DNA from: Arachidicoccus sp.
Lineage (GTDB): Bacteria; Bacteroidota; Bacteroidia; Chitinophagales; Chitinophagaceae
Direction of reading: 5' to 3'
DNA length: 64,000 bases
Assembly: GCA_028283605.1 (NCBI GenBank)
Contig: JAPWKH010000008.1
Coordinates: forward strand, 186,001 to 250,000
In this document: in pieces, positions 1 through 64,000 of the stretch
Layout: each line of letters starts with the position of its first letter
Numbering within the stretch: position 1 is the stretch's first letter
Made by a program: the position numbers and the translations under genes
The notes under the pieces: model-generated
Database searches by the model: none
What the model was told of the DNA's origin: nothing
What the model saw: the letters and a program-made list of their open reading frames with translations, nothing else

Positions 1-531
1 GTAGCTGTCGGCTCTACCAGCACGCCAAATTTAATATACGGAATGGGTGCTTCAGTCAGTTGGAAAGGATTTGACGCGAGTGTTTTATTTCAGGGAGAAG
101 GGAAATCCAGTTTCTTTATATACGGCAAAACAGTCTATGCATTCAGTGAAGGGGAATGGGGAAACATTCTGCAAGGTATGGTTGACCACAGATGGATATC
201 TGCTGATATATCCGGGAATCCGGCAACCGAAAATCCGAATGCTCCATATCCAAGATTAAGTTATAACGGGAATGCCAATAACTACCGCAATTCAACCTAT
301 TGGTTACGTGACGGAAAATATTTAAGGCTTAGAAATGTGGATATAGGCTATACGCTTCCTAAAGAAATGCTCAATAAAATTCATGTAAACAGTATTCGCA
401 TTTATTGTATAGGCACTAATTTATTGACCTGGGCGCCATTCAAATTGTGGGATCCGGAAACGGCAGACCCGAGAGGCGAAACGTATCCTTTAGCCAAGTC
501 TGTCACGCTCGGAATAACCATCAATTTATAA
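1..531 (+). CDS. SusC/RagA-family TonB-dependent outer membrane protein, C-terminal part (5' end outside window)
   Basis: Frame open from base 1; C-terminus has SusC-type 'YWLRDGKYLRLRNVDIGYTLPKEML...IRIYCIGTNLLTW...DPE' and is followed directly by a SusD gene. Confidence 0.92.
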   Translation, partial: VAVGSTSTPNLIYGMGASVSWKGFDASVLFQGEGKSSFFIYGKTVYAFSEGEWGNILQGMVDHRWISADISGNPATENPNAPYPRLSYNGNANNYRNSTYWLRDGKYLRLRNVDIGYTLPKEMLNKIHVNSIRIYCIGTNLLTWAPFKLWDPETADPRGETYPLAKSVTLGITINL

Positions 532-543
532 TATAAAAAATAT

Positions 544-2598
544 ATGATGATGAAAAAAATAATAGCTATATCCATTTTCATTATGATGGTGACGCTAATA
601 ACTTCCTGCAAAAAATATCTCAAGTCCGATCAATATTTTAAAGATCGGCTGGATTTGAACCAATCATTTAATAATGAAAAATACATTGAAGAATGGTTAG
701 CTAATTCCTACTCATACCTTACCGGTGTAAATGCTGATGTTGCAAGTAAAGGCTTTGAGCCGTTCAATTTTGCCGATGATATTTATTACGGCGACAGGGA
801 TGTAGATTATGATCCGTCGAATGCCGGAGCATTGTCTTATAACAGATTTAGCCTCGGAGGCTACCATGAAGGCGAAGTCAATTCCTGGACGGCATGTTAT
901 CAGGGTATAAGAAGCGCATCAATATTTATACAAAATATAGATCAGACAACTGTATTAAGTGCGCAGGATATTGCAGATTATAAGGCGCAGGCAAGGTTTG
1001 TACGGGCTTATTATTATTGGCTTCTGCTGAGAAAATACGGGCCTGTACCAATTATTCCCGATCAAGGCGCCGATTATACCGACAGTTATGAAGACTTAGC
1101 TTTTCCGAGAAGCTCTTATGAGGAGTGCGCCGAATATATCGGCAAAGAAATGGCGCTGGCAGCTAAAGATTTGCCGCAAAGCCGCGGCCAGCTGGACATT
1201 GCCAGGCCTACCAAAGGCGCAGCCTTAGCCGCACGCGCAAAAGTGTTTTTGTATGCCGCGAGCCCTTTGGTAAATGGCGGTAAAGTAAGCATGAATTTTA
1301 AAGAAAAACTTACTGATGATAAAGGCAACCCTTTACTTTCACTTACCTATGATGAACAAAAATGGGCAAGAGCTGCCGCAGCGGCAAAAGATGTAATGCA
1401 GTTAGGAGTTTATTCTTTATTTGTAGCGCCATACAGTAATTCAGGTACTGTAACTCGTCCTGCGACAATCTCTCCCCCTTACAATGCAGATTATTCGGAT
1501 AAGGCATGGCCCGACGGTTGGGCTGATATAGATCCCTATGAATCTTACCGGGAGTTGTTTGACGGTGAATTGTCTGCTGCGGAAAACCCCGAATTGATTT
1601 TTACACGCGGACAGAATCAATCCAGCGAAGGTATTAATGTCATGGTTGTTCACCAATTACCTCGAATAGCATCGGGATGGAACACACACGGTATGACATT
1701 GAAACAGTGCGATGCATATTATATGAACGACGGCTCTGATGTGCCGGGAAAAGATATGGAATACGGAAAGGGAAACGGCAGCCAAAGAGTACAAGGTTTT
1801 GTAACCGATCAGGATGTTACAGATGGGAAATACAAACCTCTGGCATCAGGCGTTTCTTTGCAATTTGCGAATAGAGAACCAAGATTCTATGCTTCGGTAG
1901 CTTACAACGGCAGCGTGTGGCACATGACCAATGAGTCGCAAGTAAATAACAGAGAGCAGCAGGTGTTTTATTACCGCGGTTCGGGGAACGGTTATACAAA
2001 TACCATGTTTTGGTTGAGAACAGGTATAGGCATTATGAAATATGTAAACCCGCAGGATACTTATGAAAACGGAGATTTGAATAAAGTCATACCGAAATAT
2101 GAACCGGCAATTCGCTACGCAGATATATTATTGGGATATGCTGAGGCTTTAAATGAATTAAACGGCACGTATAATATACCAAGCTGGGACAGTTCGGAAA
2201 CCTATACTATTACAAGGAATACCGGAGAAATGCGAAAAGGAATCAGGCCAATCAGAATCAGAGCCGGATTACCTGATTATTCCGATGAGGTATATTCAAG
2301 CAATACGCAATTAAGAACAGCCATTAAACGTGAACGTCAGATCGAACTTATGGGAGAACAGGAACGTTATTATGATTTACGCAGATGGGAAGATGCCGCT
2401 ACAGAACTTCCTCTTCCAATCTATGGTTATAATGTGCTTATGACTGCGAGCCAAAGAGATTTATTTCATCAGCCGGTGGCGGCTTTTGCCCTACAAAGCA
2501 CCTTTGCCGACAAAATGTATTTTTGGCCTATTGATATTGAAGAATTGAGACGAGATGCCCGCCTGACACAAAATCCGGGCTGGCAAACTTATAAATAA
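544..2598 (+). CDS. SusD/RagB-family nutrient-binding outer membrane lipoprotein
   Basis: Lipoprotein signal (ITSCKK), 'ARFVRAYYYWLLLRKYGPVPI', 'IRYADILLGYAEALNE', 'ERQIELMGEQERYYDLRRW'. Confidence 0.93.
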   Translation: MMMKKIIAISIFIMMVTLITSCKKYLKSDQYFKDRLDLNQSFNNEKYIEEWLANSYSYLTGVNADVASKGFEPFNFADDIYYGDRDVDYDPSNAGALSYNRFSLGGYHEGEVNSWTACYQGIRSASIFIQNIDQTTVLSAQDIADYKAQARFVRAYYYWLLLRKYGPVPIIPDQGADYTDSYEDLAFPRSSYEECAEYIGKEMALAAKDLPQSRGQLDIARPTKGAALAARAKVFLYAASPLVNGGKVSMNFKEKLTDDKGNPLLSLTYDEQKWARAAAAAKDVMQLGVYSLFVAPYSNSGTVTRPATISPPYNADYSDKAWPDGWADIDPYESYRELFDGELSAAENPELIFTRGQNQSSEGINVMVVHQLPRIASGWNTHGMTLKQCDAYYMNDGSDVPGKDMEYGKGNGSQRVQGFVTDQDVTDGKYKPLASGVSLQFANREPRFYASVAYNGSVWHMTNESQVNNREQQVFYYRGSGNGYTNTMFWLRTGIGIMKYVNPQDTYENGDLNKVIPKYEPAIRYADILLGYAEALNELNGTYNIPSWDSSETYTITRNTGEMRKGIRPIRIRAGLPDYSDEVYSSNTQLRTAIKRERQIELMGEQERYYDLRRWEDAATELPLPIYGYNVLMTASQRDLFHQPVAAFALQSTFADKMYFWPIDIEELRRDARLTQNPGWQTYK

Positions 2599-2722
2599 TT
2601 AAATTTCATGGATGAAACTGATTAACATAAGATTCTCAAACAAAAGAAATACAAATGAAATTCCATGCCTTGCTAGGATCAATTAAGCATCCGGCAACAA
2701 TGTAAACTCTAAAAATAGATTA

Positions 2723-3703
2723 ATGAAAAAGATAGCTGCAATACTTACTATCCTGTTAATTACCGGAAGCACAGCCTGCAACAAAGACTGGACTAACGAG
2801 CAATATCAGCAATATGTGTCGTTCAAAGCACCTTTGGACGGAGACGGGGTTACGCCTATTTACATTCGGTACAAACCTGACGGATTGGTCAATTATGCAT
2901 TACCGGTAATTGTAAGCGGCACAACCAATAATAAAAAAGACCTACAGGTGCATATCAGGATTGACCCCGACACACTACAGGCTTTTAACGATGCGAATTT
3001 TCAAAACCGAACAGATCTGTATTATAAGCAATTACTGGAGCAATATTATACTATTCCAGATACAATAGTATCTATTAAAAAGAATGTAAACACGGATACT
3101 GCAACCATCGGTTTCACGCTTAAAAATATTGATTTGGTAGATAAATGGATTTTACCTCTTACCATAGAGCCGTCGAACGAATACACTCCCAACCCGAGAA
3201 GAAATTACTCAAAAGCATTATTGAGAATTGTACCATTTAATGACTATTCGGGAGAATACAGCGCTACAGCACTCAAAGTATATTTGAAAGGAGAAGAAAA
3301 CGGTGCAGCAATAGTGCAGAGCACGATAGAAACCTATGTTGTTGACGAGAATACAATCTTTTTCTACGCCGGAACCGTAGATGAAAATAAAGCCGATAGA
3401 AGGGATTATAAAATATATGCAGTGTTTGATACAACGAAGAGAGAGGTTACACTTAATTCTGACAATCCTAATATAAATTTTAAGGTAAATCAAACAATTA
3501 ATTATTCCGTTGAAGATATTCCTGATGAACTGCTGCCCTATCTTGTTCATAGATATGTAACAATTAATAATATTGATTACAACTATACTGATTATACATC
3601 TGTAGCCAATGCATCCATCGATTATACTGTTCGCGGCTCATTGATTATGGAAAGAAAGATAAATACGCAAATACCGGATGAAGATCAGGCAATTCAATGG
3701 TAA
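2723..3703 (+). CDS. DUF1735/DUF4973-type PUL-associated surface lipoprotein
   Basis: Lipoprotein signal (GSTACNKDW); 'LPVIVSGTTNNKKDLQVHIRIDPDTLQAFN...' resembles BT_3987-type DUF1735; follows susCD. Confidence 0.6.
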   Translation: MKKIAAILTILLITGSTACNKDWTNEQYQQYVSFKAPLDGDGVTPIYIRYKPDGLVNYALPVIVSGTTNNKKDLQVHIRIDPDTLQAFNDANFQNRTDLYYKQLLEQYYTIPDTIVSIKKNVNTDTATIGFTLKNIDLVDKWILPLTIEPSNEYTPNPRRNYSKALLRIVPFNDYSGEYSATALKVYLKGEENGAAIVQSTIETYVVDENTIFFYAGTVDENKADRRDYKIYAVFDTTKREVTLNSDNPNINFKVNQTINYSVEDIPDELLPYLVHRYVTINNIDYNYTDYTSVANASIDYTVRGSLIMERKINTQIPDEDQAIQW

Positions 3704-3760
3704 CTTTACATCACTGCTGTTTAAAATAAATAAGTAACATTCAATAATACAAAACATCAA

Positions 3761-6243
3761 ATGACAAAAGTATCTTTCAGCTTCAGCAAAAATTTGTTTT
3801 TTATCAGTCTTAGTTTAATATGCAATAATCTGCTTGCCCAAAAGCAATATGCTCCTTCTTATCCGTTAATTACACACGACACTTATTTTAGCATCTGGTC
3901 TGCGAGCGATAAATTGAATGGGTCGTCAACAAAACATTGGACAGGAACAAATCAATCTTTGATAGGTATAATAAAAGTAGATAACAATTATTATCGGTTT
4001 TTAGGCCTTCCGCAAGATGAATATAAAAATATTTTGCCAACAGCTGATAAAAGTAATTATACTGTAAAATATAGTGAGCAACAACCAAGCAATGACTGGA
4101 ATACGATTGGTTATAATGATAATGGCTGGAAATCAGGCATAGCGCCTTTTGGCGACAATCAATCAGAGTCAAAAACCAATTGGGCATCTAAAGATTTATG
4201 GGTGCGTCGGGTGTTCAATATTAATGATTTGAATATTGATAATTTATTTTTAAAAATAAATCACGATGACAATGTGGAAGTTTTTCTGAATGGAGAAGAT
4301 ATTTATCATGCAACAGGATGGACCAATAAATTTGTTTTCCTCGATTTGAACAACGCTATAAAAAAGAATTTAAAAAAGGTAAGAATGTATTGGCGATTCA
4401 TTGTGCAAATACAGCAGGAGGCGCTTATCTTGATGCAGGAATCGTGCAAAAGATTTCATCTGCAGGCGAAGAGAAAATACAGCTTGCGAAGCAGAACAGT
4501 GTAGAATTATCAGCAACGCAAACAATTTATGATTTCGCGGCAGGTGCAATTGATTTGAAAGTAAAATTTATTTCGCCGCTGTTGTTAAACGATTTAAATC
4601 TTGTGTCGCGCCCGGTTTCTTATGTTACATTTAATGCTAAATCCAATGACGGGAAAGCACATCAGGTACAGGTCTATTTTGGCGCCTCGTCAGATGTGTC
4701 AGTTAATTCTTCAAAACAGGAAGTGATTGCATCTGTTGCTAATACAAATAATTTAAAATTGCTTAAAACAGGCACAACCGAGCAGCCTCTTTTACAAAAG
4801 AAAGGCGATGATGTAAGAATCGATTGGGGTTATTTTTATATAGGCGCAGCAAATGATAATACAACACAACAATTTATTACATCGTCTGAAACAAGCGGTA
4901 TTAGTGCTTTTCTGAATAATAAGCAACAATCAATTAATTCTTTGAAAGGAAATAATTTAGAGTTGAATACAGTTTTGAATCTTGGAGAAATTGCTTCATC
5001 ATCCAAAGAAAAATTTATTGAACTTGGTTATGATGAACAGTATATGGTTCAATATTTTCATCAGAATCTTCGTCCATGGTGGAACAAAGACGGAAATAGC
5101 TCCATTCAGCAACAGTTGCAGCAAGCATATTCAGACTATAATGCTATTGCTGAAAAATGTGATGCTTTTGATAAAGAATTATATCAAAAAGCAATTGTCT
5201 CCGGCGGCGAAGATTATGCAAAGCTTTGTAATCTGGCATACAGACAAAGCATTGCCGCACATGCTTTGGTACAAAGCCCTAAAGGAGAAATATTATTTTT
5301 ATCCAAAGAAAATTTCAGCAATGGTTCTATCAATACGGTTGATGTTACTTACCCTTCGGCGCCGCTGTATTTGATTTATAATCCTGATTTATTGAAAGGA
5401 ATGCTGAATGGAATTTATGAATACAGTGAAAGTGGCAAATGGCAAAAACCTTATCCCTCACACGATTTAGGCACCTATCCTATTGCAAACGGACAAACTT
5501 ATGGTGAAGATATGCCCGTTGAAGAAGGCGGAAATATGACTATTCTCACAGCTGCAATTTGCAAAGCGGAAGGCAACGCGAGCTATGCAAAAAAACATTG
5601 GAAGGAATTAAGTGTTTGGGTAAATTATCTTTCTCAGGCAGGCCTCGATCCAACCAATCAATTATGTACCGATGATTTTGCGGGGCATCTTGCGCGCAAT
5701 GCAAACCTTTCCGTGAAAGCCATTGTAGCAATTGGTTCTTATGGAATGATGGCGGATATGCTGGGCCAAAAAGATACTGCACAAAAATATATAGCAATGG
5801 CAAAAGATTTTGCGCAAAAATGGATGGAGCTTGCCGATGCTGGAGATCACTATTCCTTGACATTTGATAATAAAAATACATGGAGTCAAAAGTATAATTT
5901 GGTTTGGGACAAAGTGCTGCACTTAAATATTTTTCCACAAAGCGTATATGAAAAAGAAGTAAACTTTTATTTGACAAAACAAAACAAATACGGACTTCCT
6001 TTGGACAGCAGAAAGACTTATACAAAAAGTGATTGGATTTTATGGACGGCAACACTTGCAAATAATAAAGCAACATTTGAAAAATTTGTAACACCTGTTT
6101 ATAAGTTTGCAACTGAAACGCCCGACCGCGTTCCTTTGAGCGACTGGCATGAAACCATCAGCGGTAAGCAAGTTGGTTTTCAGGCGAGAAGTGTTGTAGG
6201 CGGGTATTTTATGAAAATGCTGGAGGAGAAATTAAAGAAATAA
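3761..6243 (+). pseudogene. DUF4964/DUF5127/DUF4965/DUF1793 'glutaminase A-like' glycosidase, split into two frames (3761..4504 and 4390..6243)
   Basis: ORF1 'SYPLITHDTYFSIWSASDKLNGSSTKHWTGTNQSL', ORF2 'DFAGHLARNANLSVKAIVAIGSYGMMADMLGQ...DLVWDKVLHLNIFP'; a -1 shift at 4372-4378 (tta aaa aag) restores '...IKKNLKKGKNVLAIHCANTAGGAYLDAGI'. Confidence 0.8.
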
Positions 6244-6410
6244 AAATCGGTAGCTTTATAAGCCAATATAAAAGGAGGAGACCTTACCCGCGTTAAACAA
6301 AAAGCGGTACATTTTCCTTTTGGCTCTTATCCATAATTGGGTTAATGATTGAAAATTTAAGACAGGCATTAATCAACATCTATTAATTCATAAGAAATTT
6401 ACATTAAAAA

Positions 6411-6441
6411 TTTTGAAAAGTAAAAGATATTATTAACTTTG
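6411..6441 (+). promoter_or_regulatory. Bacteroidota-type promoter (-33 TTTTG / -7 TAACTTTG, 18-bp spacing) for the tRNA-tuf cluster
   Basis: Matches the TTTG-N17-23-TAnnTTTG consensus about 30 bp upstream of tRNA-Thr. Confidence 0.65.
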
Positions 6442-6472
6442 CAGTCCCAAAAATTGGGAAGTTCTTTTCTGT

Positions 6473-6545
6473 GCCACTTTAGCTCAGTTGGTAGAGCAAC
6501 TGATTTGTAATCAGTAGGTCGCTGGTTCGACTCCGGCAAGTGGCT
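6473..6545 (+). tRNA. tRNA-Thr(TGT)
   Basis: Acceptor GCCACTT/AAGTGGC, anticodon loop ttTGTaa, T-arm GGTTCGACTCC. Confidence 0.95.
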
Positions 6546-6563
6546 CTGTAAATGTTGTGCTTT

Positions 6564-6649
6564 GGGCAGGTTCCAGAGCGGCCAAATGGGGCGGACTGTA
6601 AATCCGCTGTCTTTCGACTTCAGTGGTTCGAATCCACTCCTGCCCACCA
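6564..6649 (+). tRNA. tRNA-Tyr(GTA)
   Basis: Acceptor GGGCAGG/CCTGCCC, anticodon GTA, long variable arm, encoded CCA. Confidence 0.95.
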
Positions 6650-6760
6650 TCAAATTCAAAAGAGGTTAATTTGAGAATTTGAAAATGAGTTCTTTTAATT
6701 GGAAACGCAGGATGAGGGTAATTTTCAAATTATCACATTCTAAAATTTTCAAATTAAAAT

Positions 6761-6833
6761 GCGGAAGTAGCTCAATTGGTAGAGCGATAGCCTTCCAAGC
6801 TATAGGTTGCGGGTTCGACCCTCGTCTTCCGCT
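6761..6833 (+). tRNA. tRNA-Gly(TCC)
   Basis: Acceptor GCGGAAG/CTTCCGC, anticodon stem ATAGC/GCTAT with loop ctTCCaa. Confidence 0.95.
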
Positions 6834-6870
6834 CAAATAAAAGTTCTTTAAAAACTGAGAGCATTAGCGT

Positions 6871-6889
6871 ATTAGCTGATTTGGCTAAT
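6871..6889. repeat. Short hairpin ATTAGC-N7-GCTAAT between tRNA-Gly and tRNA-Thr
   Basis: Inverted repeat visible in the intergenic spacer. Confidence 0.45.
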
Positions 6890-6902
6890 CGGCTGATTCT
6901 AT

Positions 6903-6974
6903 GCTGTTGTAGCTCAGGGGTAGAGCACTTCCTTGGTAAGGAAGAGGCCGTGAGTTCAAATCTCATCAACAGCT
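6903..6974 (+). tRNA. tRNA-Thr(GGT)
   Basis: Acceptor GCTGTTG/CAACAGC, anticodon stem CTTCC/GGAAG with loop ttGGTaa. Confidence 0.95.
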
Positions 6975-7137
6975 CCGCCTTGAATTGAGGAACATTATAT
7001 TTTAACGATGAATAATTTTAGGAGTAGGAAATATTCATCTATTTTTGTTTGATAATATAAAATTTTTTAATACTTGGTCTGTGGTCGTGCGACTGTAGAC
7101 CGTTGCATTTAAACCACAACAAAAAACCGATTTAAAA

Positions 7138-8325
7138 ATGTCAAAAGAGACCTTTAAGAGGGAAAAACCCCACGTAAACATTGGTACCATTGGTCACGTT
7201 GACCACGGTAAAACTACTTTAACAGCCGCTATCACTTCTATCTTATCGCAGAAAGGTTTGGCAGAAGCTAAAAAGTATGATGATATTGATGGCGCACCGG
7301 AAGAAAAAGAACGCGGTATCACTATCAATACAGCTCACGTAGAATATCAAACTGCAAGTCGTCACTATGCACATGTTGACTGCCCGGGTCACGCTGACTA
7401 TGTGAAAAATATGATTACCGGTGCTGCCCAAATGGATGGCGCTATTCTGGTTGTGGCTTCTACCGACGGTCCAATGCCTCAAACTAAAGAACACATCTTG
7501 TTGGCGCGCCAGGTAGGTGTGCCTCGTATAGTTGTATTCATGAACAAAGTAGACTTAGTAGACGATCCTGAATTGTTGGAATTAGTTGAATTGGAAGTTC
7601 GTGAACTATTAAGTTCTTACGGCTTCGATGGTGACAATACTCCTATCATCAAAGGTTCCGCAACAGGTGCTTTGGCCGGCGATGCTCAATGGGTAGGCGC
7701 GATAGACGAATTGATGAATGCGGTAGATGAATATATTCCATTGCCTCCTCGTCCTATCGATTTGCCATTCCTGATGTCAGTAGAAGATGTATTTACTATC
7801 ACAGGTCGTGGTACAGTTGCTACAGGCCGTATCGAACGTGGTATCATCAAAGTTGGCGAGCCGGTTGAAATCGTAGGTTTGATCGAAACGCCTTTGCAAT
7901 CTACTTGTACAGGTGTTGAAATGTTCAAAAAATTGTTGGACGAAGGTCAGGCTGGTGATAACGCAGGTATCTTATTGCGCGGTATTGAAAAGAAAGATAT
8001 CCGTCGCGGTATGGTTATTTGTAAGCCTAAATCTATCACTCCGCATACTGAATTTAAATGCGAAGTGTATGTATTAAGCAAAGAAGAAGGTGGTCGTCAT
8101 ACTCCATTCTTTACTAAATATCGTCCTCAGTTTTACTTCCGTACTACGGATGTAACCGGTGAAGTTTCTTTACCTGAAGGTACTGAAATGGTAATGCCGG
8201 GCGATAATGTAAGCCTTACTGTAAAATTGATCCAGCCTATAGCAATGGAAAAAGGTTTGAAATTCGCTATTCGTGAAGGTGGTCGTACAGTAGGTGCCGG
8301 TCAGGTTACTGAAATTATCAAATAA
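7138..8325 (+). CDS. tuf: Elongation factor Tu
   Basis: '[18 protein letters not shown]', '[26 protein letters not shown]', 'NKVDLVDD'. Confidence 0.99.
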
Positions 8326-8350
8326 TTCGCGTAGGCGAATGAATGAATAA

Positions 8351-8388
8351 AAATTAGCTAATTGGCAAATTTGCTAATTAGCTAATTT
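8351..8388. repeat. 38-bp near-perfect palindrome between tuf and tRNA-Trp (processing or terminator-like hairpin)
   Basis: aaattagctaattggcaaa|tttgctaattagctaattt; one non-Watson-Crick pair, which is G-U in RNA. Confidence 0.8.
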
Positions 8389-8392
8389 ACTT

Positions 8393-8463
8393 ACGGGCAT
8401 AGTTCAATGGTAGAATAGAGGTCTCCAAAACCTTTGATCTGGGTTCGAATCCTAGTGCCCGTG
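8393..8463 (+). tRNA. tRNA-Trp(CCA)
   Basis: Acceptor ACGGGCA/TGCCCGT, anticodon CCA (gtctCCAaaac), T-arm GGGTTCGAATCC. Confidence 0.95.
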
Positions 8464-8486
8464 CTAATAAAATTTTTTGAATAATA

Positions 8487-8681
8487 ATGAGTAAACTCTC
8501 AGCTTATTTTAAAGACTCTTATGACGAACTTGTTCATAAAGTAACCTGGCCTACATGGTCGGCCTTACAACAGTCTACCGCAATTGTTTTGGTATCAACT
8601 TTGTTATTGACGTTGATTGTATGGTTGATGGATACTGCAAGCAGTTCGGTATTGAAGTTCATTTACTCACTATTTAAGTAA
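8487..8681 (+). CDS. secE: Preprotein translocase subunit SecE
   Basis: 64 aa, 'SYDELVHKVTWPTWSALQQSTAIVLV', single TM; between tRNA-Trp and nusG. Confidence 0.95.
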   Translation: MSKLSAYFKDSYDELVHKVTWPTWSALQQSTAIVLVSTLLLTLIVWLMDTASSSVLKFIYSLFK

Positions 8682-8687
8682 AAAAAA

Positions 8688-9299
8688 ATGGTAACCGAAG
8701 AAAGTATAAATAAAGCTGCAACTCAGGAAGATACTAAAGAAGACAATACTAAATGGTATGTACTTCGCGTAGTAAGCGGAAAAGAGAAAAAAGTAAAAGA
8801 ATATTTGGATAAAGATGTAGTTCGTAACGAATGGACAAACATTATTAAACAAGTATTTCTTCCTATGGAGAAGATTTGGTATGTGCAGAAAGGGAAAAAA
8901 GTAATGCGCGAAAAAAATTATTATCCCGGTTACGTTATGATGGAAGTTGTCAATGGAAAATTGACAGATGATATTGTTCAGCACATCAGCGGCATTACTA
9001 ATATTATGCACTTTCTTACCGACGGAAAAGGAAGCAAGGGCAACATCATTTCTTTACGCAAAAGCGAAGTAAACAAAATGCTTGGCCGCGTAGATGAAAT
9101 GAACGATCAAGGAGAAGTAATTAACGAACCTTTCATTGTTGGCGAATCTATTAAAATCATCGAAGGTCCTTTCAACGACTTCAATGGTGTAATTGAAGAG
9201 ATTAATGACGAAAAGAAAAAATTGAAAGTAACGGTAAAAATCTTCGGGCGTTCTACTCCAGTTGAATTGAACTATGTACAGGTTGAAAAATTAATCTAA
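8688..9299 (+). CDS. nusG: Transcription termination/antitermination factor NusG
   Basis: 'KWYVLRVVSGKEKKVKEYLD', 'VFLPMEK', 'YYPGYVMMEV', KOW motif 'GPFNDFNGVIEEIN'. Confidence 0.97.
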   Translation: MVTEESINKAATQEDTKEDNTKWYVLRVVSGKEKKVKEYLDKDVVRNEWTNIIKQVFLPMEKIWYVQKGKKVMREKNYYPGYVMMEVVNGKLTDDIVQHISGITNIMHFLTDGKGSKGNIISLRKSEVNKMLGRVDEMNDQGEVINEPFIVGESIKIIEGPFNDFNGVIEEINDEKKKLKVTVKIFGRSTPVELNYVQVEKLI

Positions 9300-9345
9300 T
9301 ACACTACACAAAGCAAATTATTATATCGTAGAAAAAGAGATAGCG

Positions 9346-9666
9346 CTATACAATTGTATATTCTTCTAACAAAGACTTGTCGCATTCTCTTTCACGGGCC
9401 TCTTTTTCAAAACGATTATTGAAATATCCGTTCCGTGCACTTTCTTTACAATACAAAAACACAAAACGGATAAAACCGTATCTTCTATATTGAGCAACAT
9501 GTGCCAACTCATGGCAAATCCAGCTCATATCTTGCAAAAATTCTTGTTTAGAAGATTTATAAAGAAAAATATGCCTGCCTAAGGTAATGGCTATAGATTT
9601 TTCTTTGAGCTTGTAGGCTGCAATACGCGCTATCAGTGAATTTTCATGAAGTTTTATCGAAATCAA
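9346..9666 (-). CDS. Small DUF4157-like putative metallopeptidase
   Basis: 'WICHELAHVAQYRRYG' HExxH motif and downstream acidic 'FEKEARERECD'. Confidence 0.6.
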   Translation of the reverse strand: MISIKLHENSLIARIAAYKLKEKSIAITLGRHIFLYKSSKQEFLQDMSWICHELAHVAQYRRYGFIRFVFLYCKESARNGYFNNRFEKEARERECDKSLLEEYTIV

Positions 9667-9684
9667 TTCCGGCTTATAAAATTA

Positions 9685-10071
9685 TCAGTTTAATTTGGAA
9701 GGCGCTATTAAATCAAAGGAAGGAATCAATACCGTAAACGTCTCTTTCGTTGCCTCATTTTCCATTGTATATTCGCCGTACATTCTTCCTATCTCGCTGT
9801 TAAGATTGCACCCGCTTACATATTGGAAAAAATTATCAGGCTCAATAAAAGGTTGCAATCCTACTACACCTTCTCCTTCTACTTCATCGCGTTTCCCTGT
9901 ACTGTCAAATATATACCAGTGCCGCCTCATTAAACGCACGGCATAGCTGTTATGATTTTCAATAGTTATCCTATAGGCAAATAAATACTCATTCATCAAA
10001 GGACGGCTTTGATCGTTTTGATAAAAAGTTTCTACGTTTACTCTTATGCCCTGTGATATTTGAAAAGTCAT
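9685..10071 (-). CDS. apaG: ApaG domain protein
   Basis: 'RVNVETFYQNDQSRPLMNEYLFAYRITIENHNSYAVRLMRRHWYIFDSTGKRDEVEGEGVVGLQPFI'. Confidence 0.95.
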   Translation of the reverse strand: MTFQISQGIRVNVETFYQNDQSRPLMNEYLFAYRITIENHNSYAVRLMRRHWYIFDSTGKRDEVEGEGVVGLQPFIEPDNFFQYVSGCNLNSEIGRMYGEYTMENEATKETFTVLIPSFDLIAPSKLN

Positions 10072-10208
10072 AATAGAAAATTTTAAGTATAGTAAAGATA
10101 ATGTATAGATATTATCTTGTCAAAAGATTCAAAGGAATAATATCGGCTATAAATTAATCCCTGACTGCCTTTAGGAATATACAAAAAATGCATATAAACA
10201 AATTTTCT

Positions 10209-10216
10209 TACCTTTG
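10209..10216 (+). promoter_or_regulatory. Bacteroidota -7 element TACCTTTG upstream of the GT5-like gene
   Basis: TAnnTTTG match about 32 bp upstream of the ATG; -33 box not clear. Confidence 0.4.
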
Positions 10217-10247
10217 CAATCCTGTTCAAGAAAACCGGGATTAAAGA

Positions 10248-11063
10248 ATGTCGAGTAAAAAAAGAATTTTGTTTATCGCTACAGAAATGTCTCCCTATTT
10301 AGAACTGACAGAGTACGCAGAGATAATTAACAAACTGGCAATTAAAAGCAACGAATCAGGATTGGAAGTACGATGCATAATGCCGCGCTTTGGCGTTATC
10401 AATGAGCGCCGTCACAGATTACACGAAGTAGTAAGATTATCCGGAATCAATGTTTCTGTTGATAACGATGATTATCCTTTACAAATCAAAGTAGCATCGC
10501 TTCCCAATGCAAGGTTGCAAGTCTATTTTCTTGACAACGAAGAATTATTTAAGAGAAAATTTGTTTTCAGCGACGAAAACGAAAACTGGTATGATGATAA
10601 CGGATTGCGCACCGTATTCTTTGCCAAAGGTGCATTAGAAACAGTAAAGAAATTCGGTTGGCCGCCCGATATTATTCATTGCAGCGGATGGATGACAGGG
10701 CTGATTCCTTTGTATATAAAATCTGCATATAAAAAAGATCCGGTATTTGCGCATAGTAAAGTACTATACTCTTTAGAGCCAAATACTTTTAAAGAAAAAT
10801 TAGGCAAAGGATTTTTAGAACTTGCCAACATCAGCCCAAATATTAATCCGAAAGATCTGGAACAATTCAAAGCAACCGACAATACAGCCATGAATAAAGG
10901 CGGCGCTTCCTTCGCAGACGGGATAATTTTCACTTCTGATAAGCTAGATAAAAAATGGATCGCTGAATTTTCCAAAGCAAAGGGAAAAAAAATATTGCCA
11001 TTCAAAGGTTGGGATACAGATTTAAGTGAATATTTAGAATTTTATCACGAAATTGCCCCTTAG
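10248..11063 (+). CDS. Glycogen/starch synthase (GT5) N-terminal-domain-only protein
   Basis: 'KKRILFIATEMSPYLELTEYAEIINKLA...GLEVRCIMPRFGVINERRHRL...WPPDIIHCSGWMTGLIPLYIK'; stops after the N-terminal Rossmann-like domain. Confidence 0.75.
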   Translation: MSSKKRILFIATEMSPYLELTEYAEIINKLAIKSNESGLEVRCIMPRFGVINERRHRLHEVVRLSGINVSVDNDDYPLQIKVASLPNARLQVYFLDNEELFKRKFVFSDENENWYDDNGLRTVFFAKGALETVKKFGWPPDIIHCSGWMTGLIPLYIKSAYKKDPVFAHSKVLYSLEPNTFKEKLGKGFLELANISPNINPKDLEQFKATDNTAMNKGGASFADGIIFTSDKLDKKWIAEFSKAKGKKILPFKGWDTDLSEYLEFYHEIAP

Positions 11064-11110
11064 ATTTTTTTGTAAAATATTTTAATCTAAAAAAACTCAT
11101 TAATTAATCT

Positions 11111-12364
11111 ATGCCTTATTTGTTTACGTCCGAATCCGTATCGGAAGGACATCCCGATAAAATTGCAGACCAAATATCCGACGCTTTAATCGATAATTTC
11201 CTTGCCTTTGATCCTGATAGTAAAGTTGCTTGTGAAACATTGGTAACTACCGGGCAAGTAGTTTTGGCCGGTGAAGTAAAATCAAAAGCATATTTAGACG
11301 TGCAGGAAATTGCACGCGGCGTAATTCGTAAGATCGGATATACCAAAAGCGACTACATGTTTGAGGCCAATTCATGCGGCGTATTTTCGGCTATTCACGA
11401 GCAATCCTCAGACATTAATCAAGGAGTGGACAGAAAGAAAAAAGAAGAACAAGGTGCCGGTGACCAAGGCATGATGTTCGGCTACGCAACAAATGAAACG
11501 GAAAATTATATGCCGCTGGCATTAGATTTGGCACATACTTTATTAATAGAACTGGCTGCCATTCGCAGAGAGGGAAAAGCGATGAAATATCTTCGCCCCG
11601 ATGCAAAGTCGCAAGTAACACTGGAATATGATGACAACAACAAACCTGTTCGTATAGATGCCATTGTTATCTCTACACAACACGACGATTTTGACGAAGA
11701 AAATAAAATGCTGGCGAAAATTGAGAAAGATATCAAAACAGTTTTAATACCGCGTGTCATCAAAAAATACCCCGCTTATAAACATTTCTTCAACGATAAA
11801 ATAAAATATCACGTAAATCCTACCGGTAAATTTGTAATCGGCGGCCCGCACGGTGATACGGGATTGACCGGCAGAAAAATAATTGTAGATACTTACGGCG
11901 GCAAAGGTGCGCACGGCGGCGGCGCTTTCAGCGGAAAAGACCCGAGCAAGGTAGACCGGTCGGCAGCATATGCAACGCGCCATATTGCTAAAAATCTTGT
12001 AGCTGCGGGCATTGCGGACGAAGCATTGGTGCAAGTGTCTTATGCAATTGGTGTTGCACAACCGATGGGAATTTATGTGAACACTTTTGGAACTGCCAAC
12101 GTAGAATTGACCGATGGAGAAATCAGTAAAATCGTTGAATCGGTTTTTGATATGCGCCCTTATTTCATCGAACAAAGATTGAAGCTGCGAAATCCTATTT
12201 ACAGCGAAACAGCAGCTTACGGCCACATGGGAAAAAAGAATGAAATTATCTCAAAAACATTTCAGGCGCCCGACGGAAAAATAATAAAAAAGAAAGTGGA
12301 GCTTTTCACTTGGGAAAAACTGGATTATGTATCCAAACTCAAGAAGGCTTTTAACATCAAATAA
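11111..12364 (+). CDS. metK: S-adenosylmethionine synthase
   Basis: '[25 protein letters not shown]', '[12 protein letters not shown]', '[21 protein letters not shown]'. Confidence 0.99.
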
Positions 12365-12421
12365 TTATGTTATAGATCAGGTCTTCGGTATCTGATTTTA
12401 GAATTTGAACAAATTATGTGC

Positions 12422-12455
12422 ATCCCAAAACAGAAATCATTTTCTGTCTTGGGAT
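12422..12455 (+). terminator. Terminator-like hairpin downstream of metK
   Basis: atcccaaaacagaaa-tcat-tttctgtcttgggat, 15-bp stem with one mismatch. Confidence 0.6.
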
Positions 12456-12710
12456 TGTTGTATATATACAGAATTGATAATTTGGAAAGAAATAATTTTT
12501 CTTATGAAAAAAGAAACATAATACAGATAGAAAAATATTTTTAGAATAACTTAATTACAAAAGCCGTTTCTTTCTCTAAATCATATTAGGAGTATTTGTA
12601 CTTTCATGATTTTTTTAGTGTCGATTCCATTAATTTTTCTGAATGGTTCTTAGAATGTCAAAATAATAAAATATAGTTATCAGCTGTAAAATATAATACA
12701 GGTGAAATTG

Positions 12711-14735
12711 CTACCAAATTTTTATCCGCGAAGAATCAGGCAAATACATTTTATCGCCGGGCTGCACATGAAATGCTTCATAGAAATAAGGCGAATTCAT
12801 CAATGGTCCGTTTACGCGCCATACAGGAGGCGAATGTGGATTATTGTTGATCCATAAGCGTAGAAATTCATTTTTCATTTTTACGCGCCATATTTTCGCA
12901 ATGGAAATAAAGAATCGCTGATCGGGCGTAAAACCGCCGATCTTTGCAGTGTCGTGTCCTTCTTTAGTCATTTTGAAAGCATCATAAGCAACGGCAACGC
13001 CGCTTAGATCTGCAGTATTTTCGCCGACTGTCATAGCACCCTTTATATGCAAAGTGTCCAATACGGTAAACGAACTGTATAAATCAATTACCTGTTGTGT
13101 TTTCGCTTTGAACTTTGCATAATCTTCTTTTGTCCACCAGTTTTTTACATTGCCGTCTTTATCATATTGTGCGCCTTGATCATCGAAAGTATGTGTCATT
13201 TCATGACCGATTACCATTCCGATACCACCATAATTGAGTGCATCATCGGCTGCATCATCAAAGTAAGGCGGTTGCAAAATAGCTGCCGGAAAAACAATCT
13301 CATTGGCAGAAGGATTGTTATAAGCGGTAACGGTGGAGGGCGTCGTAAACCATTCTGTTTTATCAACCGGCTTGTTGAGTTTTGCAAGATTAAATTGGTA
13401 ATTATTAGAAGCGGCAGAAACGGTATTCTCAAAATATTTGCCTCTCAAAATTGTTACATGGCTATAATCTCTCCATTTGTCGGGATAACCTATTTTCTTG
13501 GTAATTGCAAAGAGTTTTTCTTTCGCCTTTTGCTTTGTGCTGTCGCTCATCCAGTCGAGCTTATCTATTCGAATGGCATAAGCTTTTTGTAGATTATTTA
13601 CCAATTCCAGCGAACGCTTTTTTGCACTTTCCGTAAAATATTTTTTTACATACAATTGTCCCAAAGCTTCGCCCAAAGCATTATCAATAGCATTAGCTAT
13701 TTTCTCACCGCGTATTTGTTGCACCGCTTGCCCACTCACTACTTTATTAAATTCAAAACCGGCATCTACAAAAGGCTTGCTCAAAATATCAGCATAATTG
13801 TTGAGCGTAAATGCTTTTAAATAGATTTTCCAATCATTTATGGGAACAGATTTTAATAATGAATTGAGCTTATCGTAATAGGCAGGTTGCGATACATCAA
13901 TAGAATCTGTTTTCGCACCTATATTATTCAGCAAATTATTCCAGTCAATATTCGGTTGTCTTTTTGCAAGAGTAGCAACAGACATTTTATTGTAGTTCGC
14001 ATTGATATCCCTCAACTCGATATTTGTCCTGTGTGATGAAGCAATTTGTTTTTCGATACCATAAACAATATCCCCATTCTTCAAAGCAGTTGCAGCATCA
14101 GTTCCTGTAAGTTGAAATAAAGTTGAGATATATTTTTTATATGCATTTTGTATGGCAATGCTTTGCGAATCTGTGCTGAAATAATAATCCCGCTGAGGCA
14201 ACCCGATACCTGCCTGCGATACATGCGCAATATTCATGCTGCTATTTTTATTATCCGGACTTATATAAAAGCCTATGATGGAATTGTTATAATTTTTTGT
14301 TTCATCAGCTACAAAATTTAATAATGCAGCCGTGTTATTAATGCTGTCGATGTGTGTCAGTAGTGGTTTTACAGGTTCATAACCGCGTTGGTTAATAGTA
14401 TTCGTATCCATGCCTGATGCGTAGAAATCCCCAATCTTTTGTTCGATACTTCCCATTGTATTAGCAGCCTTAGAGACACTGTCAAGTATTCCTTGCAAAC
14501 GCAATCTTTGCGGATAATTCATAAACATATATGCGCCTACGCCTGCCTGTGAAGGCGGTATCTGTGCTGTGTCATACCAGATATGATTGACATACATGAA
14601 AAAATTATCACCCGGCTTTATGGAAGAATCAATGCCTGTAATATTTACATATTCGTTTTGGGCATTTTGGTGAGCAACATTTTTACAACTTGCAATTATC
14701 AGGATTCCAATAAAAAAGAATAGCGGTTTTTTCAT
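12711..14735 (-). CDS. M13-family (neprilysin-like) metalloendopeptidase, lipoprotein
   Basis: 'VIGHEMTHTFDDQGAQYDKDGN', 'NTADLSGVAVAYDAF', C-terminal 'VNGPLMNSPYFYEAFHVQPGDKMY'. Confidence 0.97.
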   Translation of the reverse strand: MKKPLFFFIGILIIASCKNVAHQNAQNEYVNITGIDSSIKPGDNFFMYVNHIWYDTAQIPPSQAGVGAYMFMNYPQRLRLQGILDSVSKAANTMGSIEQKIGDFYASGMDTNTINQRGYEPVKPLLTHIDSINNTAALLNFVADETKNYNNSIIGFYISPDNKNSSMNIAHVSQAGIGLPQRDYYFSTDSQSIAIQNAYKKYISTLFQLTGTDAATALKNGDIVYGIEKQIASSHRTNIELRDINANYNKMSVATLAKRQPNIDWNNLLNNIGAKTDSIDVSQPAYYDKLNSLLKSVPINDWKIYLKAFTLNNYADILSKPFVDAGFEFNKVVSGQAVQQIRGEKIANAIDNALGEALGQLYVKKYFTESAKKRSLELVNNLQKAYAIRIDKLDWMSDSTKQKAKEKLFAITKKIGYPDKWRDYSHVTILRGKYFENTVSAASNNYQFNLAKLNKPVDKTEWFTTPSTVTAYNNPSANEIVFPAAILQPPYFDDAADDALNYGGIGMVIGHEMTHTFDDQGAQYDKDGNVKNWWTKEDYAKFKAKTQQVIDLYSSFTVLDTLHIKGAMTVGENTADLSGVAVAYDAFKMTKEGHDTAKIGGFTPDQRFFISIAKIWRVKMKNEFLRLWINNNPHSPPVWRVNGPLMNSPYFYEAFHVQPGDKMYLPDSSRIKIW

Positions 14736-15048
14736 TCAACAAAAACTTTAGTGGAAGATAATCAAGTTTTTAAAAATAATTCATTCGGGTGTAAATTTAT
14801 ATGACTTAGAAGCTATTTTAATTGATTGCAAAATCCTGATTAAATTGTTTTTTCCAAGAAACATTCTTTTCTTAAATAATTCAAGTTGATAGTTAATAAC
14901 CTTTTTAAATTGTATTCCCAAGACGAATAATATAAGTTTTATCAACAATCCCCCTACAAGGTTACAGCATGAATGGATTCTAGCAAACCATGCCTTGCTT
15001 TTATAAGTCATAGAATTAGCAACTTGAATTATAATAATAAATGAGGGG

Positions 15049-16992
15049 TTATTTTGTTCTTTTAATCACGATTTTTTCATCGAGCAACTCAAACATTTTT
15101 TTATAAAATGCTTTTATATCAGGATATTCATCAAGCGGATATGCAGGCGCAAGAAAATTGATTGATAACAAATAGCTTACAGAACTGTCAGAAACTTTTT
15201 GGAATATTCTTCGGATAATAATGCTGCTGTCGCCAATGCGCATTAAAATATTTTTTGGCATATCTTCAAATGCAAGGCCGTCTGCAATATTGATGTATCC
15301 TGTAATATTATATGAATGCAGCACATCCATCTGGATAGCCGTTTGCCGTTTGTCTGCCGTGAAAGGATTGTTTTCCGGCCCGCAATATTCATTATACGGA
15401 ATCAATAAATAATTACCCGAATTTTTTGCCGTGCCGCTCAATGATAAGTTGATGTTTAACGGAGACGATATATCGTCTTTGTTTTCTACCTCAAACGAAT
15501 CCACTTTCAATCCGATATTTTTATTTAATGCGAAACTTGATTTTATATTATTTTCTTCTACATCTTTGAGGGTTTCGATTCTTGCGTAACTATCAAACGT
15601 CAAGTTTGCAAAGCCAGATATTTTTCCGTCCCGGGCAATATTAAAATTTGCCATTCCCCTCGTTGTAAATTTATCCTTCGTATCTGAAATGCTGATCCAT
15701 CGCGATGTTTTATTGTCTGCAATCAATGCTGAAGTAAAATTAATATTACGTGGTATTACGTTATACGGCGTGTATTTATCCGCAGCATTCATAATATATG
15801 GAGTGCTCTCTGTTTCGGCATAAATCATTACTGCATCAAATTCGTTTAGGTCTACATAAGCGGGATTTGCCAAACCATGATCGTGTGTGCTTACTAAAAG
15901 AGGAAGGGCATTTATTTTATAATCTCGCAACCAATTGATGACTAAAAAATTGATGTCGGCAATAGAGCCTTGTTTTTTATCCCATGCAGATTTTACACCG
16001 CTGTTGTCATCAGAAGAAATGCTTCTGAAATCATTGCATTTCATGCGGCTTTGCACATATTCATAAACAGTTTTTACTTTTTCCCGATCGTTTTTGCATA
16101 ATGCAACAGCGGCATCAAGATCTTCCGGGTGATGTATATTTCTTTTTAGTTGGCCGCCTGCACTGTAGTCATCAAGATATTCTTCACACTGCTTCTGCCA
16201 GTTCGTTCCCACTTCGATTACGTTTTGCCCCGGAGGTGTAATGGTTGTAAGATTAAAATCCACACGCTGCATATAATCCAGCCAGCCGGACATGTATGGT
16301 TCTTCGTGGATGCTTGCAATATTGCGCATGATGAACCAGTTACCTGTATAGTCTGTACTTTTCTTTATCTCAATATCCTGCCGCCGGTTTACCTGATAAG
16401 TAAAATTGAAATAATCGGGAACTATCAGATTATATGCGCTGTACTTTACGGGATATTCGTTCTGGAAAAACCAGGAACGAATGTTCCAATAAGATTTTCT
16501 ATAGCTGGTATATTTGTACTCAACTACAGAGCCTACGCGTACATCGGGCAATGCAAAAGAAATTTCTGAATAATTATTATCTAAGGGCTTATCAAAAACA
16601 TCTGATTTTTTTAGTTTGCTTACAACTACTTTTCCTGTACTGCTGTCCAGATTATATACATAACCTTCTACTGTAGAAATTCTTTCATTTCCATCTTTGG
16701 AATAATACCTGATTTTTACATCTGCCGCTTTTGAAATTCCTGCTTCTTTAAACACTTTGAATTTCTTCCTTGTTTCGGTTTGTACAGTCACGCCGCCACC
16801 GAAATTATAAGTAACAGTTCCTAAATTTACCAGGCACTCCAATGGTTGGCCGGGATCAAAATCACAATCCTTTAATTCCAGTTCAGAATTATCCGGCTTG
16901 CCGAACCCAATAATCTTATCTTGTGCAAATGCCTGAAAAATAAATAGCGTATAAACTATAAGCAGAAAATAAAATTTCATTATTGCAGACAA
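15049..16992 (-). CDS. DUF3857 / transglutaminase-like secreted protein
   Basis: Signal peptide; 'RVGSVVEYKYTSY...YPVKYSAYNLIVPDYFNFTYQ', transglutaminase-like segment 'VKTVYEYVQSRMKCND...ADINFLVINWLRDYKINALPLLVSTHDHG'. Confidence 0.8.
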   Translation of the reverse strand: MSAIMKFYFLLIVYTLFIFQAFAQDKIIGFGKPDNSELELKDCDFDPGQPLECLVNLGTVTYNFGGGVTVQTETRKKFKVFKEAGISKAADVKIRYYSKDGNERISTVEGYVYNLDSSTGKVVVSKLKKSDVFDKPLDNNYSEISFALPDVRVGSVVEYKYTSYRKSYWNIRSWFFQNEYPVKYSAYNLIVPDYFNFTYQVNRRQDIEIKKSTDYTGNWFIMRNIASIHEEPYMSGWLDYMQRVDFNLTTITPPGQNVIEVGTNWQKQCEEYLDDYSAGGQLKRNIHHPEDLDAAVALCKNDREKVKTVYEYVQSRMKCNDFRSISSDDNSGVKSAWDKKQGSIADINFLVINWLRDYKINALPLLVSTHDHGLANPAYVDLNEFDAVMIYAETESTPYIMNAADKYTPYNVIPRNINFTSALIADNKTSRWISISDTKDKFTTRGMANFNIARDGKISGFANLTFDSYARIETLKDVEENNIKSSFALNKNIGLKVDSFEVENKDDISSPLNINLSLSGTAKNSGNYLLIPYNEYCGPENNPFTADKRQTAIQMDVLHSYNITGYINIADGLAFEDMPKNILMRIGDSSIIIRRIFQKVSDSSVSYLLSINFLAPAYPLDEYPDIKAFYKKMFELLDEKIVIKRTK

Positions 16993-17147
16993 GTTAAGGT
17001 AATAGAATAATTTTTTTGAGAATGTGTTTATCGAATGTAGTATAATTCTTTTTTGAGATAAAAATTTCTCAATATTTTTTTTGTTTGAACGATGCTGTTA
17101 AACAAGAGAAATAATCAAGTAATTTCGATCTCTTTAAAAAATTAATT

Positions 17148-18233
17148 ATGTCAATTGAGAATAAAGTAGTTTATCTGAACACGGCCGGTTGCGGATTGGT
17201 AAATGATTCTATTTTGCAGGCTGGCGTGGAATTATATAAACAATTTGCAATAAATAGTTCCGGCGCATCCGAGCAATGGCGAGACGTAGATTCATACCGA
17301 GTGAGAAAAACGGTTGCAGATTTCATGAATGCACCGCAAGAAAATATTGCTTTGATTCCCAATTTTTCTTATGCAATGAATGCGATTGTGCATTCTTTAA
17401 AAGGCAATGAAAAAATATTATTGTATAAAAAAGATTATCCTTCTTTGACAATTCCTTTTGTTCTCAATCATTTTGACATTACTTGGATTGATGACGAGGA
17501 AGATAATTTTATAATTGACATAAATAAGATAGATACTTTCATAAAAGAAAAAAAGATCGATATTGTTGCCATTAGTCACGTACAATGGCAAAGCGGCTTT
17601 AAGCTTGATCTGGAAAGGCTTTCAGCTATCTGCAAACAAAATGATGTATGGCTTATAGTAGACGCCACGCAAAGTCTCGGTGCTATCAATATTAGCTTGT
17701 CTGAATGGCCTATTGATGTTTTTATTGCAAGCAATTACAAATGGATGAATGCAGGTTTTGGCACAGGAATTTTATTTATGAATAATGAATTTCTGCAAAC
17801 TTATCCGCCGGTAATCAGTGGCAATAATAGCAAGGCATTTACTTTTGAAAATGGAACCTATTCCTATAATGCCAATATTTTAAATTTTGAACCGGGGCAT
17901 CTGAATCAATTCGGATTGAATGTATTGGCTAAAGCAATTGAAGAAAAAAATGCCATCGGTTTAAAAAATATCGAGGCAAATAACATGTTCCTTACAAAAA
18001 AATTGCTTGAAGAACTTGTTCAATTACCTGTTGAATTAATAGGCGATCCAAGTATTGATAACAGAGCTTCCATTGTAATCATCAAAGACAAAAACGGGTT
18101 ACACGATTTTCTGCAAAAACGAAATATCATCACCACTTCTCGCAATGGAACGATACGCATCAGCATGCATTACCACAATACTGAAGAAGATATTGATGCA
18201 ATTGTAAATGCAATTAAAGATTGGGCTAAATAA
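17148..18233 (+). CDS. Class V aminotransferase (PLP-dependent)
   Basis: 'VDATQSLGAINISLSEWPIDVFIASNYKWMNAGFGTGILF' with PLP lysine; 'RISMHYHNTEEDID'. Confidence 0.9.
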   Translation: MSIENKVVYLNTAGCGLVNDSILQAGVELYKQFAINSSGASEQWRDVDSYRVRKTVADFMNAPQENIALIPNFSYAMNAIVHSLKGNEKILLYKKDYPSLTIPFVLNHFDITWIDDEEDNFIIDINKIDTFIKEKKIDIVAISHVQWQSGFKLDLERLSAICKQNDVWLIVDATQSLGAINISLSEWPIDVFIASNYKWMNAGFGTGILFMNNEFLQTYPPVISGNNSKAFTFENGTYSYNANILNFEPGHLNQFGLNVLAKAIEEKNAIGLKNIEANNMFLTKKLLEELVQLPVELIGDPSIDNRASIVIIKDKNGLHDFLQKRNIITTSRNGTIRISMHYHNTEEDIDAIVNAIKDWAK

Positions 18234-18239
18234 TTGCTT

Positions 18240-19193
18240 CTATGCAATTTCTTTTACAACATTGTATATCGTGCTCGGTTTGCCCAGCGTATAAAAATGC
18301 AACACCGGAACGCCGAAAGATTTTAATTCTTTGCTCTGCTGTATCAGCCATTCAATGCCTATTTTTTCGGCATCTTCATCTGTATTGGTTTGTTCAATTG
18401 CATTTGTCAAATCATGAGGAATTTCTATATTAAATATTTTCGGCAATACATTCAACTGGCTTTTTTTGGTTAAAGCTTTCAATCCCGGAATAATGGGAAT
18501 ATCAATTCCCAATGCTCTGCAATCTTCCACAAACCTGAAAAATTTTTTATTATCAAAAAACATTTGCGTCATAATATACGCAGCGCCCGCATCTACTTTG
18601 GCCTTCAGCTTTTGCAAATCATCCTGATAGCTTGCTGCTTCAAAATGCATTTCAGGATAGCCGGCAACGCCGGCACAAAAATCGGTTTTACCGCCGGCGG
18701 TAATTGTATTATCGAGATAGATTCCGTTATTAAGATTATTAATTTGTTTTAATAAATCTATCGCATATCTGTGCCCGCCAATTTCAGGCTCAAAATGAAT
18801 TTCGTTTTTTGCTGCATCTCCTCTTAGTGCCAATACGTTTTGTATGCCGAGAAAATTCAGATCAATCAATGCATCTTCCGTATCGTTTTTTGTAAAGCCG
18901 CCACAAATGATGTGAGGAACTGCATCGGTTCCGTAATGGTTCATAATGGCAGCACAGATTCCTACGGTTCCCGGACGTTTGCGTATGGCAACTTTTTCAA
19001 AAGTACCGTCGTCTCGTTTCTTTATAGTTGTATCTGCGCGGTGATATGTTACATTTATCCATGAAGGTTTAAATTCCATCAGCGGATCGAGATGATTGTA
19101 TATTGAAGAAATATCCCTTCCCTTCAGAGGAGGAAGAATTTCAAAAGAAATCAAAGTATCTTTAGCCTGTTGTATATGTTCTGTAATTTTCAT
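18240..19193 (-). CDS. metF: Methylenetetrahydrofolate reductase
   Basis: 'DTLISFEILPPLKGRDISSIYNHLDPLMEFKPSWINVTYHR', 'ALRGDA', 'YIMTQMFFDNKKFFRFVEDCRALGIDIPIIPGLKAL'; start placed at MKITEHIQ. Confidence 0.95.
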   Translation of the reverse strand: MKITEHIQQAKDTLISFEILPPLKGRDISSIYNHLDPLMEFKPSWINVTYHRADTTIKKRDDGTFEKVAIRKRPGTVGICAAIMNHYGTDAVPHIICGGFTKNDTEDALIDLNFLGIQNVLALRGDAAKNEIHFEPEIGGHRYAIDLLKQINNLNNGIYLDNTITAGGKTDFCAGVAGYPEMHFEAASYQDDLQKLKAKVDAGAAYIMTQMFFDNKKFFRFVEDCRALGIDIPIIPGLKALTKKSQLNVLPKIFNIEIPHDLTNAIEQTNTDEDAEKIGIEWLIQQSKELKSFGVPVLHFYTLGKPSTIYNVVKEIA

Positions 19194-19372
19194 TATTCGG
19201 ATAAATGGAGTGCAAGATAATGTAAAACACAATTATGTTATTTCAGTAATTCTTTATAATAATAGCAGCATTGTATATTTTCTTAAAATGATTTGCATTT
19301 TATTTAAAGAAAATCACCTTTTGGGATTAATGAATTTTCCGGAACTTTATTCAGCATTGGTTTATTAAGAAT

Positions 19373-19529
19373 CTGTTTAAGTTAATTGTGTTTTTATCTT
19401 TAAACCGCAAAACATACAAAGTTTTACACGAAGTTCGCTAAGATTACTTTGGTTTCTTTGCGAAATACTTTGAGTACTTTGTGGTTAAAAAAAATTTCAT
19501 AATCATTATTTTACAATTAACTTAAACAG
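19373..19529. repeat. MITE-like inverted-repeat element (157 bp, 17-bp perfect terminal inverted repeats)
   Basis: CTGTTTAAGTTAATTGT at 19373-19389 and its exact reverse complement at 19513-19529; partly self-complementary interior with 'acaaagt/actttgt' motifs. Confidence 0.75.
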
Positions 19530-19564
19530 CCTCTAATACATAACAATTTTAAAACTTGATTCAG

Positions 19565-20089
19565 ATGATCAGGTTCAAAACAATTATAAAAAAATTCGCA
19601 TCAAAGGGAGAAAAAACCGGATGGACTTATATTGAAATTCCTGCCTCGTTTGCTGAACAATTGAAACCCGGTTATAAAAAAAGCTTTCCTGTAAAAGGAT
19701 TATTGGATAGTCATTATTTTTCGGCAATTACATTACTTCCAATAGGAAACGGAGATTTCATAATGCCGTTAAACGCCACTGTCAGAAAAGCAATCAGAAA
19801 GAATAAAGGCGATGAATTAATGATAGAAATAGAAGAAGATATTAATAAATATGAAATAAATAAAGATCTTATGGAATGCCTGAAAGAGGAATATGATGCA
19901 ATGAATTTTTTTAATACGCTTGCTAAATCGCACCGGAACTATTTCAGCAAATGGATTGATGCGGCTAAAACTATAGAGACTAAAAGCAAGCGCATCGCAA
20001 GAGTTGTGAACGCGCTCGCAAATAATTGGGATTATAGTACTATGATAAAAATGCAAACAAAAGAGAATAAAAAATTAAAAGAACTGTGA
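19565..20089 (+). CDS. DUF1905 / YdeI-OmpD-associated domain protein
   Basis: 'TGWTYIEIPASFAEQLKPGYKKSFPVKGLLDSHYFSAITLLPIGNGDFIMPLNATVRKAIRKNKGDELMIEIE'. Confidence 0.85.
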   Translation: MIRFKTIIKKFASKGEKTGWTYIEIPASFAEQLKPGYKKSFPVKGLLDSHYFSAITLLPIGNGDFIMPLNATVRKAIRKNKGDELMIEIEEDINKYEINKDLMECLKEEYDAMNFFNTLAKSHRNYFSKWIDAAKTIETKSKRIARVVNALANNWDYSTMIKMQTKENKKLKEL

Positions 20090-20157
20090 AATGACCAATA
20101 AGAATTTTGTATACCCAAAGCAATGATTATTTTGGCCAATTCCATCTGACATTAAAA
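20088..20157. repeat. Intergenic repeat, copy A (partner at 29842-29912)
   Basis: gaaatgaccaataagaattttgtatacccaaagcaatgattattttggccaattccat; about 83% identical over 58 bp to copy B. Confidence 0.65.
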
Positions 20158-20202
20158 AAAATAAAAATAAACAGATGATTAATAAAATATTAAATAGCTT
20201 AA

Positions 20203-20517
20203 ATGCCTTTCTATAAAATCGCTGAAACCCTTTATTCTATTGATTTTCAGGAGAATGATTTATGTTCCTTTATTGTAAATGATAAAGAAATTGTTTTGGC
20301 AAAAAAAGACAATCAACTATTTGCTTGTGCTGCAATTTGTCCGCATGCAAGCTTCCCGATGAAAGATGGATATATAAGTTCTAAAGGTTTTATCGTTTGT
20401 CCGAAACACGATTATCAATTCAGTCTTCTTCATGGCAGGTGTATGAATGTTGAAGATTACAAACTTAAAATCTATAAAACCGAAAAACGTGACGATGGCT
20501 GGTATGTAGAAATATGA
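20203..20517 (+). CDS. Rieske-type [2Fe-2S] ferredoxin
   Basis: 'CAAICPHASFPMKDGYISSKGFIVCPKHDYQFSLLHGRC' (CxH...CxxH). Confidence 0.92.
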   Translation: MPFYKIAETLYSIDFQENDLCSFIVNDKEIVLAKKDNQLFACAAICPHASFPMKDGYISSKGFIVCPKHDYQFSLLHGRCMNVEDYKLKIYKTEKRDDGWYVEI

Positions 20518-20536
20518 ATAAATTTCCGCTAACATA

Positions 20537-20567
20537 AAAGAGGTCATTTTCTTAAAACGACCTCTTT
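20537..20567. terminator. Bidirectional terminator between convergent genes
   Basis: aaagaggtc-attttcttaaaac-gacctcttt. Confidence 0.75.
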
Positions 20568-20597
20568 GCAAAATTTATAATCAATAAAAATGCTATC

Positions 20598-21221
20598 TTA
20601 TTTTCCCGGTGCATTATAAGAATCCTCAACCGCCTGAAGACGTTGTTGAAGTTCATCTTTGGAATAAAACTTAAACATTTTTACAGGTTTTCCGTCGGAA
20701 GCGGCTGGTACATCGCCGATGCCTACAAATGGCGCAAATACATAAGTATGCGCTAAATCGTCATTCAGTTTTGCGATTTGCCCGTTGTTGATTAAATAAT
20801 TTTTATTGGCAGCAGAAATGTTTGCTCCAGTAAGCACTTGCTTTACACTGTCTATATATGCTTTTTGCTCATCTAAATCCAGGTCATGGTCAAGCCCGAT
20901 GTTTTTACCAACTATTAATTCGCTGCCATAGATAGGTAAAGAATTAGCGTTATAAATATAATATCCCGGTTCAGCAGGAACGCTTACTGTAGATTTTTTA
21001 CCGTTGTTGTCTACATTAATGCTTGTAACGGAAGCATCTTTCAAATCTATTTCCTTATTGTCGGCACCGCTGGTAGTGTCGCCTAAAGAAATATTCGTTC
21101 CGGTTGCATCTACCGTTACAGAGCCGGGCGAAACGATCAATATTTTTCTCTCTTTGCCCGGTCCGCCGGAGCAAGCAGCTAAAACAGCTAATGGTAAAAT
21201 TGCGAATAATATTTTTTTCAT
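20598..21221 (-). CDS. Hypothetical lipoprotein
   Basis: Lipobox 'LAVLAACSGG'; no family recognised. Confidence 0.75.
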   Translation of the reverse strand: MKKILFAILPLAVLAACSGGPGKERKILIVSPGSVTVDATGTNISLGDTTSGADNKEIDLKDASVTSINVDNNGKKSTVSVPAEPGYYIYNANSLPIYGSELIVGKNIGLDHDLDLDEQKAYIDSVKQVLTGANISAANKNYLINNGQIAKLNDDLAHTYVFAPFVGIGDVPAASDGKPVKMFKFYSKDELQQRLQAVEDSYNAPGK

Positions 21222-21304
21222 TCTTACTTGGTTTCTTTTTTATTAATAATTTTTTTTGCCCGATTGGTATTCTACAAATTGTGATACTCAAATAAAAAAA
21301 TAAA

Positions 21305-21335
21305 AAAAGTGCAAAGAAGTTTTCCTTGCACTTTT
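21305..21335 (-). terminator. Terminator hairpin downstream of the superoxide dismutase gene
   Basis: aaaagtgcaa-agaagttttcc-ttgcactttt. Confidence 0.75.
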
Positions 21336-21346
21336 AAATAGATTGA

Positions 21347-21955
21347 TTATTTTTTTGTTGCTGCAAATAACGTCGCAACTTTTTCCCAGTTTACTACATT
21401 CCAGAAAGCGGCTAAATATTCCGGGCGTCGATTCTGATACTTCAAATAATATGCATGTTCCCAAACATCTACGCCAAGAACAGGTGTGCCTTTTACTTCG
21501 GCAATATCCATTAACGGATTATCCTGATTCGGTGTAGAAGTTACTTCAAGTTTACCATCTTTAACGATAAGCCATGCCCAGCCGCTTCCAAAGCGTGTAG
21601 CGCCCGCTGCATTAAATTTTTCTTTAAATGTATCGAAAGATCCGAAAGCTGCATCTATTGCCTGTGCAATATCTCCTGTAGGTGCACCTCCTGCATTTGG
21701 GCCAATGATTTCCCAAAAGAATGAATGGTTCCAATGTCCTCCGCCATTATTTCGAACGGCTGGAGAAATGCTTCCTGCAATCTTAACGATTTCGTCCAGC
21801 GGCTTGCTTTCGTTTTCGGTGCCGGCGATGGCTTTATTCAAATTATCTACATATGCTTGATGGTGTTTGTCGTGATGAATTTGCATCGTTTGTGCATCAA
21901 TATAAGGTTCTAAAGCGTCGAAGGCGTACGGTAGCGCCGGTAATGTAAATGCCAT
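21347..21955 (-). CDS. sodB: Superoxide dismutase (Fe/Mn)
   Basis: '[36 protein letters not shown]', '[10 protein letters not shown]', '[15 protein letters not shown]'. Confidence 0.98.
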
Positions 21956-22074
21956 AATTGATAAAATTTATTAAATGAATATTATTTTAAAATTAGAAAA
22001 ATTACTTCTGTATTTTTCTGTCAGCACGCTAATTTACAACATAAAAAATTTTAATACGAAAAGGTTGCAAAATC

Positions 22075-22515
22075 TTAACGCTTATTTCTAAAAAACGTTT
22101 TTATCATATCGGCGCATTCGTGCTGTAAAACACCGGAAATAATTTCTGTTTTTATATGGAATGGCGAATGTTCTACATATTTTTTATAGCCATTTTTCTC
22201 ATCGGGCGCACCATAAACTATTTTACCTATTTTACTCCAGTATAATGCTCCGCAACACATGAGGCAAGGCTCTATGGTAACATACAAAGTTGCATCGGGC
22301 AAATATTTTGCAGATAAAGCATTGCAGGCAGAAGTAATTGCCAGTACTTCAGCATGCGCAGTAGGATCGTTCAGCAATTCGACCTGGTTATGCGCACGCG
22401 CAATTATTTTATTATTCAAAACCAGCACGGCTCCGATTGGTACCTCATCAGCATCAAAAGCTTTTTGCGCTTCCAGCAAAGCCTGTTGCATAAAATATTC
22501 GTGAGAGAAAATCAA
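22075..22515 (-). CDS. tadA: tRNA-adenosine deaminase / nucleoside deaminase
   Basis: 'HAEVLAI', 'TLYVTIEPCLMCCGALYWSKIGKIVYGA'. Confidence 0.92.
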   Translation of the reverse strand: MIFSHEYFMQQALLEAQKAFDADEVPIGAVLVLNNKIIARAHNQVELLNDPTAHAEVLAITSACNALSAKYLPDATLYVTIEPCLMCCGALYWSKIGKIVYGAPDEKNGYKKYVEHSPFHIKTEIISGVLQHECADMIKTFFRNKR

Positions 22516-22525
22516 TTAAACAGCT

Positions 22526-22942
22526 TTATTTATTTTTCAACATCAAAACATATTTTACCATAGCTTTTGCATCGTCCAAAGAAATATCCGGATGAGGTGT
22601 CATAGGAACAGTGCCCCAAACGCCACTGCCTCCTCTGATTACTTTTTGCGCAAGTGCATTTACAGTCGCTTCATCGTTTGAATATTTATTTGCAACATCC
22701 TGGTATGCAGGCCCGGTGCCTGCTTCCTTAATTTGATGGCAAGTAAAGCAGTCGCTTTTTGAAACCAGGCCCAATCCTTTTTGATAATCCGGATTGCCGG
22801 AAACATCGGATGGTATTGAACCCATTTTTGGATTTCCATTTGTAGAAGCTACGCTATCTGACGAATTGCTTGTTGAGTTTCCCCCGCAAGCCACAATACA
22901 CATACAGATTGCGAAAGAAATTACTAATAAATATTTTTTCAA
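22526..22942 (-). CDS. Cytochrome c class I lipoprotein
   Basis: 'CFTCHQIKEAGTGPAYQDVANKY' CxxCH motif, distal Met in 'VPMTPHP', lipobox 'CIVACGG'. Confidence 0.92.
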   Translation of the reverse strand: MKKYLLVISFAICMCIVACGGNSTSNSSDSVASTNGNPKMGSIPSDVSGNPDYQKGLGLVSKSDCFTCHQIKEAGTGPAYQDVANKYSNDEATVNALAQKVIRGGSGVWGTVPMTPHPDISLDDAKAMVKYVLMLKNK

Positions 22943-23088
22943 TTTGAATAGATTTGTTATTTAGCAATAGGGTAAAAATAATTAATAACAGTCAATATTT
23001 TTTAGAATGTGAAAAGAGAATACAGGTTATCACATATTTTAACAACTAATTTATTCGTTTTAAGTACTTTCGTATAAACTATTTCTTG

Positions 23089-24264
23089 ATGGAAATAAAA
23101 GAAGTAAAATCAAAGACCGACATAAAAGATTTCTTGAATGTTGCAGCGGAGATAGAAAGCGTTTTGCCAAACTATATAAGACCATTGAATAATGATATTG
23201 AAGATGTATTTGATGAAAATAAAAACGTTCTTTTTAAGGCAGGCAATGCGTGGCGATGGATATTGAAAGACGGAAATAAAACAATAGGAAGAATTGCGGC
23301 ATTTGTAAATACAAAATATAAAAATTTTGGCACGGATTATCCCACAGGAGGCCTTGGATTTTTTGAATGTGTAAATGATGCACAAGCTTCAAACATGCTT
23401 TTTGATGCGGCAAAAGAGAAATTAAAATCACAAGGCATGCACGCCATGGACGGCCCGATAAATTTTGGCGACCGCGATAAATTCTGGGGGCTTTTGGTTG
23501 AAGGTTTTGAAGAAGAACCTATTTACGGCATGGCTTTTAATCAGCCGTATTACCAGAAATTATTTGAAAATTACGGATTTCAGAATTATTACAACCAATA
23601 TTATTTCGCGATGAATATAGATGATAAAATTCCTGCAAAATACCGCGAAAGGCATGCAAAATTTAAATCGAAAAAAGATTATACCGCAAAGCATATCGAT
23701 AAAAATAATCTGGAAAAACATGCGGAAGAATTTGCAACAGTTTACAACGCCGCTTGGGCGCAGCACAATGAAGGAAAAGAAATAACGAAAGAAGAAGTGC
23801 TCAAAACATTTCAAAAAATGAAACCTATTATCGATGAAAAGATTATTTGGTTTGCTTACTATAAAGAAGAGCCGATTGCAATGTGGATCAATATTCCGGA
23901 TTTGAACCAATATTTTAAACACTTCAACGGAAAATTTGGATTGATCGAAAAATTGAAACTGTTAGGGATGAAAAAACGAAAGACTTGCAAACGCTTTACC
24001 GGTATTGCATTTGGTGTAGTGCCAAAATATCAGGCTTTGGGAGTAGATGCTTTTATTATATGCGAAGGATCGGCTTTTATTCAAAGCAGAAGATTGTATG
24101 AACGGTATGAAATGGGCTGGAGCGGCGATTGGAATCCGAGAATGCTCAATATTTATAAGGCTTTGGGCGGAATTCAAAGCCGCAGGCTGATTACTTACAG
24201 ATATATCTTCGATAATAAACATCTTTTTGAAAGGCATCCTGTAATGGATTATTCGGGAAAATAA
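23089..24264 (+). CDS. GNAT-like N-acyltransferase family protein
   Basis: 'NKTIGRIAAFVNTKYKNFG', 'HAMDGPINFGDRDKFWGLLVEGFEEEP', conserved Bacteroidota acyltransferase-like protein. Confidence 0.65.
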   Translation: MEIKEVKSKTDIKDFLNVAAEIESVLPNYIRPLNNDIEDVFDENKNVLFKAGNAWRWILKDGNKTIGRIAAFVNTKYKNFGTDYPTGGLGFFECVNDAQASNMLFDAAKEKLKSQGMHAMDGPINFGDRDKFWGLLVEGFEEEPIYGMAFNQPYYQKLFENYGFQNYYNQYYFAMNIDDKIPAKYRERHAKFKSKKDYTAKHIDKNNLEKHAEEFATVYNAAWAQHNEGKEITKEEVLKTFQKMKPIIDEKIIWFAYYKEEPIAMWINIPDLNQYFKHFNGKFGLIEKLKLLGMKKRKTCKRFTGIAFGVVPKYQALGVDAFIICEGSAFIQSRRLYERYEMGWSGDWNPRMLNIYKALGGIQSRRLITYRYIFDNKHLFERHPVMDYSGK

Positions 24265-24287
24265 TTTTTCAGATCAATCATTTTCAG

Positions 24288-24743
24288 ATGAAAAAGTATA
24301 AAGAACTCAAGCCGGTAAAAACGATTGCTTTAGTAGCTCATGATCACAAAAAAGAAGAATTAATAGATTGGGTAAACGCTAATAAAGAAACGCTCATCAA
24401 GCATCGGTTGATTGCCACAGGCACAACAGGCGCATTAATAGAAAGCCAGCTGAATGTGCAGGTAAGCCGTGTGCTAAGCGGCCCGCTCGGCGGCGATCAG
24501 CAATTGGGAGCCATGATTGCAACAGGCGTAATTGATTTAATGATTTTCTTTTGGGATCCTATGGAATCGCAGCCACACGATACGGATGTAAAAGCTTTAC
24601 TTCGCCTTTGCGTTGTATGGAACATTCCATTAGCCTGCTGTTCCGCAACGGCAGATTTTATTATCAGTTCGCCGTATATGAACAGCTCTTACAAAAGCGC
24701 TGTAACGGATTATACTGATTACCTTAAAAGAGCAATTAAATAA
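24288..24743 (+). CDS. mgsA: Methylglyoxal synthase
   Basis: 'TIALVAHDHKKEELIDWV', 'VLSGPLGGDQQLGAMIATGVIDLMIFFWDPMESQPHDTDVKALLRLC'. Confidence 0.97.
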   Translation: MKKYKELKPVKTIALVAHDHKKEELIDWVNANKETLIKHRLIATGTTGALIESQLNVQVSRVLSGPLGGDQQLGAMIATGVIDLMIFFWDPMESQPHDTDVKALLRLCVVWNIPLACCSATADFIISSPYMNSSYKSAVTDYTDYLKRAIK

Positions 24744-25237
24744 TGAAAATAATCGGCTTACTCTCAGATACGCATAGTTACTTGCCGGCGCAAGTATTTG
24801 AACATTTCAAAGATTGTGATGAGATTTGGCATGCAGGAGATTTCGGTTCCTATCAAATAGTTGAAGAACTGAAAGCATTCAAACCTTTGCGAGGAGTGTA
24901 CGGAAATATTGACGGACAAGAAATAAGAAATGAATTTCCGTTGGAAAACATTTTTTATTGCGAAAAGGTAAAAGTATTAATGAAGCATATTGGCGGATAT
25001 CCGAAAAAATATGCACCCGGCGTAAAAGAATTAATCGCCAAAGAAAAACCGCAACTCTTTATCAGCGGGCATTCACATATTTTAAAAATTGTTTACGACA
25101 ACGAATTGCATTGCTTGCATATCAATCCCGGCGCTTGCGGGCAACAAGGCTGGCATCAGGTAAAAACGCTGGTAAAATTTGTTATTGACGAAAAAGAAAT
25201 AAAAGATTGTAAAGTGATAGAATTAGGCAGAAAATAA
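24743..25237 (+). CDS. YfcE/MJ0936-family metallophosphoesterase
   Basis: 'IGLLSDTHSYLP', 'WHAGDFGS', 'GNIDG', 'SGHSHI', 'INPGACG'; TAATG overlap with mgsA. Confidence 0.92.
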   Translation: MKIIGLLSDTHSYLPAQVFEHFKDCDEIWHAGDFGSYQIVEELKAFKPLRGVYGNIDGQEIRNEFPLENIFYCEKVKVLMKHIGGYPKKYAPGVKELIAKEKPQLFISGHSHILKIVYDNELHCLHINPGACGQQGWHQVKTLVKFVIDEKEIKDCKVIELGRK

Positions 25238-25240
25238 AAA

Positions 25241-26159
25241 TCAGTAAATAGAAAATTTCGTCAATTCTATAAATTGTTTTTGCCGTGCTTTAATGACTTC
25301 CGGTGAAATGTTTCTCACGCCGTCAGCACCTAATTTTTCCACACAAAAACTTGCTGTAACCGATCCCATGATTACCGCCGTTTTCATGCTCTCGAAACTC
25401 AAATCATCTGCTTTGGAAAGGTAACCGATAAAGCCTCCGGCAAATGAATCGCCTGCGCCGGTTGGATCGAAAACTTCTTCCAACGGCAAGCCAGGTGCAA
25501 AAAATATTTGTTCATTATAAAATAATAGTGCGCCAAATTCGCCACGTTTTATTACCAAATATTTCGGCCCCATTGTTAATATTTTCTTCGCAGCTTTTAC
25601 GATAGAATATTCGCCCGTTAATTGCCTTGCTTCTTCATCATTCACAACTAAAGCATCTACCAGTTTTAATACTTCATGCAAATCGTCCAGCGCAATATTC
25701 ATCCAGAAATTCATGGTATCCAACAAAATAAATTTCGGTCTGTGTTTCAGTTGAAGTATAACCGATTTTTGAACAGAAGGAGATAAATTTCCCAAAAATA
25801 AATAATCTGTATTCTGATAATTTTCCGGCAATGTAGGGTTGAAATCTTCTAATACATTCAAGATCTGTAACCAAAGTATCGCGCGTGTTCATATCGGTAT
25901 GATAAATGCCGCTCCAGAAAAAAGATTTTTTATCTTTTACGATTTCTACGCCATCTGTTTTTACGCCTAACTCGTTCAATTCTTCCAATACTTCACTGGG
26001 AAAATCATATCCTACGATGGATACCTGGTTTATATCATTTGTAAAATTGCTCGCAGCGAAAGCGCCGAACGTTGCGGAACCGCCAATGGTTTTATCTGTT
26101 TTTGCAAAAGGCGTTTCAATAGCATCGAAAGCCATTGTGCCAACTATAGTAAGAGCCAT
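25241..26159 (-). pseudogene. PfkB-family carbohydrate kinase split by a frameshift (26159..~25862 then 25861..25241)
   Basis: N-part 'MALTIVGTMAFDAIETPFAKTDKTIGGSATFGAFAAS', C-part 'DPTGAGDSFAGGFIGYL'; dropping one base at ~25862 joins 'DTLVTD' to 'LNVLEDFNPTLPENYQNTDYLFLGN'. Confidence 0.85.
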
Positions 26160-26232
26160 TTGTATGAATTAATATTAAAAATAAAATTGTCCGCAAACCT
26201 ATTGCAATAAATCAAAAATGAAAAATCAAATC

Positions 26233-26748
26233 TTATCCAATTAAATACCGCTCTTTAAAAATTATTTGATGATAAATAAAATGCCCGTAAATGTTATAAG
26301 CAAAAGCGCGCGTGCTTGCCTGGTAATCTGCAATGTTGCCAATACGATTTAGCTGCGTTTCACTTAAGCTGCGCAGCAAAATATTCGTGGCATATCTTAC
26401 GGCTTTAAATTCTTCTTTCACATCATCAAAAGCACGGTGCGCTGCGTTGGAATGATCGTTGTAAATATCCTGATCAAAGCCGTTAAGCGTCTGCGTTTCG
26501 CCCCGCGAGATGGCAAGAACGCGATATGCAAAAACTCTTTCCGTATCTACGATATGTTGTAGCGCTTCTTTCACTGTCCACTTATTTTCGGCATAAGCAA
26601 AATTCGCTTTCTCATCCGGTAATGATTCAATGAAGTTGATGTGATTATCGTTGTAATTGCTGATAAGTTCCGCAATACTTTCTCCTTTCACCAAAGAAAT
26701 ATAGCGTTCAAAATATTCGGGGTATTCGGATTTTTGTGGGCGTGGCAT
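26233..26748 (-). CDS. DinB-family protein
   Basis: 'KWTVKEALQHIVDTERVFAYRVLAISRGETQTLNGFDQDIY', 'YGHFIYHQIIFKERY'. Confidence 0.88.
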   Translation of the reverse strand: MPRPQKSEYPEYFERYISLVKGESIAELISNYNDNHINFIESLPDEKANFAYAENKWTVKEALQHIVDTERVFAYRVLAISRGETQTLNGFDQDIYNDHSNAAHRAFDDVKEEFKAVRYATNILLRSLSETQLNRIGNIADYQASTRAFAYNIYGHFIYHQIIFKERYLIG

Positions 26749-26816
26749 GAATTGCGGTTTTATTTATCCGTAAAATTATTAATCTCCCGTTAGGAATAAA
26801 AAATAACATTTAAAAT

Positions 26817-26824
26817 TATCTTTG
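26817..26824 (+). promoter_or_regulatory. Bacteroidota -7 element TATCTTTG upstream of gldC
   Basis: TAnnTTTG match 20 bp upstream of the ATG. Confidence 0.4.
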
Positions 26825-26843
26825 TCGCTTCAAAAAACAAATT

Positions 26844-27191
26844 ATGGCAAAATCTTCCATTCATATCGATGTGGAACTGGATAAGGATAAAGTACCTGAA
26901 AATATTTCGTGGCATGCGAGCGATAATAGCGATGAAGCGCAGAAAGCAAAAGCTATGATGGTTGCTTTTTGGGACGGTGCAGATAAAAGCGCTTTGAGAA
27001 TTGATCTATGGACGAAAGAAATGATGGTAGATGAAATGGCAGATTTTTTCTATCAGACTTTCACTACAATGGCCGATACATTTAAACGCGCTACAAATCA
27101 GCAACCGCTGGTGGACGATATTAAAAATTTCGCCAAAGAATTTTATCAAAAGTTCAGAAAGATTCAGATGGAACAAAATAAACTTGTCTGA
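26844..27191 (+). CDS. gldC: Gliding motility protein GldC
   Basis: 'SSIHIDVELDKDKVPENISWHASDN...AKAMMVAFWDGADKSALRIDLWTKEMMVDEMADFFYQT'. Confidence 0.93.
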   Translation: MAKSSIHIDVELDKDKVPENISWHASDNSDEAQKAKAMMVAFWDGADKSALRIDLWTKEMMVDEMADFFYQTFTTMADTFKRATNQQPLVDDIKNFAKEFYQKFRKIQMEQNKLV

Positions 27192-27242
27192 AAGAGAGAT
27201 GTAGAATTATCAAAAACAATTGAACAATAAAGCAAGTAAACA

Positions 27243-27695
27243 ATGAGTTTAGAAACAGAAATAATGACACGCATGAAAGATGCGATGAAAGCTAAAGATG
27301 AAGACACTTTGCGTGGGCTGCGCGCTATCAAAGCAGAAATAATCAAAGCGAAAACTGAACCCGGCGCAAATGGCGCGGTTTCGGAAGAAGGCGAATTGAA
27401 ACTATTGCAGCGCTTGGTAAAACAGCGCAAGGATTCGCTTGAAATATTTGAGAAGCAAAACCGGGAAGATTTAGCGCAAAAAGAAAGAGCGGAAATAAAT
27501 GTGATTGAACAATTTTTACCCAAGCAACTTAACGAAGATGAGGTGCGTACTGCATTACAGCAAATAATTACTGAAACCGGTGCAGCATCGCCCGCGGACA
27601 TGGGTAAAGTAATGGGTGCAGCCACCAAACAGCTTTCCGGAAAAGCAGATGGCAAACTTATTGCTTCTATCGTGAAAGAACTTTTAAGTAAATAA
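27243..27695 (+). CDS. GatB/YqeY domain protein
   Basis: 'MTRMKDAMKAKDEDTLRGLRAIKAEI', 'IEQFLPKQL', 'DMGKVMGAATKQLSGKADGKLIASIVKELL'. Confidence 0.95.
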   Translation: MSLETEIMTRMKDAMKAKDEDTLRGLRAIKAEIIKAKTEPGANGAVSEEGELKLLQRLVKQRKDSLEIFEKQNREDLAQKERAEINVIEQFLPKQLNEDEVRTALQQIITETGAASPADMGKVMGAATKQLSGKADGKLIASIVKELLSK

Positions 27696-28232
27696 ATGAG
27701 CATAGATTTCATCGCACTTATTCTATTGGCATTTGCTATATTTAAAGGCTATAAGCAAGGCGCTATTGTAGCAATATGTTCCTATCTGGCAATACTGATA
27801 GGCCTCGCGGCGGCGGTAAAATTTTCCGTTGTGGTAGCAGGTTACCTCACACAAAACGGAGTAAGGGGCAAATGGATTTCTTTTATTTCATTTCTTCTGG
27901 TTTTGGTTGTGGTAATATTTATTGTACGATGGATTGCAGGGCTTATTCAGAAGCTGGTAGAAACAGTATTGATGGGCTGGGCAAATAGAATTGCAGGTAT
28001 CATTTTATATACCTTACTTTACATGACGGTATTTAGTGTGTTGCTTTTTTATATTCATAAAATAGGATTAATAAAAGACACCACATTGCTAAGTTCACTT
28101 ACTTATCCGTACATAAAAAATTTAGGCCCTTGGCTTATTGATAATTTCGGAAAAATAATCCCATTGTTTAAGAATATGTTCTCAGACCTGGCAAATTTTT
28201 TCGGAAATGTTGCAACAAAGATTTCACATTAG
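27696..28232 (+). CDS. CvpA-family membrane protein
   Basis: 'IDFIALILLAFAIFKGYKQGAIVAICSYLAILIGLAAAVKFS', four predicted TMs. Confidence 0.9.
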   Translation: MSIDFIALILLAFAIFKGYKQGAIVAICSYLAILIGLAAAVKFSVVVAGYLTQNGVRGKWISFISFLLVLVVVIFIVRWIAGLIQKLVETVLMGWANRIAGIILYTLLYMTVFSVLLFYIHKIGLIKDTTLLSSLTYPYIKNLGPWLIDNFGKIIPLFKNMFSDLANFFGNVATKISH

Positions 28233-28298
28233 AAAATAAGGGTATTGTATTTTTACTTTTACTTTTTATTTTTATCGCTTGAATGATGTTTATTTGTA

Positions 28299-29084
28299 AT
28301 GTTGAATGAAGAGTACACGACTAATATGAGTTACGAAATAAAACAAAAAGATAAATTTAATTATATAGACGAGGGGCAAGGCGAAATATTGGTTTTGTTT
28401 CACGGACTATTTGGAGCGCTCAGCAATTTCAGGGCATTGATAGAATATTTCAATAGAAAATACAGGGTAATTGTTCCCACATTACCATTGCTCGATTTAG
28501 ATTTGCTGAATACAACAGTTGCCGGGTTGCAAAAATATGTAAATCGTTTTTTTGAAAAATTAGATTTACAAAATGTTCATTTGCTGGGAAATTCCCTTGG
28601 CGGCCATGTGGCGCTGATGCAAATTTTAAAACATCCGGAAAGAATAAAAACGCTTACCCTTACAGGCAGCTCCGGATTGTTTGAAAACGGAATGGGCGAC
28701 ACTTATCCAAAACGAGGCGACAGGGAATACATTCGCAAAAAAACCGAATTTACGTTTTACGATCCCGCAATGGCAAGTGAAGAGCTGGTGGACGAAGTAT
28801 TTGAAATTACCAATAACAGATTAAAAGTTATTAAAATCATTGCATTGGCAAAAAGTGCTATACGACACAATCTTGGCGATGAACTGAAAAGCATACGACA
28901 GCCCACGTGCCTGATATGGGGAAACAACGACAACGTAACACCGCCTTTTGTTGCGGAAGAATTTCATAAACTGATTCCTAATTCGGAACTTTATTTTATT
29001 GATAAATGCGGGCATGCGCCAATGATGGAAGTGCCGGAAGAATTTAATGGAATTCTGGAAAAATTTTTAGAAAAAAATACATAA
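28299..29084 (+). CDS. Alpha/beta hydrolase
   Basis: 'LVLFHGLFGALSNF', nucleophile elbow 'LLGNSLGGHVAL', 'LIWGNNDNVTPP', 'CGHAPMMEVPEEF'. Confidence 0.95.
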   Translation: MLNEEYTTNMSYEIKQKDKFNYIDEGQGEILVLFHGLFGALSNFRALIEYFNRKYRVIVPTLPLLDLDLLNTTVAGLQKYVNRFFEKLDLQNVHLLGNSLGGHVALMQILKHPERIKTLTLTGSSGLFENGMGDTYPKRGDREYIRKKTEFTFYDPAMASEELVDEVFEITNNRLKVIKIIALAKSAIRHNLGDELKSIRQPTCLIWGNNDNVTPPFVAEEFHKLIPNSELYFIDKCGHAPMMEVPEEFNGILEKFLEKNT

Positions 29085-29095
29085 AAATATCCTTC

Positions 29096-29758
29096 ATGTT
29101 ATGTTCACACGTCTTAGCTGCCGGTTATCCCACGCTCGATTTGCACGAGAGTACGGTAGAAGATGTGCTTGCATTACAAGAAGAAAAGAATATATTATCT
29201 TTTCCTGTTTTGGATAATGAAGAGCTTATTGGCATTTTATCTGTAAAAGATGTTCTTCATCTGCCCGAAAGCACAATCATAAATTCGTTACAGCACCTTT
29301 ATTTCAAATCTGTTGTTTCCGAAAACGATTTTTTTTATACTGCGCTGCGTGTTATGAACATTACGGACAATATTGTTCCGGTCACAGATATTTACAACAA
29401 GTACAGAGGTACAATTTCACAACAATCATTATTGCAGGCCTTACATACATTTTTGGATATCTCAACCGGCAATGATGGCATTATAGTTATGGAAATAAAT
29501 AAAATCAATTATTCATTTTCCGAAATTGCGAGGCTTGTTGAATCTTGCAAAGCAAATATCTTACAACTGAATACTTACTTCGATACACAAAATGAATTGT
29601 TTATCATTACCATTAAAGTCAATCGCAGCAATATCTCCGAGATAGTTTCCACATTGCAGCGGCACGATTATCTTATAACATATTATTTCGGCGAAGAAAA
29701 ATTTGAAAACGAGATAAAACGCAACTATGATGAACTGATGAATTATCTCAATATTTAA
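29096..29758 (+). CDS. CBS-domain protein
   Basis: 'VEDVLALQEEKNILSFPVLDNEELIGILSVKDVLHL' CBS motif plus C-terminal ACT-like region. Confidence 0.85.
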   Translation: MLCSHVLAAGYPTLDLHESTVEDVLALQEEKNILSFPVLDNEELIGILSVKDVLHLPESTIINSLQHLYFKSVVSENDFFYTALRVMNITDNIVPVTDIYNKYRGTISQQSLLQALHTFLDISTGNDGIIVMEINKINYSFSEIARLVESCKANILQLNTYFDTQNELFIITIKVNRSNISEIVSTLQRHDYLITYYFGEEKFENEIKRNYDELMNYLNI

Positions 29759-29841
29759 TATTTCTTTATCCAAAAAAATTATATTGGTATAATAATTGAA
29801 TATTATTTTGCATTGTCCAATATGATAAAATAATAAATTAT

Positions 29842-29912
29842 GAAATGAGCCACAAGAATCTTGCAAACCCGAAGTAATGATGATTTTGGCAAATTCCATT
29901 CAACCATTAAAA
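29842..29912. repeat. Intergenic repeat, copy B (partner at 20088-20157)
   Basis: gaaatgagccacaagaatcttgcaaacccgaagtaatgatgattttggcaaattccat. Confidence 0.65.
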
Positions 29913-29930
29913 ACCTAAAAAAATATACGA

Positions 29931-30629
29931 ATGAAAAAAATTAAATTCTCATTGATTGTATTGTTGGCTGTAGCCGTTTTTGCATCTTCTTGTAATGCAT
30001 ATAAAAATGCCAACCGCAGTGAGCGCGGGGCAGCTATTGGCGTAGGTGGGGGCGCAGTTGCAGGTGGCATTATAGGCAAAATTTCCGGTAATACTGCATT
30101 GGGCTCAATTATTGGCGCTGTGGTAGGCGGGGGCGCCGGCTATATTATAGGTAAAAAAATGGATCAGCAGGCCGAAGATATCAAAACGCAAGTTCCCGAT
30201 GCTAAAGTGCAGCGTGTGGAAGAAGGTATTGTAGTTGAATTTTCAAGTAAAGTTTTATTTGGCTTTGACCAGTATAGTTTGACAGACGCTTCTAAGCAAA
30301 CACTCGGCAATTTGATTACTGTATTGAATAAATATCCGCAAACCAATCTTGAAGTACAAGGCCATACCGACAGTACAGGTACCGAATCTTACAATATGAA
30401 TTTGTCTGTTCAAAGGGCTACTTCAGTTGCGAATTATTTAAAGCAAAATGGTGTTGATGCTTCGCGTTTAACAGTAAAAGGATATGGTGAGGCAGATCCC
30501 GCATATACCAATAGTACTCAGGAAGGCCGCGAGCAAAATAGAAGAGTCGACTTCCTTATTACGGCAAATCAGCAAATGAAAAATGATGCAAACCGCCAGG
30601 CACAACAGCAAGGAACGAACGGGCAATAA
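29931..30629 (+). CDS. OmpA-family lipoprotein with Gly-rich glycine-zipper region
   Basis: 'GAAIGVGGGAVAGGIIGKISGNTALGSIIGAVVGGGAGYIIGKKMD' and OmpA_C 'LEVQGHTDSTGTESYNMNLSVQRATSVANYL...REQNRRVDFLI'. Confidence 0.95.
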   Translation: MKKIKFSLIVLLAVAVFASSCNAYKNANRSERGAAIGVGGGAVAGGIIGKISGNTALGSIIGAVVGGGAGYIIGKKMDQQAEDIKTQVPDAKVQRVEEGIVVEFSSKVLFGFDQYSLTDASKQTLGNLITVLNKYPQTNLEVQGHTDSTGTESYNMNLSVQRATSVANYLKQNGVDASRLTVKGYGEADPAYTNSTQEGREQNRRVDFLITANQQMKNDANRQAQQQGTNGQ

Positions 30630-30647
30630 AGCCTTTTTGATATGATT

Positions 30648-30689
30648 AATAAAAAATGCCCGGCGATTATTGTACGGACATTTTTTATT
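30648..30689 (+). terminator. Terminator hairpin downstream of the OmpA-like gene
   Basis: aataaaaaatgcccg-gcgattattgta-cggacattttttatt, 15-bp stem with one mismatch. Confidence 0.65.
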
Positions 30690-30706
30690 GAAATGATTAT
30701 TTCATT

Positions 30707-31216
30707 TCATTGCTTTGCAATACTGAATTTTCCATTGCCAAATTTGTTGGAAAGGTTTCCAATCTCATCTATATTGATTTTTCCTGTTACATGAACAATA
30801 GAAATTTCATCATTGCTATCGACCATCAATACACAGTCTTTCACGATATTGTCATTTTGAATTTTGCCCAGAATATGCACTCTGTCGCCATCGGATTTTA
30901 CAAACATTAATTCATCATATCCATCTTTGACAAGATCAGATTGCAGCTGTTTCATATCGTGATGCACATTTGATTGCTCCGAATGAATATCAAAATCAAG
31001 CACGTCAACGGAATGAATTTTTCTCAAAAATCGTGTATCGTCATTACCTTTCGGAATAAACGGATGTGCCAATGCCATCAGGAAACTACCAATGTGAACA
31101 TAGTCGGCAGATGGCGTTCTTCGGTATTTATGAACAAATCTGCTTAAAGATTTTTGTGCGAACATATTCGTTGAAACACTAATGAACAGTATAATTATTA
31201 GCAAATTTTTTTTCAT
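30707..31216 (-). CDS. DUF4252-like protein, paralog 1
   Basis: Signal peptide; 'DVLDFDIHSEQSNVHHDMKQLQSDLVKDGYDELMFVKSDGDRVHILGKIQNDNIVKDCVLMVDSNDEISIVHVTGKINIDEIGNL'. Confidence 0.75.
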   Translation of the reverse strand: MKKNLLIIILFISVSTNMFAQKSLSRFVHKYRRTPSADYVHIGSFLMALAHPFIPKGNDDTRFLRKIHSVDVLDFDIHSEQSNVHHDMKQLQSDLVKDGYDELMFVKSDGDRVHILGKIQNDNIVKDCVLMVDSNDEISIVHVTGKINIDEIGNLSNKFGNGKFSIAKQ

Positions 31217-31227
31217 AAACTATGATT

Positions 31228-31758
31228 TTAGTTATTTGTTATTGATATTTCTTTTTTAGTAGCAGCAACTATATTTTCAATGTCTTCTTTTGAAATAATT
31301 CCATGAGCATGTGCAATAGTTCCTTTGCCTATAAATAAAACAAAATCATTTATTGAATCTTTATTACCTTCTTTTTCCAACAATGTTATTTTGCCTTTGT
31401 CGGCAAGTTTTAAGTTGAGCATTTCTGTATAATTATCTGCAATCAATTGACTCTTTAAGCCTTGAAATATTGTTTGTCTCGCCATCCCTGTATCTTTAAA
31501 ATTATCCATGATATGAACAGAATCTAATTTTTGTAAAGCGTTTATAATCTGAGATAAAAATTCAGGATATTTTGCTTTTGCCGAATCAGGCACGCCTGTA
31601 ACTATTTCGTTAGACAAGGTTGAGCCACTAAAAGCTCGAACGTCTGCTTTTCCATTTGCATTGTACACATTGATAAAATCGTTTATGAGTGATTTTTGTG
31701 CTTTGCCGATTGTTGCGCTTAATAATAATATTGCCGTGATTAAAATTTTATTATGCAT
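31228..31758 (-). CDS. DUF4252-like protein, paralog 2
   Basis: Same layout: signal peptide, 'LDSVHIMDNF...LKSQLIADNYTEMLNLKLADKGKITLLEKEGN...FVLFIGKGTIAHAHGIISKEDIENI'. Confidence 0.7.
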   Translation of the reverse strand: MHNKILITAILLLSATIGKAQKSLINDFINVYNANGKADVRAFSGSTLSNEIVTGVPDSAKAKYPEFLSQIINALQKLDSVHIMDNFKDTGMARQTIFQGLKSQLIADNYTEMLNLKLADKGKITLLEKEGNKDSINDFVLFIGKGTIAHAHGIISKEDIENIVAATKKEISITNN

Positions 31759-31784
31759 GGTTTTTAGTTTTAAAGTTTGGTATT

Positions 31785-32309
31785 TTATTTTTTCTTCTTA
31801 ATATTTTTCAGCTTATCCATGTCTTGGATATTCAGCGTTTCGCCAAGTTTCGCAATCTTATCCAGATCAATATTTCCGGTAATGGACATCAGTACAAAGT
31901 CATCGTTGCTGCCTACGAGCATCAGCAATTCGGATATGATGTTATTATTTTCTTTTACAAGAAATTTTACATTGTCGCCTTCATCGCGCACGGTCATCAG
32001 CTCTTCGTAAGAAGCAATGTTAAGTTTGCGTGCAGCATCTTTATATATTTGCTGTGCATTCTTTTCTGTTTCGAGCAATCGCAAACTTGTGATCTGGCTG
32101 ATGGTTTGTTTTACATCCTGACCTACATCATTCCAATTAATTTTAGACATCATCTTAAACATTTTCGGGCTGATGGAAACGACCGTGAAATTATCATCGT
32201 TTTCATACTGACTGAAAAATTTATTGATGGCATCACTTTGTGAGAATGCTTGTGCACTCAGCAAGATAAGCGCTGCCAATAGAGCGATTATTTTTTTATA
32301 TTGTTTCAT
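31785..32309 (-). CDS. DUF4252-like protein, paralog 3
   Basis: 'SLRLLETEKNAQQIYKDAARKLNIASYEELMTVRDEGDNVKFLVKENNNIISELLMLVGSNDDFVLMSITGNIDLDKIAKL'; start set at MKQYKK. Confidence 0.8.
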   Translation of the reverse strand: MKQYKKIIALLAALILLSAQAFSQSDAINKFFSQYENDDNFTVVSISPKMFKMMSKINWNDVGQDVKQTISQITSLRLLETEKNAQQIYKDAARKLNIASYEELMTVRDEGDNVKFLVKENNNIISELLMLVGSNDDFVLMSITGNIDLDKIAKLGETLNIQDMDKLKNIKKKK

Positions 32310-32399
32310 ATATATATTAATTTTTATTTTTTTGAAATTGCTACGCTGCGCTCGCATTCACGGTGCATAACTGTCTAATAAATTACTAATTTTTAATTC

Positions 32400-32930
32400 T
32401 TAATTTTCTAATGCTTTATTCAATACATCCATTTTGGCAATGTTTTTTTCTGCCACATTCTTCCCTTTGTTCAAATGTCTGGAAATTAATGCCAATACGC
32501 GTTCCACCTCTTTCTTCGCATCTTCCGGATTATCGTAAGTATCTTTAATTTCAGTTTGAAAATTATCGGCTTGTATTATCTGCGCAATATTTTGTTCAGG
32601 AACAATTTTATTTCTTTCAACCGATTTATAAATAATTCCTGCCGCGCCAACCAACAGTAAAACGGCTGCCGCCACTCTTAGCCAATACAACTTAAATATT
32701 TTCACCGGCTTTCTTTCTTCATCGATTTTTGATAATATTTTTTCTTCAAAACCTTCGCTTGTTATCATTTCTTTTTCCGAAGAAAAATATTCCATCAAAG
32801 TTTTTATTGCTTCAAAATCCGCACTCAGATTGCCTTGCGCAAAATATCTTTTCAACAATTGCTCTTCTTCCAAAGATGTTTCGCCGGCCAGATATTTATC
32901 AGCTAATATTTTTATTTCGTTATAATCCAT
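32400..32930 (-). CDS. Putative anti-sigma factor-like single-TM protein
   Basis: Acidic N-terminus 'LADKYLAGETSLEEEQLLKRYF', one TM 'YWLRVAAAVLLLVGAAGII'; overlaps the ECF sigma gene by 11 bp. Confidence 0.65.
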   Translation of the reverse strand: MDYNEIKILADKYLAGETSLEEEQLLKRYFAQGNLSADFEAIKTLMEYFSSEKEMITSEGFEEKILSKIDEERKPVKIFKLYWLRVAAAVLLLVGAAGIIYKSVERNKIVPEQNIAQIIQADNFQTEIKDTYDNPEDAKKEVERVLALISRHLNKGKNVAEKNIAKMDVLNKALEN

Positions 32931-33432
32931 GGTTCAATTGTTTTATCAGTTGTTGTTTTATAGTTGTCCTTGCGCGGTGAATATTTACCTTTACCTGTTC
33001 CAAAGAAATGCCCAGTAATGTGGCAATTTCCTGATAAGATTTTCCCTCAGTTTCGCGTAGTTGAATAGCCAAAAACTGCATCTCGGGCAATTGTTGCATG
33101 CTGCTTTGAATACAGCCGATAGCCTCTTTATTGACTGCCGATTCATAAGGATTTTTGTCAGCCGTTTGCAACTCCGAAATATTGTCCAGCGGCTGAAATG
33201 ATTGTTTATTCTTTCTGATCTTATCAATGCACAAATTGCGTGTCATTGCCATACAATAGCCTTCGTAATTATGTAACTTTATCCATTCATCGCGTTTATC
33301 CCAAATCTTCAGCAATACATCCTGCACAATATCTTCCGCTTCTTCCGCCTGCCGGACCATGCTGAAAGCCAGTCGCAACAATGTATCTTTAAGCGGCAAA
33401 ATTCGTTCTGTAAAAATTTGTGTCAGGTTCAT
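32920..33432 (-). CDS. ECF-type RNA polymerase sigma-70 factor
   Basis: 'LLRLAFSMVRQAEEAEDIVQDVLLKIWDKRDEW', 'LRETEGKSYQEIATLLGISLEQVKVNIHRARTTIKQQL'. Confidence 0.95.
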   Translation of the reverse strand: MNLTQIFTERILPLKDTLLRLAFSMVRQAEEAEDIVQDVLLKIWDKRDEWIKLHNYEGYCMAMTRNLCIDKIRKNKQSFQPLDNISELQTADKNPYESAVNKEAIGCIQSSMQQLPEMQFLAIQLRETEGKSYQEIATLLGISLEQVKVNIHRARTTIKQQLIKQLNHGL

Positions 33433-33579
33433 TGTTATAAAGATGACGCATCACATTTAAATATGTTACAGCATTTTAGAATTATTTTTTAAAAAGAATA
33501 TTTGGGCGTATCTTCACTTAGCATTTGGGTGTCAGGCTATGTAGGAGTTCGCTGCACTACTTTGCACCGCTTCTCCGTT

Positions 33580-33598
33580 GCGCCCATGGGCTGGGCGC
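33580..33598. repeat. GC-rich hairpin in a long intergenic region
   Basis: gcgccca-tgggc-tgggcgc. Confidence 0.6.
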
Positions 33599-33981
33599 CA
33601 TGATAATTTCAATTGCAAAAAATAAAATCATAATATTCGATTATTTTTTATTCTTTAACTTTAATCCTAAGCAAATACGTCTCTCTTAATGTCTATATAA
33701 TTTTGGTAAACTTCCCTTTGAAGACATACAATATTTAAATGAGGCGAAAAAAGATTATTTGAATGTTAAAGACATTCAATGACTTTGAAATTGATACTGA
33801 AGAAACAGTCCGGTTTAAGTATAAAAAATGAATCTTGGTATTTGTGAATAAATAATGGTGGAATGCTCGATTTGCTTTATGCAAAGCATGTATAAGAAAG
33901 TGCGTTTGTTTTTATTTTTTCGATTTTTTCGCTTCCTAGGAGTTCATATAAACTTTAATAAACCCATTTAAAAATAAAAAA

Positions 33982-35403
33982 ATGAGAACACTTGTCTTTA
34001 TCAAATGCAGACATGCAAGGTTAAAGTGTATTATGTTTTCTTTCATGAGCCTTATCGGTATACAACAATCCCATGCCCAGGCTTATTTTAATTCGGATAC
34101 GACTTTAGCTTCAGGAATATATAATGTGTCCGGGTGGGCAGCAGGGACTACTATTACTATTCCTGCAGGGAATACGGTTACTATTAATTGTGCCTATGGC
34201 AATGGTAATTTGATTATTAATGGTACATTAAATTTAAGTGCAACATCATTTGGAATGGCTGGAACACTTACTTTAGGAGCGGATGCAGTATGCACCACAG
34301 CAGGTTCGGCACAATTCCAGGGGGCACGTACTTATGGTGCGGGTTCCCAAATGACCGTAAATGGCACTATGACCGTTGCCGATGTACCATTAAACATGTA
34401 TGCGAAATCGGCTGCAATTGTTCATGGTGATTACACTAATAATATTAGCTCCAGCGGCACCAATAATATTTCATTATATGACAGTGCACGGATAGTTGCA
34501 GACGGAAATATAGTACTGAATGGAAGTCATCTTCAGCTAGATACTCGATGCCTTGTGAAATCGGGTGCAAATATGAATTTTAATAATGGAAACAGTACTA
34601 TATCTGGAAATGTTGTATGCGGAGGAACTCTCAAATTCAGTACCCCTAACATTATATTAAATTGCGCTAATGTTACAACTGTAAATTTGGATAATGAAGC
34701 AGAAAGCGGAACATTGAGCGGTACCGGTCTTATCGTTGTTACAGGGAGTTTTACAGGGGATGGAAATTCGCTTACAAATAGCAGCAGCATTGTGCTTAAT
34801 GCTGCCAATATAGGCACAGGAGGTAATCCGGGCAGCGCTACGATAGGGACAACAGGCCCATGCACCCAGTCCCTTCCCATTTTATTATCTGCATTTGATG
34901 CGGCCGCCTACGGCACAAGCATCAAACTCTCCTGGATAACAATAACCGAGCTTAATAATAAAGGGTTTGCTATAGAGAGAAGTGCTAATGGCAATGATTA
35001 CACACAAATTGCCTTCATAGATAGTAAAGCTGCAAATGGTAATAGTAGTGTTCCACTTAACTATACCTATACAGATAGTACTCCCTTGCCAGGGTACAAC
35101 TATTACAGATTGAGACAGGAGGATATAAATGACATATCGGCATATTATGTTTTAAAGCAACCTGTTAGGTACAACGGCACATCTATCAGTATATATCCTT
35201 CACCTGCCACGTCTACACTGAATATTGTGGGTATAGATGTCAATTCCAAATACAGTATCAGGATATTGAATATTAATGGAAAAGCTTTACTCACATCCAC
35301 AACAAACAAGATCGATATAACTTCACTGGCTGCCGGTATTTACTTTGTGCAAATCGTAAACGACAATAATATAGAAAAGGTTTTTAAATTTATTAAAGAG
35401 TAA
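33982..35403 (+). CDS. Secreted T9SS type A sorting-domain protein
   Basis: N-terminal signal; repetitive Asn/Thr/Gly-rich beta region; C-terminal 'ISIYPSPATSTLNIVGIDVNSKYSIRILNINGKALLTSTTNKIDITSLAAGIYFVQIVNDNNIEKVFKFIKE'. Confidence 0.88.
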   Translation: MRTLVFIKCRHARLKCIMFSFMSLIGIQQSHAQAYFNSDTTLASGIYNVSGWAAGTTITIPAGNTVTINCAYGNGNLIINGTLNLSATSFGMAGTLTLGADAVCTTAGSAQFQGARTYGAGSQMTVNGTMTVADVPLNMYAKSAAIVHGDYTNNISSSGTNNISLYDSARIVADGNIVLNGSHLQLDTRCLVKSGANMNFNNGNSTISGNVVCGGTLKFSTPNIILNCANVTTVNLDNEAESGTLSGTGLIVVTGSFTGDGNSLTNSSSIVLNAANIGTGGNPGSATIGTTGPCTQSLPILLSAFDAAAYGTSIKLSWITITELNNKGFAIERSANGNDYTQIAFIDSKAANGNSSVPLNYTYTDSTPLPGYNYYRLRQEDINDISAYYVLKQPVRYNGTSISIYPSPATSTLNIVGIDVNSKYSIRILNINGKALLTSTTNKIDITSLAAGIYFVQIVNDNNIEKVFKFIKE

Positions 35404-35519
35404 TTTTTATAAATCAACCGTCAAATATATTCTTGGTCATTATGAATAAATTTTTTTATACATGCTGAATGTATTACACGGATTCATATCAAACTAAGTA
35501 GGGGCACATTTTATATAAT

Positions 35520-36465
35520 GTGAGTTCGATTTAAGCAGTAATAAGTTTGCTTTCATCAATGAATTCAGGCTTGAGATTGATGGAAGGTTTTTTATTGAAG
35601 AATGAACAGGCTGCAAGAGCTGAAAGCATATTAACGATGAAGTTCTCTTGTCTTATATGTTCTATTTGGCATATATTCTTCAACTTATTATTTACGCTTT
35701 CGATTAAGGCTCTTTTCCTGAGCAGAATTTGTCATTGACCATCAAAGCATTCATCATATTATTCTTTATTTTGGTAATAAGATCAACACCGTTGATAAAA
35801 AGCTGTTCGAATAAATCCCGGCTGATGTATTCTTTATCACCAAAGAGTTTGCCGAATATTCTTTTATGAAAATCCATGCTTTTCAACAGCTTTCTGTCAT
35901 CCATATTGCCTTGTGTGAGAACAAAGCCCAACAGTTATCCCTTATCATTGTTGATAATCAAATCAATCTCATAACTAATACAACCAACCGATGGAATATC
36001 GCCCTTTGGCAGCCATGTTTTTAATGGTTTTGTGTTGCTTCTCCCGTTTTTGATATGGCAAATCCTTAATGAAATATCGGTGCATTTACCCAAACAAATC
36101 ACTTTTATAAATACGGCTAAGGGCACAATCGTTTTACGTTGGAGTTCTGTAAACCTGTTATAGGAAACGGTTTTAGTAAATTCTTTTTGTAAATGCTTTT
36201 GAACATGATACAGATAAAAGTGTTTCAAATTCTTAAAACTGTGGTAATGAAACAGCCGCGTAATGGTCATTACTTCACCGTCAGAGAGCGCAAAAGAACA
36301 GTTCCTTTTCCTCGTTTAATGAATATTTCTATAATTTCATTTTTGGATATTATAGCAGAATTATTTAGTTAAATATTTGTATTTCAATACTATGAATATA
36401 CCAAATATTCTGCTTATTTCATATTTGTAACCTTTATTATTCTGAAATTTTTACATCGAACTCAC
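35520..36465 (-). mobile_element. Degenerate IS982-like insertion sequence (~946 bp) with inverted ends
   Basis: GTGAGTTCGAT at 35520-35530 and ATCGAACTCAC at 36455-36465; transposase pieces 'TKTVSYNRFTELQRK', 'GNMDDRKLLKSMDFHKRIFGKLFGDKEYISRDLFEQLFINGVDLITKIKNNM', 'RALIESVNNKLKNICQIEHIR'. Confidence 0.8.
35541..36270 (-). pseudogene. IS982-like transposase with in-frame TAA (35935-35937) and a frameshift near 35725
   Basis: Reading through TAA gives '...INNDKG*LLGFVLTQGNMDDRK'; the C-terminal part 'ILLRKRALIESVNNKLKNICQIEH' is in another frame. Confidence 0.8.
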
Positions 36466-36485
36466 TTTAATTAAGTCATATTTTT

Positions 36486-37511
36486 CTATGCTTTTGATTT
36501 CAAGGAAGATTCTCGTATTATAAGTGACATCGGAATTACAAAAGTGTTTGACGGAAGTTTTATATTCTTGTTTTTATTTTTTAATTGCCTAATTAATTCT
36601 TTCGCCGCCATTTCGCCCATAATTATACCCGGATAATCTATGGTGGATAATTTTGGCCGGATAAGATCGCCGATTACATCGTTATTAAACCCAAACACGG
36701 CAATATCTTCGGGTACTTTAAATCCTTTTTGCGTTAGTTGTTCGATACAAACTGCAGCTGCAAAATCATTTGTGATAAAAAACGCATCTGGCTTTTGTAT
36801 TAATAATTCATTTACTGCTTTTATGGTAGCATCTTTATCTAAATCGCATACGTACAAGAGTTTTTTATTGTACTTAATATGATAATTTTTTAGCGCTGTT
36901 TTATACCCTTCAAATCGGTCTCTGTAAACATTTCGATAAAGATCTGCCGTGATATGCGCAATTTTGGAACATCCTTGCTCAATCAGATGAATAGTGGCCT
37001 GATAACCAGCTTGGAAATTATCAATAATTACTTTTGTGAATTTCGGATCATCCGGTACGCGATCAAAAAATACAACCGGAATATTGCGTTTTGTAAAAGG
37101 CAGAAAATGTTCAATCCCTTTTGTCGTGAGCGAAAGAGAAACAATTAATCCGTCAACTCTTTTGCTTAGTAAATTTTTTGTATTTGCAACTTCCCGAATT
37201 TCAGTTTCGTTGGAATGCGTAATTAATAGATCATACCCTTCCTGCGTTGTTATTTTTTCTATGCCTGCAAGTACAGATGTTACAAAGCTGCTGTTGACTT
37301 CATGTAATAAAATTCCGATGGTTTTGGATTGTTGTTTTCTTAAATTGCTTGCAATCGTATTATGCCTGTAACCCAATTCTTTAGCGGTAAGATTAATTTT
37401 TTCTCTTGTTTTAACATTGATAATCGGATTATTATTTAGCGCACGGCTTACAGTCGTAGCGGATATTCCAAGCTTTTTTGCTATATCGTAAATTGTAATT
37501 TCTTTATGCAT
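36486..37511 (-). CDS. LacI-family transcriptional regulator
   Basis: 'ITIYDIAKKLGISATTVSRALNNNPIINVKTREKINLTAKELGYRHN', periplasmic-binding-protein-like sensor domain. Confidence 0.96.
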   Translation of the reverse strand: MHKEITIYDIAKKLGISATTVSRALNNNPIINVKTREKINLTAKELGYRHNTIASNLRKQQSKTIGILLHEVNSSFVTSVLAGIEKITTQEGYDLLITHSNETEIREVANTKNLLSKRVDGLIVSLSLTTKGIEHFLPFTKRNIPVVFFDRVPDDPKFTKVIIDNFQAGYQATIHLIEQGCSKIAHITADLYRNVYRDRFEGYKTALKNYHIKYNKKLLYVCDLDKDATIKAVNELLIQKPDAFFITNDFAAAVCIEQLTQKGFKVPEDIAVFGFNNDVIGDLIRPKLSTIDYPGIIMGEMAAKELIRQLKNKNKNIKLPSNTFVIPMSLIIRESSLKSKA

Positions 37512-37556
37512 TATATATAGTACAACAAATTTAAATTAATTCACTAAATAAAGCTT

Positions 37557-37566
37557 CAATCGATTG
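37557..37566. promoter_or_regulatory. Predicted LacI-type operator (CAATCGATTG) in the regulator's own upstream region
   Basis: CG-centred palindrome identical to the core of the site at 40232-40247. Confidence 0.5.
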
Positions 37567-37591
37567 TGATTAGGATAAAGGTTAGGGCGTA

Positions 37592-38104
37592 ATGCACTTA
37601 AACAGCTTGCTGCATCAGCCTGATTTACCTGCTTATACCGATTATTCGATGAATGGCCGCACATATCGTTATATGCAAAAAGCGCCCATGTACCCGTTCG
37701 GATTCGGATTGACGTATGGAAAATTTGTCTATAGCAATATTAGTCTGAATAAAAAATCCATTCATAATAATGAGTCTGTTCAGGTAAGCGCAACCGTTGC
37801 TAATCAAGGAAGCATTGCATCTGATGAAGTAGTGCAGTTATACATTTCCGCTCCGCAGCAAAATTATCTTACCCCATTGTATGCATTAAAAGGCTTTCAA
37901 AGAATTTCGCTGAAACCCAATGAGAGCAAGACATTGAGCTTTACAATAAAGCCTGATGAATTACAAATTATTAACGAGAATGGTGATGCAGTTATACCAA
38001 ATGGCGAATATAAAATTTATATCGGCGGAAGTTCGCCTGTGGCTCGCAGTGAGGAATTGGGTGCGCCTGCGTTGGTAGCTACAAGTATTGTCATTAAAGA
38101 TTGA
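37592..38104 (+). pseudogene. C-terminal fragment of a GH3 beta-xylosidase-like enzyme
   Basis: 'DLPAYTDYSMNGRTYRYMQKAPMYPFGFGLTYGKFVYSN' plus FnIII-like domain; the catalytic GH3 domains are absent upstream. Confidence 0.85.
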
Positions 38105-38117
38105 AAATAAGTTTTCC

Positions 38118-39204
38118 GTGAAAAAGATATTCATATTATTATCAATTGCAGCGTTATTCATCGGTTGGATAACAACCGGCGATCGTCTGAAATACAATGA
38201 TGATAATGGGTTTGAAAGATTATTATAAAAATTATTTTCCGGTAGGAGTAGCAGTAAATACACACAGTATTAAAGGGAATGAAGCGAGCCTTATAAGCAA
38301 AGAATTCAATAGCATTACGCCTGAAAATGCAATGAAATGGGCATATATCGAGCCTAAGCAAGATATATACAACTGGAAAGATGCAGATTCTATAGTGGCA
38401 TTTGCAAAGAAAAATCATTTGCGCATTCGTGGACACAACCTTTGCTGGCATGAGCAAAATCCTTCTTGGCTTTTTGTAGATAAAAATGGCAATCAGGTTT
38501 CAAAAGATACTTTGTTACAGCGTTTAAAAGCGCACATTTTTCGAGTTGTGAATCGATATAAAGATGCAGTATACGCATGGGATGTAGTGAATGAAGCTAT
38601 TGATGATGACAGTACAAAATTTCTTCGCGATTCAAAATGGCATGAAATCTGCGGAGAAGATTTTATTGACAGCGCATTTGTATATGCACATGAAGCAGAT
38701 CCTAAAGCGCAATTGTTTTATAACGATTATAATGCTGAACGGCCGGAAAAAAGAGAACGTATTTATAAACTGCTGAAAGGATTGCGTGCAAAAGGAATTC
38801 CTGTGACAGGCGTAGGTTCACAAGCGCATTGGTCTATATATGAACCCAAACAAGATGAACTGGAAACAACTATAAAAGAGTTTGCCTCTCTTGGATTAAA
38901 AGTTCAAATTACGGAATTGGATCTTTCCATTTTTCCGTGGGAGAAAAGTAGACGGAAAAAAAATCCAAATGAAAATGATGAATACTCTGATCAGTTGAAA
39001 GCCAAACAAGCTGCCCAATACAAAATGATATTTGATGTATTTCGTAAGTACAGACAATATATCAATGGCGTTACTTTTTGGAATGTTTCGGATAAAGATT
39101 CATGGCTGAATCATTATCCTGTGGAAGGAAGAAAAAATTATCCTTTATTGTTTGATTCTTTATTGCATCGCAAAGCTGTTTATTGGAATGTAGCGCAGTG
39201 GTAA
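38118..39204 (+). CDS. GH10 endo-1,4-beta-xylanase; signal peptide (GTG 38118) out of frame with the mature domain (38197..39204)
   Basis: 'RGHNLCWHEQNPSWL', 'YAWDVVNEAIDDDS', 'VGSQAHW', 'ITELDLSIFPW'; upstream frame encodes VKKIFILLSIAALFIGWITTGDRLK... Confidence 0.88.
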
Positions 39205-39209
39205 ATTAA

Positions 39210-40187
39210 TTTAAAATAAGTTTAAAACAATGGCAAGATTTATTAGCAAAGGCAGAAAAAATAGATAACGAATTACCGACTGAATATAAAGATGCGTTCT
39301 TTGAATTAGTGCTGCATCCCGTAAAAGCAATGGAAAATTTGCATGAATTATATTATGATGTTGCCATGAATAAAATGTTTGCTTCGCATAACGATATTAC
39401 CGCAAACACTTATGCAGATAAAGCAAAACAAGCGTATATCAACGATTCATTGATTTCTCTTCAATACAATCAATTGAACAACGGCAAGTGGAATCACATG
39501 ATGGATCAAACACATATCGGTTATCGTTCTTGGCAAGAACCAAGGCATCAATCAATGCCGGAAGTGGAATATCTTCCCAAGGCTTCTATTACGAATACAT
39601 GGATAAGCGACCCGTCATTTGTGAAAGTTACACTTCCAAATAGTGCTTCTAAAAATTCTTTTTATGAAATGAGAAATTATGTTTCAATAGAAGCATCGCA
39701 TTATATAAAAGCGGTTAATACAAAAAACATAAAATGGAAAATCATTAAAGATATTGGCAGAGACGGCGATGGCGTTACAACTTTTCCTGTAACCAAATCT
39801 TTTGCAAAGCTTACAGCATCTAATCCGCAGCTTCAATATGAAATTTATACAAACGATACTGGAGTCATAAAATTAAACGCATATTTTTCACCAACATATA
39901 ATTTTCTAAATGATTCTGCAGGTTTGCAATATGCTGTTTCTATTGATAATGAACAACCGCAAATTGTCAGCCTGAATAAAGAAACAAATACGATAGGCAT
40001 TATGACTAATTGGGTTGCAGACAATATAATTATTAAAACAACAGAACATCAAATTTCAACAAGAGGAAAGCATATTGTAAAGTATTGCATGATTAGCAAT
40101 GCAGTAATTTTACAGAAGATCGTTTTAAACTTTGGAGAGTTAATGCCTAGTTATTTAGGTCCGGCGGAAACCATTACTCCACCATAA
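39210..40187 (+). pseudogene. C-terminal fragment of a GH115 alpha-glucuronidase-like enzyme
   Basis: 'LVLHPVKAMENLHELYYDVAMNKMFASHND...NGKWNHMMDQTHIGYRSWQEP...YVSIEASHY' matches the GH115 C-terminal region; N-terminal and catalytic part missing. Confidence 0.8.
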
Positions 40188-40231
40188 AAATTTACTTGTT
40201 TAATATAACTATCGATTTAAGAAAAATTTAA

Positions 40232-40247
40232 TTGCAATCGATTGCAA
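40232..40247. promoter_or_regulatory. Predicted LacI-type operator upstream of xylB
   Basis: TTGCAATCGATTGCAA, a perfect 16-bp CG-centred palindrome 53 bp upstream of the start codon. Confidence 0.65.
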
Positions 40248-40299
40248 AAATGTAAAATTTGGCTACTTTTATTTTTTTAATTATTGTGTTGAAATCTAT

Positions 40300-41808
40300 A
40301 TGAATGAAATTAATGTAAATAAAATTTTGCTCGGTATTGATGTTGGCACTTCATCTATTAAAGTTTCAGTAGTAGATACGGAAACGCAGCGTAGCATTGC
40401 TTCCGCAACATTTCCTACCGATACGGAGCGCGAAATAAAATCGCCAAAACCTGATTGGGCGGAGCAATCTCCTGAACAATGGTGGAGCGATGTGAAAGCT
40501 GCGATTTTGGAAACACAAACTCAAAATAAATATAACCCAAAGAACATTGTCGCAATTGGAATTACTTATCAAATGCACGGACTGGTAATTGTAGATAAAA
40601 ATAAAAATGTTTTGCGTGATGCAATTATATGGTGCGACAGTCGAACAGAAAAACAAGCGCAGCAAGGGTTGCAAGCGATAGGAGAAGAAAAGTCGTTATC
40701 GCATTTATTGAATTTCCCCGGAAATTTTACAGCATCAAAATTAGCATGGGTAAAAGAAAATGAGCCTGATATTTATGCTAAGATTGATAAGTTTATGTTA
40801 CCCGGCGATTTCATTGCCATGAAATTAACGGATCAAATAACCTCTAGTATATCATCATTATCCGAAGGTGTTTTTTGGGATTTTAAAAACAAAAAAATAT
40901 CTGAAGATATTATGAACGCTTACGGCTTTAACACTTCTGTTTTTCCCGAAACAAAAGCATTGTTCGGTGTGCATGGAAACGTGACAAAAGCTGCGGCAAA
41001 AGAATTGAATATTCCTGAAGGTATTCCCGTAACATACAAAGCCGGCGATCAGCCAAACAATGCATTATCATTAAATGTTTTTGAACCCGGCGAGATTGCT
41101 ACAACTGCCGGTACAAGTGGTGTTATATATGCAGTAACAGATGATTTGATTTATGATAAACTTTCACGCATCAACACATTTGCACATGTAAATCATACGA
41201 ATGAAAAAAATCGTTTAGGCGTGCTATTGTGCATTAATGGAACAGGCATCAGTAATCGATGGATAAAAAATTTGATGGATGAAAATCTTTCTTACCAGCA
41301 AATAGACAAGCTTGCAGCGTCAGTTGGAATTGGCTCGGAAGGATTGCTGTTTCTGCCTTTCGGCAATGGCGCCGAACGAATATTGTGCAACAAGCAAGTG
41401 GGTGCAGGCTTCTCCAATATCAATTTAAACCTGCATAGCAAAGCTCATTTTTTTCGAGCTGTACAGGAAGGAATTTCTTTCTCATTCCGTTACGGATTAG
41501 ATATTATGCGCGAAAACGGTATGCAAACAAAAGTGGTAAAAGCGGGCAAAGCCAATATGTTTTTAAGCAAAGTATTTACGAATGCATTTGTAAATACAAC
41601 AGGTTTGAGTGTTGAATTATACAAAACCGATGGCAGTGTTGGTGCGGCTTTAGGCGCAGGTGTAGGGTTAGGAATTTTTGAAAAACCACAGGATGCTTTT
41701 TCCAAATTGGAGTTGTTAGAAACCATTCATCCTGATAAAGAAGCAGTGAAAATATATGAAGTTGTTTATCAGAAATGGAAGAACTGTCTGAATGTGGATT
41801 TGGGATGA
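40300..41808 (+). CDS. xylB: Xylulokinase (FGGY family)
   Basis: 'LLGIDVGTSSIKVSVVDTE', 'PDWAEQSPEQWW', 'GITYQMHGLVIVDKN', 'IWCDSRTEKQ', 'TTAGTSGVIYAV'. Confidence 0.96.
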   Translation: MNEINVNKILLGIDVGTSSIKVSVVDTETQRSIASATFPTDTEREIKSPKPDWAEQSPEQWWSDVKAAILETQTQNKYNPKNIVAIGITYQMHGLVIVDKNKNVLRDAIIWCDSRTEKQAQQGLQAIGEEKSLSHLLNFPGNFTASKLAWVKENEPDIYAKIDKFMLPGDFIAMKLTDQITSSISSLSEGVFWDFKNKKISEDIMNAYGFNTSVFPETKALFGVHGNVTKAAAKELNIPEGIPVTYKAGDQPNNALSLNVFEPGEIATTAGTSGVIYAVTDDLIYDKLSRINTFAHVNHTNEKNRLGVLLCINGTGISNRWIKNLMDENLSYQQIDKLAASVGIGSEGLLFLPFGNGAERILCNKQVGAGFSNINLNLHSKAHFFRAVQEGISFSFRYGLDIMRENGMQTKVVKAGKANMFLSKVFTNAFVNTTGLSVELYKTDGSVGAALGAGVGLGIFEKPQDAFSKLELLETIHPDKEAVKIYEVVYQKWKNCLNVDLG

Positions 41809-41849
41809 TTTTTATGATGATTGGATAATCATAACTATCATAAAAAATC
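41807..41849 (+). terminator. Hairpin between xylB and xylA (attenuator or terminator-like)
   Basis: gatttttatgat ... atcataaaaaatc, one bulge, with inner gatt-ggat-aatc. Confidence 0.4.
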
Positions 41850-41921
41850 AGCCGCCATTTCAGCAACAATTAAACAATAAAGCAATTAAACAAGATTAAT
41901 CACAAATAAAAATCAAATACA

Positions 41922-43250
41922 ATGGCAATCATTAAAGGAGACAAAGAATATTTCAAAGGAATAGGAGAGATAAGGTACGAAGGGCGCGAAAGCGACAATC
42001 CGCTTGCGTTTAAGTGGTATGATGAAACAAAAGTTGTTGCAGGAAAAACGCTGAAAGAATGGCTTAGGTTTGCAGTTGCATACTGGCATTCATTCAACGG
42101 AAGCGGCGCAGATCCATTTGGAGGAAGAACACATTTTTTTCCTTGGGATGAAAGTACTGATCCAATTCAGCGTGCGAAAGATAAGTCTGATGCGGCTTTT
42201 GAGTTTATTACAAAAATCAATGTACCTTTTTATTGTTTCCACGATGTGGACTTAATCGATTACACTGACGATGTTGCTGAAAATGAAAAAAGATTGAGTA
42301 CAATCAGCGATTATCTTTTAGAAAAACAAAAAGCCAGCGGTGTAAAATTATTGTGGGGAACTGCAAACCTGTTTTCGCATGTACGTTATATGAATGGAGC
42401 CGCAACCAATCCTGATTTTCATGTATTGGCGCATGGAGGTGCACAGGTAAAAGCTGCACTGGATGCAACAATAAAATTAAGCGGAGAGAATTATGTGTTT
42501 TGGGGCGGGCGCGAAGGCTACATGAGTTTGCTAAATACAAACATGAAAAAAGAACAGGAACATTTTGCGCGCTTTTTGCACACTGCAAAAGATTATGCAC
42601 GCAAGCAGGGTTTCAAAGGCACATTCTTTATTGAGCCAAAACCATGCGAACCTACAAAGCACCAATACGATTATGATGCTGCAACTGTAATAGGCTTCTT
42701 GCGTCAATACGATTTACTGAATGATTTTAAACTGAATCTTGAAGTAAACCATGCAACCCTTGCGGGACATACATTCACGCATGAGCTCCAAGTATCTGCT
42801 GATGCAGGTTTGCTCGGTTCTATAGATGCTAATCGTGGTGATTATCAAAACGGCTGGGATACAGATCAATTCCCTACAAATCTTAATGAGCTTGCAGAAA
42901 CCTGGCTTGTAATTTTAGAAGCCGGCGGGTTTAAAGGCGGCGGAGTAAATTTTGATGCAAAAGTCAGAAGAAACTCTACAGATTATCAGGATTTATTTTA
43001 TGCACATATCGGCGGCATTGATGCATTTGCAAGAGGATTGATTATTGCGGATAATATTTTGCAAAAATCTGATTATAAAAAACTCCGTACCGAAAGATAT
43101 GCATCTTATGAAAGCGGCGTCGGCAAAGATTTCGAGGATGGTAAATTGACTTTGGAAGACTTAAGAAATTACGCTGCGCAAAACGGAGAACCAAAGATAA
43201 TCAGCGGCAAGCAGGAATACTTTGAGAATATTATTAATCAGTATATTTAA
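41922..43250 (+). CDS. xylA: Xylose isomerase
   Basis: '[26 protein letters not shown]', 'YCFHDVDLI', '[14 protein letters not shown]', '[16 protein letters not shown]', '[13 protein letters not shown]'. Confidence 0.98.
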
Positions 43251-43260
43251 TTAAAAAATC

Positions 43261-43310
43261 AAAAGTAAAAAGTAAAAATTTACACAATTGTGTTTTTACT
43301 TTTTACTTTT
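43261..43310 (+). terminator. Terminator hairpin downstream of xylA
   Basis: Perfect 18-bp stem aaaagtaaaaagtaaaaa / tttttactttttactttt. Confidence 0.75.
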
Positions 43311-43355
43311 TCGTTTTGGGTTTATACAATTTCATCCACAATAAAATAAACTTCG

Positions 43356-45011
43356 ATGGCATTTATCAACACAGGCAGAAATGAAGCTGTTCAGGGACTT
43401 CGGAAAGGCAATAGTTTTTACATTGTATTGCTGACGTTGGTAGCAGCTTTGGGTGGTTTATTATTTGGCTATGATACAGCCGTTGTTAATGGTGCGGAAG
43501 AAGCATTAGGAAAATATTTTGTGCTGCCCAAGCCGGATGATTTCTCATTGCTTACATCATCGTTGATAAATCAATATCGTTGGTTGTTGGTTATCGTGTT
43601 AATCATTGTTGCCATTATTATTTGCGTACAAATGATAAAATTGCTCGGAAAAAATAAAGGATTAATTGTAAGCATCATCTTGCTTGCAGCATTGATTATA
43701 TGGTCGTATTTTTTTGTTGCCGCTGCAATTCCAACGAATGCCGATGGAATAAATATATTACAAAACACGGCAAATTCTATCAAAGGATTTGTGCTTGCAA
43801 GTGCGTTGATTGGCTGTATTATCGGCGGCGCATTAGCGGGAACCATATCGAAAAATTGGGGAAGAAAATCGGGCTTATATATCGCAGCATTATCATTTTT
43901 AATTTCTGCTATAGGTGCCTGGAAGCCGGAAGCGTTCAACTTTTTCGGTGTCCTGCCCGTTTATTCTTTTGTGATTTATAGAATTATCGGCGGCTTGGGC
44001 GTAGGCGTTGCATCAATGATTTCTCCTATGTACATTGCTGAAATTGCCCCTGCAAAAATCAGAGGAAAATTGGTTTCATTTAATCAGTTTGCGATTATTT
44101 TTGGCATGCTTATAATCTATTTTGTAAATTATATAATTGCCGGAAAAGGTGATGAACAGTGGCTTACGACAGAAGGTTGGCGGTGGATGTTTTTCTCGGG
44201 CGTGATTCCTGCGGTAATATTTTTTGTACTCTTATTTCTTGTGCCGGAAACGCCCCGCTATCTTGCGATGAAAGGAAAAGATGATAAAGCGTTAAAAGTA
44301 TTGGCAAAAATCGGCGGCAAAGACGAAGCGCAATCTGTGTTGCTATCTATAAAAAGTACGCTGCACGAAACCAATAGCCCTTGGTTGTCGTATGGATCTT
44401 TATTAATTATTGTGGGTGTGTTGCTTTCCGTATTTCAGCAATTTGTAGGAATAAATGTAGTTCTTTATTACGCGGGAAATATTTTTCGCAACATGGGATC
44501 ATCAACCGATTCATCTTTGTTGCAAACCATTATTGTCGGCATTGTGAATTTATTATTTACTGTTATTGCCATTTTTACAGTAGATAAATTTGGCCGCAAG
44601 CCATTGATGATAATAGGTTCGGTTGGAATGGCTGCAAGCATGATGGCAATTGGCTTTCTGTTCTATTCGCAAAATCTCGGAATTGCTGCATTGATATTTA
44701 TGTTGATTTATACTGCTGCTTTTGCATTGAGTTGGGGCCCGGTTTGCTGGGTATTGCTTGCAGAGATTTTTCCAAACAGTATTCGCGGCGCTTTATCTAT
44801 TGCTGTTGCTGCGCAATGGATTGCAAATTGGGTTGTATCTTTTACCTTCCCTGTGATGAATGATAATGTTGCACTTACCAATCAGTTCCATCATGGATTT
44901 GCTTATTGGATTTATGGGGTAATGGCCGTATTGTCCGCATTGTTTATCTGGAAATTGGTGCCGGAAACAAAAGGTAAAAGCCTGGAAGAGATTGAAAGTG
45001 TATGGAAATAA
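43356..45011 (+). CDS. MFS sugar porter (XylE-like, D-xylose:H+ symporter type)
   Basis: 'LGGLLFGYDTAVVNGAEE', 'RIIGGLGVGVASMISPMYIAEIAPAKIRGKLVSFNQ', 'PETPRYL', 'WGPVCWVLLAEIFPNSIRG', 'VPETKGKSLEEIE'. Confidence 0.95.
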   Translation: MAFINTGRNEAVQGLRKGNSFYIVLLTLVAALGGLLFGYDTAVVNGAEEALGKYFVLPKPDDFSLLTSSLINQYRWLLVIVLIIVAIIICVQMIKLLGKNKGLIVSIILLAALIIWSYFFVAAAIPTNADGINILQNTANSIKGFVLASALIGCIIGGALAGTISKNWGRKSGLYIAALSFLISAIGAWKPEAFNFFGVLPVYSFVIYRIIGGLGVGVASMISPMYIAEIAPAKIRGKLVSFNQFAIIFGMLIIYFVNYIIAGKGDEQWLTTEGWRWMFFSGVIPAVIFFVLLFLVPETPRYLAMKGKDDKALKVLAKIGGKDEAQSVLLSIKSTLHETNSPWLSYGSLLIIVGVLLSVFQQFVGINVVLYYAGNIFRNMGSSTDSSLLQTIIVGIVNLLFTVIAIFTVDKFGRKPLMIIGSVGMAASMMAIGFLFYSQNLGIAALIFMLIYTAAFALSWGPVCWVLLAEIFPNSIRGALSIAVAAQWIANWVVSFTFPVMNDNVALTNQFHHGFAYWIYGVMAVLSALFIWKLVPETKGKSLEEIESVWK

Positions 45012-45016
45012 AAATC

Positions 45017-45886
45017 TTATATAAATATTCTGGTACCGGAAAATCCTTCTCTGAATTCTTTAGGTGTTTTTCCTTTCTTTTTTTTGAATATTCTGTTGAA
45101 GTTAGATATATTGTTAAAGCCGCATGAATAGGCTATTTCAGCAATACTGTGCGATGTTTCCATCAGCATTCGCGTAGCGCTGCTCAGCCTGATTTCGGTT
45201 AATGTATCAATAAAAGTTTTACCTGTTTTGTTTTTGAAAAATCGACTGAACCCAACTTCCGTCATATTTGCAATTTTTGCCGCTTCAGAAAGCCCGGCCT
45301 GCTTGTTGAAATTGTTATGAATATATTCAATTACTTTCCGGATGCGGCGGCTGTTATAGGATATTGAATTATTGTTGAATACACTTCCGGATAATACGGT
45401 AATATTTCTTGAAAGGGAAAGATCATGCAAAATCGATAAAAGTTCTAATACCGAATCAAAACCTGTTTTATTTACCAAAGATAAAATGCGCGGGCTGATT
45501 CTTTCTATTGTGTCTGAAGAAAAAAGAATGCCGTTGGCTGATGTTTCAAACATCCTTCTCATATAATCCAGTTGCTTTTTTTGTAAAAATTTATCCTGTA
45601 ATAAATCTCTGTGAAACTGAATGGTTACTTCATGTATTTTTTTGCTTTTGCATTTTTCGGTAAACCATCCGTGCGGTAAATTCGGCCCGACGAATACCAA
45701 TTCGGATTGGCCGATCAGGCTTATATGATCGCCAACTACTCGTTTGGCATTCTTGGCATTTAAAATAAGGTTAAGTTCAAATTCTTCGTGAGTATGCAAT
45801 GGAAAATCAAAATTGCTTTTATGTCTTACGGCCATGGTAAAACAATCGTTTTGGGTCAGCGGCGTAATTTCTCTGAAAATTTCCAT
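45017..45886 (-). CDS. AraC-family transcriptional regulator
   Basis: N-terminal cupin 'HTHEEFELNLIL', C-terminal HTH 'IANMTEVGFSRFFKNKTGKTFIDTLTEIRLSSATRML...EIAYSCGFNNISNFNRIFKKKKGKTPKEFRE'. Confidence 0.96.
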   Translation of the reverse strand: MEIFREITPLTQNDCFTMAVRHKSNFDFPLHTHEEFELNLILNAKNAKRVVGDHISLIGQSELVFVGPNLPHGWFTEKCKSKKIHEVTIQFHRDLLQDKFLQKKQLDYMRRMFETSANGILFSSDTIERISPRILSLVNKTGFDSVLELLSILHDLSLSRNITVLSGSVFNNNSISYNSRRIRKVIEYIHNNFNKQAGLSEAAKIANMTEVGFSRFFKNKTGKTFIDTLTEIRLSSATRMLMETSHSIAEIAYSCGFNNISNFNRIFKKKKGKTPKEFREGFSGTRIFI

Positions 45887-46078
45887 TGTTTTGTATAAAA
45901 TTTATATTCATAAAGATAAAAATAAAATAAGGATTATGTCAAGATAATATTATTAAATAATTACGATGAAATGTATATGTAGAAAGACATAAGAAATTTT
46001 TTTTTAATAAAATGATTATCAACAGTGAAAAAAATACTAATGTATTATTAAATTTTTTATTATTAATTTTAAACAATT

Positions 46079-47023
46079 ATGAAGAAAGCGTTATTCTCAA
46101 TTTTCCTTCTTATTTCAGGAATGCCCTATGCACAAAGGCCTGTTGATATACATGGTTTTCTCAATGTAAAAGGAACAGGCTTATTTGATCAATACGGAAA
46201 AAAAATTGCTTTGCATGGTGTCAGCTACGGATGGCACAATTTCTGGCCGAGATTTTATAACCAATCTTCAGTCGCATGGTTGGCCGGAGATTGGCATGTG
46301 TCTGTAGTAAGGGCGGCAATAGGCGCCGAACCGCGGGACGGATATATAAATGCACCAAAGAAATCATTAAAAGCAGCAGAAGCAATTATTAATGGCGCAA
46401 TTAAAAGCGGAATATATGTAATTGTTGATTGGCATTCTCATAATATAAACATAGACTCGGCCACGCAATTCTTTACATTCATTGCAAAAAAATATCATCA
46501 TTATCCAAATATCATATACGAAATTTTTAACGAACCTGATTACGAATCCTGGGAAGAAGTAAAGCAATATGCCGAAAAAATAGTAACTGTCATCCGAAAG
46601 TATGATCCTAAAAATCTTATCTTAGTCGGTTGCCCTCATTGGGATCAGGATATTATGCAGCCTGCCGATGATCCTTTGAAAAATGTTACTAATGTTATGT
46701 ACACTGTGCATTTTTATGCTGCTACACATAAAGAATATCTGAGAAAACGTTGTGACAGCGCTTTGGCAAAAGGCCTTCCGATATTTATTTCCGAATCCGC
46801 CGGAATGGAGGCCTCCGGTGACGGAAATTTAGACTATCCTGAATGGCTAACTTGGATTCGTTGGGCAGATAATCGAAACATTTCTTGGGTTGTCTGGTCT
46901 GTATCCGATAAAGATGAAACTTGCTCTATGCTAAAAAAATCTGCCGGTTCAAACGGCGGCTGGAATGATAATGAGTTGAAAGAATCGGGCGTCTATACGA
47001 AAAGATTACTAAAAAAGTATTAG
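46079..47023 (+). CDS. GH5 family glycoside hydrolase (cellulase-like)
   Basis: 'GKKIALHGVSYGWHNFWPRFYN', 'VIVDWHSH', acid/base 'YEIFNEPDYESW', nucleophile 'FISESAGME'. Confidence 0.93.
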   Translation: MKKALFSIFLLISGMPYAQRPVDIHGFLNVKGTGLFDQYGKKIALHGVSYGWHNFWPRFYNQSSVAWLAGDWHVSVVRAAIGAEPRDGYINAPKKSLKAAEAIINGAIKSGIYVIVDWHSHNINIDSATQFFTFIAKKYHHYPNIIYEIFNEPDYESWEEVKQYAEKIVTVIRKYDPKNLILVGCPHWDQDIMQPADDPLKNVTNVMYTVHFYAATHKEYLRKRCDSALAKGLPIFISESAGMEASGDGNLDYPEWLTWIRWADNRNISWVVWSVSDKDETCSMLKKSAGSNGGWNDNELKESGVYTKRLLKKY

Positions 47024-47207
47024 TATATATTATAAACTTAATTAGTAATTTAATTTTTCTTCTAATGCGCTGTTATATTGACTATCACAATATCTTTTAA
47101 ATAGTTTTTTCATTCATTTATTTTTTAGCAATTACATTTTTATACTTCAAGATAAAAAATAACAATTAATAGCTAATAAAGTATTATAAACTCTTTTAAC
47201 AAAAATC

Positions 47208-47215
47208 TACTTTTG
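47208..47215 (+). promoter_or_regulatory. Bacteroidota -7 element TACTTTTG upstream of susC
   Basis: TAnnTTTG match 17 bp upstream of the ATG. Confidence 0.35.
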
Positions 47216-47231
47216 TGAAAACTTACAAACG

Positions 47232-50200
47232 ATGATTAATAAGATTGTTGGCAAATTTTTTATCCTTATTTTTTTCTTATTGTCTGTGTCTCTTGCTTTT
47301 GCCCAAACGATTACTGTTTCCGGAAGTGTAAAAGACGAAAACGGACAGCCATTGAGTTTAGTGTCGGTAACGCAGGTCGGAGGAACCAAACACGCACTTA
47401 CTGATGAAAAAGGCAACTTTACGATTACGGTTTCGGATAATGCAAAATTTTTACAATTTTCTTATACAGGTAAAAAAGATGTTGTAAAACCAATTGTTGC
47501 AGGGCAAGCTTTGAATGTACAACTGGAATCTTCCGACTCCAAATTGGGCGATGTAGTAGTAATTGGTTATGGAACGGAAAAAAAAGCAAATATTACGAGT
47601 GCAATATCATCGCTTAAAGCAGATGATATTAAAAATATTCCGGCTGCAGGCGTAGATCAGATGATGCAAGGTAAAATTCCCGGAGTTACTGTAACAACCA
47701 ATTCAGGACAACCCGGCGGCGGAGTTTCGGTACGCGTTAGAGGTATTACTACTGTCAGCAATGTGGCCGGCGTTAGTAATGAACCTTTGTATGTGATAGA
47801 CGGGGTTCCAATATATTCAAGTACAGCTAGTACGAGTCAGGATCAGTTGGGAGGAGTTGCAGGTCAAACGACGCAAAGTGTTTTAGCTACTTTAAACCCT
47901 TCGGATATCGAATCCATTGATGTTTTAAAAGATGCTTCTGCACAAGCTATATATGGATCTGCGGGTGCAAATGGAGTCGTGTTAATCACAACAAAGAAGG
48001 GTAAAACGGGAGAAGGAAAAATTTCTTACGATGGATATGTAGGTTGGTCAGATGTACAAAAAAAATTGCCATTGATGGATTTGAGGCAATATGCTCAATA
48101 TTATAACTCGCTTGTAGGAGAAGTTGGCTCCATAGTTGGTTTGGACACTATACCTGAGTTTGCAAATCCTTCTCTTCTTGGTAAAGGAACAGATTGGCAG
48201 GATGCTATATTTCAGACAGGTGTAATGCAAAATCATCAATTGTCATTCTCCGGAGGTACTGGCAAAACAACGTATTACTTTTCCGGTGGTTATTTTGACC
48301 AAACGGGAACAGTAATTGGCTCAGAATTTAAAAGGTGGTCTATTCGTGCAAGCGTTGACCAGCAAGTCAAGAAATGGTTGAAAGCTGGCGTGAGTGCTAA
48401 TCTTAGCCGAACGAATCAACAAGTAACTTTAACGGACGGGCAACAATCCGTGATTAGTTTGGCGTTATATAATAGCCCCGCAACTCCTGTGAAAGGTCTG
48501 GATGGATCTTATCTCAGCACATCTTCAATTGCCGGAGTGCCTTTTGGTCAGAGTCAAAATCCTGTAGCGCTTGCCCTATTAAGAGATGTGCATGATATTC
48601 AGTCAAAAGCTTATGGTAATATATATGCGGAAATTGAATTTATTCCGGGGCTTACTTTACGCAATCAATTCAATTACGATGCACAATCTTTACAAAATAC
48701 CGGTTTCGAGCCAAGTATAACCAATCCGGTAACTAATCTCCTTGTGATTGGACCCAATAGACTGAGAGTTGAAACTGATAACAGTTATTATTTTGGACTG
48801 CAAACTTATCTTACTTACAATCACACATTTTTAGGCAAACATTATTTAAATGTAGTGGTTGGGCATGAAGCATCCAGATCGGATTATGATTCTAAATATA
48901 TTTCCGCAACCGGTACGGTTTTGAATCAGGAAACATTTAATGGCGCTACAATAGATGATGCACAAACCGGTGGTAATTCATATCCGGATAGAAGTGAAGG
49001 CTATTTCGCGAGATTGAATTATACGTATGATAACAGATATTCTATTAGTCTCTCGGATAGAAGAGATGGAAGTGCAAAATTCGGCCCTAATCACAGAATC
49101 GGTTATTTCCCTGCAGCATCAGCTGCCTGGACTGTATCCAACGAAAAATTTGCTAAAAACTGGAGCTGGGTGTCTAATCTTAAACTTAGAATAGGAGTAG
49201 GAGACGTGGGTTATTCAGCCGGAAATTTTGCATATCAGACCAATATTAGACTACTTTCTTCCGGTTTAAATGGCTTATTGGGTGAGAGTGGTATAGGTGT
49301 TGTTGGAAATTTGGGTAACCCGGATCTTCATTGGGAAGCTGTAAGAACCTATAATGCAGGCATCGATGCAACCCTCTTTAAAAATCATATAGATTTTACA
49401 ATAGATGTCTATAAAAAAATTACAAAAGATTTGATTTTGGCTACAAGCTTACCAAGTTTTGCAGGATTGGATGTTGATCCTACAGGAAGCAGTGGACCTT
49501 TGGAAGGTTCTTATCAGAACATAGACGCTCCTACAGTAAATGCAGGTCAAATGACGAATACGGGAGTTGATATAGGAATTACTACACACAATATTACAGA
49601 AAAGAATTTTACATGGACAACAAATTTCGTATTTAGTGCTTATAAAAACAGATTGAACAGTACAGCGGGTAACGAGTCATTATTTGGCCGCAGTCAGCAA
49701 TTTACTTCGACTATTCTTACGGTAAGTACACCGGGCTCTGGTAAGTCTGTTGGTGAATTTTATGGCTATGTTACAGATGGATTATATCGCTCAATGGATG
49801 AATTGAACAATGGGCCTGTACCACCATTAGCAATTGGTCAGCAAGGTACCTGGCTCGGAGATATAAGATATAAAGATTTAGACGGAAATGATACTATTAA
49901 TTCAAAAGACCAGACATATATTGGCGACCCTAATCCTAAATTTACTTATAGCATTACAAATACATTTAATTACAAAGGATTTGATTTGTCAATTTTTTTG
50001 AATGGTGTGTATGGGGATAAAATTTTCAATATGACAAGAACGGAAACTGAGCAGAATTACTCGGCTTATCTAAATCAATCAACTGCAGTATTAAATCGCT
50101 ATTCCGCAACAAATCCGAATTCATCGTTTCCACGTTATAATCAGTGGAACAGTAATAATCTCGCAATTTCTGATCGATTTGTAGAGAGTGGTTCTTATCT

Positions 50201-50438
50201 AAGGATTCAGAATATTTCCTTAGGATATAATATACCTAAGAAAGTTTTAGATAAACTCAAAGTTATTTCATCTTTCAGGGTATATGTCTCAGGTCAAAAT
50301 ATTCATACGTTTACGAAGTATTCAGGATTAGACCCTGAGTTGGGTTCATTTAACGGGAATGCGCTTTTGACCAATGTTGATTACGGTCACTATCCAAATC
50401 CAAGAACATATACAATAGGGGCTAACATTGTATTTTAA
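47232..50438 (+). CDS. SusC/RagA-family TonB-dependent transporter
   Basis: CarboxypepD_reg-like N-terminus, 'VVVIGYGTEKKANITSAISSLKADDI', plug 'PGVTVTTNSGQPGGGVSVRVRGITTV', 'DVLKDASAQAIYGSAGANGVVLITTKKGK'. Confidence 0.97.
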   Translation: MINKIVGKFFILIFFLLSVSLAFAQTITVSGSVKDENGQPLSLVSVTQVGGTKHALTDEKGNFTITVSDNAKFLQFSYTGKKDVVKPIVAGQALNVQLESSDSKLGDVVVIGYGTEKKANITSAISSLKADDIKNIPAAGVDQMMQGKIPGVTVTTNSGQPGGGVSVRVRGITTVSNVAGVSNEPLYVIDGVPIYSSTASTSQDQLGGVAGQTTQSVLATLNPSDIESIDVLKDASAQAIYGSAGANGVVLITTKKGKTGEGKISYDGYVGWSDVQKKLPLMDLRQYAQYYNSLVGEVGSIVGLDTIPEFANPSLLGKGTDWQDAIFQTGVMQNHQLSFSGGTGKTTYYFSGGYFDQTGTVIGSEFKRWSIRASVDQQVKKWLKAGVSANLSRTNQQVTLTDGQQSVISLALYNSPATPVKGLDGSYLSTSSIAGVPFGQSQNPVALALLRDVHDIQSKAYGNIYAEIEFIPGLTLRNQFNYDAQSLQNTGFEPSITNPVTNLLVIGPNRLRVETDNSYYFGLQTYLTYNHTFLGKHYLNVVVGHEASRSDYDSKYISATGTVLNQETFNGATIDDAQTGGNSYPDRSEGYFARLNYTYDNRYSISLSDRRDGSAKFGPNHRIGYFPAASAAWTVSNEKFAKNWSWVSNLKLRIGVGDVGYSAGNFAYQTNIRLLSSGLNGLLGESGIGVVGNLGNPDLHWEAVRTYNAGIDATLFKNHIDFTIDVYKKITKDLILATSLPSFAGLDVDPTGSSGPLEGSYQNIDAPTVNAGQMTNTGVDIGITTHNITEKNFTWTTNFVFSAYKNRLNSTAGNESLFGRSQQFTSTILTVSTPGSGKSVGEFYGYVTDGLYRSMDELNNGPVPPLAIGQQGTWLGDIRYKDLDGNDTINSKDQTYIGDPNPKFTYSITNTFNYKGFDLSIFLNGVYGDKIFNMTRTETEQNYSAYLNQSTAVLNRYSATNPNSSFPRYNQWNSNNLAISDRFVESGSYLRIQNISLGYNIPKKVLDKLKVISSFRVYVSGQNIHTFTKYSGLDPELGSFNGNALLTNVDYGHYPNPRTYTIGANIVF

Positions 50439-50519
50439 AAGAAACAGTTATGATTAGAATTTTTTTTAATACAAAAACTCAATTGTTGTAAACGGCAAAA
50501 AACAATAAAATCTTTTCAG

Positions 50520-52112
50520 ATGAAAAATAAAATAGTATATACTTTCCTGCTATTGGTTGTTTTGGTTTCATGCAAAAAATCTTTTTTGGATTTAACCAAT
50601 CCAAATGGACCTACTTTAGATAATTATTATGCAACTGCAGATCAAGTGCAAGGCGCTACAGCCTTTTTATACAATCAGCCTTGGTCAAGCTATATTGATA
50701 AAGCTTTTAATTGCATCGGCGATATATTAAGTGGTAATATGCTTAGCAGTGCAGGAGATGCAAACTACGGAAACAATAGTTATGTGTATTTTACCGTACA
50801 AGCTACCGACGGGAATAACTTGTTAGCTTGGCAAGCTAATTATAAAGTGGCGGGTAATGCAACGGTACTGATGACTACTTTTCAACAAAAACTTGCAGCT
50901 GCGACAGCAGAACAGCAAGGTTTTTTGAACGAGGGAATTGCTGAGGCACAGTTTATAAGAGGTGCTGCATATTTCAATATTGCTCGGGTATGGGGAGATG
51001 TTCCTATAATTGCTGATCCTATTGCTTTGGCATCTGCGACCAATTACAATATACCGCGCTATCAACAAAAAGATGTATTACAATTTGCGTTAAACGATTT
51101 CAAAGCGGCGTTTGAAAACTTGCCCGCTGACCCCATTGTTACGGGACGAGCTTCCAAATATTCGGCTGAAGGTATGATGGCAAAACTTTATTTATACAGA
51201 GGAGATTATGATAGTGCAGCTGCAGCCGCAAAAGATGTAATTGAATCCGGGAAATATGCCCTTTTTTCTGATTATTTGGGTATGTTTACCAATCCCAACA
51301 ACAATAACAACAGTGAATCTTTATTTGCCTTGCAATGGATTGCTCAAGGAGGTTATGGTTATGCAAATGCAGAGCAAGCATACTGTGCACCGGCTTCTTT
51401 ATTGAAACCCGATTTTAATACAGGATATTCTTCTGTAATTCCATCATTGGATTTGATAAACGCCTATGATTTCGGAGATAAAAGAAAAGGTTGGTCTATT
51501 ATGCAGGAAGGATACACAAATCCCAATTGGAAAAATGTAAACTTCCCTAATGGATTTGTATATGATACCATGCCCGGCGGACAACAAGATGACGCTACTC
51601 ATATAACTACCGGTACTCGTTCAAATGTGCTTAAATATGTTATTGGCCCGGCTGACAATAATGGTGCAAATCCTTTTCCTACCAATTCACAAGGGGGCAA
51701 TAGTATGTGTACTTATATGTTAAGATATGCAGATGTATTATTAATATACGCAGAAGCTGTATTGGGCACTAATGCCTCAACAGCTGATGGAGATGCGTTA
51801 GCAGCTTTCAATCAAGTGCATCAACGTGCAGGCCTTACTGCTGTTACAAGTCTTACGAAAGATTTGATTTTACATGAACGCAGAGTTGAGTTTGCATTTG
51901 AAGGTGATTATTGGTTTGACATTCAACGGCAAGGTTTTGCAAAAGCGAAGCAAATAATGGAAGCACAGGAGAGAGGTACTTTGAATGGAGATGGAACTGT
52001 TAATCATACTGGTGTTACTGTGAGTTCAGCATCTCAATTGTTTTTACCTATTCCTTCAAGCGAAATCACAGCAGATCCGGAATTGGCAAAACCTGCAGTA
52101 CCATATTATTAA
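50520..52112 (+). CDS. SusD/RagB-family lipoprotein
   Basis: Lipobox 'LVSCKKS', 'EAQFIRGAAYFNIARVWGDVPII', 'MLRYADVLLIYAEA', 'ERRVEFAFEGDYWFDIQRQG'. Confidence 0.96.
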   Translation: MKNKIVYTFLLLVVLVSCKKSFLDLTNPNGPTLDNYYATADQVQGATAFLYNQPWSSYIDKAFNCIGDILSGNMLSSAGDANYGNNSYVYFTVQATDGNNLLAWQANYKVAGNATVLMTTFQQKLAAATAEQQGFLNEGIAEAQFIRGAAYFNIARVWGDVPIIADPIALASATNYNIPRYQQKDVLQFALNDFKAAFENLPADPIVTGRASKYSAEGMMAKLYLYRGDYDSAAAAAKDVIESGKYALFSDYLGMFTNPNNNNNSESLFALQWIAQGGYGYANAEQAYCAPASLLKPDFNTGYSSVIPSLDLINAYDFGDKRKGWSIMQEGYTNPNWKNVNFPNGFVYDTMPGGQQDDATHITTGTRSNVLKYVIGPADNNGANPFPTNSQGGNSMCTYMLRYADVLLIYAEAVLGTNASTADGDALAAFNQVHQRAGLTAVTSLTKDLILHERRVEFAFEGDYWFDIQRQGFAKAKQIMEAQERGTLNGDGTVNHTGVTVSSASQLFLPIPSSEITADPELAKPAVPYY

Positions 52113-52140
52113 TAGCAGATAAAATTCATCAAGGACTTTT

Positions 52141-53235
52141 TTGATAGAAAAAAATAAAATTATGAATCCAAAATATTTTATAAAGACAACATTATTCTTA
52201 CTGTTAAGTTCGGCACTAATTATCGCATGTAAGAAAGATGATAGTGCAAATTCAGTACCTTCTGCAGCCTCTCTTAAAATTTCTCCCGATTCAGGTGCCG
52301 GAGGTAATCTTGTTACAATTACCGGATCTGATCTTGCCGGTGTGCAACAAATCATATTAGATAATGACAGTGTCCCTGTATCTTTTAATCCTGTTTTCAA
52401 TACAAATAATGCATTGCTATTCAGGGTGCCGGATACTGCAAATGGCGGGGATCAAAATATTATTCTTGTAAAAAAGAATGGAGCTTCTGTGAAAATACCT
52501 TTTAAAGTAATTGCTTTGGTAACAATATCGGGTGTTTCAAATTATGATTTCGTACCAGGCGATGAAATTACACTTACAGGAAATAATCTGGGAGATGTAA
52601 GTAATGTCGTTTTAGCAGGCACTAACGATGCTGCAACCGTTGTGTCTGCAAGTAAAAAGCAATTGGTAATTAAAATGCCTGCCACCAGCGCTAACAGAGC
52701 AAAACTTACCATTACTAACTCCTCAGGAACAATAACTACTACACAAGAATTAGTAAATATCAACAATACTTATCAGCTCTTCACGGACGATTATGAAAAT
52801 GGAGTACAAAACGGATCATGGGGCCCGGCAACTACTTCTACCGATGCAGCTAATGTAAAAACCGGTACAGCGTCTTTTGCTGCAACTTATCAGAAAGGGA
52901 ATTGGAGCGCAGATGGCTTTGCCAATTGGGGCACGGGAATTCCGGATTTAACGAAACAAGGTTATACCTACCTAACTTTTTGGGTTAAAGGAGGTTTGGA
53001 AGATTATACGCTTTATCTTACCGCTTCTACCAAAGCAGGCGGTTCGTATGGCAATTCAGATCAATCTACTCCCATTAATGTGAAAGCAGGGATATGGAAT
53101 TATTTTAAATTATCTCTGTCGGATATTAAATTATGGTCAACAGGTTCGTCTTGCGCTCAAATAGGCTGGTGGATACAGGGGCCAAATGATCAAGATGAAA
53201 CGTTTTACTTCGATGATGTAATGTTTGTAAAATAA
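52141..53235 (+). CDS. IPT/TIG-domain surface glycan-binding-like lipoprotein (SGBP/SusE position)
   Basis: Lipobox 'LIIACKKD', two IPT/TIG-like repeats 'LKISPDSGAGGNLVTITGSDLAGVQQIIL' and 'YDFVPGDEITLTGNNLGDVSNVVL', C-terminal carbohydrate-binding-like domain. Confidence 0.82.
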   Translation: MIEKNKIMNPKYFIKTTLFLLLSSALIIACKKDDSANSVPSAASLKISPDSGAGGNLVTITGSDLAGVQQIILDNDSVPVSFNPVFNTNNALLFRVPDTANGGDQNIILVKKNGASVKIPFKVIALVTISGVSNYDFVPGDEITLTGNNLGDVSNVVLAGTNDAATVVSASKKQLVIKMPATSANRAKLTITNSSGTITTTQELVNINNTYQLFTDDYENGVQNGSWGPATTSTDAANVKTGTASFAATYQKGNWSADGFANWGTGIPDLTKQGYTYLTFWVKGGLEDYTLYLTASTKAGGSYGNSDQSTPINVKAGIWNYFKLSLSDIKLWSTGSSCAQIGWWIQGPNDQDETFYFDDVMFVK

Positions 53236-53341
53236 TTGTTTCCCGTCTTCGTTGCTTCCTATTTTGCTTTCACTTTGCAAGGCCGCATATATTGGCTTTG
53301 CAAAGTGATTTAATAAATACTCATTAGAAAATATCCGGAAG

Positions 53342-55033
53342 ATGAAATTGCATAGACTTGGTTTTTCTATCATACTTATTTTATTTTCTACAAATATTTA
53401 TCCTCAAAAAAATCTTGTTGCAAATGGTGGTTTTGAGGAAGATCTTATAAGTTGGAATGCCAATGATGCAATAAAAACCACACCATGGGTTTTTAAAAAT
53501 GGAAAGAATAGTGCAGCAATCATTTGTTTCCAGAATACAGATTGGGTTGGCATGGATCAAACGGTTGATTTATCTAAAAAATCACAGGCATTAGATGTAA
53601 GCGCGTGGATAAAAGGGCAAACTATCGTGCAAGGGAAAGATTCCTGGAATACCGGTGTTTTCATAGTTGAATTTTATAAGCATGGAAAAAAATTAGGCGA
53701 AGGTGTAAATATTGCCACTGTCGTTGGAAATATGGAATGGACTTTGGCCGATAAAAAAATGAAAATACCCGATGGCGCCGATGCTATCAAACTGATGATT
53801 GCCATGAGCAATTGTACAGGAACTTTTTTTATTGATGATGTATCCGCTAAAGTAATTACATTGGATGAAGCAGGGATAGAATTAAAAAATCCTGACATTC
53901 CCTTAGTTCCGGATGCTGCTCCTTCTGCTTTGGAAGCGCAAACAAAAAATATAATCGTAGATAAAAATGCCACCAATGCAACTGCAGCGTTGTTTTATAA
54001 TCTTAAAAAAATAGCTCAAACAAATATATTATTCGGTCATCAGGACGATACAAAACGAGGTGTAATTGATTCCTCCGAACAATGGTCTAATGAGCAACAA
54101 TTTACAGGCATTTCTCGCAAATTGTCGGATGTAAAAAAAATTACTGGAGCATATCCTGCAGTTTATGGTTTTGATTTTTCTCGCATTACCGATTATGAAC
54201 CGGGCAATGCTTGGTTTGCTTATGAAAAAGATATTGCCCGCGAACTTACAATTGATGCCTATAACAGAGGCGGTATAATTACCTATTGCTGGCATTACCA
54301 AAATCCGGTTTCAAAAAAAGGCTTTTATTGGAACGATTCCCCTGTTGAAGCTGTAAGCCAGATTTTACCCGGTGGAAAATATAATGATGTTTTTAATAAA
54401 GCGCTGGAAGATATAGCAGCGTATGATAAAACACTGATCGGCAAAGACGGAAAGCTTATTCCTGTAATTTTTAGACCCTTTCATGAGTTTGACGGCGATT
54501 GGTTTTGGTGGGGAAAAGCACATTGCACTGTTGAACAATACAAAACTTTGTATCAATATGTAGTTACTTATTTAAGAGATAAACTCGGCGTTCATAATTT
54601 TTTATATGCATGGTCGCCGGATAAGAATTTTAATTCAGAAGCCGAATATTTGGAACGTTATCCCGGTGATGCTTTTGTAGATTTAGCAGGCATTGATGAA
54701 TATGGCGATATGGAGCCAGGCAAAGACCCGGCTATTGCAGCAGCAAAATTTAAAATTGTTTCAGACTTTGCGAAAAAGAAAAATAAACTCGCAGCCCTTA
54801 CAGAAACGGGACAGCAAAACCTTCCTGAGAGCGATTGGTTTATGCAGAAGTTATTAAAGGCATTACAAATACAGCCATTAGAATTTGCTTATGTGTTGCT
54901 TTGGGCAAATGACCGCCAAGCGTATTGGACGCCTTACAAAGGTCATCCTGCTGAAGCAGACTTTATTAAATTTAAAAATGATCCGTATTTGATCTTTGGA
55001 GATAAATTGCCTAATGTATATTCTACACCATAA
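53342..55033 (+). CDS. GH26 beta-mannanase with N-terminal CBM-like domain
   Basis: N-terminal beta-sandwich-like region 'NLVANGGFEEDLISWNAND'; GH26 'ILFGHQDD', 'IFRPFHEFDGDWFWWGK', 'LAALTETGQQ'. Confidence 0.93.
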   Translation: MKLHRLGFSIILILFSTNIYPQKNLVANGGFEEDLISWNANDAIKTTPWVFKNGKNSAAIICFQNTDWVGMDQTVDLSKKSQALDVSAWIKGQTIVQGKDSWNTGVFIVEFYKHGKKLGEGVNIATVVGNMEWTLADKKMKIPDGADAIKLMIAMSNCTGTFFIDDVSAKVITLDEAGIELKNPDIPLVPDAAPSALEAQTKNIIVDKNATNATAALFYNLKKIAQTNILFGHQDDTKRGVIDSSEQWSNEQQFTGISRKLSDVKKITGAYPAVYGFDFSRITDYEPGNAWFAYEKDIARELTIDAYNRGGIITYCWHYQNPVSKKGFYWNDSPVEAVSQILPGGKYNDVFNKALEDIAAYDKTLIGKDGKLIPVIFRPFHEFDGDWFWWGKAHCTVEQYKTLYQYVVTYLRDKLGVHNFLYAWSPDKNFNSEAEYLERYPGDAFVDLAGIDEYGDMEPGKDPAIAAAKFKIVSDFAKKKNKLAALTETGQQNLPESDWFMQKLLKALQIQPLEFAYVLLWANDRQAYWTPYKGHPAEADFIKFKNDPYLIFGDKLPNVYSTP

Positions 55034-55048
55034 ATATTAAAAAGAATA

Positions 55049-56194
55049 GTGACAATAATAAAAAAGATATTAATACTGCCTTTGCTGTTGCTCTCTCTTT
55101 TTACCACATTGGGACAGAAGAATTTTTTTTCCGATAAAGCCGCAACCAAAGAAACTGTTCTGCTATACCAAAACCTGAAACGAAGTGCACAAAGCGGCTT
55201 TCTCTTCGGCCATCAGGATGATTTGGCTTATGGGATTCATTGGAAATATCAAAAAGATAGCAGCGATGTAAAAAGTATTACCGGCGATTATCCCGGACTT
55301 TTCGGCTGGGACTTAAGCGGGCTCGAAAGCGACCATGATAAAGACATTGACCGGAATCCTTTTTCTCTTGTAAAAAAATGGGTAGAATGGGCTTACGAAC
55401 AAGGTGGCGTTAATACATTCAGCTGGCATTGTCCAAGTCCGTTGGGTAATGGCAAAACCGCTTGGGATACTACGCAGGGAACAGTGGAAAGTATTTTGCC
55501 CGGCGGCATTAATCATGCTTTATATCAAACATGGCTGGATAAAGTAGCTACGTTTTTAAATTCATTAAAAGGAAGTCAAGGAGAAGCAATTCCTATTTTA
55601 TACCGGCCGTTTCATGAGCTTACAGGTAACTGGTTTTGGTGGTGTGCAAATACCTGCAGTGCTGAGGATTTTAAAAAATTGTGGCGTTATCAGATTCATT
55701 ATTTGCGCGATGTAAAACATGTGCATAATATACTCGTTGTTTACAATCCTTCGGATAATTTTAAAGATGAAAATGGATATCTGGAACGTTATCCGGGCGA
55801 TGATGTTGTAGATGTTTTGAGCCTTGATTCTTATCAGTCAAAAGATGCCGCAACGAGTGATGTATTTGAAAAGAATCTGGATTATTGTTTATCCGTAATA
55901 GAAAAAATCGCAGATGAAAAAGGCAAGCCTTTCGCTTTGGCAGAAACAGGTTATGAGCGCGTTCCTTATGCAACCTGGTGGACGGATAAGCTGATGAAAG
56001 GCATTAGTCATCACAAAATCGCCTACATGCTTGTATGGCGAAACGCCGGGCAGATAGGCACTCCGGAGCATCCGCACATTCATTATTACGTACCTTTTAA
56101 CGGCGATATATCCGGAGATGATTTTATAAAATTTTATAACCTGAAGAGCACTTTATTTTTAAAAGATGCAGCAAAAGAAAAATTATATAACTAA
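55049..56194 (+). CDS. GH26 beta-mannanase
   Basis: 'FLFGHQDDLAYGIHW', 'LYRPFHELTGNWFWWCANTCSAEDFKKLWRY', 'FALAETGYERVPYATWWT'; GTG start. Confidence 0.94.
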   Translation: MTIIKKILILPLLLLSLFTTLGQKNFFSDKAATKETVLLYQNLKRSAQSGFLFGHQDDLAYGIHWKYQKDSSDVKSITGDYPGLFGWDLSGLESDHDKDIDRNPFSLVKKWVEWAYEQGGVNTFSWHCPSPLGNGKTAWDTTQGTVESILPGGINHALYQTWLDKVATFLNSLKGSQGEAIPILYRPFHELTGNWFWWCANTCSAEDFKKLWRYQIHYLRDVKHVHNILVVYNPSDNFKDENGYLERYPGDDVVDVLSLDSYQSKDAATSDVFEKNLDYCLSVIEKIADEKGKPFALAETGYERVPYATWWTDKLMKGISHHKIAYMLVWRNAGQIGTPEHPHIHYYVPFNGDISGDDFIKFYNLKSTLFLKDAAKEKLYN

Positions 56195-57164
56195 GCGTTT
56201 GAAAGTTATTGTTGAAATCGGATGTCTGATAATTACCATCTTCATTTTTCCAATAAGTTGTTCCAAGAATGATTCTGACTCTTCGGAAAAAAACAGTGGC
56301 ACAACTACACAGTCGGGCGCAACAACAAACAATAATCTCCCTGTTGAAACAGATACTTTATTTGGCGATGGTGTAAATCTGCAACCTTCTTATTACAACA
56401 ACGGCAATGTAAATTTTGGTTGGGATTTAATGAAGCAACAAACAAAGATTAAAATAGTGCGCGTAGAAATAGAGCCCGGATTTGTAACGCAGGCAAAAAG
56501 CTGGATTGCACAAGCCGTATCAAACGGTTATAAAATAATAGCCACCTATCATAAAGCAAGTGTTTTGGGAAGTGATGATACGGCTGAACTGATGATAGCG
56601 GCACGCTGGTGGCAAACAAATTATGCAACACTCGCAGCATCCGGAAGTTTTGCGATAAATTTGATGAACGAATGGGGAAGCCATAATATTTCTCCGGCTG
56701 CTTATGCAACGGCATATAATAATGCATTGGCAATAGTGCGTACAGTTTACAAAGGCCGCGTGATCATTGATATTCCGGGTTGGGGACAGGAAACTTATAC
56801 GGCTTATCAGGCTTGTAAAACGAGTAATCCTGCGATTAGCGATACGAATATTATTTTATCCACACATATCTATCCGGGCAACTGGAATCAAGGAAAAAAT
56901 CATACTTTTCAGCAATCAGATTTGGATGATATGTCCAATACAGGCAGGCCATGTATTGTTGGTGAATTTGGAACGGGAACAGGCAGTTGCGATTGGTCGG
57001 GTTGTGTGGATTATGCCAAGTCAAAAAAATGGGCTGTACTCGCTTGGTCATGGAACGGCGATGGAAACAATCTGAATATGGTATCTCCTTCGTGGGCGCA
57101 AAATGGCAGTGCAACAACGTTTACGTTGAGTAATTATTTTGACACAGTGTACGCGAGATTATAA
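56166..57164 (+). CDS. GH5-like (clan A) hydrolase, lipoprotein
   Basis: Lipobox 'FPISCSKND'; 'INLMNEWGSHN' acid/base, 'IILSTHIYPGNW', 'CIVGEFGTG' nucleophile; overlaps the GH26 gene by 29 bp. Confidence 0.85.
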   Translation: MQQKKNYITKRLKVIVEIGCLIITIFIFPISCSKNDSDSSEKNSGTTTQSGATTNNNLPVETDTLFGDGVNLQPSYYNNGNVNFGWDLMKQQTKIKIVRVEIEPGFVTQAKSWIAQAVSNGYKIIATYHKASVLGSDDTAELMIAARWWQTNYATLAASGSFAINLMNEWGSHNISPAAYATAYNNALAIVRTVYKGRVIIDIPGWGQETYTAYQACKTSNPAISDTNIILSTHIYPGNWNQGKNHTFQQSDLDDMSNTGRPCIVGEFGTGTGSCDWSGCVDYAKSKKWAVLAWSWNGDGNNLNMVSPSWAQNGSATTFTLSNYFDTVYARL

Positions 57165-57177
57165 GTAGCAAAATTGA

Positions 57178-59025
57178 ATGAAATTAGAATTAATAGATAT
57201 CCTTATCGTCATTACTTATTTGTTGAGTATGCTTGTAATCGGCTGGACATTGCGCAAACGCGCGCGGCTGAATAAAGAGAATTATTTACTCGGAGGTAAA
57301 TCGCTTCCTTGGTACTTGTTGGGTTTGAGTAATGCCGGCGATATGTTTGATATTTCGGGTACTATGTGGATGGTAAGTTTGTGTTTTGTTTACGGAATGA
57401 AAAGTATTTGGATTCCATGGCTTTGGCCTGTATTTAATCAGGTTTTTCTAATGATGTATTTATCCAAATGGCTGCGCCGTTCCAATGCAACATCTGGCGC
57501 CGAATGGCTCGCAACGCGCTTCGGAAAAAAGGGTCCCGGTGTGTATGCTTCGCACAACATTATTGTTGTATTTGCATTATTAAGTTGCCTTGGTTTTATG
57601 GCTTACGGTTTTGTAGGCCTTGGAAAATTTGTAGAAATTTTTGTTCCGTGGCAATATGTTGCACCTTATGTTCCGTTTAGTATTTCTCTAAAATATGTTC
57701 CGCATTTTTACGGAGCAATTTTTACTTTGTTCGCTGTGTTTTATTCCGTGCTGGGTGGAATGTACAGCATTGTTTTAGGCGATTTGATTAAATATACGAT
57801 AATGACTATCGCCTGTATAAGTATTGCTGCCATAGCAATGATTCATTTGCGGGAACACCGGCTGAATGTACCAATGGGGTGGACAAATCCTTTTTTCGGA
57901 TGGCATTTGAATCTTGATTGGTCGGGTATTGTAGCGGATGCGAATAAAAAAATTCAAAGCGACGGCTATTCTTTATTCGGTTTGTTTTTTATGATGATGT
58001 TGTTCAAAGGTGTATTTGCAAGCCTTTCCGGGCCGCCTCCAACTTATGATATGCAAAAAATATTAAGTACGCGTTCGCCTGAAGAAGCAAGCAAAATGAG
58101 CGGTTTTGTTTCTATCGTTTTGTTGCCGGTAAGGTATATGATGATAATTGGTTTAACGGTTTTGGGATTGTTGTACTTCAACCAGATTCATTCGCAAATA
58201 CAGGGAGCAAATGAAACTGATTTTGAAAAAATTCTTCCTGCAACGATTAATACATTTCTTCCGGCTGGCTTGATGGGACTGGTTTTGACAGGATTGATAG
58301 GCGCTTACATGGGAACTGTTTCAGGCACATTAAATACTGCGCAGGCATATATCGTGAATGATATTTATTTGAAATACATCAACCCCAATGCATCTAATAA
58401 GAAAATTATTTCGATGAATTATATCGCCGGTGTAAGTGTGGTATTTACAGGCATTTTATTGGGCTGTTTTATCAAGGATGTGAATACGGTTTTGCAATGG
58501 ATTGTTTCGGGTTTGTTTGGTGGCTACATTGCGGCGAATGTGTTGAAATGGTATTGGTGGCGCTTCAATGCAAATGGTTTTTTCTGGGGAATGATAGCAG
58601 GTGTAACTCCGGCGATTTTATTGGCTGTTTTGAAATCGATCGGTGTTTTAAAAGGATTGGATTTATACTATTGGTCTTTAATTTTTGTATTGTCTTTGGC
58701 GGGTTCAGTACTGGGAAGTTATGCTGCTCCGCCTACAGATGAAGTTATATTAAAATCGTTTTATAAAACCGTTCGCCCGTGGGGATTTTGGAAACCTGTT
58801 CATCAAAAAGTAGTGGAAGAAGATGCATCGTTTGTGGGTAATAAAAATTTCAAAATAAATATGTTTAATGTTGTGTTAGGCATTATCGGGCAATTATGCC
58901 TTACTATATTACCAATGTATGTTGTTCTGTGGATGAAGATGCCATTGTTTATTACGATAACTATTCTTTTGGTTATTATACTAATTCTTAAAAAAACCTG
59001 GTGGAATAAGTTGAGCGAGTATTAA
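57178..59025 (+). CDS. Sodium:solute symporter (SSS family)
   Basis: 'LLGGKSLPWYLLGLSNAGDMFDISGTMWMVSLCFVYG', 'GLMGLVLTGLIGAYMGTVSGTLNTAQAYIVNDIY', multiple TMs. Confidence 0.93.
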   Translation: MKLELIDILIVITYLLSMLVIGWTLRKRARLNKENYLLGGKSLPWYLLGLSNAGDMFDISGTMWMVSLCFVYGMKSIWIPWLWPVFNQVFLMMYLSKWLRRSNATSGAEWLATRFGKKGPGVYASHNIIVVFALLSCLGFMAYGFVGLGKFVEIFVPWQYVAPYVPFSISLKYVPHFYGAIFTLFAVFYSVLGGMYSIVLGDLIKYTIMTIACISIAAIAMIHLREHRLNVPMGWTNPFFGWHLNLDWSGIVADANKKIQSDGYSLFGLFFMMMLFKGVFASLSGPPPTYDMQKILSTRSPEEASKMSGFVSIVLLPVRYMMIIGLTVLGLLYFNQIHSQIQGANETDFEKILPATINTFLPAGLMGLVLTGLIGAYMGTVSGTLNTAQAYIVNDIYLKYINPNASNKKIISMNYIAGVSVVFTGILLGCFIKDVNTVLQWIVSGLFGGYIAANVLKWYWWRFNANGFFWGMIAGVTPAILLAVLKSIGVLKGLDLYYWSLIFVLSLAGSVLGSYAAPPTDEVILKSFYKTVRPWGFWKPVHQKVVEEDASFVGNKNFKINMFNVVLGIIGQLCLTILPMYVVLWMKMPLFITITILLVIILILKKTWWNKLSEY

Positions 59026-59064
59026 ATTTTAATCATAAATTTTTAAACATAAATCCAAAGTATC

Positions 59065-59733
59065 ATGAAGAAATTCTCATTATTATTTTTTACAACGATT
59101 ATTATTATTGGTTTCATAAGTTTTAAAAACAAACCGAGAACAATTGTTTTCTTCGGCGATTCCATTACTCAAATGGGATTGAACGAGAAAGGCTATATCA
59201 CATTATTGAAAAATGATTTGGTAAAAGAAAATAAAGCAAATGATATAGACCTTATAGGCGCCGGTGTTGGAGGCAATGAAGTGTACGATTTATATTTAAG
59301 AATGGAAAAAGATGTTCTTGATAAAAATCCTGATGAAGTTGTTGTTTGGGTTGGTATAAACGATGTCTGGCACAAGACTTCCGGTACGGGTTGTGAGTTA
59401 GGAAAATTCGATGCTTTTTATAAAGCGATTATAGAGAAATTACAATCAAAAGGAATAAAAGTTTATGTGTGTACACCTTCTACAATCGGGGAAAAAAATG
59501 ATATTACCAATCCGCAGGATGGAGATCTGAATTTGTATGCGCAACATATCCGCGATTTTGCAAAGAAATATAATTGTACATTGATTGATTTTAGAAATCA
59601 ATTTCATGAATATGAAGTAAACAATAATAAAGACAATGCTGAAAAAGGAGTGCTTACGTTAGATGGAGTTCATCCAAATGACAAAGGGAATGTTTTTGTA
59701 GCAGATATTTTAAAACAGTCATTGAAGTTATAA
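59065..59733 (+). CDS. SGNH/GDSL-family esterase
   Basis: 'IVFFGDSITQMG', 'GVGGNEVYDLYLRM', 'VVWVGINDVWH', 'LDGVHPNDKGN'. Confidence 0.93.
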   Translation: MKKFSLLFFTTIIIIGFISFKNKPRTIVFFGDSITQMGLNEKGYITLLKNDLVKENKANDIDLIGAGVGGNEVYDLYLRMEKDVLDKNPDEVVVWVGINDVWHKTSGTGCELGKFDAFYKAIIEKLQSKGIKVYVCTPSTIGEKNDITNPQDGDLNLYAQHIRDFAKKYNCTLIDFRNQFHEYEVNNNKDNAEKGVLTLDGVHPNDKGNVFVADILKQSLKL

Positions 59734-59735
59734 GT

Positions 59736-60815
59736 ATGAAAAAATATAACCTTACATTATTATTCATCTTGTTTTTGGTTGCGGTAAAGTTTTCTTTTGC
59801 AAAAAATACTTCTCATAAATTAAAGTTTTTTGAGGCTTCAGACAAAGCTATTCATTATGTGGGAAGGATTGATTTCAGCAATCCCAAGCTGCCACGCTTT
59901 TGGTCGCCAGGTGTTTATTTTTATACAACTTTCGTTGGTTCGGATTGTTATGTTGTTTTGAATGATGAAGTAAATTACGGCGTGATGCACAATTATATTG
60001 AAATAGTTGTGGACGGAAAGCCGAAGCGCATCAGGCTTTCAGCGAAAACAGATACGATACAGGTTGCAAAAAATTTATCTAAAGGGAAGCACACTTTGGT
60101 CATTTGTAAAGACACGGAATCAGGTATCGGTTACTTGGAAGTAGCAGGAATCAAGTGTGAAAAGCTGATTGACGAAAAAGATAATGCCAATTTTTTAATC
60201 GAATATTTCGGCGATTCCATTACATGTGGTACCAGCAGCGATTTGTCACAAACGCCTTGCGGTGCGGGTCGTTGGGAAGATCAGCACAATGCGTACATGA
60301 GTTACGGACCAACTGTGGCGCGTGCATTAAAAGCGAAATGGGTGATCTCTGCAGTTTCGGGTATCGGCCTGATTCATAGTTGCTGTAATAAGAATTTCAC
60401 GATGCCAGAAGTATATGATAAGCTATTACTTCGTCCAGATTCCGTTGAATGGGACTTTCATAAAATTCAACCGGATGTGACAACAATCTGTCTTGGTCAG
60501 AACGATGGCATTCAGGACTCGGCAAAATTTTGTGGTGCGTATGTTCAGTTTGTAAAAACATTGCGCAGCAAGTATCCAAACACTGTTTTCGTTTTGCTTA
60601 CTAGCCCGATGGCGGATTCATCATTGTCTAAAGTCTTGCAACATTATTTACTATCTGTTCAAACAAAAATTAATAATGATGGCGACAAAAACGTGTATCA
60701 TTATTTTTTTAAGAAAAGATATTTTCACGGTTGCGATAGCCATCCGGATGTAGATGAGCATAAGCAAATCGCGGCGGAGCTTGCCCCTTTTATTAAGCAA
60801 ATAAAACATTGGTAA
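59736..60815 (+). CDS. CE2-like acetyl esterase (N-terminal jelly roll + SGNH)
   Basis: 'IHYVGRIDFSNPKLPRFWSPGVYFYTTFVGSDCYVVLNDE', 'IEYFGDSITCGTSSD', 'TICLGQNDGIQDS', 'CDSHPDVDEHKQIAAEL'. Confidence 0.9.
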   Translation: MKKYNLTLLFILFLVAVKFSFAKNTSHKLKFFEASDKAIHYVGRIDFSNPKLPRFWSPGVYFYTTFVGSDCYVVLNDEVNYGVMHNYIEIVVDGKPKRIRLSAKTDTIQVAKNLSKGKHTLVICKDTESGIGYLEVAGIKCEKLIDEKDNANFLIEYFGDSITCGTSSDLSQTPCGAGRWEDQHNAYMSYGPTVARALKAKWVISAVSGIGLIHSCCNKNFTMPEVYDKLLLRPDSVEWDFHKIQPDVTTICLGQNDGIQDSAKFCGAYVQFVKTLRSKYPNTVFVLLTSPMADSSLSKVLQHYLLSVQTKINNDGDKNVYHYFFKKRYFHGCDSHPDVDEHKQIAAELAPFIKQIKHW

Positions 60816-60829
60816 AAAAATAATTTAAA

Positions 60830-62038
60830 ATGATCAAAAAATTAATCTTCCTTTCGTCTTTAGTAATTTGTATAATGGCTCGTGCCCAACAGTTCGTCAA
60901 TCTTGCTCCAACGCCACCAATGGGTTGGAACAGCTGGAATACTTTTCAAACGAATATCAATGAAGATTTGGTAAAGGCTACTGCCGATAAACTGGTATCA
61001 TCCGGAATGCGCGATGCCGGTTATATATATCTTGTTTTAGATGATGGATGGATGGCAAAAGAGCGTGATTCCGCAGGATTTCTCGTTCCTGATCCACAGA
61101 AATTTCCGCATGGAATGAAAGCTCTGGCTGCGTATGTTCATTCAAAAGGACTGAAGTTCGGTTTATATAATTGTGCAGGCACGGAAACCTGCGCAGGCTA
61201 TCCCGGAACGCGCGGATATGAATATCAGGATGCCTTGCGTTATGCGCAATGGGATATAGATTATCTGAAATTCGATTGGTGTAATACTGATGGTATTAAT
61301 GCTAAGGAAGCCTATACAACCATGAGCAAAGCGTTGAAAAAAGCAGGACGTCCAATTGTTTTCAGCCTGTGTGAATGGGGCAGCAATAAGCCGTGGTTAT
61401 GGGCGCAAAATGTAGGACAGCTCTGGCGTACAACAGGTGATATTACTGCCAGATTTGAAGGAATAAAGACGATGGGTGAGTGGCACGCAAACGGCGTTAT
61501 GACAATCGCTGATATGCAGGATACACTCAGGAAGTATGCCGGTTTAAATCATTGGAACGACCCGGATATGTTGGAAGTTGGAAACGGAATGACCCAGGCA
61601 GAAGATCGTTCACACTTTTCGCTATGGTGCATAATGGCTGCACCGCTTATTGCTGGAAATGACATTACAAAAATGTCCGAGCAAACATTGAATATTCTTA
61701 CCAATAAAGATGCTGTTGAAATTGATCAGGATGCTTTAGGAATGCAAGGTTATCGTTTTAAAAAATTAGCCGACAGCGTGGAAATTTGGGTAAAACCATT
61801 AAACAATGATAATTGGGCGGTTGCATTTTTAAACAGGAGCCATACAACCGTAAAAGTTGATTACGACTGGAAAAAATATATTGTAAACGATACGGTTCAT
61901 AAAAGAATATTAAACTGTAATACTCACAATTACAGTTTGAAAAATGTATGGACAAAAGAAGACGCAGGAACAACAAAAAAGCCCTTATCCGGTAGTATAT
62001 TTTCGCACGATGTATTATTTCTAAAATTAAATTATTAA
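60830..62038 (+). CDS. GH27 alpha-galactosidase
   Basis: 'PTPPMGWNSWNTFQTNINE', 'YLVLDDGWMAKERDS', 'DYLKFDWCNTDG', 'WNDPDMLEVGNGMTQAEDRSHFSLWCIMAAPLIAGND'. Confidence 0.97.
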   Translation: MIKKLIFLSSLVICIMARAQQFVNLAPTPPMGWNSWNTFQTNINEDLVKATADKLVSSGMRDAGYIYLVLDDGWMAKERDSAGFLVPDPQKFPHGMKALAAYVHSKGLKFGLYNCAGTETCAGYPGTRGYEYQDALRYAQWDIDYLKFDWCNTDGINAKEAYTTMSKALKKAGRPIVFSLCEWGSNKPWLWAQNVGQLWRTTGDITARFEGIKTMGEWHANGVMTIADMQDTLRKYAGLNHWNDPDMLEVGNGMTQAEDRSHFSLWCIMAAPLIAGNDITKMSEQTLNILTNKDAVEIDQDALGMQGYRFKKLADSVEIWVKPLNNDNWAVAFLNRSHTTVKVDYDWKKYIVNDTVHKRILNCNTHNYSLKNVWTKEDAGTTKKPLSGSIFSHDVLFLKLNY

Positions 62039-62057
62039 TTGGTAAAATAATTTCTTA

Positions 62058-64000
62058 ATGAAGAATCTTTGTCTCTTTTTATTCTCAATTATTGCATTCA
62101 ATTATTTTTCTGCGAAAGCACAGAACGATGTGAAAGCTTATGCCTTTGTAGATAAGCTGATGTCGAAAATGTCGCTTGAAGACAAAGTAGGACAAATGAC
62201 ACAAATCAGCGTGGAAGCATTTTTAAAAACAGATGCTAATGGCAATGTCATCAATCCGCATGAATTGGACACGGCAAAACTTGCTGTTGCTATTCGCGAC
62301 TATAAAGTCGGTTCAATATTGAATGTAGGCGGCGATGCACAAACTCAAGGGAACTGGCAACAACTTATTACCCAAATACAGCAAATGGCTTTATCGCAGC
62401 CTTTGAAAATCCCCATTTTATACGGCATTGACGCAATACACGGCAACAACTATACGTCGGGCAGTATTTTATTTCCGCAAGAGATTGCAATGGCTGCATC
62501 ATTTAATCCTTTACTGGCAAAAGAAGTGGCGCAAATAAGCGCTTATGAAACACGTGCATCGTTTACGCCTTGGGTTTTCAGCCCTGTGCTGGATTTGGGC
62601 AGGCAGCCTTTATGGCCTCGTATTTGGGAAACATTCGGCGAAGACCCATTGGTTGTCTCAACAATGGGAGCTGCTATGATACAAGGCTTTCAGGGAAATG
62701 ATGTAAGTGATAAATATCATGTAACCGCTTGTTTGAAACATTATATGGGTTACAGCATGCCATTGAGTGGACATGACCGTACACCGGCATGGATTCCTGA
62801 AAGAGAATTGCGAGAATATTTTTTGCCTTCGTTTACAGAAGCTGTGAAGCAAGGCGCATTGACTGTAATGGTTTGTAGCGGAGAAATTAACGGTGTACCT
62901 GTGCATATAAACAAGCATATTCTTACAGATATTTTAAAAGGCGAATTGCAATTCAAAGGTTTTACTTGCAGCGATTGGCAAGACATTGAATATCTCTATC
63001 AAAGGCATCATGTAGCGGTTGATAATAAAGATGCGGTGCGTATGGCAGTAAACGCAGGAGTTGATATGAGCATGGTTCCTACTGATTATACTTTTACAAA
63101 AGATTTACTCGCACTGGTAAAAGAAAATAAAGTGCCTATAAGCCGCATCAATGACGCCGTACGCAGAATTTTGTATGTAAAATATAAGACGGGCATTTTT
63201 CAAAGTCCGACGGGGAATAAAAACGATTATCCTTTATTCGCAAGCGAAGAACACGAAAAAATAAATTACAACATAGCATCTGAGTGTATAACATTGTTGA
63301 AAAATCAAAACAATATTCTTCCCTTAAATAAGAATAAAAAAATTTTGGTAACAGGAGCGTCTGCCAATACAATGCGTTCGCTCGATGGCGGTTGGTCAAG
63401 AGTTTGGCAAGGAACAACTTCCGATGAAACTGAAAAAGATAAGAACACGATACTCGAAGCGTTGCAACAAACTTTCGGCAATAAAAATATTAGTTATGCA
63501 AAAGGAGTAACTTTTGATTCTGTTATAAATATAGATGAAGCTGTGGCTAAAGCGAATAATTCTGATGTGATTGTGTTGTGTGCAGGAGAATCAAGTTATA
63601 CTGAAACGCCGGGAAACATTAATGATTTGACAATCTCCGAGCCGCAAATAGAATTAGCAAAAGCATTGGCAAAAACAGGGAAGCCGATTATTCTTGTAAT
63701 TAATGAAGGAAGACCAAGAGTAATTTCTGCAATAGAACCTTTTACTTCAGCAGTTTTGGATGCTTATTATTCAGGCAATCAAACAGCTAATGTAATTTCT
63801 GATATTTTATATGGAAAAATAAATCCATCAGGGAAATTGCCGTTTACATATCCAAGATATACTAATAGCCTTACAAATTATTACCGCAAATACACGGAAG
63901 ACAAAGATGTGAATGATGAAGTCGCGGGCTACAATCCGCAATGGGAATTTGGAACAGGTTTGAGTTACACGACTTTTAAATATAGCAATCTGCATTTGAG
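62058..64000 (+). CDS. GH3 beta-glucosidase/beta-mannosidase-like (3' end beyond window)
   Basis: Signal peptide MKNLCLFLFSIIAFNYFSAKAQ, 'MSLEDKVGQMTQI', 'LYGIDAIHGNN', 'TCSDWQDIEYLYQRHHVA'; no stop before window end. Confidence 0.93.
   Translation, partial: MKNLCLFLFSIIAFNYFSAKAQNDVKAYAFVDKLMSKMSLEDKVGQMTQISVEAFLKTDANGNVINPHELDTAKLAVAIRDYKVGSILNVGGDAQTQGNWQQLITQIQQMALSQPLKIPILYGIDAIHGNNYTSGSILFPQEIAMAASFNPLLAKEVAQISAYETRASFTPWVFSPVLDLGRQPLWPRIWETFGEDPLVVSTMGAAMIQGFQGNDVSDKYHVTACLKHYMGYSMPLSGHDRTPAWIPERELREYFLPSFTEAVKQGALTVMVCSGEINGVPVHINKHILTDILKGELQFKGFTCSDWQDIEYLYQRHHVAVDNKDAVRMAVNAGVDMSMVPTDYTFTKDLLALVKENKVPISRINDAVRRILYVKYKTGIFQSPTGNKNDYPLFASEEHEKINYNIASECITLLKNQNNILPLNKNKKILVTGASANTMRSLDGGWSRVWQGTTSDETEKDKNTILEALQQTFGNKNISYAKGVTFDSVINIDEAVAKANNSDVIVLCAGESSYTETPGNINDLTISEPQIELAKALAKTGKPIILVINEGRPRVISAIEPFTSAVLDAYYSGNQTANVISDILYGKINPSGKLPFTYPRYTNSLTNYYRKYTEDKDVNDEVAGYNPQWEFGTGLSYTTFKYSNLHL

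Follow-up and report, generated by a model that had tools for sequence, protein, structure and literature searches.

We found that TTGCAATCGATTGCAA, a palindrome located in front of the xylulokinase gene xylB of Arachidicoccus sp., is a strongly supported candidate for the operator of the LacI-type protein encoded nearby at 36486-37511. The window, that is the whole stretch of 64,000 nucleotides that was analysed, carries both elements together with the remains of a xylan cluster (Table 1). We assign a probability of about 0.87 to a reading in which this protein is predicted to bind TTGCAATCGATTGCAA and would repress xylB-xylA-xylE until a sugar releases it, while its autoregulatory site has probably eroded and its regulon shrunken. 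From sequence comparison we infer the binding, repression as opposed to activation, the positions of the promoters, the co-transcription of xylB, xylA and xylE, and the effector.

Table 1. Features of the window around the proposed operator (positions are those of the window).
Feature	Position	Strand	Remarks
LacI-family regulator, 341 aa, proposed repressor	36486-37511	-	Pfam LacI HTH and periplasmic-binding-like domains; congener orthologues
Putative -7 element TAAATTTG of lacI promoter	37526-37533	-	Pattern match; 23 bp after TTG within operator core
Degenerate operator CTTCAATCGATTGTGA	37554-37569		Core at 37557-37566; centred 50 bp before lacI ATG; aligned with the congeners' exact operator
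C-terminal remnant of GH3 beta-xylosidase-like gene	37592-38104	+	Fn3-like domain only; full-length gene in G003
Disrupted GH10 xylanase gene	38118-39204	+	Signal-peptide part 38118-38228, in another frame than catalytic ORF 38197-39204; G003 relative intact
C-terminal remnant of GH115 alpha-glucuronidase gene	39220-40187	+	GH115_C only; DNA match to C-terminal part of G003 gene
Predicted operator TTGCAATCGATTGCAA	40232-40247		Perfect CG-centred 16-bp palindrome; ends 52 bp before xylB ATG
Putative -7 element TACTTTTA of xylB promoter	40264-40271	+	Pattern match; 19 bp after TTG in right half of operator
xylB, xylulokinase	40300-41808	+	FGGY kinase domains; best NCBIfam model XylB, below cut-off; 60-85% identical to congeners
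xylA, xylose isomerase	41922-43250	+	TIGR02630 above cut-off
xylE-type D-xylose transporter	43356-45011	+	NF007484 XylE above cut-off

An earlier note on this DNA had described the palindrome, which is indeed present and perfect. LacI-family sites typically are even palindromes centred on CG and lie 30-140 bp upstream (PMC4052901), and in its even length, its centre and its upstream position TTGCAATCGATTGCAA fits this standard form. About 60 bp separate it from the start of xylB. Palindromy by itself is weak evidence, because five perfect 16-bp palindromes are present in the window where 1.65 are expected by composition (0.21 if a CG centre is demanded), and it was rejected as sole proof of an operator. 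Two more of these palindromes, AGACGATATATCGTCT and TTACCGCCGGCGGTAA, lie at 15463-15478 and 18688-18703. A search of the complete genome of 3,588,324 bases returned a single exact copy of TTGCAATCGATTGCAA, the one before xylB. The nearest other match is one copy with two mismatches within an ORF, and 47 further copies appear at three mismatches, most of them within ORFs as well.

It is comparison that carries the decisive weight. Within the genus, the genome of the strain was set beside those of five Arachidicoccus congeners (G001-G005). The exact 16-mer stands upstream of xylB in all five, so that 16 of 16 bases are kept in six species, and it forms the sole long invariant block of the aligned xylB leaders. 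Four congeners (G001, G002, G004 and G005) have the lacI orthologue directly divergent from xylB, with a single site between the two genes, the centre of which is 45-49 bp from the lacI ATG. With up to one mismatch allowed, we found 19 sites in the six genomes, each of them intergenic and in front of a gene: xylB/lacI, a SusC-type transporter, GH3 or another apparent polysaccharide-utilization gene. At two of these loci (L242 and L246), it is only by taking an upstream start codon that the longest ORF extends into the site; the likely start is further in. The random occurrence inside genes that would have spoken against the operator was thus not seen. In the relatives, the predicted regulon covers xylan as well as xylose and not xylose alone.

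The proposed regulator shows PF00356, PF00532 and PF13377 above cut-off, with a LacI-type HTH followed by a sugar-binding-like domain, and belongs to the LacI family. Orthologues are found in all five congeners (64-74% identity). Among 80 further lacI orthologue loci from named genome records, mostly of Chitinophagaceae, a scan of 300 bp upstream detected TGYAAYCGRTTRCA exactly in 43 and within one mismatch in 67. Scrambled palindromes of the same make-up gave on average 0.02 exact hits and 0.33 within one mismatch, where high scores came from two near-identical permutations only. Within 5 kb of these orthologues lie genes for SusC (47 loci), GH67 (42), GH115 (37), an SDR-type uxuB-like protein (37) and xylB (23), and also SusD and xylA. 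Because the orthologues adjoin GH67, GH115, SusC and xylB, the regulator of the window is best read as a predicted xylan/xylose LacI repressor. Taken together with the site before xylB in every congener, the related motif at most of the 80 loci strongly supports the suggestion of the earlier note that TTGCAATCGATTGCAA is a LacI-type operator and belongs to the 36486-37511 protein.

Of 30 xylB loci, 24 come from genomes with a lacI homologue, and the exact motif was present in 12 of these versus none of the six from genomes without one (p = 0.057), which is only suggestive of the motif at xylB going with the regulator. Some genomes of the family with a lacI homologue have no site within 500 bp upstream of xylB. 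The operator centre is either TCGA or CCGA, and a change in the recognition helix was considered as the cause. Residues AT occur at four loci, all from Arachidicoccus and all with the TCGA centre; TCGA is found with other residues too, so there is no clean rule linking helix and centre, and this idea was rejected.

The other side of the proposed regulon is less well preserved. As described before, the 10-bp core CAATCGATTG recurs upstream of lacI at 37557-37566. Four copies of this core exist in 3.59 Mb, about the number predicted by an estimate from base composition (about 4); two are located 2.7 kb apart, upstream of lacI and xylB, and the other two within ORFs. Since the 16-bp extension CTTCAATCGATTGTGA differs from TTGCAATCGATTGCAA at four positions, all in the flanks, only the core is conserved here. 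The distance from lacI is about the same as for the operators of the congeners, and we read CTTCAATCGATTGTGA as a probable operator in the course of erosion. An operator common to the regulator gene and the xylose/xylan genes is found in the congeners, with a degenerate copy on the lacI side in the window. The picture of two divergent genes sharing one operator hence needs qualification: the orientation and the perfect xylB copy hold, but the genes are not neighbours, having 2.7 kb of glycosidase remnants between them, and the lacI copy is degenerate, which makes autoregulation less certain in this strain.

What lies between the two genes may be understood from G003, where about 15.6 kb separate a lacI pair from xylB and a xylan cluster (SusC, SusD, GH115, an acetylesterase-like protein, GH43, GH3 and GH10) is located in between. 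One exact operator precedes xylB in this genome, and three sites with one or two mismatches lie between lacI and susC. The two tandem lacI copies of G003 (L080:19169-20188 and L081, G003:C1:1243260-1244279) encode proteins 68 and 74% identical to that of the window, where the strain has one. Only pieces of the cluster are left in the window, in a somewhat different order, and the GH10 and GH115 homologies abut at 39221. GH10 is present in a single copy in the strain's genome, which lacks the GH115 catalytic domain that all five congeners have. Judged by these remnants, the xylan cluster of the strain is decayed to fragments, leaving xylB-xylA-xylE with the perfect operator. The XylE-type transporter has 551 aa, and the 480-residue XylE model matches it in two stretches, the main one from residue 133, which suggests extra segments inserted near the N-terminus.

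The palindrome might be a real operator that another LacI-type protein of the same genome binds, with the 36486-37511 gene controlling something else. The genome encodes six LacI-family HTH proteins, five besides this one, and LacI-type operators resemble one another. However, the motif accompanies this very lacI gene in the congeners and across the family, and no second protein of the strain matches the 36486-37511 LacI at E < 1e-70, which makes this explanation improbable. An even smaller chance is given to an AraC-type gene (45017-45886) as the main xylose regulator, in the manner of E. coli XylR, with the palindrome in a minor role. This gene adjoins xylE on its downstream side, and a title cited in PMC12125979 gives an AraC-type DNA-binding domain for E. 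coli XylR. In G003, though, the counterpart sits with GH5 and SusC, away from xylB, and the AraC gene therefore goes with that cluster; moreover, XylR proteins of the AraC type have direct repeats as their sites (PMC12125979) and not a CG-centred palindrome. A chance feature without regulatory function, to which the five palindromes of the window against 1.65 expected might point, is hardly credible with 16 of 16 bases kept before the same gene in six species and all genus copies intergenic.

We thus return to the LacI-type protein as the likely ligand of TTGCAATCGATTGCAA. Without sugar, a dimer of the repressor would bind the CG-centred palindrome. In Bacteroidetes promoters, a TTG at the proper spacing forms the -33 element. 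The window contains TTG-N19-TACTTTTA, the TTG of which falls in the right half of the xylB operator, and the xylB leaders of the congeners keep a TAC-TTTA element at about 20 bp downstream of the operator. The -7 consensus of Bacteroidetes is TAnnTTTG (PMC9723704). This overlap with a putative -33 region fits repression by blocking it: the bound protein would cover the region and prevent transcription of xylB-xylA-xylE. A sugar derived from xylan, most simply xylose, would then release the repressor. The degenerate copy before lacI would be what remains of an autoregulatory site, which in relatives may also have served the xylan-utilization genes; with the decay of the xylan cluster, the regulon would now be reduced to the uptake of xylose and its entry into metabolism.

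A larger regulon in the strain was considered and rejected, as no other convincing site came out of relaxed scans. Sites one mismatch away from the degenerate motif fell within ORFs or at an ORF's 3' edge (L135, at a contig end, was left out), and the few intergenic sites with three mismatches had no recognisable sugar-gene context, judged without family scans. Downstream of xylE, an AraC-type regulator, GH5 and SusC cluster extends over 45017-50438, the G003 counterpart of which is elsewhere in the genome. A site in front of the window's GH5-SusC cluster (47024-47231) was looked for and rejected, the best match there having six mismatches, while in G003 a site with one mismatch precedes the corresponding susC.

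Overall, the original observation is correct and well supported by our comparisons, which extend it to a predicted xylan/xylose regulon; it is ordinary in kind and leaves the understanding of LacI repressor action unchanged. Sugar regulators are poorly mapped in this large group of soil Bacteroidota, for which the finding supplies a concrete operator and regulon that can be tested. Moreover, it clearly illustrates how a regulon shrinks when polysaccharide genes decay, with a perfect operator kept at the metabolic operon. The site may also find use in an inducible promoter for Chitinophagaceae. A literature search, to which most subscription papers lay outside the coverage, returned no described LacI xylose operator in Chitinophagaceae, nor TTGCAATCGATTGCAA itself.

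In a sequence profile comparison, the best-scoring PDB relatives of the window protein are CcpA and PurR. The operators of both are CG-centred palindromes. They differ in serving global catabolite or purine control, with other ligands and other operators. By its role, the window protein resembles XynR of Anaerocellum bescii, a LacI-family protein that controls xylan genes and xylulokinase and for which an operator between xynR and xylB has been verified; this organism is a Firmicute without SusCD, and its operator aatcgaaatcgcttacaatt is unlike TTGCAATCGATTGCAA (PMC12285236). The xylan PUL of Gramella flava is comparable by its gene list, in which lacI stands with xylA, xylB, xylE, aguA, susC and susD; the passage giving this list describes no operator for the lacI gene (PMC5306329). 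In Bacteroides thetaiotaomicron, XylR is likewise the predicted regulator of a Bacteroidetes xylose operon (xylRBAE), but it belongs to the NrtR family, and the LacI regulators KdgR, UxaR, UxmR and UxuR of Bacteroides control uronates (PMC3878776). We lean towards the view that, unlike in Bacteroides with its NrtR-type protein, one clade of LacI-type repressors may act as a family-wide glucuronoxylan regulator in Chitinophagaceae, directly on SusCD, xylan hydrolases, uronate genes and xylBA via TGYAAYCGRTTRCA, and that the strain studied here would represent its natural reduction to xylose only after loss of the xylan genes.
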